The position numbers and the translations under genes were made by a program. Shown in pieces: positions 1 to 64,000 of a stretch of 64,000 nucleotides of DNA. This DNA is from Mucilaginibacter celer (GTDB lineage Bacteria; Bacteroidota; Bacteroidia; Sphingobacteriales; Sphingobacteriaceae). The DNA lies in contig NZ_CP032869.1 of assembly GCF_003576455.2 (NCBI RefSeq), forward strand, positions 4,960,001 to 5,024,000. Direction: 5' to 3'. Below the pieces are notes generated by a model. That model was not told where the DNA came from, did not search any database, and saw only the letters and a program-made list of their open reading frames with translations. Position 1 is the first letter of the stretch. Each line of letters starts with the position of its first letter.

Positions 1-311
1 TTTCGGAACGTTATGACTATTTTATTGATCTTGGCCTAACTGTTTTTTACGACAAAAACGACGGGGTAAATGCTTTTGATTTTTTTGAGGGCGATATTTT
101 TTTTCATGACATTAATCTCCTAAAAACGCCCTTCAATAAACTTATACAATTATTTACCGATTTAGATTTGGATGTTGTTATTTCTTACGCCGAGATAACG
201 TCGTACAAATATGGCATTGGCTTTTATACCACTGATGACGTAAATGATCCGATGGCTATGCCGATAAGAGTATTTATATTTAAAAACGGCTATTATGATA
301 TTCTTTTATAA
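1..311 (+). CDS. C-terminal fragment of an unknown protein
   Basis: An open frame enters from the left edge (codons in phase with position 3) and ends with TAA at 309-311, giving about 102 residues. The fragment is rich in Asp, Phe and Tyr (for example FDFFEGDIFFHD and YKYGIGFYTTDDV) with alternating hydrophobic strands, so it is probably a soluble alpha/beta or beta protein. I do not recognise the family. Its last codons overlap the end of the convergent HAD gene by about 6 bases, and no terminator separates the two. Confidence 0.5.
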   Translation, partial: SERYDYFIDLGLTVFYDKNDGVNAFDFFEGDIFFHDINLLKTPFNKLIQLFTDLDLDVVISYAEITSYKYGIGFYTTDDVNDPMAMPIRVFIFKNGYYDILL

Positions 312-1034
312 CATTACGGTCAACTCTTTTAAATGAGTTATCTGCACCGGCACATCTTCAGGCTTATCGGCATTAAAAGGATTAAAATAAATAGCATCCA
401 TACCAAAATTCAAAGCCCCGCGGATATCCGCCTCAATGCTATCCCCTATCATCACACTCTCCTCCTTTAAAGCCCCGGCCAGATCAAGCGCATGCTGAAA
501 TATGGCTTTATCGGGTTTATTAACACCCACATCTTCAGAAATGATGATGTGCTGAAAATATTTAGCCAGATCAGAACCGGCAATTTTTGTACGGGTTGAA
601 TCTTTAAAACCGTTGGAGATGAGGTGCAGCGTATATTTGGATTGCAGGTACTCCAGCGTTTCGTGCGCGTGTGGGAAAAGGTTGGTTTTGGTAGGGCAAA
701 GTTGCACGTAGGCGTCCTCAAAATCAAGCGGAACCAGATCAGGGTGCAGGCCAAGGTCTGTAAAGGTTGATTTAAAGCGGGCATCGCGAAGTTCATCTTT
801 AGTTATCTCGCCTATATGGTATTGTGCCCAAAGGCGGTGATTATTGCGGGTATAAGTTTCGATAAATAACTCGGCCGAATGTAAGCCAATCTCTTTAAGC
901 TGATGGATCAGGTAAAGTTCGTGCAGTGCCTCCTCGGCATTTTTATCAAAATCCCAGATGGTATGGTCGAGATCGAAGAAGATGTGTTTATATTTTATTT
1001 CGGATTTCGGATGTTCGATTTCGGATTTTGACAT
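306..1034 (-). CDS. HAD hydrolase, YjjG/YfnB-like nucleotidase
   Basis: Cytosolic haloacid-dehalogenase phosphatase of 242 residues. Motif I is FFDLDHTIWDF (about residues 18-28) with the nucleophile and acid Asp pair. Motif II is LISNG. The C-terminal motifs are NKPD and GDSIEADIRGA. The cap and the wording around motif I resemble the YjjG/YfnB group, whose members dephosphorylate (non-canonical) pyrimidine nucleotides. It lies downstream of upp on the same strand, which would fit a pyrimidine housekeeping role (inference). The start is odd: residues 3-13 are encoded by one arm of an intergenic inverted repeat, and homologues would be expected to begin near KYKHIFFDLD. No ATG lies closer to that point, so either the repeat supplies the start or a non-ATG codon is used. 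Confidence 0.85.
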   Translation of the reverse strand: MSKSEIEHPKSEIKYKHIFFDLDHTIWDFDKNAEEALHELYLIHQLKEIGLHSAELFIETYTRNNHRLWAQYHIGEITKDELRDARFKSTFTDLGLHPDLVPLDFEDAYVQLCPTKTNLFPHAHETLEYLQSKYTLHLISNGFKDSTRTKIAGSDLAKYFQHIIISEDVGVNKPDKAIFQHALDLAGALKEESVMIGDSIEADIRGALNFGMDAIYFNPFNADKPEDVPVQITHLKELTVML

Positions 1035-1162
1035 TTTTTATTTCGGATGTTCGATTTCGGATGTTCGATTTCGGATTTTTATTTACTGATTTAAAAACTG
1101 AAGTCCAAAATTAAAAATTCTCAATCACATAAATCCGAAATCGAACATCCGAAATCCGAAAT
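997..1162. repeat. Inverted repeat of cggatttcgga words
   Basis: Plus-strand 1131-1162 is the exact reverse complement of 997-1028 (32 bases; repeated word ATCCGAAATCGAACATCCGA). Two further direct copies of tttcggatgttcga lie at about 1041-1078. The element fills the gap between upp and the HAD gene and its left arm enters the HAD reading frame. It can fold into a long hairpin in the upp transcript. A shorter relative follows the aconitase gene at 16448-16480. Confidence 0.85.
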
Positions 1163-1167
1163 CTCCC

Positions 1168-1812
1168 TCACGCCTTCTCCCCAAAAGCCAGATCCCCCGC
1201 ATCACCCAAGCCGGGCACTATATACGCCTTACTGGTCATCTCATCATCAACAGCACAAATCCAAAGTTTCGCTTTAGGCAGATTGGCGCGTACGTGGGCT
1301 ACACCTTCGGTACTGGCAATAACGGCGGCCACGTGCAGCTCTTTGATATTGTATTGCGCCATCAGTTCTTTACAAACCTGTACAACGCTTTGCCCGGTGG
1401 CCAGCATGGTGTCGCACAAAATAAAAACCTGATCATCAAGATTGGGGCTGGAGATATGATCAACCTGGATAACGAAGCTGGCATTGCGTTTCACCTTGCG
1501 GTAAGCGGTGATGAAAGCAGAGGATGACCTGTCGAAAAAGTTCAAAAACCCCTGGTGAAACGGCAGCCCTGCCCTTAAAACAACGCCTATTACCGGCTCA
1601 TCGGCAGGCATATTAATGCTTGCCGTGCCCAGTGGAGTAGCAATTTCTTTGGTTTCGTATTGTAGTGTTTTGCTTAACTCGTAAGCCAGTATACCACCCA
1701 GTTTTTCCTGGTTGCGCTTAAAACGCGCCTTATCCTGCTGTATAACGGCATCGCGCAGCTCGGCCAAAAACTGGTTGGCTATGGTATCGGTTTTATTGAG
1801 AACGAAAATCAT
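1168..1812 (-). CDS. upp: Uracil phosphoribosyltransferase
   Basis: Pyrimidine-salvage enzyme making UMP from uracil and PRPP in the cytosol. The 214-residue form starts at ATG 1810-1812 (MIFVLNKTDTIANQFLAELR), which matches the usual N-terminus. The frame stays open to 1869, but the extra 19 residues look like untranslated leader. Family signatures are VGVVLRAGLPFHQGF-like phosphate contacts (GVVLRAGLPF), the PRPP loop FILCDTMLATGQS and the C-terminal uracil-binding GLGDAGDLAFG. It is followed after 133 bases of repeat by the HAD nucleotidase and diverges from the GNAT-MarR pair. Confidence 0.93.
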   Translation of the reverse strand: MIFVLNKTDTIANQFLAELRDAVIQQDKARFKRNQEKLGGILAYELSKTLQYETKEIATPLGTASINMPADEPVIGVVLRAGLPFHQGFLNFFDRSSSAFITAYRKVKRNASFVIQVDHISSPNLDDQVFILCDTMLATGQSVVQVCKELMAQYNIKELHVAAVIASTEGVAHVRANLPKAKLWICAVDDEMTSKAYIVPGLGDAGDLAFGEKA

Positions 1813-1893
1813 GTTTAAAATTAAATGTTTTTTAAGCAATAGCATCACTATTTGTTGATTAAATGTCATACTGTTATTGCCACGAAAACAGGA

Positions 1894-1926
1894 TTTGGAA
1901 TATATGTAGTTAACTACGTAGATTTG
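1894..1926 (+). promoter_or_regulatory. Promoter with embedded palindromic operator for GNAT-MarR
   Basis: A Bacteroidota-type promoter is visible: -33 TTTGG at 1894-1898 and -7 TAGATTTG at 1919-1926, 20 bases apart. Between them lies the perfect 12-base palindrome GTAGTTAACTAC (1906-1917), extendable to the 18-base TATGTAGTTAACTACGTA with one mismatched pair. The position between the two promoter boxes is typical for a repressor, and the operon encodes a MarR protein, so autoregulation is likely (inference). Confidence 0.65.
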
Positions 1927-1943
1927 TACATAAATATTGAAAC

Positions 1944-2441
1944 ATGAATACGTTACCCGTAATAACCGAGCTCAATAACAGCTATTGCAACCAGATCATC
2001 GATATAATTTTACCCATTCAGCAAATTGAGTTTAATGTACCCGTTACCCTCGAAGGCCAGCCTGATTTGCTGGATATCGAAACAAATTATCACCAAACCG
2101 GCGGCAATTTTTGGGGAGCAACATACAACAAACAGCTTGTGGGTACTATCGCACTTATTGGCATAAGCGATAATGCAGGAGCACTACGCAAAATGTTTGT
2201 ACGTAAAGAGTATCGTGGCAAGGAGCTGGGCATTGCGCAGTTATTGCTCGATAACCTAATTGATTACTGCCGGCAAAATAATATCAATGCTATTTACTTA
2301 GGTACGGTTGAAGTATTGAAAGCAGCCCATCGTTTTTACGAAAAAAATGGTTTTACGCGAATTGAAAAACAGCATTTGCCGCAATCATTCCCGTTAATGC
2401 CGGCAGATAATATTTTTTATGAACTACATTTGAGCAACTAA
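1944..2441 (+). CDS. GNAT-family N-acetyltransferase
   Basis: Protein of 165 residues with a GNAT fold. The acetyl-CoA site is seen in motif A, LRKMFVRKEYRGKELGIAQL (R/Q-x-x-G-x-G/A pattern, about residues 83-103), followed by LLDNLIDYCRQNNINAIYLGT and the motif B region AAHRFYEKNGFTRIEK. The substrate cannot be read from sequence. It is the first gene of an operon with a MarR regulator starting 10 bases downstream. GNAT and MarR domains are also found fused in other bacteria, which supports a functional link. Confidence 0.85.
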   Translation: MNTLPVITELNNSYCNQIIDIILPIQQIEFNVPVTLEGQPDLLDIETNYHQTGGNFWGATYNKQLVGTIALIGISDNAGALRKMFVRKEYRGKELGIAQLLLDNLIDYCRQNNINAIYLGTVEVLKAAHRFYEKNGFTRIEKQHLPQSFPLMPADNIFYELHLSN

Positions 2442-2451
2442 AAGCGGCATA

Positions 2452-2931
2452 ATGAATGTTATTGATGAATCGGGAATTTTGGCAATTTCGACAAGGCTTC
2501 AGCGCCTTGCCGAGCAGTTGCGCAAGGATGGCGTACTGATATACAAGGCCAACAATATTGAGTTTGAACCCAAATGGTTCCCGGTTATTTATACGCTGCA
2601 TTTTAAGCCGGTTTTAAGCGTTGTTGAAATTGCCGCCGAGATTGGTTACACCCACCCATCAACCATAAGCCTGCTAAAAGAACTGGAGAAGGAAAAGCTG
2701 ATCCGGTCAAAAAAAGATAAGACCGACGAGCGTAAGCGCCTGATCATGCTAACCACAAAGGGGCAGGAACTTATTGAGCGCATGAAACCCGTTTGGGGAA
2801 TTATGAAGGCTGCTGCAGCCGAACTTACCGATACGCAAAACAACCTGATGAAAGCCATTACCGAAGCCGAAGAGAAAATAAAACAGCAAAGCTTTTTTGA
2901 CCGCGCCCAACGGATAAAAACCGAAATATAA
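2452..2931 (+). CDS. MarR-family transcriptional regulator
   Basis: Protein of 159 residues with a winged helix: LSVVEIAAEIGYTHPSTISLLKELEKEKLI is the helix-turn-helix and the wing carries KKDKTDERKRLIMLT, the usual D-x-R-x-x-x-x-x-LT MarR wing signature. Flanking helices should form the dimer domain. It sits 10 bases behind the GNAT gene in the same operon. The likely target is the palindrome at 1906-1917 in front of the operon. The effector is unknown. Confidence 0.85.
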   Translation: MNVIDESGILAISTRLQRLAEQLRKDGVLIYKANNIEFEPKWFPVIYTLHFKPVLSVVEIAAEIGYTHPSTISLLKELEKEKLIRSKKDKTDERKRLIMLTTKGQELIERMKPVWGIMKAAAAELTDTQNNLMKAITEAEEKIKQQSFFDRAQRIKTEI

Positions 2932-3025
2932 TTTAAGAACGTAAAGCGTTCTTCGCCCTGTTTTACTTCAACCTGAAATAAGGGCACAACAATACTGACA
3001 TACAGTTGTCATTACCATGTACTTA

Positions 3026-3059
3026 TTTTGCCCAACAAACCCTATTGGCAGATAATTTG
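3026..3059 (+). promoter_or_regulatory. Possible uvrB promoter
   Basis: TTTTG (3026-3030) and ATAATTTG (3052-3059), 21 bases apart, approximate the Bacteroidota -33/-7 pair. The -7 box departs from TAnnTTTG at its first two bases. The start codon follows at 3077. Confidence 0.35.
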
Positions 3060-3076
3060 TATTTTTACATAACAAC

Positions 3077-5101
3077 ATGGATTTTAAATTAACATCACAA
3101 TATAAACCCACCGGCGATCAGCCCGAGGCTATCCGCCAGCTGGTTGAAGGTGTAAACAACGGCGATCCGTATCAAACCCTGTTGGGCGTTACCGGATCGG
3201 GAAAAACTTTTACGGTTGCCAATATTATTGAGCAAACGCAAAAGCCTACATTGATATTAAGCCACAACAAAACACTTGCGGCGCAGCTTTATGGCGAGTT
3301 TAAGCAGTTTTTCCCCGAGAATGCGGTAAACTACTTTGTATCGTATTACGATTACTATCAGCCCGAGGCATTTATCCCTACTACCAATACTTACATTGAA
3401 AAAGACCTGCAGATAAATGAGGAAATTGAAAAACTGCGTCTCCGCACTACCTCGTCACTCATGTCGGGCAGGCGGGATGTGATCGTGGTATCATCCATAT
3501 CCTGCATTTACGGTATGGGTAACCCGGACGATTTTGCCGATTCCGTTTTCAAGTTTGCTGTAGGGACGCGCATCAGCCGCAATGCTTTTTTACATAGATT
3601 GGTTGAGATTTTATATGCCCGTACCACGGCCGATTTTAAGCGCGGTACTTTCAGGGTAAAAGGAGATACGGTGGATATTTTCCCGGCCTACCTGGATTAT
3701 GCCTATCGCATTTCTTTTTTTGGCGATGATATTGAAGAGCTCAGCACTTTTGACATCGGCACCGGCAAAACCCTCGAAAAAATGACACACATGGTGGTTT
3801 ACCCCGCCAACCTGTATGTGGCCCCGCGCGAGCGTTTCCTGCAATCCATCTGGGCCATACAGGAAGAGCTGGAAACCCGCAAAAAACAATTTATTGATGA
3901 CGGCCGGTTTTTAGAAGCCAAGCGACTGGAAGAAAGGGTTAATTACGACCTGGAGATGATCCGCGAGCTGGGCTACTGCTCGGGAATTGAGAACTACTCC
4001 CGCTTTTTTGACGGCCGTAAGCCCGGCGCGCGACCATTCTGTTTGTTGGATTATTTCCCCCAGGATTACCTGATGGTGATTGACGAAAGCCACGTAACCG
4101 TACCGCAGATCAGGGCGATGTATGGAGGCGACCGTTCGCGCAAAATTTCGCTGGTTGATTATGGTTTCAGGTTGCCTGCCGCGCTGGATAACCGCCCGCT
4201 CAATTTCCAGGAGTTTGAAAACCTGGCACCGCAAACCATTTATGTGAGCGCCACTCCCGGCGATTTTGAATTGGAAAAATCGGGTGGTGTGGTGGTTGAG
4301 CAAGTGATCAGGCCGACAGGTTTGCTCGATCCGGTTATTGATGTGCGCCCGGTAATAAACCAGGTGGATGATTTGCTTGAAGAGGTTGACAAAACCATTA
4401 AACAAGGCGATCGGGTACTGGTAACCACCCTCACCAAACGCATGGCCGAAGAACTGGCCAAATACATGGACAGGCTGGGCATTAAGTGCCGCTATATCCA
4501 CTCGGAAGTTAAAACCCTGCAACGTGTGGAGATCTTGCGAGGCTTGCGCCTTGGCGAGTTTGATGTGTTAATTGGTATCAACCTGTTGCGTGAGGGTTTG
4601 GATTTACCCGAAGTTTCGTTGGTTGCAATTTTGGATGCCGATAAGGAAGGTTTCCTGAGGTCGGAGCGTTCGCTGATCCAGACTATTGGTCGCGCGGCCC
4701 GTAATGATCGTGGCCGGGTAATTATGTATGCCGATACTATTACCGATTCGATGCAGATAACGATGGACGAAACCAACCGGCGCCGCGAAATTCAGATTGC
4801 TTATAACACCGAACATGGCATTACGCCGCTCACAGTAGGCAAATCGCGCGAGGAAATTATGGAGCAAACATCGGTGGTTGATTTTAAAGGCGGCGTACAG
4901 CAGGCTTACGTTGAAATGGATACCGTTACCCTCGCCGCCGATCCAATTGTACAATACATGACCAAGGCCGACCTGAAAAAATCGATAGAAAACACCAAAA
5001 AAGAAATGCTTGCCGCCGCCAAGAATATGGATTTCCTACTGGCCGCCAAGTTACGTGATGAGATGTTTGCTTTGGAGAAGACTATGGAGGAGAAATTTTA
5101 G
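3077..5101 (+). CDS. uvrB: Excinuclease ABC subunit B
   Basis: Nucleotide-excision-repair helicase-like subunit of 674 residues, normal family length. Walker A is GVTGSGKTFTVAN (about residue 37). The beta-hairpin region that clamps damaged DNA follows (SYYDYYQPEAFIP). Other motifs are DESHV (DEAD-type box), YVSATPGDFE, the helicase C-terminal block INLLREGLDLPEVSLVAILD and QTIGRAARN. A C-terminal UVR domain (about residues 635-670: DLKKSIENTKKEMLAAAKNM) contacts UvrC. It acts in the cytosol with UvrA and UvrC. It appears to be transcribed alone. Confidence 0.97.
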   Translation: MDFKLTSQYKPTGDQPEAIRQLVEGVNNGDPYQTLLGVTGSGKTFTVANIIEQTQKPTLILSHNKTLAAQLYGEFKQFFPENAVNYFVSYYDYYQPEAFIPTTNTYIEKDLQINEEIEKLRLRTTSSLMSGRRDVIVVSSISCIYGMGNPDDFADSVFKFAVGTRISRNAFLHRLVEILYARTTADFKRGTFRVKGDTVDIFPAYLDYAYRISFFGDDIEELSTFDIGTGKTLEKMTHMVVYPANLYVAPRERFLQSIWAIQEELETRKKQFIDDGRFLEAKRLEERVNYDLEMIRELGYCSGIENYSRFFDGRKPGARPFCLLDYFPQDYLMVIDESHVTVPQIRAMYGGDRSRKISLVDYGFRLPAALDNRPLNFQEFENLAPQTIYVSATPGDFELEKSGGVVVEQVIRPTGLLDPVIDVRPVINQVDDLLEEVDKTIKQGDRVLVTTLTKRMAEELAKYMDRLGIKCRYIHSEVKTLQRVEILRGLRLGEFDVLIGINLLREGLDLPEVSLVAILDADKEGFLRSERSLIQTIGRAARNDRGRVIMYADTITDSMQITMDETNRRREIQIAYNTEHGITPLTVGKSREEIMEQTSVVDFKGGVQQAYVEMDTVTLAADPIVQYMTKADLKKSIENTKKEMLAAAKNMDFLLAAKLRDEMFALEKTMEEKF

Positions 5102-5107
5102 ATTTTT

Positions 5108-5200
5108 TGATGTGCAGATTTCAGATGTGCAGATGATTTGAACCTTGATTTTTCAATCATCTGCACATTTGCACATCAAAAATCCGCACATCTACACTCA
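5108..5200. repeat. Inverted repeat of gatgtgcagat words
   Basis: The stretch directly after uvrB repeats gatgtgcagat on the plus strand (5109-5135) and its complement atctgcacatttgcacatc at 5158-5176. The best stem pairs about 5124-5142 with 5152-5166. There is no T-run typical of a terminator. The same word family recurs in the rrn spacer at 41473-41553. Confidence 0.75.
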
Positions 5201-5234
5201 AAATCATAATCAAACAAAATATTCGTTATATACT

Positions 5235-5242
5235 TATATTTG
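5235..5242 (+). promoter_or_regulatory. -7 box for the DUF4834 gene
   Basis: TATATTTG matches TAnnTTTG exactly, 21 bases before the start codon at 5264. No clear -33 box was seen. Confidence 0.45.
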
Positions 5243-5263
5243 TAAGCTTTAAAATATGACAGC

Positions 5264-5518
5264 ATGATTCTTATTCGTTTTCTCCTCATATCCATTTGTA
5301 TCCTTTACATCATTCGCAGTTTAGTGCGTCATCTGCTGCCGGTTTTGTTTGAAGGTTTGGTGAACAAGGCACAACAACAATACCAACAACAACAGCAAAA
5401 CTATAGCCAGGGCCCTAAACCGGATGGTAAACTCCGGATTGATCATGTACCGCAACCTAAAAAAGGCAGCGTGCCCGATAGTGAAGGCGAGTTTGTTGAT
5501 TATGAAGAAGTAAAATAA
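5264..5518 (+). CDS. DUF4834-like small membrane protein
   Basis: Protein of 84 residues: one N-terminal membrane helix (MILIRFLLISICILYIIRSL), a Gln-rich linker (QQQYQQQQQN) and a C-terminal tail GKLRIDHVPQPK...GEFVDYEEVK. This layout matches the DUF4834 family of Bacteroidota, which has no assigned function. The next gene, also a small membrane protein, starts 14 bases later, so the two are probably co-transcribed from the -7 box at 5235. Confidence 0.7.
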   Translation: MILIRFLLISICILYIIRSLVRHLLPVLFEGLVNKAQQQYQQQQQNYSQGPKPDGKLRIDHVPQPKKGSVPDSEGEFVDYEEVK

Positions 5519-5532
5519 ACCTATCAGCAAAT

Positions 5533-5826
5533 ATGAACACCAACCCGGTATTTAACAGGCGGCATAATCACAACAATACGCCCGCTTCGGTAACCCTTAT
5601 TATTACCAACTTTATAGTATTTGGCCTGGCTACCCAAATGCTTACGTCGTGCGCCGGGATTAAAAACTTTTTTTGGGTGGTATTGGCTGTGTTGGCCGTT
5701 TATAACTACTTCACCATCCGCAAATACCGCGAAGAGTACGAGAAGCCCCAGATTATAGCCTATGTACTGAGCCTTGTGGTAATGCTTGGTCTGTATTTTG
5801 TTTTGCGTTACGCGCAGCACTGCTAA
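5533..5826 (+). CDS. Small integral membrane protein
   Basis: Protein of 97 residues with about three predicted membrane segments (ASVTLIITNFIVFGLATQML, FFWVVLAVLAVYNYF, IAYVLSLVVMLGLYFVL) separated by a short charged loop RKYREEYEK. I do not recognise a named family. It follows the DUF4834 gene by 14 bases and precedes the YfhO gene by 83 bases. Confidence 0.65.
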   Translation: MNTNPVFNRRHNHNNTPASVTLIITNFIVFGLATQMLTSCAGIKNFFWVVLAVLAVYNYFTIRKYREEYEKPQIIAYVLSLVVMLGLYFVLRYAQHC

Positions 5827-5870
5827 CATTCCTTAACAAAACTTATAATTCCTATTCTCATTGTATTTTC

Positions 5871-5878
5871 TATTTTTG
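5871..5878 (+). promoter_or_regulatory. -7 box for the YfhO gene
   Basis: TATTTTTG fits TAnnTTTG and lies 31 bases before the start codon at 5910. No good -33 match was seen at the right distance. Confidence 0.35.
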
Positions 5879-5909
5879 GGGAATATATTATCCATTTCAA
5901 AAAATTTAA

Positions 5910-8387
5910 ATGAATAACTGGTTCAAGCGTAACGGCATACACTTTGCCATAGCTGCAATTTTTTTAGTGATCTGCTTTATCTATTTAACCCCGGCTTTTC
6001 AGGGTAAAACTTTAGGGCAAAACGACGTTACAAGGGCGCAATCAACCCAAAAAGAAATTAACGACTACAAAGCCAAAGATACCACCATCCTCTGGACCAA
6101 CCAGATTTACGGGGGTATGCCTACCTACCAGGTTTGGGCACCTTATAAGGCAAACTTAACCAGCCATATTGTTAATGCTATTAACCTAACTTTTCCGGCA
6201 CCCGTAGGCACGGTATTACTGTTTTTACTGGGTACTTACTTTTTATTTATTGTATTAAAAGTTAACCCATGGCTGGCAGCTGCCGGCGCGGTGGCGTTCA
6301 CTTTTTCAACATATAATATCATCCTGCTGGTGGCGGGGCACTCCAACCAGGCCTTCGCAATCGCCTTTTTCGGGCCCATATTGGCCGGCATTATCTTAAC
6401 CCTGCGCGGCAGGCACTTATTAGGCTTTTCGGTTACCGCCTTGTTTCTGGCGATGGAAATCAGGGCCAACCACGTACAGATGACCTATTACCTGATGCTG
6501 GCTTTATTAATTATGCTGGGTATCGAACTGTATCATGCCATCAAAAACAAAACATTAAACACATTTATAAAATCTGTTGGATACATTGCAGCTGCGGTTT
6601 TGTTAGCTGTAGCAGTAAACGCCTCTATTTTGTGGAGCACTGCCGATTATGGCAACGAAACCATCCGAGGTAAATCAAACCTTACCCGACAAACTTCAGA
6701 GCCCAATAACGGCCTTGCTAAAGATTACGCTTACGAATGGAGCCAGGGCGTAGGCGAATGTATCACCTTCCTCATCCCGAACGCTTACGGCGGCGGCGCA
6801 CAGGGTTCTGTCGATCCGGATTCGCATGTAATTAAAGCCCTTGGTGCCAGCGGTGCCGACCCTAACCAGGTTACGGAAATTTCGGCAAGGTACCTGCCGC
6901 TTTACTGGGGTAACAAGCCATTTACCGAAGGTCCGTTTTATTTCGGCGCTGTAATTTGTTTGCTGTTTGTATGGGGTTTAATGATTGTTAAAAACCGTAT
7001 TAAATGGTGGTTGCTTGGCGCGGTTGTTTTAACCATGCTGTTATCTTTCGGCCGCAACTGGCCTTACCTTTCCGATTTATTTTTCAACTACTTTCCGCTT
7101 TACAATAAGTTCCGCGCGGTTGAATCGATACTGGCGGTTGCAGGCTTCTGTTTCCCTATCCTTGCTGTATTGGCCGTTAACGAGGCGATTATAAGCGAAG
7201 ACAAGGAAAGTTTGTTTAAAAAACTAAAGATCGCTTTTTATATTACCGGTGGTATCACACTTATTGTAGCTGTAGTTCCTTCGTTGCTGTTATCATTCAG
7301 TGTTAGCGAACAAACTGCCGGCGTTATCAGTCAGATAAGCCAGGCACTTAAAGCCGATGGCCAAGCCATCACCAGCGGCTTAAGGGCCGACAGAGAATCG
7401 GTAGCACAGGCCGATGCAGTACGTTCGCTTATCTTTATAGCCATAGCGTTTGGATTAGGCTGGGCATTCCTTAAAAAGAAGATCAACCCTACCATGCTGT
7501 CCTTAGGTATTTTAGCCCTGGTTTTGGTTGACTTTTGGATGATTGACAAGCGTTACCTGAACACCGACAGCTTTACGCCAAAACAAAGTAACCAGGCACC
7601 CGAGCCGCGCGAGGTTGACCAGTTCATCATGAAGGATAAAGATCCGGACTTCCGCGTATTTGACGTTACCCAATCACCTAAGGGCGATGGTTTTACACCG
7701 TTCTTTTATAAATCTTTCGGCGGATACTCGGCCGCAAGGTTAAAACGCTGGGAAGAACTGGTAGATAACCAACTAAGCAAAGCTGTTAACCAGGATGTGC
7801 TGGATATGATGAACGTAAAATATGTGATCTCGGCCGATCCTAAAACCCAAAACCTGGGCATGCAGGTAAACCAAACCGCCTGCGGCCATGCGTGGTTTGT
7901 AAAAAGCATTAAATATGCCGACAACGCCGACCAGGAGATGCAAGCAATCAGCAGCTTCTCGCCAAAAGATGAGGCTATAGTTGATAAGCAATACAAAAAC
8001 GTTATTGACGAGAAACAATTTGCCGGTACCGATCCGAACGGTAAAATCGAGTTAACAAGCTATTCGCCCGATCATATGATCTACCAAAGCGGATCAACCT
8101 CGGCGCAGGTAGCGGTATTTTCAGAAGTATACTACAACAAAGGCTGGAAAATGCTGATTGATGGTGTAGAGAAACCGTACTTCCGTGCCGATTACCTGCT
8201 ACGTGCCGCGCAGATTCCGGTAGGTAACCACAAAATTGAGTTCATTTTCCACCCGGCTTCCTACTACACCGGCGAAAATATCTCGTTAGCCGGTTCGATA
8301 CTGCTGGTGCTTGCATTAGGCGGCGCAGCTTATACCGAAAACAAAAAGAAAACTCCGGCGGCAAAGCCGGCGGCTAAAAAAGCTTAA
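5910..8387 (+). CDS. YfhO-family membrane protein
   Basis: Protein of 825 residues with many membrane helices (about 12) and a soluble domain near residues 560-790 before a last helix and a Lys/Ala-rich tail (AAKPAAKKA). This is the architecture of YfhO-type proteins, which belong to the GT-C glycosyltransferase-like clan. Bacillus YfhO is linked to glycosylation of lipoteichoic acid; in Bacteroidota, which lack it, the substrate is unknown. The helix-1/loop stretch QNDVTRAQSTQKEINDYKAK is a typical acidic first external loop. A terminator follows at 8407. Confidence 0.85.
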   Translation: MNNWFKRNGIHFAIAAIFLVICFIYLTPAFQGKTLGQNDVTRAQSTQKEINDYKAKDTTILWTNQIYGGMPTYQVWAPYKANLTSHIVNAINLTFPAPVGTVLLFLLGTYFLFIVLKVNPWLAAAGAVAFTFSTYNIILLVAGHSNQAFAIAFFGPILAGIILTLRGRHLLGFSVTALFLAMEIRANHVQMTYYLMLALLIMLGIELYHAIKNKTLNTFIKSVGYIAAAVLLAVAVNASILWSTADYGNETIRGKSNLTRQTSEPNNGLAKDYAYEWSQGVGECITFLIPNAYGGGAQGSVDPDSHVIKALGASGADPNQVTEISARYLPLYWGNKPFTEGPFYFGAVICLLFVWGLMIVKNRIKWWLLGAVVLTMLLSFGRNWPYLSDLFFNYFPLYNKFRAVESILAVAGFCFPILAVLAVNEAIISEDKESLFKKLKIAFYITGGITLIVAVVPSLLLSFSVSEQTAGVISQISQALKADGQAITSGLRADRESVAQADAVRSLIFIAIAFGLGWAFLKKKINPTMLSLGILALVLVDFWMIDKRYLNTDSFTPKQSNQAPEPREVDQFIMKDKDPDFRVFDVTQSPKGDGFTPFFYKSFGGYSAARLKRWEELVDNQLSKAVNQDVLDMMNVKYVISADPKTQNLGMQVNQTACGHAWFVKSIKYADNADQEMQAISSFSPKDEAIVDKQYKNVIDEKQFAGTDPNGKIELTSYSPDHMIYQSGSTSAQVAVFSEVYYNKGWKMLIDGVEKPYFRADYLLRAAQIPVGNHKIEFIFHPASYYTGENISLAGSILLVLALGGAAYTENKKKTPAAKPAAKKA

Positions 8388-8406
8388 GCTTTATATATTA
8401 AAAAGG

Positions 8407-8439
8407 AAAAGCGATGGGTTTAGGCTCATCGCTTTTTTT
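8407..8439 (+). terminator. Intrinsic terminator after the YfhO gene
   Basis: Stem aaaagcgatg/catcgctttt with a 10-base loop and a run of seven T. Confidence 0.85.
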
Positions 8440-8471
8440 ATATCCAACAATTCAGTTGACTAAAAACCAAT

Positions 8472-8625
8472 TGTCATTTCGACGAAGAGTGGGAGGGATT
8501 TGAGTGTAGCGTGAGGAGAAATCTTATACGTCCTGCTTTAAAGCATGCATAGTGGTTTAGTCGGGCGTACAAGATTTCTCTTTCGCTCCGGCGCTCTTTC
8601 CCTCCCCGGCTCTATCGAAATGACA
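8472..8625. repeat. MITE-like palindromic element
   Basis: The element is bounded by exact 11-base terminal inverted repeats, TGTCATTTCGA at 8472-8482 and TCGAAATGACA at 8615-8625. Nested inner pairs are gggaggga (8491-8498)/tccctccc and agaaatctt (8517-8525)/aagatttct (8570-8578). There is no ORF inside. It looks like a non-autonomous mobile repeat of a kind common in Bacteroidota. Confidence 0.75.
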
Positions 8626-8644
8626 TTTTTTATAATAGTTTCGG

Positions 8645-9403
8645 TTAATCATTCGTCCTTCTATTCTTTAACCAATACCAACCCAAATTAAAGGCGATAA
8701 CAAAATGATTGAAAACAGTAGGCAATAACCCGTAGTTCCGCTTCATAATATCAAAGCGTTCCATCAAACTCTGGCGGTGCTTTTTCTTCGACATCCCCCC
8801 TACCAGGTATTTGGCTACGTAGCGGTTTACGTTAACTATCTTTTTAGCTTTTTTAGCTGCGCGGATAATCCAGTCGATATCTGAACTGAGTGCGTACCTC
8901 CTGTCATAAGGCTCGACTAACAAACGCTTCATATAGATAGCCTGGTGACTGATACTCATCCCATATTTAAAACCACGCCAGGTAAACTTTGCCGGGGCTT
9001 TATGGCGGCGCTGGCCTAAGCTGGTACCATCGTCGGCTATCATTTCTGTTTCGCCGTAGTAAATATCGGCATCATCTGCCGAGGCAAAAACAGCGGCTAC
9101 GGTTTCGCTGTCATAAAACTCATCGCCCGAATTCATGAAGATCACATAATCGCCGGTGGCTAAAGCCAAACCTTTGTTCATGGCATCGTAAATGCCTTCA
9201 TCTTTTTCGCTGATGAGTTTGGCGATGCGATCTTTATATTTTTCAATAATCTGAAAAGTACCATCGTTGGATAAACCATCTACAACAACATACTCAATAT
9301 TGGTGTAAGTTTGGTTAAGTACCGAAAGCATAGTGCGTTCAATATCGCGCACGTTATTGTACACAATAGTAATCACGCTTAAACGGGGGTTAAACATGAG
9401 CAC
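8645..9403 (-). CDS. Family 2 glycosyltransferase
   Basis: Cytosolic GT-A enzyme of 252 residues (WcaA/WcaE-like). The N-terminus LSVITIVYNNVRDIERTMLSVLNQTY is the nucleotide-sugar Rossmann start, VVDGLSNDGT is the first Asp motif and GDYVIFMNSGDEFYD holds the metal/donor-binding acidic motif (about residues 85-100). A typical C-terminal SHQAIYMKR and SSDIDW (acceptor side) follow. It overlaps the upstream glycosyltransferase by 14 bases, so the two are translationally coupled and probably act on the same glycan, for example a surface polysaccharide. Confidence 0.9.
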   Translation of the reverse strand: MLMFNPRLSVITIVYNNVRDIERTMLSVLNQTYTNIEYVVVDGLSNDGTFQIIEKYKDRIAKLISEKDEGIYDAMNKGLALATGDYVIFMNSGDEFYDSETVAAVFASADDADIYYGETEMIADDGTSLGQRRHKAPAKFTWRGFKYGMSISHQAIYMKRLLVEPYDRRYALSSDIDWIIRAAKKAKKIVNVNRYVAKYLVGGMSKKKHRQSLMERFDIMKRNYGLLPTVFNHFVIAFNLGWYWLKNRRTND

Positions 9404-10673
9404 CTCCCTTGTTTAGTAATCGGTTATAAACTTCAATATGCTGTTTGGCAATCACCTCTTCCGAAAAACGCTCCATAATGGTTTGCCTTGCCTGTTGGTT
9501 CAGTTTTTCTTTTTCGGGATGTTTGATAATCCACTCCATACCATCGGCAAAACTTTCGGATGAGCGGTAAGCGGCCAGGTAGCCGTTATGCTCATGCTGC
9601 ACCATATTGGGGATACCTCCTGTTGTAAAAGCGATAACCGGGGTACCGCAACTTAAACTTTCCATCACGGTGTAAGGAAGATTATCCTCCAGTGATGGTA
9701 TCAAAAAAGCATCGGCCGCGGCATAATGGAGGGCCAGCTTTTCATCGTTATTAATAGTACCTAAAAAACTGGTTTTAAATGGAAAATCGGGCACAGTTTC
9801 GGTACCGCGGTTGCCGAATACAACCAGTTCGATTTTATCAGCATCCACACCTAAACGCTGTTTAAGCAGCTCCATACTTTCCAGCAGGTATTGGGTGCCT
9901 TTGTGCAGATCTTTGCGCGAGGGCATAAATCCGCTCAAAAAAATAAATTTATTGGTTGGCAGGCCTGCTTGCTTTTTGGCTTTCGTTTTATCAATAGGCT
10001 TAAAAATATCCGTTTCGAGTGTGTTGGGAATCTGGCTGATGGCTTTACCCTTCATCAGGCTGCTGGCCTGTACCGATCCCTGCATCCAGGTGCTCGGGGC
10101 TACCACTTCAAAATCAAGCTGTTGGTATGCCTTGTTTTTTTGCTGCCAGATGCGGTGTGAAATGTCATCATCGCCGGGATTAATGAGCAGCGGGCAGTTG
10201 CCACATTCCTGCTGATAGTTGGTGCAGGTATAACGCACGTGGCAGCCGCCGGTAAAAGCGTTGCTATCATGAAAAGTCCATACCACGGGTTTGCCCAATT
10301 TTTTAATTTCGGCAATATGCTTAGGATCCAAAAAACCATGGTTTATCCAGTGCAGGTGAATGATATCGGCAGCCTTAACATCGGGGTGTTTAATAACCGA
10401 GCGCCCAAACCAGGTAAAGGAAAAGGGTGTACGGCTATCGGGTTTTAACAACCTTTTGGCCAGTATCCGTTCAAAAATAATAGTTGCTGCTGTGTACGAT
10501 TTTTGGATGATACCACGGTTAAAAGTTTTGATTTCGGCATTATTACCAAATTTATAATGCACAATAATTTTAGAATCTATATTTTGGCTTATTAATGCCC
10601 GGTTAAGGCGCATGCATGCCCTGCCCGCTCCGCCATTACCGTCATAAGTGTTTAAATGCACTACTTTTAACAT
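9390..10673 (-). CDS. Family 4 glycosyltransferase
   Basis: GT-B enzyme of 427 residues. The N-terminal domain starts MLKVVHLNTYDGNGGAGRAC with the glycine-rich acceptor loop. The C-terminal GT1-type domain carries FLSGFMPSRKDLHKGTQYLL and the donor-binding E-x7-E region FLIPSLEDNLPYTVMESLSCGTPVIAF. A Cys-rich patch CHVRYTC...CGNCP (about residues 142-158) is common in this subfamily. It is the first gene of a two-gene unit and diverges from the S41 protease gene 37 bases away. Confidence 0.9.
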   Translation of the reverse strand: MLKVVHLNTYDGNGGAGRACMRLNRALISQNIDSKIIVHYKFGNNAEIKTFNRGIIQKSYTAATIIFERILAKRLLKPDSRTPFSFTWFGRSVIKHPDVKAADIIHLHWINHGFLDPKHIAEIKKLGKPVVWTFHDSNAFTGGCHVRYTCTNYQQECGNCPLLINPGDDDISHRIWQQKNKAYQQLDFEVVAPSTWMQGSVQASSLMKGKAISQIPNTLETDIFKPIDKTKAKKQAGLPTNKFIFLSGFMPSRKDLHKGTQYLLESMELLKQRLGVDADKIELVVFGNRGTETVPDFPFKTSFLGTINNDEKLALHYAAADAFLIPSLEDNLPYTVMESLSCGTPVIAFTTGGIPNMVQHEHNGYLAAYRSSESFADGMEWIIKHPEKEKLNQQARQTIMERFSEEVIAKQHIEVYNRLLNKGGAHV

Positions 10674-10710
10674 GGCTCAAAAATACATTTATTCGTAATA
10701 CTTAAACCAG

Positions 10711-13700
10711 ATGAAAAAACGATACCTCGCGCTGTTTGCAGCCGCTTTTTGGCAAACAGGCGTTAATGCCCAAACCACCACAAGCTATTTCACCTCAAAC
10801 CCAACCCTTACGCCCGACGGCAAAACAGTAATTTTCAGCTATGAAGGCGACCTTTGGAAGGCAGATATTAACAACCCGTCGGCCACCCGACTAACCGCCA
10901 TGCAGGGCGAGGAGACCAGTCCGCGGGTATCGCCGGATGGGCAGTGGCTGGCTTTTTCATCCAACCAGTTCGGTAATAACGATGTATACGTGATGCCGCT
11001 GGCCGGTGGCGATATCAAGCAGATCACCTACAATGATGCAGGCGATAATGTGGATTCGTGGAGTTGGGATTCAAAATCCATTTATTTTTACTCGGGCCGG
11101 TATAATGGGTTCAGCGAGTATAAAGTACCGGCTACGGGCGGTACGCCTGTGCGCTTATTCGGGCATTACTTCAATACCATTCATGGCGTGGTAGAGCATC
11201 CGCAAACCGGCGAGTTGTTTTTCAGCAATACCTGGGAAAGCAATTTCTTCTCCAACCGTAAACATTACAAAGGCGCTTATAACCCGGATATCCAATCTTA
11301 CAATCCCAAAACAAAAGCCTACAAAAAATACACCGACTGGCTGGGCAAAGATTTCTGGACCACCATCGATAAAAAAGGAAACATCTATTTCGTATCCGAC
11401 GAAGGCAATGAAGAATATAACCTCTACACTTTTATCGACGGAAAGAAAACCGCTTTAACCCAATTCCCAACGTCCATTAAACGCCCGCAGGTAAGTGCCG
11501 ACGGCAGCAAGGCTGTTTTTGAAAAAGATTACCAGCTGTTTGTGTACGATGTGGCATCCAAACAAACACAAAAACTGAGTTTAAACCTGTTTCGCAATAA
11601 TGTATTGCCTAAAGAACAGTCATTTGATGTTGGCGGAAAAATTAGCGGGGCTGCGGTTTCGCCCGACGGTAAAAAACTGGCTTTTATATCGCGGGGCGAA
11701 CTGTTTGTAAGCGACGCGGAAGGTAAATTTATTAAAAAACTGGAACGTAATACCAGCGAGCGTGTTACCGAGGTCGAGTGGATGGCCGACAACAAAACCC
11801 TGTTGTTTGGCCAAACATTGGGCGGTTTCCCTAATTGGTACACCATAGCGGCCGATGGTACGGGCCAAGAAAAGCAGCTTACATCTGATAAGGGCAGTGA
11901 CCGCCAGTTGGATATGAATAAAGACCGCTCAAAAGCTATTTACCTGAGCGGCCGCAACGAACTGAAGTTGATGGATCTGAAAACCCTCACTTCAAAAACA
12001 ATTGTTACAGATGAGTTTTGGGGCTTTTATAATCCGCAACCAAGATTTTCGCCCAATGGCGAGTATGTGGTATACAATGCTTACCGCAATTTTGAAATGG
12101 ATGTTTTTGTTTACGAGTTAAAAACCGGCAACATCATTAACCTTACCAACAGCGGCGTTACTGAGGCGGCACCATTTTGGTCGCCGGATGGGAAGTATAT
12201 TTACTTTACATCGTCGCGCACACAGCCCGAATACCCTTATGGCTCGAAAGACGCGCATGTTTACCGTATGCCGCTTCAAAAATATGACGAACCATTCAGG
12301 ATGGATAAATTCACTGCTTTGTTTAAAGAAGAGAAAAAAGACGACGATAAAAACAAATCGAAAGAAAAAGAAAAAAAGGCATCCAACAAAAAGAAACCGC
12401 TATCTGAGCAGCCTACGCCGAAAGCCCCTGCCGAGATTACGATAGATACCGACGAGTTGATGAAACGCCTGGAGCGGATCAGCCCGGAGTTTGGGCAGGC
12501 CCAGGGATCGTACGTTATTCAAAAAGGCGACAAAACGCTGGTTTACTACGCATCGAACCACAGTGAAGGCAAAGGCGCGGTTTACCGCACCACGCTCGAA
12601 AACTTTGAGGAGCCAAAAACCGAAAAAGTTGGCGGGGCCGACTTTGGCAACTTCGATATTTTTGGCAACGGCGATAAGTATTTCCTGGTAGCAGGCGGCA
12701 ATATTTACACTTTGAACATTGATGCGAATAAAGTTGATAAAATAAACATTGACGAAAGTTTTACCCGCAACATGGCCGGTGAGTTTGCGCAGATGTTTGA
12801 TGAAACCTGGGCCGGTTTGGATGAAAACTACTACGACGGCAACTTTCACGGTGCCGACTGGCAAAAGGTGCATGATACCTACAAGGTTTTTGTGCCCTAC
12901 ATCAACAACCGGTCGGATCTGCGTCTTTTATTGAATGATATGCTGGGCGAACTGAACTCATCGCACCAGGGCTTTTACTCGAACGGGAGCGAAGAAAAGA
13001 AAACCCTTTCCTATCGCACCATCGAAACAGGGATAATTTTTGATAACGAAGCGCCATACAAAGTGAGCAGCATAGCCATTCACAGTAATGCCGATAAAGC
13101 TGGCGTTGACGTAAAGCCCGGCGACATACTGAAAGCGGTAAACGGCGTAACTGTTGATGAAAAACAGGACCGCAACTACTATTTCACCAAACCGCAGGTT
13201 GACAGCGAAATTGAACTCACCTTTAACCGTGCGGGCAAGGAGGTAAAAGTAAAACTTCACCCCGAATCAACCGGCGACCTGGCAGGCAACCTGTACGATG
13301 ATTGGATAGCAAACAATGCAAAAAGCGTTGCCGAAAAAAGCAAAGGCCGCATAGCATACTCCTACATGAAAAATATGGGTACCGATGCCCTCGAAGGTTT
13401 TATGGAAGATATGGTTGACGATGCTTATAAAAAAGACGCGCTCATCCTCGACCTTAGATACAACACCGGCGGCAATGTGCACGATGATGTGTTAAAGTTT
13501 TTGTCGCAGAAGCCATACTTACAATGGGCCTACCGCGATGGCAAAAAATCACCGCAACCTAACTTTGCACCGGCAGCAAAACCTATTATTCTTTTGATGA
13601 ATGAGCAAACCCTGAGCGATGGCGAAATGACCTCGCAAGGTTTTAAACAATTGGGCTTAGGCAAAATAGTAGGCACAGAAACCTACCGTTGGATTATTTT

Positions 13701-13899
13701 CACCAGCGGCAAAGGCTTGGTTGATGGCTCGTTTTACCGCATCCCGGCATGGGGTTGCTACACGCTTGATGGTAAAGACATTGAGAAAAATGGTGTATCG
13801 CCGGATATTTATGTGAACACTAATTTTACCGACAGGTTGGAAAATAAAGACCCGCAATTGGATAGGGCTATTGAGGAGATATTGAAGCAATTGAAGTAA
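10711..13899 (+). CDS. Tricorn-like S41 protease
   Basis: Exported protein of 1062 residues: signal peptide (MKKRYLALFAAAFWQTGVNAQ), then WD40-like/PD40 propeller repeats (LTPDGKTVIFSYEGDLW, VSPDGQWLAFSS, FSPNGEYVVYNAYR, WSPDGKYIYFTSSR). A Lys/Asp-rich linker (about residues 540-575) follows, then a core domain with GELNSSHQGFYS, a PDZ segment (AGVDVKPGDILKAVNGV) and the S41 catalytic part LILDLRYNTGGNVHDD and NEQTLSDGEMTSQGF, with the likely nucleophile Ser in TLSDGE. This order matches tricorn protease homologues that degrade peptides. It probably acts in the periplasm. Confidence 0.9.
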   Translation: MKKRYLALFAAAFWQTGVNAQTTTSYFTSNPTLTPDGKTVIFSYEGDLWKADINNPSATRLTAMQGEETSPRVSPDGQWLAFSSNQFGNNDVYVMPLAGGDIKQITYNDAGDNVDSWSWDSKSIYFYSGRYNGFSEYKVPATGGTPVRLFGHYFNTIHGVVEHPQTGELFFSNTWESNFFSNRKHYKGAYNPDIQSYNPKTKAYKKYTDWLGKDFWTTIDKKGNIYFVSDEGNEEYNLYTFIDGKKTALTQFPTSIKRPQVSADGSKAVFEKDYQLFVYDVASKQTQKLSLNLFRNNVLPKEQSFDVGGKISGAAVSPDGKKLAFISRGELFVSDAEGKFIKKLERNTSERVTEVEWMADNKTLLFGQTLGGFPNWYTIAADGTGQEKQLTSDKGSDRQLDMNKDRSKAIYLSGRNELKLMDLKTLTSKTIVTDEFWGFYNPQPRFSPNGEYVVYNAYRNFEMDVFVYELKTGNIINLTNSGVTEAAPFWSPDGKYIYFTSSRTQPEYPYGSKDAHVYRMPLQKYDEPFRMDKFTALFKEEKKDDDKNKSKEKEKKASNKKKPLSEQPTPKAPAEITIDTDELMKRLERISPEFGQAQGSYVIQKGDKTLVYYASNHSEGKGAVYRTTLENFEEPKTEKVGGADFGNFDIFGNGDKYFLVAGGNIYTLNIDANKVDKINIDESFTRNMAGEFAQMFDETWAGLDENYYDGNFHGADWQKVHDTYKVFVPYINNRSDLRLLLNDMLGELNSSHQGFYSNGSEEKKTLSYRTIETGIIFDNEAPYKVSSIAIHSNADKAGVDVKPGDILKAVNGVTVDEKQDRNYYFTKPQVDSEIELTFNRAGKEVKVKLHPESTGDLAGNLYDDWIANNAKSVAEKSKGRIAYSYMKNMGTDALEGFMEDMVDDAYKKDALILDLRYNTGGNVHDDVLKFLSQKPYLQWAYRDGKKSPQPNFAPAAKPIILLMNEQTLSDGEMTSQGFKQLGLGKIVGTETYRWIIFTSGKGLVDGSFYRIPAWGCYTLDGKDIEKNGVSPDIYVNTNFTDRLENKDPQLDRAIEEILKQLK

Positions 13900-14022
13900 G
13901 TAGCAGTTTGCAGTCGCAGTAGCAGTCAGTTTTCAAATAGCAGGTAGCAGTAATTTTATAGTCTTTTCAACTGCTACTGCGACTTCAAAACTGCAACTTG
14001 TGTTAAACTGCAACTGCCACTA
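13897..14022. repeat. Inverted repeat of gcagt/actgc words
   Basis: Plus-strand words gtagcagt, ttgcagt and cgcagtagcagt (13898-13955) are answered by aactgctactgcgactt and aactgcaact (13969-14010), which can pair with them. There is no coding content. The remainder, 14023-14179, holds the aconitase upstream region, in which I could not assign a convincing promoter. Related aactgc words occur at 23456-23490 and 41798-41905. Confidence 0.7.
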
Positions 14023-14179
14023 ACTAACCTCCAATCACTTATTTAGAACATATCCAAATAACATTTGTACAAGGCACTGACAGCAATTAAATGTTAATTT
14101 TTGTAATTTCGCCGTTCTAAGGCCAGTTAATGGGCTTAACGTCAATTTCTTTTACTTTTCACCTAAAAATCAAATACAA

Positions 14180-16447
14180 ATGGCTTTTGATTTAGATATG
14201 ATCAAAAAGGTTTACGACCGCTACAGCACCCGCGTTGAGGCTGCACGTAAAGCGACCGGTAAACCCCTTACTTTAACCGAAAAGATTTTATACGCCCACC
14301 TTAGCGAAGGCGATGCTCAAAAAGCATTCGGTCGCGGGGTTGATTATGTTGATTTTGCACCAGACCGTGTAGCCATGCAGGATGCTACCGCGCAGATGGC
14401 CCTTTTGCAGTTTATGCAAGCTGGCAGGCCTAAGGTTGCTGTTCCGTCTACCGTACATTGCGATCACCTGATCCAGGCTAAAATTGGCGCGGTTGAAGAT
14501 TTAAGTACTGCTGTTGACGTTAACCGCGAAGTTTACGATTTCCTGGCCTCAGTATCTGATAAATATGGTATCGGTTTCTGGAAAGCCGGTGCAGGTATCA
14601 TTCACCAGGTAGTGTTAGAGAACTATGCTTTCCCTGGCGGTATGATGATCGGTACCGATTCACATACACCTAATGCGGGTGGTTTAGGCATGATCGCTAT
14701 TGGTGTTGGTGGTGCTGACGCCTGCGACGTTATGGCCGGCCTGCCATGGGAGCTTAAATTCCCTAAACTGATCGGTGTTAAATTAACCGGTAAACTTTCT
14801 GGCTGGACTTCAGCTAAAGACGTAATCCTTCGTGTTGCTGGTATCCTTACTGTAAAGGGTGGTACCGGTGCCATTGTAGAATACTTTGGCGAGGGTGCCC
14901 GTTCAATGTCGGCAACCGGTAAAGGTACTATCTGTAACATGGGTGCCGAGATCGGTGCTACTACCTCTATCTTCGGTTACGACGAAAAAGCTGCAGCTTA
15001 CTTAAAAGGTACAAAACGTGCCGATATCGCTGAATTAGCTGATGCTATCGCTGAACACTTAACAGGCGACGAGGAAGTTTACGCTAACCCAGAGCAATAT
15101 TTCGACCAGGTTATCGAGATCAACCTGAGCGAGCTTGAACCACATGTAAACGGTCCGTTCACTCCTGATCTGGCCTGGCCTATCTCTAAATTTGCTACCG
15201 CTGTTAAAGAAAACGGCTGGCCTACCAAATTAGAGGTTGGTTTGATCGGTTCTTGCACCAACTCATCTTACGAAGACATCACCCGTTCGGCTTCTATCGC
15301 TAAACAGGCTATCGATAAAAAATTAAAAACCCAGGCCGAATTTACCATCACTCCGGGCTCGGAGCAGGTACGTTACACCGTTGATCGCGACGGCTATTTA
15401 GCTACCTTCGCCGAAATGGGCGGTGTGGTATTGGCTAACGCCTGCGGACCATGTATTGGCCAGTGGGCCCGTCATACCGACGATCCTACCCGCAAAAACT
15501 CTATCATCACTTCGTTTAACCGTAACTTCGCTAAACGCCAGGATGGTAACCCTAATACCCACGCTTTCGTAGCTTCACCGGAAATTGTTACCGCTTTCGC
15601 TATCGCGGGCGACTTAACTTTTAACCCACTTACCGATACCTTAACCAACGAAGCAGGCGAGCAGGTTAAATTTGACGAGCCTGTAGGTATCGAGTTACCG
15701 GTAAAAGGTTTCGCGGTTGAAGATGCAGGCTACCAGGCCCCTGCCGAGGATGGCAGCAAAGTAGAAGTGATCGTTTCTCCAACTTCATCACGTTTACAAT
15801 TGCTTGAGCCGTTCAAAGCATGGGAAGGTACCGACATTACCGGCTTAAAACTATTGATCAAAGCAAAAGGTAAATGTACTACCGACCATATTTCGATGGC
15901 TGGCCCATGGTTGAAATTCCGTGGTCACCTGGATAACATTTCGAACAATATGCTGATCGGTGCTATCAACTACTTTAACCTTACTGCCGATAGCGTTAAA
16001 AACGAACTGACCGGCGAATACGGTCCGGTTCCGGCTACCCAGCGTGCTTACAAAGCAGCAGGTATTGGTTCGATAGTGGTAGGCGACGAAAATTATGGCG
16101 AAGGTTCATCACGTGAGCACGCTGCCATGGAGCCTCGTCACTTAGGTGTACGTGCCATACTGGTAAAATCATTTGCCCGTATACACGAAACCAACCTTAA
16201 AAAACAAGGTATGCTGGCTATCACGTTTGCTGATAACAACGATTACGAGAAGATTCAGGAAGATGACACCATCGATATCACCGGCTTAACTACATTTGCC
16301 CCAGGCCAGCAGTTAACCGTGGTATTACACCACAAAGATGGCTCAACCGAATCGTTCCCTGTAAATCACACTTACAATGCACAGCAAATTGAGTGGTTTA
16401 AAGCAGGCGGCGCGTTGAACATCATCCGCAAGCAAATGGCATCTTAA
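14180..16447 (+). CDS. Aconitate hydratase
   Basis: TCA-cycle enzyme interconverting citrate and isocitrate, 755 residues, the length of the mitochondrial-type aconitases. The three 4Fe-4S ligands are visible in [11 protein letters not shown] (one Cys) and [11 protein letters not shown] (two Cys). Active-site segments include [13 protein letters not shown], the C-terminal swivel domain [20 protein letters not shown] and [15 protein letters not shown]. Codon use is strongly biased (many GGT, GCT, AAC and ATC codons), suggesting high expression. It is transcribed alone and ends in a strong terminator. Confidence 0.96.
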
Positions 16448-16487
16448 TTTCGGATATCGGAATTTTGATTTCGGATTTAAATATTGG

Positions 16488-16515
16488 AAGCCTTCCCGTT
16501 TGGGGAGGCTTTTTT
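16488..16515 (+). terminator. Intrinsic terminator after aconitase
   Basis: Stem AAGCCTTCCC, loop gttt, GGGGAGGCTT, then six T. It is preceded at 16448-16480 by a cggat-word repeat related to the one at 997-1162. Confidence 0.9.
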
Positions 16516-16580
16516 GTTGTGTGATTGTGTGATGGATACTCATTTATGATTTACAACGTTAGCTAATAAACCAACCTTAT

Positions 16581-17168
16581 ATGAAATTTCTGCTACTTCA
16601 TTTAATCCTGATCTCCCTGTTTACAGCCGCTAACGCGCAGTTAAAAAAGGGCAGAAGCGTTACTTATCAGCCCCATCATATTTCGAGTATAAGGCCAATC
16701 GGAAACTCCGGTTCTCCCTCAGTTAATCAGTCACTCATATTACAGGATAAAAACCTTGACGCTTTTATAGCCGATCTTAAAAAATCATCGATGTCATTGC
16801 ACACAAGCATTAAAGGTATTCCGGCGGTTGTAAAAGATTTCTTAGCATCCTTTGCCGCTGATGGGTTTTCAATAGCAGATCCGGGCAAAGAGTGGAACTG
16901 TTGTGATGGAGGATGGGACGACAATTTACCCAATCGCGAACTGATTAATGTTGGCAGCGATGGGCATCTTTTTATGATCACTTACCTTACCGGAGGAATA
17001 GGAGTAGGAGAACACATTATACTAATTACATATAATAAAAAAAGAGTACTTGATTTTTGGACAGGAGATATATCAGAAAGGCTTGAGCGCAAAAATGAGA
17101 TTATTGGATATCTTATCGAAACAAAGGATAAGCATTGGCATGTGAATAAATATAAGCTGCTTATATAA
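16581..17168 (+). CDS. Secreted protein of unknown function
   Basis: Protein of 195 residues with a clear signal peptide (MKFLLLHLILISLFTAANAQ) and a soluble remainder. It contains a CCDGGWDDN patch and a strand-rich C-terminus (HLFMITYLTGGIGVGEHIILITYNKKRVLDFWTGD). I do not recognise a family. It lies between the aconitase terminator and the interrupted aspartyl protease gene, on the same strand as both, and could share a transcript with the latter (70 bases apart). Confidence 0.6.
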   Translation: MKFLLLHLILISLFTAANAQLKKGRSVTYQPHHISSIRPIGNSGSPSVNQSLILQDKNLDAFIADLKKSSMSLHTSIKGIPAVVKDFLASFAADGFSIADPGKEWNCCDGGWDDNLPNRELINVGSDGHLFMITYLTGGIGVGEHIILITYNKKRVLDFWTGDISERLERKNEIIGYLIETKDKHWHVNKYKLLI

Positions 17169-17238
17169 TGGATTTAATAATTCTATCTCTTATTTATCGC
17201 TTATTATTTTTCGCTAAATTTAAAGCCACACATCCTAC

Positions 17239-18411
17239 ATGAAAACAATCCTAACCTCAACCTTACTTTTATTCACCAGTGCTCTCGCCTTTGCTCAGCA
17301 ACCTTTCACCTTTAACCAGGGCTGAACAAACGCTAAAAACTACTACGAAGAAATCCCGTACGAAAAACTATCGGGCAAGATGTTTATTACTGTAGAAATT
17401 GCAGGTAAACAACATCGTTTTTTGTTCGATACCGGCGCACCCGTACAAATTACTCCCGATCTTGCCGCCGAATTAAAGTCGGCAAGCATAAAACGGACTC
17501 CCATAGTTGATGCTACCGGGCGAAAAGACTCATTAAATGTAGTTAACCTGGCCGAAATTAAACTGGGTAATACCACCTTTAATAATATTCCGAGCCTGAT
17601 AACAGGATCAGATGTTTATACCTGCTGGCATATAGATGGCGTGTTAGGCAGCAATATTCTCCGGAAATCTATTGTGCGGATCGATCCTGTAAAACAGTTG
17701 ATCATTATTACTGATAATGCTAAAAAACTATCTTTAAACAAAAAGGACGCGGCCCGCTTAGTTACCGATCCCATACAAAGCTATCCTTATATCCTTGTCG
17801 GGACGGCAGATGTCTTTTTTTTCATGATTGGTTTCGATAGCGGCGAAAGCAGCCTCTTCGTGCCTGCAGAAAAAGACATGGTGACAGCTGAAAAATACAA
17901 GACTTTTACTACCATCAGCACCGGCTACGGAACAGGTGCCCGCAGCCTTTTCGGTTTACAAAAAAGCGACAGCACAAGGCGCATACTTTTTCCGGCTATG
18001 AAAATAGGGCAACATATACTTACCAATTTCACCGGCGAGACCAATAAAAGCAACATGACACGGATGGGCACCAGGCTTCTGGACTATGGAGGCGTTACTT
18101 TAGATTTTATTCACCAACAGTTTTACTTCGATACAAAAGCAGACACCATACATATTGAGAAAAATAGCTGGCCAATTAAATCAAGCGTATCAGGCAATCA
18201 TTTTGTAGTTGGAACAGTATGGCAGGCATTAAAAGGCCAGGTTGATCCCGGCGATCAGATCCTGGCTGTTGATGAACTGAATACCGAAACCATAGATCTT
18301 TGCCAATTGGTTAACAGAAAAACAGGAATTCTTGACGGGAAGCAAAGCGTAACGTTAACTATCCGGGATAGTAAGGGAAACGTAAAAAAGATTATGATGA
18401 AAAAGGAGTAA
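17239..18411 (+). pseudogene. Retropepsin-like aspartyl protease with PDZ, interrupted by TGA
   Basis: The full frame starts at ATG 17239 with a signal peptide (MKTILTSTLLLFTSALAFAQ) and stays open to 18411 except for one TGA at 17323-17325 (context FNQG-stop-TNAKNYY), where TGG Trp would be expected. After the stop come two aspartyl-protease signatures, FDTGAPVQI (about residue 60) and FDSGESSLF, plus LGSNILRK, and a C-terminal PDZ-like region (VDPGDQILAVDEL). The only later ATG (17380) would give a 343-residue cytosolic form without export signal. It is either a recent nonsense mutation, a sequencing error or a read-through case. The rest of the gene shows no decay. Confidence 0.75.
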
Positions 18412-18528
18412 CTCAAAAGCGTTGAGTATTATCAAGCAAGCAAGCGGGATTGGAATTTTAAGATTTAATCACCAAAAATCCTGATTAAAAAGCTATCTGC
18501 AAACGTTACAATATCCCACCCATAACTT

Positions 18529-19473
18529 TTAATGAATAACCGATTTTAAATCCTCCACCAGGTATTTACCAAAAGCATTTACTCCTTTGGTGTTCATGTG
18601 GTAGTAATCAAAAAACATGGATGTATCCCTGCAAATAGGGCTGCTTGAATAGTCGAAATATTTAAACCCATACTTTCGTGCAAGTGAGCTGTATAGCCCG
18701 GGCATGTTATTAGCATCCCTTACATGTGCCTGGTATTGATCCAGCGAGGGCACCCAAACCAGTATGAGCGTTATATTTTCCTTTTTACAATAAGCAACAA
18801 AATCAACAAACTCGCGGTAAATAGAATCAACTATCCTGGTTTTAAGTCCTGCCGGGTACTTTTTTTTGAGGGCCAGTAATGATTTATTGCTAAACGGACG
18901 GTTATAGCTGCAAAACCCCTTGTAGTTGCCATCGTCGGCAACGCTTGTTCTGAATATATTCCTGATTCCGGCAGTAGTTGCGCCGTAGGCTGTGCGGTAT
19001 TTATATAAAGGGACGTACAGATCGGCCAGTGTATAATCAAAATGACCTTTAAATTTTTCAATCAAAGGCTTGTTCAGGTAAGGGATAAACTGTACAAATT
19101 CAACCTCGTCGGCATTGGTAAAAGTGGTAACATCAACCACCTGTATTATATACTTCGGCTTTTTATTGTGTTTGATGTATTGGTTAAACCTATAATTTTC
19201 CAAACCGAAGGCGGTACCGCTCATACCGAGATTATATGCCGGCATACCAAATTCGCTTTCGAGCAGCGCCGGCGAAATATGGATCCTGGCCCTCGATGAG
19301 CCTTGGATCAGGATATCGGCATTGATCCTCGAGTTCATTAAATCGTACCACACTTTATAATCGGCCGAATAATCTGATTTGCGCAAACCGGTATCTATGG
19401 CAAACTGCAGCAGGTAAGCCATGGCTACACCAATCAATAAAAAGCAAAATATCTTTTTTAAAAACCTGCCCAT
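18529..19473 (-). CDS. SGNH-like periplasmic protein, MBOAT partner
   Basis: Protein of 314 residues with an N-terminal membrane anchor (FCFLLIGVAMAYLLQFAI). A block-I-like Ser motif ILIQGSSRARIHI occurs near residue 56 and a C-terminal FFDYYHMNTKGVNAFGKYL resembles the SGNH Asp/His block. Such proteins often accompany MBOAT acyltransferases and finish acyl transfer to a glycan in the periplasm, as in alginate acetylation. It starts one base after the MBOAT gene ends, so the two form a tight operon. Confidence 0.7.
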   Translation of the reverse strand: MGRFLKKIFCFLLIGVAMAYLLQFAIDTGLRKSDYSADYKVWYDLMNSRINADILIQGSSRARIHISPALLESEFGMPAYNLGMSGTAFGLENYRFNQYIKHNKKPKYIIQVVDVTTFTNADEVEFVQFIPYLNKPLIEKFKGHFDYTLADLYVPLYKYRTAYGATTAGIRNIFRTSVADDGNYKGFCSYNRPFSNKSLLALKKKYPAGLKTRIVDSIYREFVDFVAYCKKENITLILVWVPSLDQYQAHVRDANNMPGLYSSLARKYGFKYFDYSSSPICRDTSMFFDYYHMNTKGVNAFGKYLVEDLKSVIH

Positions 19474-19474
19474 A

Positions 19475-20929
19475 TCAAAACTGGAAGTAGATAAACCTTG
19501 AACTCTGGAATACCCCGAACAATATTATTGAAAAAATAAGCAACAAATAAACGCCCCACCTTACTACCAGCACCTGCCTTGCAATCAGCGCGCTTATGCT
19601 TCCGGCAAATTCCTGGTATAGATGCACAAATAAAAGTAAACCTGTAAAACCCAGCATCAGCACCTTTGATAATGATTCCCTTCCCCATGGTGCAAGTGCC
19701 CCGCGCGCATCGTTAAGATCTGAATGAGCAAACAGGTGCTTCAGCATTGAAAAGGCCTGCTGCAAATTGGTCGCCCTAAAAAACACCCAGGCTATGCTCA
19801 CTATAATAAAGGTTACCATCCCTCTCAACAAATTATGTAAAAGCGGTAAGCCTGCCAAACCAGTTAGCCGGGCAAGTCGGTTGCCCGTTGGTTTTAGTAA
19901 ACGTTCAATTATCAGGATGCTGCCATGAAGCGCGCCCCATATTACAAATGTCCAGCTGGCTCCATGCCAAAGGCCGCTTATTGTAAATACAATCAGGATG
20001 TTCAAGCACCAGCGCGGCAATTTTACGCGGTTACCACCCAATGGAATATATAAATAATCGCGAAACCAGGTTGAAAGCGAGATGTGCCACCTGGTCCAGA
20101 AATCTGATAAAGTGGTGGCAAGATACGGCCTCCTGAAATTGGTCATGAGTTCAAATCCCATTACCGCCGCGGCACCAATGGCAATGCTTGAGTAACCGGC
20201 AAAATCGCAAAAGATTTGAATAGTGAATGATAACACACCGATGATAGTGCCTACCGCGCCAAAATGTTGATATCCGTCAAAAACATTATTGGCAACCAAT
20301 GCGAAATTATCTGCTATAACCACTTTTAAAAAAAAACCCCATAGCATTAACTTAAGTCCGCCGGTAACGCGTTTATAATCAAAACGCTGCTCAACATAAA
20401 ACTGATGAATTATATTTTGAGGCCGCTCGATAGGGCCCGCCACCAATTGCGGGTAAAACATTACATACAGGGCATAAATACCAAAATGCCTTTCGGCCTT
20501 CTGATTCCCGCGGTAAACCTCGATGGTATAACTCATAGCCTGAAAGGTATGAAACGATAAACCGATGGGCAGTAAAATACTGAGGTAAGGCAGCGGATTG
20601 GTGCCGCCATAATGATTAAAAAGCCAGGAAATATTACCGTTGATGAAGTTATAATATTTAAAAACACAAAGGATGCCAACGTTGGCTATAATGCTACAGA
20701 TGAGATAAAAGCGACGCGTGTGTCCCTGCGAACTTTCTATTTTTAAGCCGGCAAAATAATCTATTACAATAGTAAAACCCAGTATCAGGATATAAACGGG
20801 CACAAATGCCATGTAAAAATAGCAGCTGGCCAACAGCAATAATATCCACCTGAACCGATGCGGCAGGATAAAATACAGCGGGGTTACGATAACAAAAAAA
20901 GCAATGAAGCTTAAGGAATTAAAGAGCAT
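19475..20929 (-). CDS. MBOAT-family O-acyltransferase
   Basis: Membrane-bound O-acyltransferase of 484 residues related to AlgI and DltB. It has many membrane helices and the family hallmarks WTRWHISLSTWFRDYLYIPLGG and GLWHGASWTFVIWG, with the catalytic His near residue 321. It moves acyl groups (usually acetyl) across the inner membrane onto a carbohydrate. The adjacent SGNH-like gene, one base downstream, should complete the reaction. The acceptor glycan is unknown because no polysaccharide cluster adjoins it. Confidence 0.92.
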   Translation of the reverse strand: MLFNSLSFIAFFVIVTPLYFILPHRFRWILLLLASCYFYMAFVPVYILILGFTIVIDYFAGLKIESSQGHTRRFYLICSIIANVGILCVFKYYNFINGNISWLFNHYGGTNPLPYLSILLPIGLSFHTFQAMSYTIEVYRGNQKAERHFGIYALYVMFYPQLVAGPIERPQNIIHQFYVEQRFDYKRVTGGLKLMLWGFFLKVVIADNFALVANNVFDGYQHFGAVGTIIGVLSFTIQIFCDFAGYSSIAIGAAAVMGFELMTNFRRPYLATTLSDFWTRWHISLSTWFRDYLYIPLGGNRVKLPRWCLNILIVFTISGLWHGASWTFVIWGALHGSILIIERLLKPTGNRLARLTGLAGLPLLHNLLRGMVTFIIVSIAWVFFRATNLQQAFSMLKHLFAHSDLNDARGALAPWGRESLSKVLMLGFTGLLLFVHLYQEFAGSISALIARQVLVVRWGVYLLLIFSIILFGVFQSSRFIYFQF

Positions 20930-21055
20930 AATTTCAATGCAGTTTTCGGCTTTCCAAATATGCTAAAGAAATTAAAATATTATCGGCGTAGCCTGCCTTA
21001 TTTTGATAGTAATTAAAAATATCATCGAGTTGTGAAACCGACTTTACCGGATATA

Positions 21056-21091
21056 AAAGAGCCTCATGAAGCAAACTTCATAAGGCTCTTT
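21056..21091 (-). terminator. Terminator after nagB
   Basis: A 16-position stem (aaagagcct.atgaag with one mismatch) around a 4-base loop, followed on the minus strand by TTTTAT. It lies 85 bases beyond the nagB stop. Confidence 0.75.
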
Positions 21092-21176
21092 ATAATCAGC
21101 CGCGAAGCTGCGGCATCCGGGTTGAAAATTATTCCTTATTTCATGGGGCACCAACCATGTGCCATCAACAAAAAAC

Positions 21177-23096
21177 TTAAAATTTATACCTCACAAATGC
21201 CTCCATTGCCTCATATTCGGCTAAGCCAAGGCGGTCATAACGCTGGGCGGTATCGCGGGTGCGGTCTTCGGCACGTACCCAGAACTCGCGCGCATCATCA
21301 CCCGGGAATACCGGGGTGTCTTTTTGCGATTGATGTTTGAAGATGGCGTTACGCTTGCGGAGCACCTCTTGTGGAGACAATGGTACAGCCATCTCAATCT
21401 CGTGGGTTTCAAACTCGTGCCATGCGCCGCGGTACATCCAAAGCCAGCAATCTTCAACCCACTCCTCTTTGCCTTTTAATCTCTCCAAAGCAGCAAGGAT
21501 AATTTTAAAGCATACCAGGTGGGTACCGTTCGGATCAGCAAAATCACCGGCCGCGAAGATCTGTTGTGGCTTTATTTTTTGCAGCAGATTGATGGTTAAC
21601 AGAACGTCTTCCTCTCCTACCGAGTTCTTTTTGGTTTTACCTGTTTCGTAAAAAGGTAAAGCCATAAAGTGGATATGATCGTCCTGTAAACCGGCGTACC
21701 TTGCACCCGAAATAGCCTCGGTTTTACGGATGAAGCCCTTTACATTACGAATCTCCTGCGTATCTATCTCGTTAGGTTGCTTGGTAGGGAAAAAAGCACG
21801 CATTTCTTCGTACGACTTTTGAAGATGTGTACTGTCTTCACCGATGGATTTAGTAAAATCGATAGCAAACTCCATATATCTTAACACATCATCATCCCAT
21901 ACCGCGGTATTACCCGAGGTTTGATAAGCAACATGTACATCATGGCCCTGATCAACCAAACGGATAAAGGTACCACCCATCGAAATCACATCATCATCCG
22001 GGTGCGGAGAGAAAATGATTGAACGTTTTTTGGCAGGCAATGCCCTTTCCGGCCTTTGCGAATCGTCGGCATCAGGTTTGCCGCCCGGCCAGCCGGTTAT
22101 GGTATGCTGTATCTGGTTAAAAATATCAATGTTGATATTGTAAACCGGGCCCTGCTCAACAGCCAGTTGGGCCATGCCGTGAGTGTTATAATCCTCTTCG
22201 GTTAATTTCAGCACAGGTTTGTTAATTTCGTTTGCAAGCCAGATCACTGCTTTCTTTTTTAACTGGTTATCCCAAACACAATCTTTCACCAGCCATGGGG
22301 TATCAAAACGGGTGAGGTCTGATGCGGCCTCAACATCCAATACAAACTCTACATTATCTGATAGTTGCAGGTAAGTAGCCGGTACTTCACCCGAGATTTC
22401 TCCTTCAACAGCTTTCTTAATGATCTGCGCTTTCTTTTTGCTCCAGGCCATCAGGATAATTTCACGGGCTTTAAAAATGGTGCCGATACCCATGGTAATG
22501 GCTTTGGTTGGCACATCCGCTTTACCACCAAAATCCCTTGCGGCGTCACGACGGGTAAGGTCATCAAGCGTTACCATCCTGGTACCCGAGTTTGGTGCCG
22601 AACCCGGCTCGTTAAAACCGATGTGACCGGTACGGCCAATACCCAATATTTGCAAATCAAGGCCGCCCAACTCTTCAATCTTTCTTTCATATTCCACACA
22701 GAAAGCTACTACCTCATCGGCATCTAATGTGCCATCAGGGATGTGCACGTTATTTTTATCAATATCAATATGGCTAAACAGGTTTTCGTACATAAACGTC
22801 ACATAGCTTTGGGCTGCTGTGGGTTTCATCGGGTAGTACTCATCCAAATTAAAAGTGATCACGTTTTTAAAGCTCAGGCCTTCTTCTTTGTGCCGGCGCA
22901 CCAGCTCGCCATACACCGCAACCGGGGTTGCACCTGTGGCCAGGCCCAATACCGTTTTTTCGCCCCGGGCTTGTTTTGCTTTAATCAGTTTAGCTATCCG
23001 GTTGGCTACAGCTACCGAAGCCGTTTTAGCATCGCTGTAAACGCTTACCGGTAACTTTTCATACCGTGTCTCTTCCAATAAATTTAATCGTGCCAT
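21177..23096 (-). CDS. nagB: Glucosamine-6-phosphate deaminase fused to a PIG-L domain
   Basis: Amino-sugar enzyme turning glucosamine-6-phosphate into fructose-6-phosphate and ammonia. Residues 1-260 are the NagB domain: GLATGATPVAVY, FNLDEYYPM with the catalytic Asp, ILGIGRTGHIGFNEPGS with the catalytic His and GMGTI-like GIGTIFKAREI. Residues about 355-639 are a LmbE/PIG-L deacetylase-type domain beginning SPHPDDDVISMGGT, which holds its zinc motif. Its 639 residues compare with about 265 for single-domain NagB. The fusion is known in Bacteroidota and could link deacetylation to deamination (inference). Confidence 0.93.
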   Translation of the reverse strand: MARLNLLEETRYEKLPVSVYSDAKTASVAVANRIAKLIKAKQARGEKTVLGLATGATPVAVYGELVRRHKEEGLSFKNVITFNLDEYYPMKPTAAQSYVTFMYENLFSHIDIDKNNVHIPDGTLDADEVVAFCVEYERKIEELGGLDLQILGIGRTGHIGFNEPGSAPNSGTRMVTLDDLTRRDAARDFGGKADVPTKAITMGIGTIFKAREIILMAWSKKKAQIIKKAVEGEISGEVPATYLQLSDNVEFVLDVEAASDLTRFDTPWLVKDCVWDNQLKKKAVIWLANEINKPVLKLTEEDYNTHGMAQLAVEQGPVYNINIDIFNQIQHTITGWPGGKPDADDSQRPERALPAKKRSIIFSPHPDDDVISMGGTFIRLVDQGHDVHVAYQTSGNTAVWDDDVLRYMEFAIDFTKSIGEDSTHLQKSYEEMRAFFPTKQPNEIDTQEIRNVKGFIRKTEAISGARYAGLQDDHIHFMALPFYETGKTKKNSVGEEDVLLTINLLQKIKPQQIFAAGDFADPNGTHLVCFKIILAALERLKGKEEWVEDCWLWMYRGAWHEFETHEIEMAVPLSPQEVLRKRNAIFKHQSQKDTPVFPGDDAREFWVRAEDRTRDTAQRYDRLGLAEYEAMEAFVRYKF

Positions 23097-23671
23097 AATT
23101 TGTTCAGAACCTATATGTTATAATTGTTTAAAGTTTAAAAAAGCCGCTATACAAAAAACCCCCGCCGGGGCGAGGATTTTTATCAAACCAATTAACAAAA
23201 ATGTTTATCCTCACCGACATGAGGGTAAAGTAAAATACGTATAATAATAAGCTGTGCATTATCAATACAAACTTAATAAAACATAATTTGAATTAAAAGA
23301 ACTTTTTAAATTTTTTTAATAAGTATTTTCTATCCGAAAAATCAGATTAAGCGGGTGATTAGGTTAAAATTTGCGAAAGAACGTTGCTTCAATATATGAA
23401 GAGGCCGTTTAACATATCTTCCAAAAAAGTTCGCTTTTATATTTCATACATTTTTCAACTGCAAACTGCCAACTCAAAACTGCCAACTGAATCAGGGCGT
23501 TGCCTTCGGCCGGGCTTTACGCTGCAAGTCCTCGCCTTGCCTACACTCAATCCCGCCCGCGCTCCGGGCTTTCCGCTTCAATCCCTAACGCTGCCTGCGC
23601 ACAGGTCCAAAACAAAAGATATTAAAGCACTGTAGTTTTAGTTGTTCCTTTATCCCTGACCATCAAAAAAT

Positions 23672-23708
23672 GAAAAAGAGTTCCTGATGGGCAGGAATAC
23701 TCTTTTTG
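23672..23708 (-). terminator. Hairpin terminator, usable on both strands
   Basis: Stem AAAAAGAG plus TTCCT pairs with AGGAA plus CTCTTTTT around a 7-base loop, with T-runs on both sides. On the minus strand it would end the candidate small RNA or the kelch-regulator transcript. Confidence 0.7.
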
Positions 23709-23833
23709 CTAACCAATTATAAAACATAAATCATGAGAGAGAAGAGACGCAGGGGAGGAATCGAACCAACCTTTTGCTGCCGAACCAGCGCCTGCCGTTT
23801 AGTTTGAAATGAACCCCATTCACAAACTAATCT
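23672..23833 (-). ncRNA. Candidate structured small RNA with tRNA-like core
   Basis: A perfect minus-strand -7 box TATATTTG occupies 23838-23845 and a terminator ends the unit near 23672. The predicted RNA starts with a hairpin TAGTTTG.TGAA/TTCA.CAAACTA (23829-23823 with 23806-23800). Then a GCAGG/CCTGC helix (23795-23791 with 23753-23749) encloses a GCTG/CAGC hairpin (23789-23786 with 23779-23776). The same helix encloses a 7-base T-loop TTCGATT (23765-23759) closed by GG/CC. No CCA end and no anticodon arm are seen. It might instead be a decayed tRNA end or chance folding, and no -33 box was found. Confidence 0.35.
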
Positions 23834-23943
23834 GTGGCAAATATATAAATATTCTATTAAATCTATATATTTAGTAGTATTTATTAAAAAAAACTCATTA
23901 CAATTTCAAAACACACTAATTAACAGCCATTTAAATTTAGCTA

Positions 23944-26511
23944 TTAACGCTCATCCGATTTATTGGAGCAGATCTTCTCAAAAGGAACGTGGTATTCCTC
24001 CCCTAACGATTTTTCGTACTCGGCAGCAAACTCATCATATACTTTGCGGGCATGCTCAATGCCACGGGTACGGCGCAAAGCTTTGATTTTAAATTTAATA
24101 GCGATATCGTTAAAAGGATCGATATTTAAAACAACCCGCGAGATTTCAAGCGCTCTTTTATAATCAAACGAGTCGTAAACCTTTTTAATCACCGGCAAAA
24201 TTACCGGCATCAGGGCTTCTTCATACTCCTGTTTAAAATCATCCAGCCAAATTTCGGGAATATGCTGCAGTAATCCGCCGCGTGCTACCAGATCAAAGTG
24301 GTTAAATAAAGATTGCTCAGCATTGCCGGCCTGTTTCAGATCGTCCCTTACAATAAAGTAATCGCAATAAAAATCATCGGCTATAACAAAGCTATAGGTA
24401 TCATTAAGGAAAGTAAGTTCCAGCCCCTCAATATCCGAAAGGATCTTACGCAGGTGATTGATGGTAACTCCGCGGATGTTTTTGGTTTTAGCTACATCTT
24501 TATCAGGCCAAAGAATAGTGGAGATCTTCTTAGAGATCACGCCACTCTTATCACGGCTATTCAATAAAATAAGGATAAAAAGCTGTTTAATTTTCGAGCT
24601 GAACAGGTAAGTGATATCCTTCGCGTTTTTATCAAATACGGTAAACTCACCCAACAGGTACACCGCGTTAGCCCTGCTGCCGGGCTCGTTCTCTTCCCTA
24701 TAGGTAATAACAGGCGCTTCATTACCAGCCGGAGCGGGCACCTCATCATCAGTTCTTTTTCGTTTCAGAAAAAACATCACTATGCCGGCTAACAGCAGCA
24801 GGGCTGAAACACCGCCCAAAACCCGGTACAGCGTAAATGTTTTTTGGCGCGGCTGATGTGCTGCAAGGTAATCCAGCTCGCTTACCGGAGGCGCAGTAAG
24901 GGCGAAAATCTTTATTACCGATTGCGATGGTGTAATAAACTCCTGCGTGGTACAATAAAACACATCCTGCGTGGCATTGTAAAACAGGTTATGATCTGTT
25001 TCTATGCGTTCGGATACAACAGGGATCGTTCCGCTTACTATCTGGTACGATCCGTCCTTTATCGAAAACTTGTAAAGCCGCATGGCGGTTTTTGGTTTTT
25101 CGTGCGGATAGCAAAGCGCGTAAAAAAACTGCTTATCTTTTGAAATGATCAGGTTATTGGCCGGCACAAAGGCTTCTTCGTTAGGCTTTATATCCCATAG
25201 TTTTTTAACGGTATGGGTACTTAAGTTAACCCGGTACAAATCATAATAGTGCATCCCGCCAACCACCTGGTTGCCCGACTGGTTGCCATAACCGCCAAAA
25301 ATATAAACATCATTATTGCTATCGGCCGTACTGCTGGCCGAAAAAAAGCGGGGGGTGATCACATCGCCGGTAAAATTCTGGATCTGCCAGTTATCCGTTA
25401 TCTTATCGTACTTAAAAAAATCTTTATAGTATTTAAACGAACCGTAACCGCCAAACAGGTACAGGTTATTAAAATCCTTATCGTAAAATATATTATGGTG
25501 ATGCCTTTGCTCGGTAATGGTTGCGCGGCCATAAAAATCCCAGGTAAGGCTGTCAAGGTTAAAAGCCGCTATGCTGGGAGATGGCTTTGGCGCCCGTAAC
25601 ACTTCGTACAGGTAGCATTTGTTCTCTTTTACATTAATAACGCTTTTACCGAGGTGTAGTGGTACATCCAGTTGTTTTTTGAAGGCTTTGGCCCAGGCAT
25701 TGCCGCGTTCGTTGTCATAATAAAAAACCGAATCGTTTTTAAAAATAAAAAACTGCCCTGTACGCTGGTTAAAATTTAAGCCGGCAACCTCATTAAACGT
25801 TCGCGTATACTTTTGCTTCCAAAAATACGATTCGTTAATGAGCCAGGACGGGTTATCAACATGGCCCAAATCATCTCCTTCGGCGCTGTACACATCGTTG
25901 CCGGTCCACTCATTTAACTGGAAGCTGTATCGATCATCATCATTGCTTACTACCAGATTTTTGATAGCCATATTGGGCACGTCCGAATAATGTTCGTTTT
26001 TTCCAAACGTGATCCTGGCAGTCATTTTACCATCAAAACCCAAACCACCGGCGCGGTACCATTTACCGTCGACCGAAACACCCACCTTATCGCCTTTCAA
26101 ATCCAGATCCACCACAATCTTCATCCATTTGCGCCTTTTTAACACGCTATTGGCAAGCGGGATATTCAGTTTATTGCTACGGCTATCAATATTAAAATTA
26201 AGAAAGGACCCCATGTTGTAAATAGAGCTCAGGCTATAGGAGTTACCTTTTACATCGGTTAAATTTAAAATATAACCGAGGTGTTGATTATCCCATAACG
26301 AAAGATCGAAGGAGATAACAACACGATTGTGAAATGTAGGAGGGTCTTGCTTAAACACCTGGTACGAGGTGCGTTTGCTCATCAGGCTGTCGTTCGATCC
26401 GAACTGGAGGCCCTGGCCATTACCTTTTAGCGCAGGGAGCAGCATAATAAAAAGCAATACAATCTTACATGCCTTTTTACGAAGCATTAAAATTTTATCT
26501 TTTTTTATCAT
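23944..26511 (-). CDS. Membrane-anchored LamG-kelch sensor with SARP-like DNA-binding domain
   Basis: Protein of 855 residues. Order: signal/anchor (about 10-33), a concanavalin/LamG-like domain (about 40-200; VVISFDLSLWDNQHLGYILN, KWMKIVVDLDLKGDKVGVSV), kelch propeller repeats (about 230-540; NLYLFGGYGSFKYYKDFFKYD, DVYIFGGYGNQSGN) and one membrane helix (about 563-585, GGVSALLLLAGIVMFFLKRKR). A cytosolic winged helix follows (about 616-710, LLGEFTVFDKN, GVISKKISTILWPDK, GVTINHLRKIL), then a BTAD-type helical repeat (about 720-850). This is a one-piece receptor-regulator with periplasmic sensing and C-terminal DNA binding. It diverges from an outer-membrane operon and the gap holds three direct repeats, its likely sites (inference). 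Confidence 0.8.
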   Translation of the reverse strand: MIKKDKILMLRKKACKIVLLFIMLLPALKGNGQGLQFGSNDSLMSKRTSYQVFKQDPPTFHNRVVISFDLSLWDNQHLGYILNLTDVKGNSYSLSSIYNMGSFLNFNIDSRSNKLNIPLANSVLKRRKWMKIVVDLDLKGDKVGVSVDGKWYRAGGLGFDGKMTARITFGKNEHYSDVPNMAIKNLVVSNDDDRYSFQLNEWTGNDVYSAEGDDLGHVDNPSWLINESYFWKQKYTRTFNEVAGLNFNQRTGQFFIFKNDSVFYYDNERGNAWAKAFKKQLDVPLHLGKSVINVKENKCYLYEVLRAPKPSPSIAAFNLDSLTWDFYGRATITEQRHHHNIFYDKDFNNLYLFGGYGSFKYYKDFFKYDKITDNWQIQNFTGDVITPRFFSASSTADSNNDVYIFGGYGNQSGNQVVGGMHYYDLYRVNLSTHTVKKLWDIKPNEEAFVPANNLIISKDKQFFYALCYPHEKPKTAMRLYKFSIKDGSYQIVSGTIPVVSERIETDHNLFYNATQDVFYCTTQEFITPSQSVIKIFALTAPPVSELDYLAAHQPRQKTFTLYRVLGGVSALLLLAGIVMFFLKRKRTDDEVPAPAGNEAPVITYREENEPGSRANAVYLLGEFTVFDKNAKDITYLFSSKIKQLFILILLNSRDKSGVISKKISTILWPDKDVAKTKNIRGVTINHLRKILSDIEGLELTFLNDTYSFVIADDFYCDYFIVRDDLKQAGNAEQSLFNHFDLVARGGLLQHIPEIWLDDFKQEYEEALMPVILPVIKKVYDSFDYKRALEISRVVLNIDPFNDIAIKFKIKALRRTRGIEHARKVYDEFAAEYEKSLGEEYHVPFEKICSNKSDER

Positions 26512-26601
26512 TTAAAAAACATTGTTTAAACACGCAAAACCGGCGGCGCTATAGGTTAGAATAATGTGCTAAAATAGAGTTTTTTTAGCTACGAGGAGAG
26601 A

Positions 26602-26609
26602 TAACATTT
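26602..26609 (-). promoter_or_regulatory. Reverse-oriented partial copy of the AAATGTTA site
   Basis: TAACATTT is the reverse complement of the first eight bases of the AAATGTTAAAT repeat at 26703-26755. It lies 91 bases from the kelch-regulator start codon and might serve autoregulation. One 8-mer match in AT-rich DNA is weak on its own. Confidence 0.3.
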
Positions 26610-26702
26610 AAAAACCGATAACCTAAATCCACATAAGTTATGTATTCAGTTGTCTGGCAGAAGGCAAGGTTTGTTAACAAAACGCCTCCTAAAACCGAGA
26701 CC

Positions 26703-26755
26703 AAATGTTAAATTTTAGCGATGAAATGTTAAATGTACAGTACTAAATGTTAAAT
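26703..26755 (+). promoter_or_regulatory. Three direct AAATGTTAAAT repeats at 21-bp period
   Basis: AAATGTTAAAT occurs identically at 26703-26713, 26724-26734 and 26745-26755, starts exactly 21 bases apart (two helical turns), with unrelated 10-base spacers. The last copy ends 3 bases before a possible -33 TTG (26759-26761); a near-consensus -7 TATATTTTG lies at 26780-26788. Positions just upstream of the promoter suit an activator. SARP-type regulators are known to bind direct repeats spaced by helical turns, and a SARP-like protein is encoded next door. Confidence 0.7.
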
Positions 26756-26806
26756 AGCTTGCATAACTAACTATTTAGTTATATTTTGGCTCCCATAACG
26801 AACCTT

Positions 26807-29614
26807 ATGAAAATCACATTTATTGGACTATTGCTACTTTGCTTCGGCTTTACCACTTCATTTGCTCAAACCGGCTATAGCGTAAAAGGTAAAGTGGCCG
26901 ATACGGTAGCCAACTCAAATCTTATCAATGCCAGTGTAAGCGTAATTACCGCTAAAGATTCCATCCTTCAAAAATTTACCCGGGTTAAAGATGATGGTAC
27001 TTTCACCATCAGCAATCTTAACAAAGGCAAATTTATTTTAGTGGCTACCTACCCCGGCTATGCCGATTTTGTAGAGCGCTTTACTTTAGATTCGGCACAT
27101 ACCACCCACAATTTTGGCACCGTAAGTATGCTGCTTAAAGAGCGCCTTTTAAAAGAGGTAATTGTAAAAGGCAAAGCCGCAGCCATTAAAATTAAAGGCG
27201 ATACCACCGAGTTTAACCCGGCCGCCTATAATATCCAACCCAACTCGAAGGTGGAAGACCTGCTGAAGCAGCTTCCGGGCATTGAGGTGGATAAGGATGG
27301 TAAAATCACCGCGCAGGGCCAAACGGTAAAAAAAGTACTGGTTGATGGCGAAGAGTTTTTTGGCGACGACCCAACCCTGGTTACCAAAAACCTGCGCGCC
27401 GATATGGTTGATAAAGTACAGCTGTATGATAAAAAAAGCGACCAGGCAGCCTTTACCGGTATTGACGATGGCGTGAAAGATAAAACCATCAACATTAAAT
27501 TAAAAGAAGATAAAAAGAACGGCTACTTTGGCAAGCTTGACGGTGGCCTTGGTACCGATGGTTACTACCAGGGGCAGGCTTTGTTTAACCGCTTTAAAGG
27601 CAAGCAAAAATTTTCGCTTTATGGCACCTTAGGCAATAACGGCAAAACCGGTTTGGGCTGGGAGGATAACAACAAATACGGCGGCGGCGGTAACATGGAG
27701 TTTGGCGATGATGGCGGCTTCTATATTTTTGGTGGCGGGGGTGATGATCTTGACAGCTTTAACGGCCGTTATGATGGCGAAGGCAAACCCGTAGCCCGTA
27801 CCGGTGGCGCGCACTATGATACTAAATGGAACGGCGATAAAGAATCGTTAAACACCAACTACAAAATCGGCTCGCTTACAGTTGATGGCACCAAAAATAC
27901 CCAGCAGCAAAACAACTTTCCGGGTAACATATCAACTGTAAACAGCGATCAGTATAATCACAATTACCTGTTCCGCCAGAAGCTGGATCTGAATTACCAG
28001 GTCAAAATAGATTCGATGCAGAACCTGAAAATAACGGCAGACGGTACTTTAAGAAACAGTAATACCAAAAGCATATTCAATACACAAACCAACCGGTTGG
28101 ATGGCAGCCGCATAAACACCAACTCGCGCGATAACAGTGCCGATGTTGATGGCAAGGTTTTTAACGCTACTGCATTTTATACCAAAAAATTTAAAAAGAA
28201 AAGCCGCACCTTATCGGTAAACTTCAGGGCAGGCTATAACGACAGCGATTCGAAAGGTTTTCTGAAATCGAACACCACGTTTTATGATTCGGTTGGTGTT
28301 TTTGCAAGAGATACCACTATTGATCAGTACAAGGTTAACAAAAGCAAAAGTACCAACATCAACACCAATATCACCTATACCGAACCACTGGCCAAGGATT
28401 TTACTTTGGCCCTAAGCTATGCCATATCTGTAAACAATGCCACTAACGACAGGCGTACCTTTAATAAACCCAATACCGGTAATACCACCGTTTATAATAC
28501 GTTAGATAGTGTTTACAGCAGCGATTATAAACTTAACCAGTTGTCAAACCAGGGCGGTGCCGTGTTTAACGTACAAAAACAAAAGTTCTCGTTTAACTTT
28601 GGCACCAAGGTAGCCGGCGTCAAATTTAAACAGGTTGATGAGTTTGGCCGCATGGCCGATTTAACCCGCAACTTCACCAACTGGTATCCGCAGGCCAGCT
28701 TTCAATATAAGTTCAGCAAGCAATCAAGCGTGCGGATAAGCTATAACGGTAACACCACGCAACCCAATATTGATCAGATCCAACCCGTACGTGTAAATAC
28801 CGACCCGCTCAATATTCAAACTGGTAACGCGGCCTTAAAACCATCGTTCACCAACCGTTATAACATCAGCTATAACTCGTATAAAGTAATCAGCAACCAG
28901 TACATCTGGATCAGCGGTTCGTATTCAACCACCAGTAATCCTATTGTGAGCAATGTGGTGCGCGATACTACTACGGGTATCAGCACTTATCAATCGTCAA
29001 ACCTTAAAAATCGCTCAACCAATAACTTTTGGGCAAACAGTTATTTTGAGCGTAAAATTCCGGGATTGGATATTAACGCCGGTTTCGAGTTATCAGCCAG
29101 CGGTAATACCTATTATAACCTGTCAAACAATGTGCTGAATGAAACCAAAGCATACAATTACTCGGGCAACATCCGGTTTTCTAAGTATAAAGAAAGGAAA
29201 TATGATGCCTGGATTTCAGGCGGCCCTACTTATACCGTAAACTCGTCATCGTTAAATTCGGCTTTAAACAATAACGGCAGAGGGTTTAATGCTTATGGTG
29301 GTTTCAATATTTATCTGCCTGGCAAATTCCAGATCGGCACAGATGGCAACTATACTTATAACGCCCCTACCAAATCATTCCCGCAGGATTTCAGACGCTT
29401 TTTGCTGAATGCAAATATCTCGCGTACCTTCCTGAAAGATGCTTTAAAGGCCTCTATTACGGGCAACGACTTGCTGAACCAAAATACCGGCTATAACCGT
29501 ACCGGATCGGCAAACGTACTTACCCAGGAGCGTTATACCACTATCCGCAGATACTTCATGTTCTCACTCACCTGGGATTTTAATAAAGTTGGAGGCGGCG
29601 CACCTAAAAAATAA
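26807..29614 (+). CDS. Outer-membrane beta-barrel with carboxypeptidase-like regulatory domain
   Basis: Protein of 935 residues from ATG 26807 (MKITFIGLLLLCFGFTTSFAQ signal peptide); an upstream TTG at 26786 is less likely. After the signal comes a CarboxypepD_reg-like domain (YSVKGKVADTVANSNLINAS, about 22-105). A plug-like segment follows (SKVEDLLKQLPGIEVDKDGK, TVKKVLVDGEEFFGDDP), then a large barrel of alternating strands. The C-terminus RRYFMFSLTWDFNK suits outer-membrane assembly. A Gly/Asp-rich insert (GGGGNMEFGDDGGFYIFGGG, about 290) stands out. This matches the TonB-receptor-like OMP_b-brl family. It forms an operon with GLPGLI (8-base gap) and lies behind the 21-bp repeat array. Confidence 0.88.
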   Translation: MKITFIGLLLLCFGFTTSFAQTGYSVKGKVADTVANSNLINASVSVITAKDSILQKFTRVKDDGTFTISNLNKGKFILVATYPGYADFVERFTLDSAHTTHNFGTVSMLLKERLLKEVIVKGKAAAIKIKGDTTEFNPAAYNIQPNSKVEDLLKQLPGIEVDKDGKITAQGQTVKKVLVDGEEFFGDDPTLVTKNLRADMVDKVQLYDKKSDQAAFTGIDDGVKDKTINIKLKEDKKNGYFGKLDGGLGTDGYYQGQALFNRFKGKQKFSLYGTLGNNGKTGLGWEDNNKYGGGGNMEFGDDGGFYIFGGGGDDLDSFNGRYDGEGKPVARTGGAHYDTKWNGDKESLNTNYKIGSLTVDGTKNTQQQNNFPGNISTVNSDQYNHNYLFRQKLDLNYQVKIDSMQNLKITADGTLRNSNTKSIFNTQTNRLDGSRINTNSRDNSADVDGKVFNATAFYTKKFKKKSRTLSVNFRAGYNDSDSKGFLKSNTTFYDSVGVFARDTTIDQYKVNKSKSTNINTNITYTEPLAKDFTLALSYAISVNNATNDRRTFNKPNTGNTTVYNTLDSVYSSDYKLNQLSNQGGAVFNVQKQKFSFNFGTKVAGVKFKQVDEFGRMADLTRNFTNWYPQASFQYKFSKQSSVRISYNGNTTQPNIDQIQPVRVNTDPLNIQTGNAALKPSFTNRYNISYNSYKVISNQYIWISGSYSTTSNPIVSNVVRDTTTGISTYQSSNLKNRSTNNFWANSYFERKIPGLDINAGFELSASGNTYYNLSNNVLNETKAYNYSGNIRFSKYKERKYDAWISGGPTYTVNSSSLNSALNNNGRGFNAYGGFNIYLPGKFQIGTDGNYTYNAPTKSFPQDFRRFLLNANISRTFLKDALKASITGNDLLNQNTGYNRTGSANVLTQERYTTIRRYFMFSLTWDFNKVGGGAPKK

Positions 29615-29622
29615 ACCTTGTT

Positions 29623-30399
29623 ATGAAAAAGATATTAACCCTTACAACCCTACTTATATTAACTGCCAACCTGCTGATGGCGCAGGCCAACAAGCATTTT
29701 ACCTTTCATGGTGTTATTGAATACGACAAAACATCAAATGTATGGGCAATGCTGCAAAAAGCTATTAATAAAGACAATGAAACCTGGTACCAGCCCAGGT
29801 ACGAACAATACAAAAAAAACAAGCCTCAGTTTAAAGTACTAAAAAGTACCCTGAAATTTGGCAACAACCAAACCTTGTTTACACCTATTGAGCCGGAAAC
29901 ACCAACGGCCGGTTATTGGAGCGAGCCGATGATGGTATCACAAAACAGTACTATATTTTCTGATTTCAACACCGGAATGAGCACCAGCCAAAAAAGTGTA
30001 TTTGAAGAAACCTTTTTAGTAAAAGATACTACCCGCCGCATTAAATGGAAGCTTACCGGCGAAACCCGCGAAATTGCAGGCTATCCGTGTCGCCGGGCCA
30101 ACGGACTGATCCTCGATTCGATTTACGTAGTAGCATTTTATACCGAGGAAATCCCTGTTTCGGGCGGTCCCGAATCATTTAATGGCTTGCCGGGGATGAT
30201 ATTGGGGGTAGCCCTCCCACACGAAAACGTAACCTGGTTTGCCACCAAAGTTAGCGAACTACCTATCGACGAAAAATCGCTAACAGCACCTAAAAAAGGT
30301 AAAGCAGCCACCAATAAAAGCTTCATGACCGTTTTACAAAACGCAATGAAAGATTGGGGTACCGAGGGGAAGGAGTATTTGAAAGGATTTTCGTTATGA
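29623..30399 (+). CDS. GLPGLI-family protein
   Basis: Exported protein of 258 residues with signal peptide MKKILTLTTLLILTANLLMAQ. The family-naming motif appears as SFNGLPGMILGVAL (about residue 185), preceded by YPCRRANGLILDSIYVVAFYTEEIP, as in other members. The function of the family is unknown, but its genes regularly follow TonB-like outer-membrane barrels in Bacteroidota. That is the arrangement here, 8 bases after the barrel gene, so it probably works with that barrel in the periplasm. The operon closes with a 21-bp perfect hairpin. Confidence 0.88.
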   Translation: MKKILTLTTLLILTANLLMAQANKHFTFHGVIEYDKTSNVWAMLQKAINKDNETWYQPRYEQYKKNKPQFKVLKSTLKFGNNQTLFTPIEPETPTAGYWSEPMMVSQNSTIFSDFNTGMSTSQKSVFEETFLVKDTTRRIKWKLTGETREIAGYPCRRANGLILDSIYVVAFYTEEIPVSGGPESFNGLPGMILGVALPHENVTWFATKVSELPIDEKSLTAPKKGKAATNKSFMTVLQNAMKDWGTEGKEYLKGFSL

Positions 30400-30425
30400 C
30401 GACCTTTTAAATTATATTGTAGTAT

Positions 30426-30471
30426 AAAGACCAAGTCCCCGATTTGTTTGCAAATCGGGGACTTGGTCTTT
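30426..30471 (+). terminator. Long perfect hairpin terminator after GLPGLI
   Basis: A 21-base-pair uninterrupted stem (AAAGACCAAGTCCCCGATTT and onwards) with a 4-base loop TTTG, followed by TTTTATAT. Confidence 0.9.
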
Positions 30472-30501
30472 TATATGGCTGTTTTTTGATTTTCTATCCT
30501 T

Positions 30502-30830
30502 GCCGTTGTTGGCTTGGTCATCAACAGCTATACGCGATACCTGCGCGTGGCTTAATACTATATAAGAGCATAGCGGCACGAAATGATGTTGGTGACAACA
30601 CCATAGCCGTTAACATAAGCGAATATTTTAGCCTAATCGCGTTTAAAATCCCCTCTTGAGAGGGGGCGCGATGGGAAAGAGTGGGAGCAGGGGTGTGTTA
30701 TACAAGCGATAAGCCGCATGCAGAATAATACACCCCCTCCACCCCTCTCAAGAGGGGAATCGCAAATTCCCCTGCTTTTTAACGATTTAACCCTTAAGTT
30801 AACGGCTATGGTGACAACACCAACAACGGC
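30502..30830. repeat. Nested inverted-repeat island
   Basis: Three exact inverted pairs are nested: GCCGTTGTTGG (30502-30512) with 30820-30830; CACCATAGCCGTTAAC (30599-30614) with 30798-30813; CCCCTCTTGAGAGGGG (30650-30665) with 30742-30757. The direct repeat GGTGACAACACC also occurs at 30591-30602 and 30810-30821. The inner part looks like a MITE inserted in an older palindromic element. There is no credible ORF. Confidence 0.75.
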
Positions 30831-30847
30831 GGGGATGCTTCCATCAA

Positions 30848-30968
30848 AAAGCTTTGCGTCTTAGCCTCTTTGCGTGCTTAAAATCTCAAACTATGCAAAC
30901 CTAAAAACTTTGCGTCTCCGCGTTTTTGCGTGCTCAAAATTTTAAACAATTCACCTTTGCGCACTTAA
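30848..30968. repeat. Reiterated tttgcgtc/tttgcgtgctt words
   Basis: Variants of ctttgcgtcttagcctc, tttgcgtgcttaaaat and tttgcgtctccgcg occur four times before the SDR stop codon. The same word family is in the 68-bp tandem duplication at 37765-37895. Confidence 0.7.
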
Positions 30969-30971
30969 AAA

Positions 30972-31760
30972 CTAAGCATTAGCCAAAGCCCTATCCAAAT
31001 GCACATACCCGCCATCAACATAAATTAACTGCCCTGTAGTATGGCTTGATACCGGCGACAGTAAAAACGCCACAGTATTGGCAATCTCTTCGGCAGTAGT
31101 CATCCTGTTTTCGAGCGGAATTTTCGATTCAATTTCCTTCAGTTTAGCTTCAGGATCAGGCAGGGTTTTAATCCAGTTGGCATAAAGCGGGGTCCAGCAT
31201 TCGGCCACTACCAGGGCATTTACCCGGATACCGTATTTTAACAGTTCAACAGCCCACTCACGCGTAAGCGCATTACGGCCTCCGTTTGATGCCGCATAGC
31301 CTGATGTATTTCCCTGGCCGGTATCGGCAGTTTTTGAGGTGATATTAAGGATGGCCCCTTTTGATTTTTTAAGTTCGGGCAGGGCATAATGCGCCATCAG
31401 GTAATAATGCACTACGTTTTTATGCAGCGATGCGATAAAGCCCTTGTAATCGCCGCTTTCAAGGCCGACGCCATCGTTTACGCCGGCGTTGTTTACCAGG
31501 CCGTCAATGCGGCCGTATTTGGCCACTACCTCGTTAATGGCGTTCTCGCTGGCTTTGGGATCAGTTAATTCGGCAACTACCTGGTGCGCTTCGCCGCCTA
31601 TAGATTCAATTTCCTGCACGGTTTTCAGGTTGTCCGCTTCGTTACGGCCCACAATTACGGGTATGGCACCTTCTGATGCCAAAACCTTTGCTATACCCTC
31701 GCCTATGCCCTTTGCACCGCCGGTAACTATGATTACCTTATCTGTAAGTTGTAAATTCAT
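30972..31760 (-). CDS. SDR-family oxidoreductase (sugar-acid dehydrogenase-like)
   Basis: Short-chain dehydrogenase of 262 residues. The NAD(P) loop is VTGGAKGIGEGIAKVL (residues 12-27), NNAGVNDG follows, and the C-terminus SSHTTGQLIYVDGGYVHLD is typical. The catalytic segment reads ITSKT...SGYAASNGGRNAL: Ser and Tyr are present, but the usual Lys of YxxxK is Asn (AAC codon). The neighbours (FucP-like permease, FAH-fold enzyme, DUF2961 hydrolase) suggest oxidation of an L-fucose- or arabinose-type sugar acid. It is the last gene of the operon, 26 bases after the permease. Confidence 0.85.
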   Translation of the reverse strand: MNLQLTDKVIIVTGGAKGIGEGIAKVLASEGAIPVIVGRNEADNLKTVQEIESIGGEAHQVVAELTDPKASENAINEVVAKYGRIDGLVNNAGVNDGVGLESGDYKGFIASLHKNVVHYYLMAHYALPELKKSKGAILNITSKTADTGQGNTSGYAASNGGRNALTREWAVELLKYGIRVNALVVAECWTPLYANWIKTLPDPEAKLKEIESKIPLENRMTTAEEIANTVAFLLSPVSSHTTGQLIYVDGGYVHLDRALANA

Positions 31761-31786
31761 TTTTATTTATAATAGATAGATCAATA

Positions 31787-33067
31787 TTAATGCGAGCCTG
31801 ATATGGCCAGCTTTTTAACTTTATAATTGTTAATAGCAAAAAGTAATATCCCGAAAAAGCAAAAGCCCGGTACAACGTAGGCCCACTGAATGCTGTGTGT
31901 AGCATCAGATACCCGACCCATGATTACAGGGAATATAGCACCACCAACAATACCCATAATTACCAGCGATGAACCTAATTTGGTTTTAGCGCCCAAACCG
32001 CGGATACTTAATGAAAATATGGTAGGGAACATGATAGACATGAAGAACCAGGTACACATCAACGCGTAAACGGCAATTTCACCATGCAATGTTACCGCAA
32101 GGGCTATCAGGAAGATATTGATAACGGCATAGGTTATCAGCAATTTAACCGGGTTAAAGTAGCGCATCAGCAAAGTGCCTATAAATCTACCCGCCATAAA
32201 ACCTGCAGAGGCAATGGTGAGGTAGTAAGAAGCAGGCTTTTCGGCAAACCCGGCAACTTTTTCTGAATAACGGATAAAGAAACTGCTTACACCGGCTTGT
32301 GCCCCAACGTACAAAAACTCGGCAAAGATACCCGCCCTCAGGCTTTTTATTGTCAACAGCTCGGCTATACGGGTACCCAGCGGCCTGTGATCATTCATAG
32401 CGTCTTCGCTGGTTTCTTCAACAATTGGCGGGAAGTGTGTACGGTAAATTAAGAAAGCCACTACAAGCACCACGGCACCTATTACTAAAAACGGAATTTG
32501 TACCGATGAAGCCTCATGATTAAGATATTCATTTAACTGTTCGGGCGACATTTTGCTCGATTCGGCATCGGTTAATACTTTTCCTGAAAGAATATAATTT
32601 CCACCGATAAGGGGTGCAAGCGTAGCCGCAAGGCCGTTAAATGATTGGGAGAAATTGATACGGCGCTCGGCACCTGCAGGGTCGCCCAATACGGTGATAT
32701 AAGGATTGGCAGCTGTTTCAAGGAAAGCTGCGCCCGAAAAAACGATGAACAGCGCCGTTAAAAAGAAGGCATAGTTGCGAACTGCCGCCGCCGGGAAAAA
32801 CAGGAACGCGCCTATAGCAAAAAGTATCAAGCCTAAAATAATCCCCCCTTTATAGCCATATTTTTTCATGAACTGCGCGGCGGGAATAGGCAGAATAAAA
32901 TAGGCGATATAGGACGCCGAGTCGATAAGCGATGATTGCAAATCATTTAACTGGCAGGCTTTTTTAAGGTGCGGAATTAATATCGGGTTAAGATTAAGTG
33001 CAAATCCCCAGATAAAAAACAGGGAGGTAATTAATGCTACTGCAAATAGCGTGTTGTTTTTTGACAT
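31787..33067 (-). CDS. fucP: L-fucose:proton symporter-like MFS permease
   Basis: Major-facilitator transporter of 426 residues with about 12 membrane helices. It starts MSKNNTLFAVALITSLFFIWGFALNLNPIL, close to FucP/glucose-galactose-type permeases, with FLETAANPYITVLG (the conserved NPY segment) and the long central loop YRTHFPPIVEETSEDAM. It should import a hexose or 6-deoxyhexose with protons across the inner membrane. It lies between the FAH-family gene and the SDR gene in one operon. Fucose is a reasonable but unproven substrate. Confidence 0.8.
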   Translation of the reverse strand: MSKNNTLFAVALITSLFFIWGFALNLNPILIPHLKKACQLNDLQSSLIDSASYIAYFILPIPAAQFMKKYGYKGGIILGLILFAIGAFLFFPAAAVRNYAFFLTALFIVFSGAAFLETAANPYITVLGDPAGAERRINFSQSFNGLAATLAPLIGGNYILSGKVLTDAESSKMSPEQLNEYLNHEASSVQIPFLVIGAVVLVVAFLIYRTHFPPIVEETSEDAMNDHRPLGTRIAELLTIKSLRAGIFAEFLYVGAQAGVSSFFIRYSEKVAGFAEKPASYYLTIASAGFMAGRFIGTLLMRYFNPVKLLITYAVINIFLIALAVTLHGEIAVYALMCTWFFMSIMFPTIFSLSIRGLGAKTKLGSSLVIMGIVGGAIFPVIMGRVSDATHSIQWAYVVPGFCFFGILLFAINNYKVKKLAISGSH

Positions 33068-33107
33068 TAGTATTTATTGGTTGGTTGTATTACTTATTCG
33101 TTTTTGT

Positions 33108-33962
33108 TTAGTGATTATGCTTTTTATTAATAGCCACGGTATTTATCATTGTACCTATATGGTCGATGCTGATCTGCACCACGTCGCCAACCTGCAAAGC
33201 AAAGGAAGGTGGCGGAACGAGGCAAGTCCCGGTCATTAAAAAGCATCCGTAAGGAAAATCGCATTCGCTGTATAAATACCCGGTGAGTTCGATAAACGAG
33301 CGTTTAATGCGCGATACAGTAGTTTCATCCTCAAAAATCAATTCACCGTTACGCTTTATCTTCATGCCGATCGCCGTTTCGGCCGAAATAGGCGACGAGG
33401 TAACATACAGGCATGGCCCCAGCGCAGCGCTTTTTTCGTACACCTTAGCCTGGGGCAGATACAAAGCATTTTCGCCTTCGATGCTGCGCGAACTCATATC
33501 GTTGCCAATAGTATATCCCTGGATCCTGCCATTGCTGTTTATAAACAAGGTTAGCTCGGGTTCGGGAACATTCCAATCCGAATCTTTACGGATATAAACT
33601 TCGCCGTTGTGGCCCGATACACGATGAGCAAGCGATTTAAAAAATAACTCGGGCCGGGGTGCATCATAAACCTTATCATACAAACTTGCGCCTGTTTCCG
33701 ATTCTTCCATGCGGGCATCCCGGCTGCGTAAATAGGTTACACCTGCCGCCCATACCTCCTGGTTTCCAATCGGTGGTAGTATTTTTCCGTTCAGGTACTC
33801 GGCTTCTACATCAGCTGCCAAAGCGGTAGTATCCGTAGTGATTAATTCGAGGTATGCAGCCAGCTCATCGCGGTTAATCAGTTTATCCCATTCGTCGTCA
33901 ATAATATACGACGAACCGTTATGCTGCAGTAAGCTGCCTTTGGCTAATTTATATAGTTTCAT
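33108..33962 (-). CDS. Fumarylacetoacetate-hydrolase-family enzyme
   Basis: Protein of 284 residues with a C-terminal FAH fold. Metal-binding acidic residues are in DWNVPEPELTLFIN and TIGNDMSSRSIEGENALYLPQAK. The wording VWAAGVTYLRSRDAR...LYDKVYDAPRPELFFK is close to 2-keto-3-deoxy-pentonate dehydratases of the FAH family; related enzymes act on diketo-deoxy-fuconate. It therefore probably works late in oxidative pentose or fucose breakdown. Its ATG shares one base with the DUF2961 stop codon (TGATG), indicating translational coupling. Confidence 0.8.
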   Translation of the reverse strand: MKLYKLAKGSLLQHNGSSYIIDDEWDKLINRDELAAYLELITTDTTALAADVEAEYLNGKILPPIGNQEVWAAGVTYLRSRDARMEESETGASLYDKVYDAPRPELFFKSLAHRVSGHNGEVYIRKDSDWNVPEPELTLFINSNGRIQGYTIGNDMSSRSIEGENALYLPQAKVYEKSAALGPCLYVTSSPISAETAIGMKIKRNGELIFEDETTVSRIKRSFIELTGYLYSECDFPYGCFLMTGTCLVPPPSFALQVGDVVQISIDHIGTMINTVAINKKHNH

Positions 33963-35134
33963 CAGTTTACTTCCAGTTCGTCGCGTGAAGGTAATTTAGG
34001 AAAAGGGCCGTGTTCGCCTGTCTGGTACCAGAAAACGGTAGAAGCAATATCATCCTGCAAAGGCATGTAACGGCCATCATGCCGCCAGCCCAAGGCCTGT
34101 ATGGTAACTTTCAGGCTTTTTTCAAAACGGATGGGATCAGCAATATGCCAGCGGTACAAACCGAAGCGCTGGGCAATGCCGTAATGTCCGTCGCCACGGA
34201 TCACTTGTGGCAAGCCGCTGTAGGGGCTGCAAAATTCGGTATATTCTGTACCCGGTTTTTCCTTGCCTTCGGCATCCTTGTGGTGGGTATCAAAATCATA
34301 CGATCCGCAAAAGTAATCTTCCGTGCCTGTTCCGTTTATTGTGGGGAATTTGGTATCGCCATCCATAAAAAATTTAATCTCGCCCTCGCCCCACCAACCG
34401 TTTTTGTTGGAGCCGTAGGCAATATAGGTACCCACATACTGGCCTTTACCTTTAATGCTATCCACCAACACAAAATCTTTTTTATAAGGCAGCGGGTTTA
34501 CCCTGCGAAACTGCGCATGGAAATAACCGGCATCTTCGGGCACATCCGTCAAGATGTAATCAACCTGGTAATAGAGCACCATATCGGCATCATCAATATT
34601 TTCCATGGTGATGCGGCATTTTTTGCGGAAAGGCATCGGCCAGTAACAATTAAAAGCACTGCCCGGGTTAACCGCCACCGCCAGCGATTGTACAGGCGCG
34701 TATTTGCCCCATCCCATACAAAAAAAATCGCCTACGGGCACCTCTACCGAAGGGGTGGTTTCATCGTCCCAATAAAAACGGATGATAGAATAACGCCAGT
34801 TACCGGTAGGCGTCATCCAGATATGCTGAATAGCACCCGAACCGTTTATTTCGGCAACAGTAAATGTGGTGTGCTTTTTTATAACAACGCTTGGGCTTAC
34901 CTTCCAGGTTTGCCCCAGATCGCGGGCGGCATTGGCTCCGGTGCCTTCGGTAGCCATGCCACCTTTACCCTTTTCGCCAGTAAAATTTTCGGGACTTATC
35001 GACCTTGTTTTGGCATCGGATACCCGGTAAAGATTACCCAACCCCACATCAAGACCATTAAATTTTTGCTGCGCCTTAGCGTACGAAGCAACAATAACAA
35101 ACAGGCAGATCGTTAAAAAATAATTTTTCACCAT
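33962..35134 (-). CDS. DUF2961 (GH172-type) exported glycan hydrolase
   Basis: Protein of 390 residues from the ATG at 35132-35134 (signal peptide MVKNYFLTICLFVIVASYAKAQ); an in-frame ATG 21 bases earlier (35155) adds seven residues. Family features are a GMATEGTGANAARDLGQTWK segment, IQHIWMTPTGNWRYSIIRFYWD, VPVGDFFCMGWGKYAPVQSL, and NGTGTEDYFCGSYDF with the acidic residues used for catalysis. DUF2961 proteins include GH172 fructofuranosidases and difructose-anhydride enzymes, so a furanosidase role is likely. It is the first gene of the operon. Confidence 0.8.
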   Translation of the reverse strand: MVKNYFLTICLFVIVASYAKAQQKFNGLDVGLGNLYRVSDAKTRSISPENFTGEKGKGGMATEGTGANAARDLGQTWKVSPSVVIKKHTTFTVAEINGSGAIQHIWMTPTGNWRYSIIRFYWDDETTPSVEVPVGDFFCMGWGKYAPVQSLAVAVNPGSAFNCYWPMPFRKKCRITMENIDDADMVLYYQVDYILTDVPEDAGYFHAQFRRVNPLPYKKDFVLVDSIKGKGQYVGTYIAYGSNKNGWWGEGEIKFFMDGDTKFPTINGTGTEDYFCGSYDFDTHHKDAEGKEKPGTEYTEFCSPYSGLPQVIRGDGHYGIAQRFGLYRWHIADPIRFEKSLKVTIQALGWRHDGRYMPLQDDIASTVFWYQTGEHGPFPKLPSRDELEVN

Positions 35135-35155
35135 AAAATTTATCTTTAAAATCAT

Positions 35156-35415
35156 TTAACGCAATTGGCAATGCGTTCCAGGTTTATTTGTTTATGCTTC
35201 CGGCTTCAGTTAAAAAGCCATTCACAATCATATCGATAATTTCCGGCTATCTATACTCCTTAATAAGCATAACATTCGCATATTTTGGCATGTGTAAATG
35301 ACGGTTGATAAAGCTAATTTAAAATTTATTAAATTGATTATCCTACCTGTAAAAAACAGGATAGATAAATTGCCAAAGGCCTCGCGAATAAGCCAAATAA
35401 ACCACACTTTTGCGT
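35156..35415. other. Divergent intergenic region
   Basis: About 260 AT-rich bases between the DUF2961 operon (minus) and the Crp-like gene (plus). A short inverted repeat atcctacctgtaaaaaacaggat lies near 35339-35361. No consensus promoter was assigned with confidence. Confidence 0.4.
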
Positions 35416-36000
35416 ATGCCGCTTAACCTGATACTCAATAACCTCGAAAAACATATCCACCTTACGCACGAAGAGCAGGATATTTTCACCGCCTACCTTC
35501 AGCCTAAAAAAATAAAGCGTAAGCAGTATTTACTTACCTATGGCGAGGTGTGCAAATACTCGGCCTTTGTAACCTCGGGCTGTTTACGAGGATATACCGT
35601 TGATAAAAGCGGCATTGAACATGTATTAAGTTTCGCGCCTGCCGATTGGTGGATTGCCGATATGTACAGCCTGATCTCGCAAAAACCCGGAATACAAAAT
35701 ATCGAGGCCTTGGAAGATACCGATATGCTGCTGCTATCCAAAGCTAACCAGGAAAAACTATACCTGCAAATACCTAAGTTTGAGCACTTTTTCAGGATCC
35801 TCGCCGAAAACTCATTAGTGGCAAGCCAACAACGATTAATAGATAGCCTGAGCCTCACCGCCGAAGAACGCTATAACAATTTTTGCAAGCGCTATCCAAC
35901 CCTGATAGATCACCTCCCACAAAAACAAATAGCATCATACATCGGTGTTACCCCCGAATTTTTTAGCAGGATGAAGGGGGAAATGGTGAGGAAGAAGTGA
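35416..36000 (+). CDS. Crp/Fnr-family transcriptional regulator
   Basis: Protein of 194 residues starting at ATG 35416 (a TTG two codons earlier is possible). The N-terminal half is a cNMP-binding-type jelly roll (QYLLTYGEVCKYSAFVTSGCLRGY, FAPADWWIADMYS). The C-terminal helix-turn-helix is KQIASYIGVTPEFFSRMKGEMV. The canonical cAMP-binding Arg-Ser pair is not visible, as in most Bacteroidota members, so the ligand is unknown. Its TGA stop lies inside the left arm of the inverted repeat at 35997-36125. The pirin gene downstream is a plausible target. Confidence 0.88.
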   Translation: MPLNLILNNLEKHIHLTHEEQDIFTAYLQPKKIKRKQYLLTYGEVCKYSAFVTSGCLRGYTVDKSGIEHVLSFAPADWWIADMYSLISQKPGIQNIEALEDTDMLLLSKANQEKLYLQIPKFEHFFRILAENSLVASQQRLIDSLSLTAEERYNNFCKRYPTLIDHLPQKQIASYIGVTPEFFSRMKGEMVRKK

Positions 36001-36125
36001 GTGGTTGATTGAGTTGATTAGGTGAGTTGTTGTTTTGCATGGCAATTTGAGTTTAACCAATAACCTAATCAACCATTCTCCCTTTTTTCCAACCATTCAC
36101 CTAATCAACTCAATCAACTACTCAC
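35997..36125. repeat. Inverted repeat of gattgagttgattaggtga words
   Basis: Arms 35997-36025 and 36097-36125 pair in 28 of 29 positions (core TTGATTGAGTTGATTAGGTG). A third, shorter complementary copy is at 36062-36075. The left arm contains the stop codon of the Crp-like gene. It could act as a 3' hairpin, though a T-run is lacking. Confidence 0.85.
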
Positions 36126-36168
36126 CAATTTCTTAACCTACATCAAGTGCCGCGCAAGCATGCCGCCT

Positions 36169-36176
36169 TAAATTTG
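36169..36176 (+). promoter_or_regulatory. -7 box for the pirin gene
   Basis: TAAATTTG matches TAnnTTTG and lies 30 bases before the start codon at 36207. A purine-rich aaagga at about 36194 could assist initiation. Confidence 0.45.
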
Positions 36177-36206
36177 TATTAACAAAACAATTAAAGGAAA
36201 AACATC

Positions 36207-36923
36207 ATGGCACAGACCGTTTTACATAAAGCAAACACCCGCGGACATGCAGACCACGGCTGGTTGCACAGCTACCAATCGTTCAGTTTTGCAGGTTATT
36301 ACAATCCCGACAGGATGCATTTTGGCGCATTGAGGGTATTGAATGATGATACTGTTGATCCGGGAATGGGTTTCGGCAAGCACCCGCACGATAATATGGA
36401 AATTATCTCTATTCCGCTGGAAGGCGATTTGGAGCACAAAGATAGTATGAACAACGTGGCCGTAATAAAAAACGGCGATATCCAGGCCATGAGCGCCGGT
36501 ACCGGAATTTTTCACAGCGAATATAACTTTGATCGTGCAAGCGAAGTAAAATTTCTACAGATCTGGATTTATCCTAATAAACGTAACGTTGAGCCGCGCT
36601 ACGATCAGATCTCTTTAAACCTGGAAGACAGACATAATAAATTACAACAGGTATTATCACCTAACCCCGATGACGCGGGCGTATGGATTCACCAGGATGC
36701 CTGGTTTCATTTGGGCAAATTTGACAAGGGTGTAAGTACCAAATACACTATTAAAAAAGAAGGTAACGGTGTTTACGCTTTTGTATTAAATGGCGAAGTA
36801 GTTATCAATGGCGAAACCTTAAACAGCCGCGATGCTTTAGGCATTTGGGATACTGATAAATTTAACATTGAAGCTGGTACCGATGCCGAATTTTTGCTGA
36901 TAGACGTACCCATGAAATTTTAA
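36207..36923 (+). CDS. Pirin-family bicupin
   Basis: Cytosolic protein of 238 residues, YhhW-like. The N-terminal cupin carries the metal ligands in GFGKHPHDNMEIISIPLEGDLEHKD and the later His in AGTGIFHSEYN. The C-terminal cupin (about 150-238) has GVYAFVLNGEVVINGE. Members can act as quercetin 2,3-dioxygenases or as regulators, and which applies here cannot be said. A small receiver-like gene starts 4 bases after its stop, so the two are one operon. Confidence 0.9.
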   Translation: MAQTVLHKANTRGHADHGWLHSYQSFSFAGYYNPDRMHFGALRVLNDDTVDPGMGFGKHPHDNMEIISIPLEGDLEHKDSMNNVAVIKNGDIQAMSAGTGIFHSEYNFDRASEVKFLQIWIYPNKRNVEPRYDQISLNLEDRHNKLQQVLSPNPDDAGVWIHQDAWFHLGKFDKGVSTKYTIKKEGNGVYAFVLNGEVVINGETLNSRDALGIWDTDKFNIEAGTDAEFLLIDVPMKF

Positions 36924-36927
36924 ACCG

Positions 36928-37233
36928 ATGGAAAAGATACAGATACTGGTAGTTGGCCGCCATCCTGAAATACTGGCCACTGTAGTACGATTGGTAAACA
37001 ATAATCCGGACTGGAACGCGACAGGCTGCCTCAGCGATGAGGAAGCCATCGCGGCTTTTGGTGAACAGGATTTTAAAGTGGTATTACTGGGTGGAGGTGT
37101 GGATGAATATTCGGAAAACAAGTTGAATAACCATTTTTGCGGACTGAAGCCAGAAATTAAAATAGTTCAGCATTTTGGCGGCGGCAGCGGCTTATTGAGC
37201 GCTGAAATTTATGAAGCACTAAGTAAAAACTAA
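36928..37233 (+). CDS. Small receiver-like (Rossmann) protein
   Basis: Protein of 101 residues with alternating beta-alpha units: IQILVVGRHPEILATVVRLV, DEEAIAAFGEQDFKVVLLGGG, KPEIKIVQHFGGGSGLLSAEI. The order is that of a response-regulator receiver, but the position of the phospho-acceptor Asp is occupied by LLGGGVD and the acidic pair is missing, so it is probably not phosphorylated. It follows pirin by 4 bases and overlaps the convergent gene by 4. Function unknown. Confidence 0.65.
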   Translation: MEKIQILVVGRHPEILATVVRLVNNNPDWNATGCLSDEEAIAAFGEQDFKVVLLGGGVDEYSENKLNNHFCGLKPEIKIVQHFGGGSGLLSAEIYEALSKN

Positions 37234-37718
37234 ATAACCGCCCTACCACGCTTCATTAATTCGTTAATTAAATCTTCCCGGTTTTCTATTTCAGGTTGGA
37301 TCCGTATCCAGCCTTTCCCACTCCATTTCCTCGACCAATTTGCAATCTGGTCATCCCATAAATCTATAACATTATTTTTTTGCACTTTAACAAGTAGATT
37401 TTCCCATCTTATGCTTTTATAAGGTATACCTTCCCCTTTTATTTCAACCCCCTCCTGGCTTAAAACGATCCTAAGCGTATAGTACATTTTCTGAAATCTA
37501 TTTCTCACAGAAAATAACATGATGCCAAATAGAATGATGGTTGTGATTACGTAAGATAAAATAAGGGGTATCAAATCAACATGCTTGTGATAAGATAAAG
37601 ACTGGGTACCAAGCACAAAAATTGCGATAATGCTTAATTTCTTTACAGTATTTCGTACCAAACGCTTTACCAAATGGTGAATTTGGTTACGGTCTATAGT
37701 ATAAATAACATCGTTCAC
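37230..37718 (-). CDS. Membrane protein with PH-like (YcxB-type) domain
   Basis: Protein of 162 residues: two membrane helices (about 27-43 and 50-68, LILSYVITTIILFGIMLF) and a soluble C-terminal part (about 80-160) with LRIVLSQEGVEIKGEGIPYKSIRWENLL. That strand pattern resembles bacterial PH-like YcxB domains. Function unknown. It stands alone, convergent with the pirin operon. Confidence 0.65.
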   Translation of the reverse strand: MNDVIYTIDRNQIHHLVKRLVRNTVKKLSIIAIFVLGTQSLSYHKHVDLIPLILSYVITTIILFGIMLFSVRNRFQKMYYTLRIVLSQEGVEIKGEGIPYKSIRWENLLVKVQKNNVIDLWDDQIANWSRKWSGKGWIRIQPEIENREDLINELMKRGRAVI

Positions 37719-37764
37719 TGTGATAACGTAAAGGCCGACAAAAATAATAAATTATAATACAATA

Positions 37765-37895
37765 TAGAGATTAGTGATTGGAGAACAGAGATTAGTTTCT
37801 TTGCGTCCTTGGCTTCTTTGCGTTCTTGATTTTAGAGATTAGTGATTGGAGAACAGAGATTAGTTTCTTAGCGTCCTTGGCTTCTTTGCGTGCTT
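37765..37895. repeat. Tandem 68-bp duplication of word repeats
   Basis: A 63-base block (37765-37827) recurs at 37833-37895 with only two differences. Each block joins tagagattagtgattggaga words to tttgcgtccttggcttc words. The remainder of 37719-38057 shows a further tttgcgagcc-type word copy at about 37920-37950 and a short hairpin (gccttagttgttcactaaggc, 38010-38030) that may end the rrn transcript. No gene is seen. Confidence 0.85.
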
Positions 37896-38059
37896 ATAAT
37901 CGCCAACTATCCACAAAAAACACTTAGCGCCTTAGAATCTTTGCGAGCCAAACCCTCTGCGCCAGGACAAGCTTACTTAACTTATGAAAGCTTATCAACG
38001 CAAAAAGCCTTAGTTGTTCACTAAGGCTTTGCATTTGTTGCAGCATTGAAGCTGATAAA

Positions 38060-38170
38060 GGGTGGCACCGACCTACTCTCCCACGTTTTACCGCAGTACC
38101 ATCGGCTCTGGCGGGCTTGACTTCTCTGTTCGGAATGGGAAGAGGTAGACACCGCCGATATAGGCACCTG
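38060..38170 (-). rRNA. rrf: 5S ribosomal RNA
   Basis: Minus-strand sequence begins GGTGCCTATATCGGCGGTGT and contains the conserved loop CCATTCCGAACAGAGAAGTC and GGGAGAGTAGGTCGG. It is the last gene of the rrn operon. Ends are approximate. Confidence 0.93.
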
Positions 38171-38178
38171 AATTTCTT

Positions 38179-38298
38179 TTGAGCTTAATGCTCAAGGCTG
38201 AAAGCTAAAAGCCCTTTTGCCAATTCTTTTATTATTCTATTATTTTATTGTTTCGCTTTTCAGCTTTCGGCTTTACGCCTTCCGCTTTTAGCTTAACA
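38179..38298. repeat. Word repeat in the 23S-5S spacer
   Basis: ggctgaaagctaaaagc (38191-38208) is mirrored by gcttttcagctttcggc and cgcttttagctt (38253-38297). A second word block, ctaatctcttaatcgctatcctctaatctc, lies at about 38383-38415 beside the 23S 3' end. Confidence 0.7.
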
Positions 38299-38417
38299 AT
38301 GACATATTATTGAAAGAAGTATTTGAATAAGAGAAAACAACAGCATTGTTGTTTATCTGTTTTGTCGCGGATTAGAGGTAGCGACTAATCTCTTAATCGC
38401 TATCCTCTAATCTCTGA

Positions 38418-41297
<2,880 letters not shown>

Positions 41298-41335
41298 TCT
41301 ACTCATACGCCTTTTGCGCCGTATGGTATGTCTTT

Positions 41336-41553
41336 ATTTGAGTATTAAGTTCCAAGTGCTTAGTCTTAAGTCTTTCGACTTTTAACTTCAGACTTTCGAC
41401 TCAATGTCTCTATCTGTTGTTTTCTCTTGTTTTCAATTACTTCTTCCAATATGTCAAAGAACGTTTTGCGGATGTGCAGATGTTTTGATTTCAGATGTGC
41501 AGATGATTTCTCATTTGCATATCTGCATATCTTCACATTTGCTAATCTGCATC
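41336..41553. repeat. Word repeats in the tRNA-Ala to 23S spacer
   Basis: Two word families adjoin: agtcttaagtctttcgacttttaac-type words (41336-41405) and gatgtgcagat/atctgcatatc words (41473-41553), the latter shared with 5108-5200. Confidence 0.7.
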
Positions 41554-41554
41554 G

Positions 41555-41628
41555 TGGAGAATAACGGATTCGAACCGTTGACCCCCTGCGTGCAAGGCAG
41601 GTGCTCTAGCCAGCTGAGCTAATCCCCC
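41555..41628 (-). tRNA. tRNA-Ala (TGC)
   Basis: The minus strand gives acceptor GGGGGAT paired with ATTCTCC, D-arm TAGCTCAGCTGGCTAGAGC and anticodon loop CTTGCAC (anticodon TGC) between CCTGC and GCAGG. The T-loop is GGTTCGAATCC. CCA is not encoded. It is in its usual place between 16S and 23S. Confidence 0.97.
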
Positions 41629-41718
41629 GTCGATGAGTGATCAGAGATTGGTTAATCTGTGATTAGTTGCCTAATCTCTATTCTCTAACCTCTTTTCGCC
41701 TGCGGCTCCGCCGCATAG

Positions 41719-41793
41719 TAGTCCCGAGCAGATTTGAACTGCTGACCCCTACATTATCAGTGTAGTGCTCTAACCAAGCTGAGCTACAGGACT
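41719..41793 (-). tRNA. tRNA-Ile (GAT)
   Basis: The minus strand gives acceptor AGTCCTG paired with CGGGACT, D-arm TAGCTCAGCTTGGTTAGAGC and anticodon loop CTGATAA (anticodon GAT) between CTACA and TGTAG. The T-arm is GCAGTTCAAATCTGC. CCA is not encoded. It follows 16S in the rrn operon. Confidence 0.97.
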
Positions 41794-41797
41794 ATTC

Positions 41798-41905
41798 TTA
41801 GTTTGCAGTGTTCAGTTTGCAGTGTGCAGCTCTTATTCTGCTTCCAGCCAGCTCTTGTTGCCAACTGCTAACTGCTTACTGCCCACTGAAGACTGCCTAC
41901 TGTGT
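41798..41905. repeat. Word repeat in the 16S to tRNA-Ile spacer
   Basis: cagtttgcagtgttcagtttgcagtg (41805-41830) is answered by aactgctaactgcttactgcc and actgaagactgcctactg (41863-41902). Another word block (gagtgatcagagattggttaatctgtgattag) lies between the two tRNAs at 41634-41690. Confidence 0.7.
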
Positions 41906-42032
41906 CCTGGCCTCAGCGGCCGGCCCACATCGATGGCTTCATCTTCTGGGTTTCCTTTTGTCTTTTTGTTTCTGTATTTAAGAAATTATCATGTAGGTAA
42001 CAGTTCTTCGTTACTCTTGCGGAAACTGCTCC

Positions 42033-43555
<1,523 letters not shown>

Positions 43556-43926
43556 AAAATGTTTTGTTTGATTTCCCGACCCTATTATTAATTAATAGAA
43601 TCTGTTATCATTATTGTATCTTTATACAGATTCCGCTTGTTTTATTGTAACTCTTCAATCTTCCTTAACCTTAGTCTCGGTCAATCTCCCGTTACGCTAC
43701 ATGATTTCCATTTCTTAAAAGAACTTGCTCGCTTCATCATCCGAATCAGCTATTATGTTTTTGCTTTACTTTCGCTTAGCTTAACTTGTCATTTTATCAG
43801 TGCGGGAATCGCTCCCTTTCACTTTTCTTGTTTGAAGCTTTTATTAAACTTCTTCTTTTCTTATCGGCTAAACTCGCTTAGCCTCAACTTCTTTCGCCCT
43901 TTTAAGCTCCCTTCCGTTCGGGGTTG

Positions 43927-43958
43927 CAAAGGTAAAAACCTTTTTTGTTTTTCCAAAA
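43927..43958 (-). promoter_or_regulatory. rrn promoter, proximal
   Basis: On the minus strand -33 TTTTGG (43953-43958) and -7 TACCTTTG (43927-43934) are 18 bases apart, followed by a GC-rich start CAACCCCGAACGG. Confidence 0.75.
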
Positions 43959-44027
43959 CTTTTTTTTCTTTTTATTTTCAAAGTTTTGAACCGCTCATTT
44001 TCAATTTCTTTCCTCGTTTGCGGGCTG

Positions 44028-44060
44028 CAAAGGTGTGAATATTTTATCGGTTTCGCAAAA
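44028..44060 (-). promoter_or_regulatory. rrn promoter, middle
   Basis: -33 TTTTGC (44055-44060) and -7 CACCTTTG (44028-44035, one mismatch to TAnnTTTG) are 19 bases apart, followed by CAGCCCGCAAACG. Confidence 0.65.
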
Positions 44061-44136
44061 GATTTTTTATCTTTTTTTAACCTTTTTTATTCAACCTTAA
44101 TTTCAAAAAACAATCCCCCTTCCGTTAGAGGGGCCA

Positions 44137-44170
44137 CAAATGTACACAGAAAAATCACTATCAACCAAAA
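44137..44170 (-). promoter_or_regulatory. rrn promoter, distal
   Basis: -33 TTTTGG (44165-44170) and -7 TACATTTG (44137-44144) are 20 bases apart, followed by TGGCCCCTCTAACGGAAGGG, which shares AACGGAAGGG with the proximal start region. Confidence 0.75.
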
Positions 44171-44278
44171 TAAATTTTGAAATAATTAGATCCGACTTGT
44201 AACTCACTGTAAACTAAGCAATCTGCAAACAAGTTCTTTTGCTTTCTACCAAGCGGGACGGTGCATTGACAGAATATG

Positions 44279-44286
44279 TATATTTG
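44279..44286 (+). promoter_or_regulatory. -7 box directly before the methyltransferase start
   Basis: TATATTTG is an exact TAnnTTTG match and lies only 8 bases before ATG 44295, so the mRNA would have almost no leader. No -33 box was found at the usual distance. Confidence 0.4.
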
Positions 44287-44294
44287 AATTGTAT

Positions 44295-45680
44295 ATGAAC
44301 GAGCATAACTTCCCGCCCAATTTCATCGCTTCGTTAAGCGCAGAAAACGGTTTCGACCAAGAAAATTTTATAAATGCGCATCAGTTTGAAGACGCTCCAA
44401 CCTCTATAAGAGTTAATCCTTTTAAGCCTTCGGCCATAAAAAACATACAACATGTGCCGTGGTGCCCTGACGGATACTACCTCGATGCCCGCCCATCGTT
44501 CACATTCGACCCGCTTTTTCATGCCGGATGTTATTATGTGCAGGAGGCTTCATCGATGTTTATCGATCATATATTTAAAACTATCAACCCCAATAATGAC
44601 GAAGCAATAAAGGTACTCGACCTTTGCGCGGCTCCCGGCGGTAAAAGTACATTGCTTAATTCTGCCTTAAATCCAACCGACCTGTTGGTAGCCAACGAGA
44701 TTATCAAAACCCGTGTACCTATATTAACTGATAACCTGAACAGGTGGGGAACTGCAAATACCATCGTTACCAATAACGATCCCAAAGATTTTACCCGGTT
44801 AAAAAGCTTTTTTGATATTATCCTTGTTGATGCGCCCTGTTCGGGATCAGGCATGTTCAGGAAAGATCCGGAGGCGATGAACGAATGGTCGGAAGGGAAT
44901 GTGAATCTTTGCCACCAACGGCAGGAGCGCATCCTGGCCGATATTTATCCGGCCTTAAAGGAGGACGGCTACCTTATATATAGCACCTGCTCGTACTCGC
45001 ACCAGGAAAATGAAGATATCCTGGATTGGCTATGCAGTGAATTTGACCTGGAAAGTGTGCGCATCCCAATTAGTAACGACTGGGGGATTGTTGAAACCCA
45101 ATCGCCGGTTAAAAAGGCATGGGGTTATCGCTTCTACCCGGGCAAAGTTAAAGGAGAAGGATTATTCGCTTCGTGCCTGCGCAAAAAAGAAAATAGTGGT
45201 AACCTGGCTTCTTTTAAAAACAACACCCAACAAAAACTACCGGGCAAAGAACTTGACCAGGTACGTTCATACATCAACAATCCCGACGAGTTTTACTACT
45301 TTAAAGTGAACGACGACTGGATGGCCATTAACCGCAATCATAAAGAAAGCCTCAATATATTACAACGGCATCTTTATATTAAAAAATCGGGAGTGATTAT
45401 TGGCAAGCTTGCGGGAAAAGACCTGATACCCGATCATGAGTTGGCCTTAAGCCTTATTATTAATAAGAACGCAGTTTTGCAAACGGCCCTTAATAAGGAA
45501 CAAGCCATCCAATACCTCCGCCGGGATAACATAGATTTAAGCACTGATGATAAAGGATGGACACTGATGACCTACGAAGAGCATCCCCTGGGCTGGGCCA
45601 AATTACTGCCTAACCGTATTAATAATTACTATCCTAAAGAAATCAGGATTCTTTCGGCAAATCCACCGCGCGAATGGTAG
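44295..45680 (+). CDS. RsmB/RsmF-type rRNA cytosine-5 methyltransferase
   Basis: Protein of 461 residues from ATG 44295. The SAM site is VLDLCAAPGGKSTLL (about residue 104), followed by DIILVDAPCSGSGMFRKDPE with the Cys that releases product and LIYSTCSYS with the nucleophile Cys. These two Cys motifs define RNA m5C methyltransferases. The C-terminal part (about 300-461) resembles the RsmF PUA-like extension (HPLGWAKLLPNRINNYYPK). It modifies rRNA and lies beside the rrn operon, although transcribed away from it. Confidence 0.88.
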   Translation: MNEHNFPPNFIASLSAENGFDQENFINAHQFEDAPTSIRVNPFKPSAIKNIQHVPWCPDGYYLDARPSFTFDPLFHAGCYYVQEASSMFIDHIFKTINPNNDEAIKVLDLCAAPGGKSTLLNSALNPTDLLVANEIIKTRVPILTDNLNRWGTANTIVTNNDPKDFTRLKSFFDIILVDAPCSGSGMFRKDPEAMNEWSEGNVNLCHQRQERILADIYPALKEDGYLIYSTCSYSHQENEDILDWLCSEFDLESVRIPISNDWGIVETQSPVKKAWGYRFYPGKVKGEGLFASCLRKKENSGNLASFKNNTQQKLPGKELDQVRSYINNPDEFYYFKVNDDWMAINRNHKESLNILQRHLYIKKSGVIIGKLAGKDLIPDHELALSLIINKNAVLQTALNKEQAIQYLRRDNIDLSTDDKGWTLMTYEEHPLGWAKLLPNRINNYYPKEIRILSANPPREW

Positions 45681-45690
45681 GCCCGGCGCA

Positions 45691-45738
45691 AAATAACGAA
45701 GGCTGTTTCGGCACAGCGCGAAACAGCCTTTGTTATTT
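45691..45738. terminator. Bidirectional terminator
   Basis: A 20-base-pair stem with one G-T pair (AAATAACGAAGGCTGTTTCG) and an 8-base loop, AT-rich at its base. It separates the convergent methyltransferase and glycosyltransferase genes. Confidence 0.85.
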
Positions 45739-45756
45739 ATATATAATATAATAGAT

Positions 45757-46653
45757 TTAAGAAACCTGCGCCTTATAAGCCGACAAGCGTTTTTTCAGAA
45801 TATAAAACTGAAGTTTAAAATACAGCTTCAAATCGAGTTTTAAAAAGCTGTTATTAACGCTAAGCATTTTTGAAGCCAGGCTTATCGGCAATCTTAATTT
45901 TTCAAGCACCTGCAAAAAGTGTTTAAAAGTTGCCTTTTCGTTATAAAGTCTTTGTTCGCGGGTTAGCTGTTGGCAATCAACAGGTAGCATCAGGTTCCAT
46001 TTTTCATGTAGCTTTAAACAATCCATCATCCAGCGTTCATCAAAGCGGCCTTCCGAAAAATGGGCTATCAGCACATCATAAGTAACCGCTACTTTGTATT
46101 TCTGGCCAACAGATAATGAAAAATCCAGATCATATACATGGAAACCTGTAAAGTTGATCTCATCAAACATAATTTCCTTCGCAACGGATTTAGTAGTACA
46201 CATCCATACGCCATCTACACAGGCCACCGGGGCAAGCCTTACATTATCCGGATTACGGTAATGATGTATGGGCGGCTCGCCGCTAAATTTATGATGCTGA
46301 ATAAGGTTACTGTAATAGGTATTTACGCCCAGGCCTCCCCAACCCGATGGAGTCATGGTTTTATAAGCGCTGCCTATTACCCCAAGCAAGCCTAAACCGG
46401 GATTGTCTTTAAAATTATTAATAATGCTTTGTCCCCAGTTTTGCGTTTCAATGCGGATATCTTCATGCATAAAGCACAAAATTTCGTATTGCGCTTTGTA
46501 CATACCTATATTATATACTTCGCAAATTCCCTTTTTGCCCCGGCTGTTATCAATGCTAACAATCTCGAAAGGTACGCCTATGGTAGCCTCTACATTTTTA
46601 CTTACTTGCTTTAAAAGCGCACTATTGGCCGACGAGATAATAATAGATATCAT
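45757..46653 (-). CDS. Glycosyltransferase (family 2-like, StrF type)
   Basis: Protein of 298 residues. The N-terminus MISIIISSANSALLKQVSKN and FEIVSIDNSRG are a GT-A start, with CFMHEDIRIETQNWG as acidic motif. VACVDGVWMCTTKSV and FHVYDLDFSLSVGQKYKVAV follow, as in StrF-like glycosyltransferase domains. A second soluble region follows (about 215-298). The donor and acceptor are unknown. It diverges from another glycosyltransferase-like gene and may share its pathway. Confidence 0.75.
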   Translation of the reverse strand: MISIIISSANSALLKQVSKNVEATIGVPFEIVSIDNSRGKKGICEVYNIGMYKAQYEILCFMHEDIRIETQNWGQSIINNFKDNPGLGLLGVIGSAYKTMTPSGWGGLGVNTYYSNLIQHHKFSGEPPIHHYRNPDNVRLAPVACVDGVWMCTTKSVAKEIMFDEINFTGFHVYDLDFSLSVGQKYKVAVTYDVLIAHFSEGRFDERWMMDCLKLHEKWNLMLPVDCQQLTREQRLYNEKATFKHFLQVLEKLRLPISLASKMLSVNNSFLKLDLKLYFKLQFYILKKRLSAYKAQVS

Positions 46654-46972
46654 TCAAAATGTGTTTTTCGTGAAACAGGTAAATACTCAGAACTAACGTC
46701 TGCACATATCGGTTTCGTACAAACTTTATTCCTGTTATTGCTATTACGCACATTTTTTTTGTTTCGCTACACGTAAAAACAACATTTAGTTTATTTTTTT
46801 TCAAATTAACAACAACCCGCTTAAGACCAGGCAATTGCCAATATTGTATTAACTTTGTATTACTAAACCGGAGAGAAGAGCGGGAATTTGAAAATTTGAT
46901 TTACCTTCATTTTATAATCAGAACGTTTATATTTAAACCCTGATTAATTTAATACCTAACAAACAAATTGGT
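46654..46972. other. Divergent intergenic region
   Basis: About 319 AT-rich bases between two glycosyltransferase-like genes. An exact plus-strand -7 box TAACTTTG lies at 46850-46857 (about 115 bases before the downstream start). No convincing minus-strand promoter or repeat was seen. Confidence 0.45.
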
Positions 46973-47998
46973 TTGAAGCAGCAGTTAAACGGCATCGGGT
47001 GTTATGATAACACCAGGATCTATATTTTTTGTCCGGCGGGATTTGCCACCGGTGGCCCCGAGGCGCTGCACCAGTTAGGCGCTCATTTAATAAAGCAGGG
47101 TTTTAACGCTTTTATGTACTACTACTGCACGCCCGATAGTGTTGATGTGGTACATAAAAACTACGAAAAATATGCGGTGCCCCATGTAAGCAAGCTCGAA
47201 AACAGTTCGAGACATATCATGATCCTGCCCGAAACGCACCTGTCGCCTTTGTTTAGTCTTCATTTTAATCATATCCGTAAGGCGGTGTGGTGGCTTAGCG
47301 TTGTTAACTATTACATCACGCAAAAACACATCACCGATAAATACCGAAATAAGCGCTTTTTTAAGCTCCAAAACTTTTTCGGCAATTTCCCTATCGCTTC
47401 GTTCAGGTGGTTTAAAAGCAAAAAGGAGGTGATGCATATCTGCCACTCGTACTATTCGCAGGTGCATTTACTGGCAAATGGTATTCAGCCCATCGGCCGT
47501 ATCTCTGATTACATGAACAGCGCCTTTTTTAATATGGTTGATGAAGATGTAAAAAAGGAAAACATCATTTTATACAATCCCAAAAAAAACGACGAGTTTT
47601 TGGATAGCATTATAGCCCGTACGCCCAACTTAAAATGGATTGCCATTAAAGATATGACGCCCGTCGAGGTTGCTTATAAAATGAACAAGGCTAAGCTATA
47701 TGTTGATTTTGGCTATCACCCGGGAAAGGAACGCATGCCCCGCGAAGCCTGTATTATGCGTTGCTGCATGATTATCGGCCGTAATGGTTCGGCTGCATTT
47801 AAACAGGATATGCCGATACCCGAAGAATACCGTTTTGAAAAAAAGGACGAGGAAATACCGGAGATCATCAGCCAGATTAATAACTGCCTTGAAAACTATG
47901 ATATAGTTAAAGATGATTTCGGCCCCTATCGTGCGGCATTATACCGGGAAGAGGAGGAGTTTGTGGCCGATATAAAAAAGGTGTTTATAAAAATATAG
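46973..47998 (+). CDS. Glycosyltransferase-like protein with probable TTG start
   Basis: Protein of 341 residues. The N-terminus RIYIFCPAGFATGGPEALHQLGAHL holds a GT-B-like glycine loop, and the C-terminal half (NPKKNDEFLDSIIARTPNLKWIAIKDM; YVDFGYHPGKERMPREACIM) matches the donor-site region with an E-R-P-R-E arrangement. No ATG exists upstream of the conserved N-terminal loop; TTG at 46973 is the best start. It is not in a larger polysaccharide cluster and its acceptor is unknown. Confidence 0.7.
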   Translation: MKQQLNGIGCYDNTRIYIFCPAGFATGGPEALHQLGAHLIKQGFNAFMYYYCTPDSVDVVHKNYEKYAVPHVSKLENSSRHIMILPETHLSPLFSLHFNHIRKAVWWLSVVNYYITQKHITDKYRNKRFFKLQNFFGNFPIASFRWFKSKKEVMHICHSYYSQVHLLANGIQPIGRISDYMNSAFFNMVDEDVKKENIILYNPKKNDEFLDSIIARTPNLKWIAIKDMTPVEVAYKMNKAKLYVDFGYHPGKERMPREACIMRCCMIIGRNGSAAFKQDMPIPEEYRFEKKDEEIPEIISQINNCLENYDIVKDDFGPYRAALYREEEEFVADIKKVFIKI

Positions 47999-48024
47999 GG
48001 CATTTTACTTTCCCTAACATAAAA

Positions 48025-48147
48025 ATTGTCTGAACCCGAATTTGGGGGAATTAAGGAATTCATGGAATACTAAGCAAATTCGAAAAATTTAAATAATTCC
48101 CCCAAATTCCGGTTCAGACAATCCTCCCAAATCCCGGTTTCAGACAA
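48025..48147. repeat. Inverted repeat ATTGTCTGAAC.../...GTTCAGACAAT
   Basis: Arms 48025-48053 and 48094-48122 match in 28 of 29 positions (outer ATTGTCTGAACC, inner GGGGGAATTA). A degenerate third copy (cccaaatcccggtttcagacaa) follows to 48147. It lies between convergent genes and may end both transcripts. It is a recognisable repeat type of Bacteroidota. Confidence 0.85.
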
Positions 48148-48156
48148 ACATATTAC

Positions 48157-48840
48157 TTACTGAAACTTAAATCCTAAACCAATTTGCCAAACCTGGTTGC
48201 GATAGCTGGGCAGGTTTTGATCGGCATAGGGCTGGTTCTCGCCCAGGTCAATATTATATCGCCCCCTGATTTCAACATTACGGTTAATATCAACGCTTAC
48301 ACCCACAACGCCGGCTACATAGCTATGCGAAGCATCGTTATCGATATGATCGATTTGAACACCTAAACCAGACTCGTAAGTGTTTTTGGTTGATGTTAAA
48401 AACGTAAGCTGCGGACCAATCAACAGGTTAAAGCCGCGCACCACCCTAAATTTAGCCAGCAAGGGCACATCAATATAATTGGTGCGTTGGGTGAACTTGT
48501 AATCGGGCCCGTTGGCTTCGTAGCCTTTTTGCGAAAATAAAACTTCGGGTGCAAATGATAACGGATAAATAATCGGCACATCAAATGTTAAACCCGCATG
48601 CCAGCCTGCAATCCCGCTCGAACTGTAATTACTGTTGTAAGCATCAACCGTGTTTGATGCATTTAAACCTACGGCAACACCTACTTTGGGCGTATAAAAA
48701 TCATCATAACGGCGTTGCGGCTGGCGGCGTTCAACGGGGCGGGGCGGACGGCGGCGATAACGCGGACCATAATATCCCTGTGCGCTCACCGAACCTGCTA
48801 CGGTAAAAAGGCATATTGCCAAAAAGAGTAATTTTTTCAT
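48157..48840 (-). CDS. Outer-membrane beta-barrel protein, porin type
   Basis: Protein of 227 residues with a signal peptide (MKKLLFLAICLFTVAGSVSAQ), an Arg/Pro-rich linker (RYRRRPPRPVERRQPQRR, about 27-45) and an eight-strand-like barrel (VGVAVGLNASNTVD, YPLSFAPEVLFSQKGYE, FNLLIGPQLTFLTS, ending WQIGLGFKFQ with a terminal aromatic-type signal). It matches the outer_membrane beta-barrel/PorT-like families. The basic linker is unusual. Monocistronic. Confidence 0.82.
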   Translation of the reverse strand: MKKLLFLAICLFTVAGSVSAQGYYGPRYRRRPPRPVERRQPQRRYDDFYTPKVGVAVGLNASNTVDAYNSNYSSSGIAGWHAGLTFDVPIIYPLSFAPEVLFSQKGYEANGPDYKFTQRTNYIDVPLLAKFRVVRGFNLLIGPQLTFLTSTKNTYESGLGVQIDHIDNDASHSYVAGVVGVSVDINRNVEIRGRYNIDLGENQPYADQNLPSYRNQVWQIGLGFKFQ

Positions 48841-49023
48841 CGTTTTATCTGTTTTTAATAGTGTGGTAACTATTGGCCGGCATCATATTATCAGCTGCCA
48901 ATGGTAGTTACGTGTATGTATGTTTATAAACGTGATAGATTACTAAATAACACGAAGGTTTATTTGCGGTTTAATTTTTGTAATAGTTACAACATCATTT
49001 TCATCAAAAATTCAGAATTACGC

Positions 49024-49031
49024 TACATTTG
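49024..49031 (+). promoter_or_regulatory. -7 box directly before the GH3 start
   Basis: TACATTTG fits TAnnTTTG and lies 4 bases before ATG 49036, which would make the transcript leaderless. No -33 box was seen at normal spacing. Confidence 0.4.
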
Positions 49032-49035
49032 GCCT

Positions 49036-50745
49036 ATGCAACGCAACAAATCCCGCTTTTCACATCTTATAATTATCATATTCGTTTTTTTTGCCGGTGA
49101 TGCCTTTGCGCAAAAGGAAAGTTATATTCAATCGTTGAGCAAACAAAACCGCTGGGTCGATTCGGTCTATAACAAAATGAGCCGTAAGCAGCGGGTGGCA
49201 CAATTGCTTTTTGTGCGGGCACATACCAACAAAGGGCAGGCCTATGCCGATTCGGTAGGACAGGTAATTAAAGATCAGCAACTGGGCGGCGTTGTTTTTT
49301 TTCAGGGCGGACCGGTTAGGCAGGCCAACCTCATCAATAAATATCAAAAACTGGCCAAAGTGCCATTAATAATAACCATGGATGGCGAATGGGGACTGGG
49401 CATGCGCCTCGATTCGACGATATCATATCCGTACCAAATGACTTTAGGGGCTATACAGGATAATAACCTCATTTATAAAATGGGCCAGCAGGTAGCCTAT
49501 GATTTTAAGCGCCTGGGCATGCAAATGAACCTTGGCCCCGATATGGATGTGAACAATAACCCCAACAACCCGGTTATCAACTACCGCTCGTTTGGCGATA
49601 ATATGTACAACGTGGCAAAAAAAGGTATAGCTTATTTTAAAGGTATGCAGGATGCCGGCCTGCTCACATCGGCCAAACATTTTCCGGGCCACGGCGATAC
49701 TAATGTCGATTCGCATTTTGATTTGCCTTTGCTGCCTTACGGCCGGGGCCGGTTGGATTCGCTGGAGATGTATCCTTTTCGCGAGGCTATAAATGCCGGC
49801 ATCAGCGGGGTGATGATAGCGCACATGAATATCCCATCGCTTGATAAAACGCCCAAACTGCCCTCTACCCTGTCGCGCCCCATTATTACAGGTGTTTTAA
49901 AAGATTCGTTAAAATTTAAAGGCCTGGTACTTTCGGATGCGATGGAGATGAAGGGAGTTACCAAATACTTCCCTAACGGCGAAGCCGATGTAAAGGCATT
50001 TATTGCAGGCAATGATATTATTGAACTGTCCGAAAATTCTGATCGCGCCATTAACCTGATCCGTAAAGCGGTAAGGCATGGCAGCGTTAGCGCGGCCGAA
50101 TTTGAAGAGCGCATTAAAAAGATCCTGGCGGCTAAATACTGGGCCGGCCTTAATCAGTACAAACCAACCCCGCTTGCCAACCTGAGCCAGGATATTAACA
50201 GCGATGCCGCCAAAGCTTTGGTACAACAATTAAGCGATGCCGCGGTAACCCAGCTAAAAAACACTACAAAACTCAACCCGTTTTTAAAAACCGCCGTCGT
50301 GAGTATTGGCGTAACCTCGCCTACTCCGTTCCAGATGGAGGCGGTTAGATATTTCCCTAACAGCCGCATCTTTATCGTTAATAAAGACGCTCCGGCTATT
50401 GAGCTTAGCAATATCCTTGCATGGCTTAAGCAATACCCGCAAATTATAGTAGGAATACATGATACCCGCCTGCGCCCGCAAAGCAAACTGGATTACAATA
50501 GTGATGTAAAATTGATGATAGCCGATCTGGCCTCGCGCAAAAACACTGCATTCAGCGTATTTGCCAATGCCTATGCCATTGCTGGTTTGCCGGGGCTCGA
50601 GAAAGCTGGCAACCTGATGGTTTGCTACCAGATGACACCTGAACTGCAAAAATCGGCGGCTAAAGCACTGAGCGGGGGTTTGAAACCTGCAGGGAAATTG
50701 CCGGTAACTATAAATACTTTTTTTACTACAGGGATGGGGTTGTAG
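49036..50745 (+). CDS. Family 3 glycoside hydrolase, beta-N-acetylhexosaminidase type
   Basis: Exported enzyme of 569 residues from ATG 49036 (signal MQRNKSRFSHLIIIIFVFFAGDAFAQ); 45 upstream codons are open but unlikely. The NagZ-type signature KHFPGHGDTNVDSHFDLP (about residue 213) carries the His-Asp acid/base, and LSDAMEMKGVTKYF (about 300) the nucleophile Asp. ITMDGEWGLGMRL is the N-terminal substrate loop. The C-terminal domain (about 380-569) extends it beyond minimal NagZ. It probably removes GlcNAc from peptidoglycan or chitin-like glycans in the periplasm. Confidence 0.9.
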   Translation: MQRNKSRFSHLIIIIFVFFAGDAFAQKESYIQSLSKQNRWVDSVYNKMSRKQRVAQLLFVRAHTNKGQAYADSVGQVIKDQQLGGVVFFQGGPVRQANLINKYQKLAKVPLIITMDGEWGLGMRLDSTISYPYQMTLGAIQDNNLIYKMGQQVAYDFKRLGMQMNLGPDMDVNNNPNNPVINYRSFGDNMYNVAKKGIAYFKGMQDAGLLTSAKHFPGHGDTNVDSHFDLPLLPYGRGRLDSLEMYPFREAINAGISGVMIAHMNIPSLDKTPKLPSTLSRPIITGVLKDSLKFKGLVLSDAMEMKGVTKYFPNGEADVKAFIAGNDIIELSENSDRAINLIRKAVRHGSVSAAEFEERIKKILAAKYWAGLNQYKPTPLANLSQDINSDAAKALVQQLSDAAVTQLKNTTKLNPFLKTAVVSIGVTSPTPFQMEAVRYFPNSRIFIVNKDAPAIELSNILAWLKQYPQIIVGIHDTRLRPQSKLDYNSDVKLMIADLASRKNTAFSVFANAYAIAGLPGLEKAGNLMVCYQMTPELQKSAAKALSGGLKPAGKLPVTINTFFTTGMGL

Positions 50746-50795
50746 TTTAGTGATCAGAGGTTTGAGATTAGAGGTTAGCTTTTTAAAGAGGAAAC

Positions 50796-51362
50796 TCAAT
50801 CAAAATGTCTTTCGGGGATAAAGCCCTTTTCTTTTATCGTATCAAGTATGTATCGGGATTCGGCTTCGCGCAGGTCTTCGCCAAAGCTAAAAGTTTTCAT
50901 CCCGTAATCGAATGCAATATTTCCGGGATCATCGTTCCTGTAGTAAAATATCGACCAGTATTTCCTGTCGGCAGCTGAATATTTATCTCTTATCCGGAAA
51001 TTTTCGCATTCCTTAAGGTCATAAACTTTGTCGCGGCTAAGAAAATCGTTTTTCTTTGCGATGCCGAATGTGTTTTTGTCTATCTCTATTATTTCGCGGC
51101 CCCAAATTAACCAGATTGCATTTTTAATATTCATTAAACCCATAAATGCCCAACCGGTTATCCAAAAAACCATTCCGCCCCGTATGCTATGTGTTATTGG
51201 ATCAACAACATCTGAAATAGCTGCCGATCCGATAAATCCCCAGGCTATCATCCACACAAAAAACCAGGAAACAGAAAGGAAATCGCGTTTTCCGGGGATG
51301 GTGATAGTAATAAATTCTACATTATCTTCAACTATTGTTCTGCCTTGATAAGGTTTTTCCAT
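50796..51362 (-). CDS. Membrane protein of unknown function
   Basis: Protein of 188 residues with two or three membrane helices (about 31-50, FLSVSWFFVWMIAWGFIGSA; 68-90, GGMVFWITGWAFMGLMNI) and a cytosolic C-terminal part with FGIAKKNDFLSRDKVYDLKECENFRI. The topology recalls PH-like membrane proteins. It is solitary, convergent with the GH3 gene and divergent from the helicase gene. An agtgatcagaggtttgagattagagg word repeat precedes its stop (50749-50777). Confidence 0.6.
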   Translation of the reverse strand: MEKPYQGRTIVEDNVEFITITIPGKRDFLSVSWFFVWMIAWGFIGSAAISDVVDPITHSIRGGMVFWITGWAFMGLMNIKNAIWLIWGREIIEIDKNTFGIAKKNDFLSRDKVYDLKECENFRIRDKYSAADRKYWSIFYYRNDDPGNIAFDYGMKTFSFGEDLREAESRYILDTIKEKGFIPERHFD

Positions 51363-51446
51363 GGTTTAATATGATGGGATAAATATCATATTTATTAAGC
51401 CGCCTGCAAATGTCGTGGTAACCTTTTTTATCTTTACTAAAATATT

Positions 51447-54400
51447 ATGCAATCTACATTCAATAAATATAACAACAAGTTTAAGGAAGCACTTGCCGGA
51501 TTAAACCCCGAGCAAATGGCAGCAGTTAACAAAATGGATGGCCCAGTATTAGTGGTGGCCGGACCAGGTACGGGGAAAACGCAAATCCTTGCAGCCCGGA
51601 TAGGTAAGATCCTTACTGATACCGACGCCTCGCCCAACGAGATCCTGTGCTTAACCTATACCGATGCCGGCGCTGTAGCCATGCGTAAACGTTTGTTTGA
51701 ATTTATAGGCCCTGATGCTTACCGTATTAATATCTATACTTTCCATGCTTTTTGCAACGAAATTATCCAGGAAAACCTGGAGTATTTTGGCAAGCTGAAC
51801 CTCGAATCATTATCTGATCTGGAATCGGCCATGCTTTTTCGCGAATTGGTTGACGAGTTCCCGAACGATCATTTGCTGAAGCGTTTTACCGGCGATATCT
51901 ATTATGATGTGCCTCGTCTCAAAACTCTGTTTAGCACCATGAAGCGCGAAAACTGGGATGCAAACATGATTGAACAGGCTGTAAACGATTACCTGGAAGA
52001 CCTGCCCAACCGTGAAGAATTTATTTATAAACGCGCCAACGCCAAAGCAGGTATTAAAGTAGGCGATCCGAAACAAAAAGATATCGATGCAGCGCACGAT
52101 GTGATGAAAAAGCTGCTGGCCGCCGTAGGTGAGTACCAAAACTATACCGAAAAAATGAAAGCCCGCGGCCGGTATGATTATGATGATATGATTATCTGGG
52201 TGCTGCGTGCTTTCCGCGATAATGAAGAGATATTGCGCAAATACCAGGAGCGCTATCAGTATATTTTGGTTGATGAATTTCAGGATACCAGCGGATCGCA
52301 AAATGAATTACTGCGCTTTTTGCTGAACTACTGGGATACCCCCAACGTTTTTGTGGTGGGTGACGATGATCAGTCGATCTTCAAGTTTCAGGGTGCCAAC
52401 ATGAAAAACATCCTCGATTTTGCTAATGACTATGTGGAGAGCCTGTATACCGTAGTGCTAAAACATAACTATCGCTCCAACCAGCAGATCCTTGATATTT
52501 CCAAAGCGTTGATCTATAACAATTTTGAACGGTTAACCAGCCAGCTTAATTTAGATAAAGCTTTAAAATCGTCGCATCCGCGTTTTAATGATCTGTTGGT
52601 TGAGCCATTGATCCGCGAGTACGAAAACCCTGATAAAGAACTGGTGGACGTATCCCTGCAGATTAAAAAACTGGTAGCCGGTGGCGTACCACCGGGCGAG
52701 ATAGCGGTTATTTACCGCAACCATGCCCAGGTAGAAGAGATGATCAGGTTTCTGAACGTGCAAAAGATCCAGGTAAATACCAAGCGTAAAATTGATGTAT
52801 TGATGGATCCATTCGGCGAAAAGATCATCAACATCCTGCGCTACCTTGCTATGGAGCTCGACTCGCCGTACAGTGGTGATGAGCTGTTGTTTGAGATTAT
52901 GCACTACGATTTCTTCAACATCCCTCCTATCGAAATAGCTAAAGCAAGTGTGGCGGTGTTTAAAGAAAACTTTGGTACGCTTGCTTATAATCAGCCTAAA
53001 ACATCTATCCGCAGATATGTTAACGAGCTGAAACCTCCCGCCCAGATCGATCTTTTTAAGCCAGATCAGCAGGAGGCGATGAGGTACCTGATCCGCAACA
53101 TTGATGATCTGCTAAAAATTGCGGTAAGCGAAACCCTGCAAAAGCTGTTTGAAAAAGTGATAGCCAAAATGGGCATCCTCAAATACATTATGCAGCAGGA
53201 GGATAAAGGCAGTTACATGCAGATGCTTACCAGCTTTTTCGACTTTTTAAAAGATGAAAGCCGCAAAAAACCAGATATCAGCCTGGCCGATCTGATAGCT
53301 ACCATCGAGATGATGAAGAAACACGTTATCCGGCTGGAGCTGAACCAAACCATTTTTTCGGAAAACGGGGTTAACTTCCTTACCGCACACGGCTCAAAAG
53401 GCCTGGAGTTTGAGCATGTATTTTTTATAGGTTGTGATAAACGTACCTGGGACAGCAAGGGCCGCAACAGCGGTTTCAGCTATCCGGATACGCTTACCCA
53501 GGCTTCAAACGATGATATTGCCCAGAAAGAAGAAGCCCGCCGCCTGTTTTATGTTGCCATAACCCGAGCCAAACAACACCTGGTGATATCATACGCAAGT
53601 AAAGATAAAAAGGGTAAAGACCAGGAGGCAAGCCAGTTTGTTGGCGAGATTCTGGCCAGTACCAGCCTGCAGGTTCAATACCCTAAGGTGCCTGAGCACG
53701 ACATGATTGATTTTGAACTAACGCAATATCATGAAGATGATAAGCCCAAAGTCGAACTGCTCGACAAAAATTACATCAATCAACTCCTGCAAAATTATAC
53801 CTTATCGGTTACCCACCTCAGCAATTACCTTGATTGCCCTTTGCGGTTTTATTTCCAGTGTTTGATCAGGGTACCGGCAGGCAAAAGTCCGTCGGCTACT
53901 TTTGGGCAGGCTGTGCACTGGGCTTTGAATAAAACTTACAGGCAGTTAAAGGATAATGACAACGAGTTTTTGAGTACCGAAAACTTTATGCGCGAGTTTA
54001 GGTGGTACATGGCCCGCAACCGCGATTCGTTCACCAAGGATGAGTTTAAATTACGCTCGGCCTATGGCGAAAAGATCCTACCGCCGTATTATGAACAAAA
54101 CGTACCGCATTGGAATAAGATAGCCGTTACCGAGCGATCTATCAAAAACATTGAAGTAGCCGGTGTGCCTATTAAAGGTAACATGGATAAAATTGAATTT
54201 GAAGGTAAACAAGCCACGGTAGTTGATTATAAAACCGGTAAAGTAAAAAATGCAAAAGAAAAACTGATGCGCCCAACCACCGATTTGCCTAACGGCGGCG
54301 ATTACTGGCGACAGGCAGTTTTTTACAAGATATTAATTGACCACGACCGCCAAACCGACTGGCAGGTGATCAGCACTGTATTTGATTTTGTTGAACCCGA

Positions 54401-54614
54401 TGGCGAAGGTAAATACTACCGCGAAAAATTTGTGATAACACCCGAGGATGTAGAAACAGTAACCGGGCAAATTAAAGATACCTACGCCCAAATCATGGCC
54501 CACAACTTTAACACCGGCTGCGGCAAAAAAGAATGCGACTGGTGCCATTTTGTGAAAAGCAATTTTAAGCAGGCCGATGAGATTTTGGGGATTGTGGCGG
54601 AGGAGGAGGAATAG
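51447..54614 (+). CDS. UvrD/AddA-type helicase with PD-(D/E)XK nuclease
   Basis: DNA-repair helicase-nuclease of 1055 residues. Superfamily-1 motifs run in order: VAGPGTGKTQILAARIGKIL (about 30), CLTYTDAGAVAMRKRL, ILVDEFQDTSGSQNELL, VVGDDDQSIFKFQGA, LTAHGSKGLEFEHVFF and RRLFYVAITRAKQHLV. The C-terminal nuclease has VTHLSNYLDCPLRFYFQ (Cys about 796), MDKIEF (Asp about 914) and VVDYKTGK (about 927), and ends CGKKECDWC (about 1024-1032). The four Cys resemble the iron-sulphur staple of AddB-like nucleases. No AddB/RecC partner lies nearby. Confidence 0.88.
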   Translation: MQSTFNKYNNKFKEALAGLNPEQMAAVNKMDGPVLVVAGPGTGKTQILAARIGKILTDTDASPNEILCLTYTDAGAVAMRKRLFEFIGPDAYRINIYTFHAFCNEIIQENLEYFGKLNLESLSDLESAMLFRELVDEFPNDHLLKRFTGDIYYDVPRLKTLFSTMKRENWDANMIEQAVNDYLEDLPNREEFIYKRANAKAGIKVGDPKQKDIDAAHDVMKKLLAAVGEYQNYTEKMKARGRYDYDDMIIWVLRAFRDNEEILRKYQERYQYILVDEFQDTSGSQNELLRFLLNYWDTPNVFVVGDDDQSIFKFQGANMKNILDFANDYVESLYTVVLKHNYRSNQQILDISKALIYNNFERLTSQLNLDKALKSSHPRFNDLLVEPLIREYENPDKELVDVSLQIKKLVAGGVPPGEIAVIYRNHAQVEEMIRFLNVQKIQVNTKRKIDVLMDPFGEKIINILRYLAMELDSPYSGDELLFEIMHYDFFNIPPIEIAKASVAVFKENFGTLAYNQPKTSIRRYVNELKPPAQIDLFKPDQQEAMRYLIRNIDDLLKIAVSETLQKLFEKVIAKMGILKYIMQQEDKGSYMQMLTSFFDFLKDESRKKPDISLADLIATIEMMKKHVIRLELNQTIFSENGVNFLTAHGSKGLEFEHVFFIGCDKRTWDSKGRNSGFSYPDTLTQASNDDIAQKEEARRLFYVAITRAKQHLVISYASKDKKGKDQEASQFVGEILASTSLQVQYPKVPEHDMIDFELTQYHEDDKPKVELLDKNYINQLLQNYTLSVTHLSNYLDCPLRFYFQCLIRVPAGKSPSATFGQAVHWALNKTYRQLKDNDNEFLSTENFMREFRWYMARNRDSFTKDEFKLRSAYGEKILPPYYEQNVPHWNKIAVTERSIKNIEVAGVPIKGNMDKIEFEGKQATVVDYKTGKVKNAKEKLMRPTTDLPNGGDYWRQAVFYKILIDHDRQTDWQVISTVFDFVEPDGEGKYYREKFVITPEDVETVTGQIKDTYAQIMAHNFNTGCGKKECDWCHFVKSNFKQADEILGIVAEEEE

Positions 54615-54631
54615 CCTTTTCTTTTTTGTAG

Positions 54632-54651
54632 AGACGCATAATTGCGTCTCC
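54632..54651. repeat. GAGACGCA hairpin
   Basis: GAGACGCA, loop TAAT, TGCGTCTC. A short hairpin repeat of Bacteroidota type between the helicase and peptidase genes; no T-run follows. Confidence 0.6.
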
Positions 54652-54709
54652 CGCAGAACAAGCGAACACGCACAACTCTACATCAAAAAAACAAAAATAC
54701 ATCATCCAC

Positions 54710-56056
54710 ATGAAACACATCCTCCCATTCATCCTCCTCCTCTTCACCTTGCCCGCCACCGCCCAAACCATCATAAAACAGGATGCAGGCATCAAACAAA
54801 TGGTTGATGAGGTATCCTCCAAAAATATCGAAGCCACCATCCGCAAACTGGTAAGCTTTAAAAGCAGGCATACGCTTAGCGATACAACCAGCAAAAACAC
54901 CGGCAGCGGCGCGGCGCGTAACTGGATCAAGGCCGAAATGGAGAAATACGCGGCAGAATCAAACGGGAAGATGACCGTTCAGTTTGATACCTTCACACAG
55001 CCTAAAAGCCAGCGCGTTGATAAACCCATCAAACTGAAAAACGTGCTGGCTATATTAAAAGGTACCGACCCGAATGATACCCGGGTGTACCTGGTATCGG
55101 GCCATTACGATTCGCGGATCAATGATGTGATGGATGTCAACGGTTTTGAGCCGGGAGCCAATGACGATGCCTCTGGTACTGCCCTCTCGATGGAACTGGC
55201 CAGGGTGATGGCCAAAAGATCATTCCCGGCAACCATTATTTTCATGACGGTTGTTGGCGAAGAACAGGGCTTATACGGATCGGCCAATGTGGCAAAACGT
55301 GCCAAAGCCGAAAACTGGAATGTGGATGCTATGCTGAATAATGATATTGTTGGCAATACCTACGGCATGGAAACTGATTTAAAGGATAACCGCAGCGTAC
55401 GTATTTTTAGCGATGGCGTACCTACCGCGGCTACCGATAAACAGGTGGCTGCTTTAAAATCATTAGGTGGCGAAAATGACAGCCCCTCGCGCCAGCTTGC
55501 CCGGTATACCAAAGAGATAGGCGAGCGTTATGTTGATCAACTGGATGTGAAACTCATCTATCGCCGCGACCGCTATTTACGCGGCGGCGATCACCTGCCA
55601 TTTTTAGAACAAGGCTTTACCGCCGTGCGCATTACCGAAATGAACGAAAATTTTAACCGCCAGCACCAAAACATACGCACCGAAAACGGCATTGAATACG
55701 GCGACCTGCCCGACTTTGTTGATTTTAATTATGTGCAGAAAGTAGCCCGCATGAACCTATCGGTTTTGGCTAACCTCGCCTCAGCTCCTGCCCAACCACA
55801 AAACGTTGGCGTTATTACCAGCGATCTCACCAATAAAACCAAACTAAAATGGGAAGCGCCGGCAGCGGGCAAAAAACCGGCTGGATATTATGTATTGATG
55901 CGCGAAACCATCAGCCCGTACTGGGAGAAGAAATTTTATTTTACCGATACTACTGCTACCTTAAATTATTCGAAGGATAATTATTTCTTTGCGGTGCAAT
56001 CGGTAGATGCGGAGGGGCATGAAAGCTTGCCGGTGTTTCCTAAACCGGTGAGATAG
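54710..56056 (+). CDS. M28-family zinc aminopeptidase
   Basis: Exported peptidase of 448 residues (signal MKHILPFILLLFTLPATAQ). The zinc ligands follow the M28 order: LVSGHYDSRI (His), PGANDDASGTA (bridging Asp), TVVGEEQGLYGSA (catalytic and binding Glu pair), LNNDIVGNTYG (Asp) and a final His in GGDHLPF or RQHQNIRTE. The C-terminal 90 residues form a fibronectin-III-like domain (QNVGVITSDLTNKTKLKWEAP). It degrades peptides in the periplasm or outside. The helicase gene ends 95 bases upstream. Confidence 0.88.
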   Translation: MKHILPFILLLFTLPATAQTIIKQDAGIKQMVDEVSSKNIEATIRKLVSFKSRHTLSDTTSKNTGSGAARNWIKAEMEKYAAESNGKMTVQFDTFTQPKSQRVDKPIKLKNVLAILKGTDPNDTRVYLVSGHYDSRINDVMDVNGFEPGANDDASGTALSMELARVMAKRSFPATIIFMTVVGEEQGLYGSANVAKRAKAENWNVDAMLNNDIVGNTYGMETDLKDNRSVRIFSDGVPTAATDKQVAALKSLGGENDSPSRQLARYTKEIGERYVDQLDVKLIYRRDRYLRGGDHLPFLEQGFTAVRITEMNENFNRQHQNIRTENGIEYGDLPDFVDFNYVQKVARMNLSVLANLASAPAQPQNVGVITSDLTNKTKLKWEAPAAGKKPAGYYVLMRETISPYWEKKFYFTDTTATLNYSKDNYFFAVQSVDAEGHESLPVFPKPVR

Positions 56057-56070
56057 ATGTTTAACAACAA

Positions 56071-56622
56071 ATGAACTATACCATATCACTAATATACGCT
56101 TCCATATTTAACGGGACGGAGGTTTTGGTACCCTGCCTTGTTATACTTAATGCTTTAAAAATACAATTAGCTGATATTAACAGGCAAGCCTTGATCTATG
56201 CTGTAAACAGTATCCTTTTATTGGGTTCAATACTTTTCACAATAAGCTTACTGAGCGAATTGTTCATGGCGTATTACTCCCAAAGTGAATACCTGCAGTT
56301 CTCGTTCAGTAACAGACTTGCAGGTCCCTTTTGGCTTTATATCTGGCTTACGGGAGTTTTAAGCTTCATGATACTGCCGCAAATCCTTTGGATCAGAAAG
56401 CTCCGCAGATCACTCATCTCTTCAATAGTAATAGTAGGAATCTGGATAGCGTTATACTTTGTAAAACAGGTGTTAATAGCTTATCAGGCATGGCATACTG
56501 AGCTTAAACCGTCATATTCTGAGTATGCTATCCAGGCCATAATTTATCTTACCTTTTTGTTTGTGGCGTATCTTTTAATACACCAAAGCAATAATCGCCT
56601 ATACACTACAAAACTTGATTGA
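56071..56622 (+). CDS. Multi-pass membrane protein of unknown function
   Basis: Protein of 183 residues with about five membrane helices (AVNSILLLGSILFTISLLSE, AGPFWLYIWLTGVLSFMILP, SLISSIVIVGIWIALYFVK and AIQAIIYLTFLFVAYLLI, plus an N-terminal one). No known motif. It begins 14 bases after the peptidase stop and may be in that transcript. Confidence 0.6.
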   Translation: MNYTISLIYASIFNGTEVLVPCLVILNALKIQLADINRQALIYAVNSILLLGSILFTISLLSELFMAYYSQSEYLQFSFSNRLAGPFWLYIWLTGVLSFMILPQILWIRKLRRSLISSIVIVGIWIALYFVKQVLIAYQAWHTELKPSYSEYAIQAIIYLTFLFVAYLLIHQSNNRLYTTKLD

Positions 56623-56631
56623 TCTCCGGGT

Positions 56632-56844
56632 TTAACCAATCTTACTACCCCGCCCGATAACCAGATAGAGCACAGACCCCAGGCAAGGCATCAGTATAAC
56701 CACAATTATCCATATAATTTTGTTGGTAGGATCTTTAAAAGTTGACCGGATAATATCAATAAGGCAATAAATAACCATTATTGGATATAACAATGCTAAA
56801 AATAACTCAGGTACGCCGATGTTAAGGAAAAGGAGTTTATTCAT
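56632..56844 (-). CDS. PLDc_N-type small membrane protein
   Basis: Protein of 70 residues with two membrane helices and the phospholipase-D-nuclease N-terminal pattern: VIYCLIDIIRSTFKDPTNKIIWIIVV, then LMPCLGSVLYLVIGRG. Such stand-alone two-helix proteins are common in Bacteroidota, with unknown role. It lies 34 bases after a paralogue on the same strand. Confidence 0.75.
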   Translation of the reverse strand: MNKLLFLNIGVPELFLALLYPIMVIYCLIDIIRSTFKDPTNKIIWIIVVILMPCLGSVLYLVIGRGSKIG

Positions 56845-56878
56845 GATAAGGGTTTATGTTATAATGTATTCAGGATGA

Positions 56879-57106
56879 TCAGGCCTGCAATTTTGTGGCG
56901 GGGGCTTTAAGCAGATAAATCAGGGCGCCTAACAAAGGTAGCATCAATACAACAGCTATCCAGCTGATCTTAACTGCGACATTACTAAACCTCGAAGTAA
57001 TGATATTTATAATACATCCTATCACCAACAAAACACTGATTAAAGACAATGAAGACCAGACGATAAGGCCTGTGGCGGGATTAATATTTAAAAGAAAATT
57101 ATTCAT
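56879..57106 (-). CDS. PLDc_N-type small membrane protein, paralogue
   Basis: Protein of 75 residues: NIITSRFSNVAVKISWIAVV then LMLPLLGALIYLLKAPATK, the same two-helix pattern as the next gene downstream. It is first in a two-gene unit and diverges from the rhomboid gene 69 bases away. The C-terminus PATKLQA is unlike its partner. Confidence 0.7.
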   Translation of the reverse strand: MNNFLLNINPATGLIVWSSLSLISVLLVIGCIINIITSRFSNVAVKISWIAVVLMLPLLGALIYLLKAPATKLQA

Positions 57107-57175
57107 GATAAAGGTTTTAGTGCCAAGATAGCATATTTATTGTGATCTTTAGCCGGCAAAAACGTCCTAAACTTT

Positions 57176-58651
57176 ATGGCATTTAAATTTACTCCTTCAT
57201 TTGGTAAAGAGATCAGCCTGGAAAACACCGATCCGGAAGAATATCTTGTAATAGCGCTCGAGACAGCGAAACACCTTCAGTGGAATATTATTTACAACGG
57301 CAAAAACGGCTTCATAGCAATGATTGGCGGCGGCTTATTTACCCCCATGCAGGACTTTCGTTTGGTAATTAGCGATCATACCGCAACAATTACAAGTAAA
57401 AATGCCGATGGCAAATTAAGCGACTGGTCAAAATTAAACCAGAAAAACGTAGATAGTTACATTGAAACGTTCGGGCAATTTAAAGCAACCATAACAGACG
57501 AACAACTGGCAGAAAAGCTGGCTGCACTGGCACCAGTATTTGAATCGGCCGAAGATGACGTTTTAAATGCACCGCCACCAACTGCAAAACAAAACCTGTT
57601 GAGTTTTTTTGGCTTCTTCATTCCGCAAAAAGGTTATTTTGTAACACCCGTTATTGTTAATCTTAATCTTGCCGTTTTTATTATTATGGTGATTTGCGGT
57701 GTTTCTGTCTTCGAGCCCACAACAACTGATCTGATGAACTGGGGTGCCGATTTCGGCCCTTTAACCCTCAACCATCAATGGTGGCGGCTGATTAGCAGTA
57801 CTTTTCTTCATATCGGTATTTTCCATATCCTGATGAATATGTACGCCCTCATCTACGTAGGTATTTTGCTCGAGCCGGTGTTAAATAAATTCAAATTTGC
57901 CGTTGCATACCTGCTTACGGGGCTGGTAGCCAGCATCACCAGCATTGGGGTTCATCCTTTCCAGGTTAGCGCAGGGGCTTCGGGGGCTATATTTGGTATG
58001 TATGGTGTTTTCCTTTCATTGCTTACCACCAATGTAATTGAAAAATCGGTGCGTAAGCAGCTGTTGGTGAGCATAAGCGTGTTTGTGGCCTATAACCTGA
58101 TGGGCGGCACAAAAGCAGGGGTGGATAATGCCGCACACGTCGGAGGATTGCTTAGCGGCTTTGCCATTGGTTACCTTTATTATCCAAGCCTGGTTCAGCC
58201 GCAAAAAAAGGGACTTGAACTAATAGTTACTATGTTTATCGCGGTATTTATATTGGGGGGCAGTGCGGTAGCCTATCTGAAAATCCCCAACGTAGCAGCT
58301 ATCTATGAAGCCAGGATGAAAGATTTTTCGATAAAGGAATCGATGGCTCTTGAGGTGTTGAGTATGCCAAAGGATACCGACAAAGAGGTTTTACTTTCCG
58401 AACTCAAAGATCGCGGTTTGTATTACTGGAATGAAAATATTAAGCTCCTCAACTCGGTTGATTCTCTTAACCTGCCCGATGTTATCAAAGATCGTAACAA
58501 ATTTTTAAAGCATTATTGTGACCTGCGGATTGAAAGCTATAACCTTTACTACAAACAAATAGAAGGGAAACAACCTGTTGCGCAAGCTTCAATCGATTCG
58601 CTTAACCAGGAAATTTCCCGCATTCTTGATGACCTTAAAAATTTTAATTGA
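57176..58651 (+). CDS. Rhomboid-family intramembrane serine protease
   Basis: Protein of 491 residues. Residues 1-150 form a soluble N-terminal domain of unknown type (ISLENTDPEEYLVIALETAK). The rhomboid core (about 155-345) has STFLHIGIFHILMNMYALIY, the catalytic Ser in VSAGASGAIFGMYG (about 268) and the catalytic His in NAAHVGGLLSGFAIGYLY (about 320). A further membrane helix and a charged C-terminal domain (about 375-491) follow. It cleaves membrane substrates within the bilayer. The extra domains at both ends are larger than in minimal rhomboids. Confidence 0.88.
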   Translation: MAFKFTPSFGKEISLENTDPEEYLVIALETAKHLQWNIIYNGKNGFIAMIGGGLFTPMQDFRLVISDHTATITSKNADGKLSDWSKLNQKNVDSYIETFGQFKATITDEQLAEKLAALAPVFESAEDDVLNAPPPTAKQNLLSFFGFFIPQKGYFVTPVIVNLNLAVFIIMVICGVSVFEPTTTDLMNWGADFGPLTLNHQWWRLISSTFLHIGIFHILMNMYALIYVGILLEPVLNKFKFAVAYLLTGLVASITSIGVHPFQVSAGASGAIFGMYGVFLSLLTTNVIEKSVRKQLLVSISVFVAYNLMGGTKAGVDNAAHVGGLLSGFAIGYLYYPSLVQPQKKGLELIVTMFIAVFILGGSAVAYLKIPNVAAIYEARMKDFSIKESMALEVLSMPKDTDKEVLLSELKDRGLYYWNENIKLLNSVDSLNLPDVIKDRNKFLKHYCDLRIESYNLYYKQIEGKQPVAQASIDSLNQEISRILDDLKNFN

Positions 58652-58709
58652 CAATACCCAAAGTGCGGCAATTCCTAATCTCTAACCACCAACCTCTAAT
58701 CACTAAAAA

Positions 58710-59510
58710 CTACTTCACACTTTTGCGCTGCACAATGAAATATCCGGCTACAAAAACTACAACCGCCACAGCCAGGCTTACAAAAACATCTTTGGTAAAA
58801 ATATCAATAGCCAACTGGTTAGCCGGATTGGCTTTATCGCGCCGCATCATGGTAGTGATAGCCACCATTGGGTGCGAGTATGGAAAAGCATAGGCGTATT
58901 CCCAGCCTTTTGAAGCGAGGATAACACCCGCAATGGTGCAAACAAAACCTATGCCCATCGGCTTCAAAAAGTCAGACCAAAGCAGGCTGAGCAAAAACTG
59001 AATGGCCAGGATGCCTGATGCCGAAAGGAACAGCTTGAAATAAATCTGCACCAGTTCTTTTTCCATGTGGAAATTGTCAAACCGCAGTTCGGGTTTCACA
59101 ACGCTCAGTAAATCGCCAAAACCAATGGTAAACAGTACAAAAAGGGCTAAACATACAAATACCAAAAATATAGCGTATACATACTTGGCTGCATAAACAT
59201 ACCACCGGGCTATGGGCAACGTAAACAAAGTTTTCCAGGTATCGGCTTTATGTTCAACGCTGTTTACCGAATAGGCTATAAAAATAATATACATGGGCAG
59301 CAGTAACGAACCCATAATACCCAATATAGCGCCCGCAAACTGAAGCCACAATACCATTGGAGGCATTGAAGCCAGGGTGGCGCTTCGGCTGTAAAAGCCG
59401 GCAAATATTAAACTGTTAATAAGAAGCGGCAACAAAACAGAAGCCCAAAAGCCCAGCGTTTTACGGCTTTTATAAAATTCGGAACGGAATGCAAGTATAA
59501 ATCCCTTCAT
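58710..59510 (-). CDS. ABC-2-type exporter permease
   Basis: Protein of 266 residues with about six membrane helices, the ABC-2 layout: cytosolic N-terminus FILAFRSEFYKSRKTLGFWASVLLPLLI, then SLLLPMYIIFIAYSVNSVEHKADTWKTLFTLPIARW, which is typical of bacitracin/lantibiotic-type permeases. It starts 3 bases after the ATPase gene and works with it. A ctaatctctaaccaccaacctctaatc word repeat (58676-58706) lies at its stop. Confidence 0.85.
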   Translation of the reverse strand: MKGFILAFRSEFYKSRKTLGFWASVLLPLLINSLIFAGFYSRSATLASMPPMVLWLQFAGAILGIMGSLLLPMYIIFIAYSVNSVEHKADTWKTLFTLPIARWYVYAAKYVYAIFLVFVCLALFVLFTIGFGDLLSVVKPELRFDNFHMEKELVQIYFKLFLSASGILAIQFLLSLLWSDFLKPMGIGFVCTIAGVILASKGWEYAYAFPYSHPMVAITTMMRRDKANPANQLAIDIFTKDVFVSLAVAVVVFVAGYFIVQRKSVK

Positions 59511-59513
59511 GGC

Positions 59514-60413
59514 TCAGGCTTTTTGGGTAATATCTAAAAATAATTTCTCCAGGTCTTTTTGCTGTTTAACAATACTGTAAACTACCTGGTTGTTTTTATT
59601 AAGCAGGGCGTTTATATCGCCCATTTGCTGTTTGGAGATGTAGGGTACAAATAAATTTTCGTCGTTTACTTCAGTAACATCATAGTTGTTACGGGTAAGC
59701 AGGTTGGCGGCATCTACCGTATTGGCTGCCTCAATGCGCACCAATGGTTTGCTGATAGCCTGCAAATCGGCAATGCTGCCCTGAAAAAGCATGGCCCCGC
59801 CGTTAATAATGCCAACATGGGTAGCCATACGTTCAATTTCGCCCAGCAGATGGCTGGAGATAAAAACGGTTTTGCCATGTTCGGCGACCAGTTTCTTCAA
59901 TAACTCGCGAATTTCGATAATGCCATTCGGGTCCAGGCCGTTGGTTGGCTCGTCTAAAATTAACAGTTTAGGGTCGGGCAGCAGGGCAAGCGCTATGCCC
60001 AGGCGTTGCTTCATCCCTAATGAATACTGCCCCGCCTTTTTGTTGGCGGCATTGCTTAATTGCACCAGCGCCAGCATGTCATCAACACGTGTATCGGGTA
60101 CCTGCAGCAATAAAGCCCTGTTTAGCAAATTTTCCTTACCGGTAAGATGCTGGTATATGGCAGGCTGCTCAATAAGCGAACCTATTTGTTTAAGGATCTG
60201 GATGCGACGGGTTTTAATATCCTGCCCAAAAATGTGAATATCGCCCGCATCGGGCTTTAAAAGGTTTAGGAGGAGTTTGATGGTAGTGGTTTTCCCGGCG
60301 CCGTTAGGCCCAAGAAAACCATATATACTTCCTTCCGGTACCTGCAGCGCTAATGATTTTACAACCTGCTGCTTGCCAAAGGTGAAGGAAAGCCCTTCGG
60401 TGCTGATTACCAT
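59514..60413 (-). CDS. ABC transporter ATP-binding protein (BcrA-like)
   Basis: ATPase of 299 residues. Walker A is GPNGAGKTTTIKLLLNLL (about 35), the Q-loop is at SLIEQPAIY, the signature is YSLGMKQRLGIALAL and Walker B LLILDEPTNGLDP, followed by the H-loop ISSHLLGEIERM. The C-terminal part is that of bacitracin- or lantibiotic-type exporters. It is coupled with the permease downstream and overlaps a small membrane-protein gene upstream by 7 bases. Substrate unknown; a LytS-type kinase gene diverges from this unit. Confidence 0.9.
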   Translation of the reverse strand: MVISTEGLSFTFGKQQVVKSLALQVPEGSIYGFLGPNGAGKTTTIKLLLNLLKPDAGDIHIFGQDIKTRRIQILKQIGSLIEQPAIYQHLTGKENLLNRALLLQVPDTRVDDMLALVQLSNAANKKAGQYSLGMKQRLGIALALLPDPKLLILDEPTNGLDPNGIIEIRELLKKLVAEHGKTVFISSHLLGEIERMATHVGIINGGAMLFQGSIADLQAISKPLVRIEAANTVDAANLLTRNNYDVTEVNDENLFVPYISKQQMGDINALLNKNNQVVYSIVKQQKDLEKLFLDITQKA

Positions 60414-60619
60414 ATGTTATTGCTTTTTGCTACCGAGCAAACGTTTTTAACCAATACAAAACCTTTGTGGAACAACGAGGTAGCATGTACTGCCGTACGG
60501 CCAATTTCGGCCGACTCGTGTTTTTGCTCAAACTGGTAGCTTACACCTAATATAAGGGCAAACATTACCGGGATCAATAACATGATAAAAGGGTTTGAGT
60601 TTTTGATAAGCGTTTTCAT
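60407..60619 (-). CDS. Small membrane protein preceding the ABC exporter
   Basis: Protein of 70 residues from ATG 60617-60619 (MKTLIKNSNPFIMLLIPVMF); 10 more open codons upstream are less likely. One membrane helix (about 11-28) is followed by a charged segment QFEQKHESAEIGRTAVHATS. No family recognised. The 7-base overlap with the ATPase gene suggests co-translation and a part in the exporter. Confidence 0.55.
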   Translation of the reverse strand: MKTLIKNSNPFIMLLIPVMFALILGVSYQFEQKHESAEIGRTAVHATSLFHKGFVLVKNVCSVAKSNNIW

Positions 60620-60858
60620 TGTGAGTGATTTTATACAACAAAGGAACATCTAAAAAATATCCTGCTAAAATCATTTAGACCAACTCACTTTGTTTATAGA
60701 TGAACGCTTTTATACACCTTTTAACCCGTTCATCGATAATAAAAGCCAGTTCATCGAAAAAATGGGGTGCTATATATAAATATAAGGCCGATATCATTGT
60801 CAAAACACTAAATTAGATGCCATGCCCTATCAACAAAAGGGTTTTATTTTAGCAGATA

Positions 60859-61914
60859 ATGGAGGCTACATTACCATTACAGAAACATAAAAGCGGCATT
60901 AAAACAGCCTGGATCATATTCTGGCACCTGTTTTTTTGGATGGCCATCATATCTTTTTTTGTTTTTTTGGCGAGGATTAACGATGCGCAACTAACCAGCA
61001 AGGAGCTGACAGTGATCTTTTTGCTTTACCCGGTTATCAATATCAGCCTGTTTTATCTTAATTACCTGGTTTTTATCCCCAACTTTTTAAATAAAAAACG
61101 CTACTGGCTTTATGCCGGCATTGTATTGATAAGTATTATAGCATACGGCTTTTTTAAATACGGCGTAGGCTTAATTTTTAAAGATATTGTGCTGGTGCAT
61201 CAAAAGGGGCATGTTATAAGCTTTGCCACCTATTTTTACAGCAGTATTTTCACCAGCCTCATCTTTGTATTTCTGAGCACCGCCCTAAAATTCAGTACCG
61301 ATTGGTTTTTGAACGAGCGCATCCAGCGCGACCTGGAAAACCAGCGCCTCAGTGCCGAACTGGCTTTTCTGAAATCGCAGATCAACCCGCACTTTTTATT
61401 TAACTCGCTTAACAGCATTTATTCGCTGGCCTATCAGCGCTCGGAAACTACACCCGAGGCTATTTTAAAGCTGTCCGAAATTATGCGGTACATGCTGTAT
61501 GAATGTAACGACACCAAGGTTGATCTGAGCAAAGAACTCCAATACCTGCAAAACTATATCGACCTTCAAAAAATCCGCTTCGGGGCCAAAGCTTTTATTG
61601 ATTTTAAGGTGGATGGCAATATCACCAACCAAAAAATCGAACCACTTTTATTGATCGCCTTTATCGAAAACGCTTTTAAGCATGGCGTGGCCAATGATAT
61701 CACCTCACCCATAAAGCTGCTTATTAATGTGGCCGATGGTAAACTACATTTCTATATCCAGAACAAAAAACACACCCTTAACCGCGATGCGGTGGGTGGC
61801 ATAGGCCTCATCAATGTACAGCGCCGCCTTAATCTGCTTTATCCCGATAGATATAAATTAAATATCCGCGATGAAGAAAACACCTACACTTGTGAATTAT
61901 CGATAGATTTATAA
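60859..61914 (+). CDS. LytS-type sensor histidine kinase
   Basis: Inner-membrane kinase of 351 residues. Four membrane helices occupy about 18-150. The His-kinase block starts LKSQINPHFLFNSLNSIYSLAY with the phospho-His at 178. The ATP-binding part has EPLLLIAFIENAFKHGV (N-box) and GGIGLINVQRRL (G-box). It signals to a LytTR regulator, here probably the one at 63324. The DUF1080 gene starts 9 bases later, so a DUF1080 gene sits between kinase and regulator. Confidence 0.92.
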   Translation: MEATLPLQKHKSGIKTAWIIFWHLFFWMAIISFFVFLARINDAQLTSKELTVIFLLYPVINISLFYLNYLVFIPNFLNKKRYWLYAGIVLISIIAYGFFKYGVGLIFKDIVLVHQKGHVISFATYFYSSIFTSLIFVFLSTALKFSTDWFLNERIQRDLENQRLSAELAFLKSQINPHFLFNSLNSIYSLAYQRSETTPEAILKLSEIMRYMLYECNDTKVDLSKELQYLQNYIDLQKIRFGAKAFIDFKVDGNITNQKIEPLLLIAFIENAFKHGVANDITSPIKLLINVADGKLHFYIQNKKHTLNRDAVGGIGLINVQRRLNLLYPDRYKLNIRDEENTYTCELSIDL

Positions 61915-61923
61915 AACTAACCG

Positions 61924-63267
61924 ATGATAACCATGAGCTATCTGAAAAACTTGCTTCCCGCCCTGCTGTTAGCTGCATCCGGCTTAACAACCTCGGCACA
62001 AACCGACCCTAAAGCCACCGAAGTTTGGGATCCGGAGCCCGAAGTTGTGTTACCTGGCACAGGGAACAAACCTCCGTCGGATGCTATTATTCTGTTTGAT
62101 GGCAAAAACCTTGATAAATGGACCGATCAAAAAGGCAACAAACCCAGCTGGACTGTTAAAGACGGCATTGTAACCGTTAAACCCGGCAGCGGCTCCATCA
62201 TCACCAAACAAAACTTTGCCGATTGCCAGCTGCACATTGAATGGCGCACACCCGCCATTGTGAAAGGCGAAGGCCAGGAACGCGGTAACAGCGGCGTAAT
62301 TATGCAAAGCCGGTACGAACTTCAGATACTGGACAGTTATAAAAACCGCACCTACTCAAACGGGCAGGCAGGTTCTATATACAAACAATATGTACCCCAG
62401 GTTAATGCCTCGCTTAAACCCGGCGCCTGGCAAAAATATGATATCATTTACACCGCCCCCCGTTTCAATATAGATAGTTCGGTTAAAACACCGGCTTATA
62501 TTACAGTATTGCACAATGGAGTGCTGGTACAAAACCATGTGGCTATTAAAGGTACAGTAGCCCACGTTGGGCAGCCTAAATATCAAAAACATGCCTTCGC
62601 ACTGCCTTTGTTGTTGCAGGAGCATGAGTTCCCGGTATCGTTTCGCAATATCTGGATCAGGGAGCTGGGCGTTCAAAAACTACTCAACGGTAAGGATAAA
62701 AAAGGCTGGTATACTTACCTGGATACCTTGGGCAAGGACAATGATGTACACCATAACTTCGCCATCGAAAATGGCATGGTGCATGTTATGGGCAAATACT
62801 TTGGCTATATGGCCACTCAGAAATCGTACGATAACTATTACCTTAAGGTAGTATTTAAATGGGGCACCAAACAATATCATCCCCGCGAAAAAGGGGCGCG
62901 CGATGCCGGTATTTTATATCATTTTGGAGAAAGTGATAAAGACGTGGTTTGGCCTCGATCAATTGAATGCCAGATACAGGAAGGTGATTGCGGCGATATT
63001 TGGTGCGTACAGCACACCAGCGTGGTTACGCCCAATAAATCAGCCATCGAGTGGGATCAGCAGCGGGTTTATCGCACCGCCAATTTCGAAAACCCGTGCG
63101 GCGAATGGAATACCATCGAAATTATTTGCAGCGGCAATCAGATTGAGCATTACGTAAACGGGCACCTGGTAAACTGGGGCATAGCCTCGCTTTCACATGG
63201 GCGTATCCTGCTGCAATCGGAAGGAGCCGAAATTTGGTACAAATCAATCGAGTTGACGCCGTTATGA
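61924..63267 (+). CDS. Exported double-DUF1080 protein
   Basis: Protein of 447 residues with a signal peptide (MSYLKNLLPALLLAASGLTTSAQ from the fourth codon). Two DUF1080 (3-keto-disaccharide hydrolase, LamG-like) domains run in tandem, about 52-240 (LFDGKNLDKWTDQKG, GNSGVIMQSRYELQILD) and 248-447 (DKKGWYTYLDTLGKDNDVHH, ECQIQEGDCGDIWCVQHTS). It is placed between a LytS kinase (9 bases) and a LytTR regulator (56 bases). It probably acts on carbohydrate outside the inner membrane. Confidence 0.85.
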   Translation: MITMSYLKNLLPALLLAASGLTTSAQTDPKATEVWDPEPEVVLPGTGNKPPSDAIILFDGKNLDKWTDQKGNKPSWTVKDGIVTVKPGSGSIITKQNFADCQLHIEWRTPAIVKGEGQERGNSGVIMQSRYELQILDSYKNRTYSNGQAGSIYKQYVPQVNASLKPGAWQKYDIIYTAPRFNIDSSVKTPAYITVLHNGVLVQNHVAIKGTVAHVGQPKYQKHAFALPLLLQEHEFPVSFRNIWIRELGVQKLLNGKDKKGWYTYLDTLGKDNDVHHNFAIENGMVHVMGKYFGYMATQKSYDNYYLKVVFKWGTKQYHPREKGARDAGILYHFGESDKDVVWPRSIECQIQEGDCGDIWCVQHTSVVTPNKSAIEWDQQRVYRTANFENPCGEWNTIEIICSGNQIEHYVNGHLVNWGIASLSHGRILLQSEGAEIWYKSIELTPL

Positions 63268-63323
63268 TACTTTTAAGAAATCAGAATATTTAATTTAAAC
63301 CATTATTACATTATTTTTACGCT

Positions 63324-64000
63324 ATGATAAGATGTTTGGTAGTTGACGATGAGCCTTTGGCGCTGCACATTCTGGAAGATTATATATCCAAAATGCCTTT
63401 TTTGCAATTGGTTAAAGCCACAACCAACCCTATCGAAGCCCTAACCATGGTGCAGGCCGCCGAAGCCGACCTGGTTTTCCTCGACGTGCAAATGCCCGAA
63501 CTTACCGGCATCCAATTCCTGAAAATAGCCAACGGCAAGGCCAAAGTAATTTTAACCACCGCCTACCCGCAATACGCCTTAGAAGGTTACGAACTTGATG
63601 TGGTAGATTACCTGCTGAAACCCATCGCATTCGACCGGTTTTTTAAATCGGTACAAAAAGCGCAGTCCATCATTCAGCCGGTAGCCACCAAACCGGTGGT
63701 AGTACAGGCCGAGCCCGTGCAACAGGATGATTTTTCGACAGATTTTATTTTTGTTAAAACCGAGCATAAAATTCAGAAAGTATACCTGCACGATATTGTG
63801 TTTATTGAGGGCTTGAAGGATTACATCTCCATATTTACCTCAACCGAGCGTATCATTACCCTGCAAGGCATGAAAAAAATGGAAGATGCCCTGCCCGAAA
63901 AACATTTTGTACGCGTACATAAATCATACATTGTAGCGCTTAACAAAATTGACAGCATCGAGCGGAGCCGCATCCAGATAGGTGATAAGATCATCCCGGT
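63324..64000 (+). CDS. LytTR-family response regulator (3' end beyond window)
   Basis: Starts at ATG 63324 and is open to the right edge (about 225 codons). The receiver domain begins CLVVDDEPLALHILEDYI; the phospho-acceptor is Asp54 in LVFLDVQMPELTG, with LTTAYPQYALEGYELDVVDY and the KP dipeptide. A linker with Val/Gln repeats follows (about 118-140), then a LytTR DNA-binding domain (IVFIEGLKDYISIFT, FVRVHKSYIVAL). It should be the partner of the LytS kinase at 60859. Confidence 0.92.
   Translation, partial: MIRCLVVDDEPLALHILEDYISKMPFLQLVKATTNPIEALTMVQAAEADLVFLDVQMPELTGIQFLKIANGKAKVILTTAYPQYALEGYELDVVDYLLKPIAFDRFFKSVQKAQSIIQPVATKPVVVQAEPVQQDDFSTDFIFVKTEHKIQKVYLHDIVFIEGLKDYISIFTSTERIITLQGMKKMEDALPEKHFVRVHKSYIVALNKIDSIERSRIQIGDKIIP

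Follow-up and report, generated by a model that had tools for sequence, protein, structure and literature searches.

PhoP of Riemerella anatipestifer (RAYM_RS09740), an OmpR-family regulator, is encoded second in a kinase-first operon and binds its own promoter; in the motif obtained for it by DAP-seq, TTTAACA are the most conserved bases (PMC9603813, PMC5399024). It also binds the promoters of moxR and of an outer-membrane barrel gene, directly controls five GLPGLI genes, and serves as both an activator and a repressor, the outer-membrane barrel gene tested by EMSA being repressed, not activated, by it (PMC9603813, PMC5399024). E. coli ArcA, a member of the same family, binds direct repeats of two to five elements that are spaced one or two helical turns apart (PMC3798270), and the R. 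anatipestifer PhoP motif has been reported to be ArcA-like. RprXY of Bacteroides and Porphyromonas is a kinase and OmpR-type regulator pair that has been implicated in stress responses; we found no binding motif for it in PMC3646045 or PMC6032018, and the likeness to the system described below is one of pair type. Finally, the operators of BlaI, MecI and CopY are palindromes that overlap promoters and are found 5′ of BlaI-M56 operons, with TACANNTGTA as the classical BlaI/CopY core (PMC7253601).

The window, meaning the whole 64,000-nucleotide stretch of DNA analyzed here, contains a repeat array and a promoter between two divergent transcription units, with the following features:

23944–26511, minus strand: divergent gene of P0001, a membrane-bound Kelch/SARP-like regulator (Kelch Pfam hits, BTAD in its orthologues and an AfsR/EmbR-like fold)
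26703–26713, plus strand: box 1, AAATGTTAAAT, which reads ATTTAACATTT on the minus strand and is kept at the same place in the nearest relatives
26724–26734, plus strand: box 2, AAATGTTAAAT, 21 bp from box 1 (from sequence and conservation)
26745–26755, plus strand: box 3, AAATGTTAAAT, 21 bp from box 2
26759–26761, plus strand: −33-like TTG of the barrel operon promoter, conserved in the aligned promoters of close relatives
26763–26782, no strand assigned: perfect inverted repeat ATAACTAA-CTAT-TTAGTTAT, lying between the −33 and −7 elements and missed in the preliminary description
26766–26779, no strand assigned: palindrome core ACTAA-N4-TTAGT within this inverted repeat
26782–26789, plus strand: −7-like TATTTTGG, from the aligned promoters, mostly TAYYTTGG in close relatives
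26807–29614, plus strand: first gene of the operon, encoding the outer-membrane beta-barrel protein P0002 with a CarboxypepD_reg domain (Pfam OMP_b-brl_3, E 4.8e-37)
29623–30399, plus strand: second gene of the operon, encoding the GLPGLI family protein P0003 (NCBIfam TIGR01200, E 5e-46)

Direct reading of the sequence confirmed that the three 11-bp repeats are identical and recur at an exact 21-bp period, and that the 10-bp spacers between them, TTTAGCGATG and GTACAGTACT, are unrelated to each other, as the preliminary description had stated. This is the only triple of identical, equally spaced 11-mers (spacing of 11–60 bp) in the window, and none occurred in ten control windows generated by a first-order Markov model. 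Within the 7.15 Mb genome, the array constitutes the sole 21-bp pairing of AAATGTTAAAT when up to one mismatch is allowed. The array is not a chance occurrence, because it is conserved in relatives: in those that have it, it lies directly 5′ of the barrel gene, and its distance from the barrel start codon is about 50–60 bp in every close relative. Most of the 21-bp arrays in barrel promoters also have their TGTTAA starting 18 bp before the palindrome.

The Bacteroidota promoter consensus consists of −33 and −7 elements, which the TTG and TATTTTGG resemble. As the array ends 3 bp before the TTG, which itself precedes TATTTTGG by 20 bp, the promoter that had been suggested just beyond the array is reasonably placed. 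Transcription would then start near 26792, placing the box centres near −42, −63 and −84. The idea that the array consists of regulator sites in helical phase, immediately 5′ of the barrel-GLPGLI promoter, was supported.

The barrel protein has orthologues in 140 of the 150 genomes of the genus Mucilaginibacter (112 of the 118 good genomes), and we compared 71 barrel promoters. The TGTTAA/TTAACA core is kept in them while its arrangement turns over. TGTTAA pairs are spaced by 21 bp in 25 promoters and by 10 bp in 18; TTAACA pairs, on the same strand of reading, are spaced by 10 bp in 25 promoters and by 21 bp in nine. A pair of either kind at 10/11 or 20–22 bp is present in 65 of the 71 promoters, whereas shuffled sequences averaged 0.015. 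Either orientation and either spacing can occupy the same promoter position, which is what a factor recognizing one half-site every turn or every second turn would produce. Outside the barrel promoters, three core copies (spacings of 21 and about 19) lie 5′ of an ffh-like gene in one genome (G043, L107 7199), and some of the 21-bp pattern matches in genomes of other families (L045, L044, L067) resemble short tandem repeats and not promoter boxes.

Genome-wide, the tandem form TTTAACA-N3-TTTAACA matched at 52 sites, compared with 4 for the reversed control, and the excess was similar in six other genomes; these counts are pattern matches with reversed controls, complemented by individually fetched sites, and the relatives are not independent of one another. 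The spacing spectrum of exact pairs in three genomes peaked at 10 bp (33 versus a mean of 3.2), the spacing used by most of the boxes genome-wide, with a slight excess at 21 bp (8 versus 3.2, two of the 8 being this array). About three quarters of the 42 box sites that were read fall outside long open frames, and the genes 3′ of boxes include those for BamA (with five POTRA domains), the BamD-like YfiO, SurA, HtrA, FtsX and MoxR. The two forms of the box are connected by the gene of a TPR-like secreted protein, since it carries the 10-bp form here, whereas its homologue in G013, G017 and G031 carries the 21-bp form; the homologues are 52–55% identical and also lie behind a serine-hydrolase gene.

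One of the tandem boxes is located 46 bp 5′ of a histidine kinase gene, which is followed, in the order read in G000, by the gene of an OmpR/PhoB regulator:

Genome position 6442703: histidine kinase P0004
Genome positions about 6444539–6445231: response regulator P0005 (Response_reg and Trans_reg_C domains)

The kinase is present in all of the 118 good genomes of the genus, and a tandem box was found in the kinase promoter in 32 of the 32 genomes read, with a 21+10 spacing in G037 (L109). This arrangement has the published gene order of the kinase-first operon of R. anatipestifer PhoP with its upstream box. The other points of comparison agree with it: each repeat of the array contains, on its minus strand, the TTTAACA core of the PhoP box, and the targets moxR, GLPGLI and outer-membrane barrel are shared, through the MoxR box (L354) and the barrel-GLPGLI array. 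The likeness concerns motif, operon order and targets, and R. anatipestifer belongs to another family of Bacteroidota; three 21-bp boxes and a BlaI-type palindrome distinguish the present promoter. The ArcA sites are similar to the array as direct repeats of the OmpR/PhoB family, but their period is 11/22 bp, as compared with 10/21 bp here, and the physiology differs; we do not claim an ArcA in this organism.

Because the kinase promoter carries the box, and because of the parallels with R. anatipestifer PhoP and ArcA, the reader of the array is most likely a regulator of the PhoP/RprY type. It is probably P0005, as indicated by the conserved box at its own kinase promoter. In the mechanism we propose, three response-regulator boxes, each presenting TTTAACA on one strand and lying two helical turns apart, would face one side of the DNA directly 5′ of the −33 element in the promoter that serves the barrel and GLPGLI genes, and P0005, whose own promoter carries the same tandem box, would bind them. 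As the boxes adjoin the −33 element, the bound regulator probably activates transcription, in contrast to the repression of the Riemerella barrel gene that was tested.

Another response regulator of the OmpR/PhoB or LytTR type, sharing the motif preference, might read the array in place of P0005, and Bacteroidota do have many response regulators. LytTR regulators recognize 9-bp direct repeats with 12-bp spacers, which places the repeats 21 bp apart, the very spacing of the array. A LytTR reading (21 as 9+12) was in fact considered first, and it was dropped on the grounds of the 10-bp form and of the strand flips in orthologous promoters. The exchange of 10- and 21-bp spacing between orthologous promoters and the prevalence of the 10-bp form in the genome fit an OmpR/PhoB tandem and not LytTR, and the conserved box of the kinase promoter indicates P0005; we therefore regard a reader other than P0005 as unlikely.

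The preliminary description had assigned the array to its divergent neighbour, proposing that P0001, bound to the three repeats, acts as the activator of the barrel operon. Its view of the protein itself, as a membrane-bound SARP-like regulator, held up. Sequence searches of Pfam and PDB with the P0001 C-terminus alone returned nothing useful; with an alignment and a structural model, BTAD was matched in 13 of 25 orthologues, and the model of the C-terminal part (pLDDT 91.5) matched AfsR and EmbR in Foldseek with E of about 1e-6. SARP proteins recognize direct repeats spaced by helical turns, and the cytosolic part of P0001 shares their fold. P0001 is also adjacent and divergent to the array both here and in G027, and an orthologue is present in 20 of the 25 genomes whose arrays are of the forward 21-bp form, compared with a genus average of 56 of 150 (47 of the 118 good genomes), an excess that we ascribe to putative shared ancestry.

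Across genomes, however, P0001 and the array are unlinked. The array is intact in five genomes that lack P0001 (G056, G052, G111, G145 and G153), and in three more (G020, G113 and G177) P0001 is on another contig or far from it. Conversely, the conservation of the array beside orthologues of the regulator, which had been put forward as a test, largely failed: the neighbours of P0001 orthologues elsewhere vary, and most of these loci have no array nearby. The core occurs, in addition, at dozens of unrelated promoters, and at the kinase promoter whether or not the genome contains P0001. By this comparison of genomes, the Mucilaginibacter array goes with the barrel-GLPGLI operon and not with P0001, and activation of the operon by P0001 through the repeats appears very improbable. 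In G013, G017, G031 and G042, a TolC-MacA-ATPase-FtsX operon, absent from the window, is located between P0001 and the array with its barrel operon (L075 9126–13789; L074, L076 and L079).

Least probable of all, and hardly to be entertained, is that the repeats, although A+T-rich, phased and immediately 5′ of the −33 element, form an UP-like element for RNA polymerase itself with no dedicated regulator, as the specific GTTAA/TTAAC core is retained where spacing, orientation and flanking bases change, and the element is enriched far above control and lies at promoters whose genes form a coherent functional group.

Besides the boxes assigned here to P0005, the promoter contains the palindrome ACTAA-N4-TTAGT, which is exact in 60 of the 71 barrel promoters and present with one mismatch in 8; it is also found in many Pedobacter barrel promoters. 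The same palindrome, when one mismatch is allowed, occurs in the 300 bp 5′ of the gene of the BlaI-family protein P0006 in 27 of 30 genomes, an arrangement expected of autoregulation, and an M56-like gene is found 3′ of the P0006 gene. The recurrence of the barrel-promoter palindrome 5′ of a BlaI gene suggests that it is a probable operator for a BlaI-type repressor. Like the BlaI/MecI/CopY operators (PMC7253601), it overlaps a promoter and is found 5′ of a BlaI-M56 operon; the classical core was looked for in it and is not there. A literature search for a BlaI operator of Bacteroidota gave nothing useful. A BlaI-family repressor would probably sit on ACTAA-N4-TTAGT, and the occupied palindrome would block the promoter. 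PadR was also considered as the binder of the palindrome; the genome has a single clear PadR gene, and this candidate was set aside once BlaI fitted.

The combination of box and palindrome is not a general one, since only 2 of the 52 box sites, at MoxR and, weakly, at BamA, form such composites elsewhere (0.3 expected). The MoxR promoter (L354 1614–1650) has a tandem box together with a palindrome copy that carries one mismatch (GCTAAATTTTTAGT). Exact palindromes number 13 in the genome (L111–L123) and include two tandem pairs, at 1764806/1764823 and at 4655144/4655173, the latter preceding the gene of an FtsX-like permease.

Taken together, these sequence comparisons make it likely that the array is a set of PhoP/RprY-type boxes read most likely by P0005, probably for activation, and accompanied by a probable BlaI-type operator. 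A broader proposal, which we put forward tentatively and hold to be somewhat less than an even chance, is that the TTTAACA boxes define a conserved envelope-quality-control regulon of the Sphingobacteriaceae, comprising BamA, BamD, SurA, HtrA, FtsX, MoxR and GLPGLI/barrel, under a universal PhoPR/RprXY-like pair that would be a candidate Bacteroidota counterpart of the envelope stress responses of Cpx and sigma-E; the barrel-GLPGLI promoter would add to it a BlaI/M56 protease switch through the second operator.

These findings correct an inference that comes naturally but is probably mistaken, namely that an operator belongs to the divergent regulator encoded beside it. They also present, in the barrel promoters, a site that shifts between one- and two-turn spacing and flips its orientation, yet keeps its place. 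Little is understood of the GLPGLI/barrel operons that abound in Bacteroidota, and a tie at the sequence level between them, the core genes of outer-membrane assembly and one universal two-component system provides a testable candidate for envelope monitoring.
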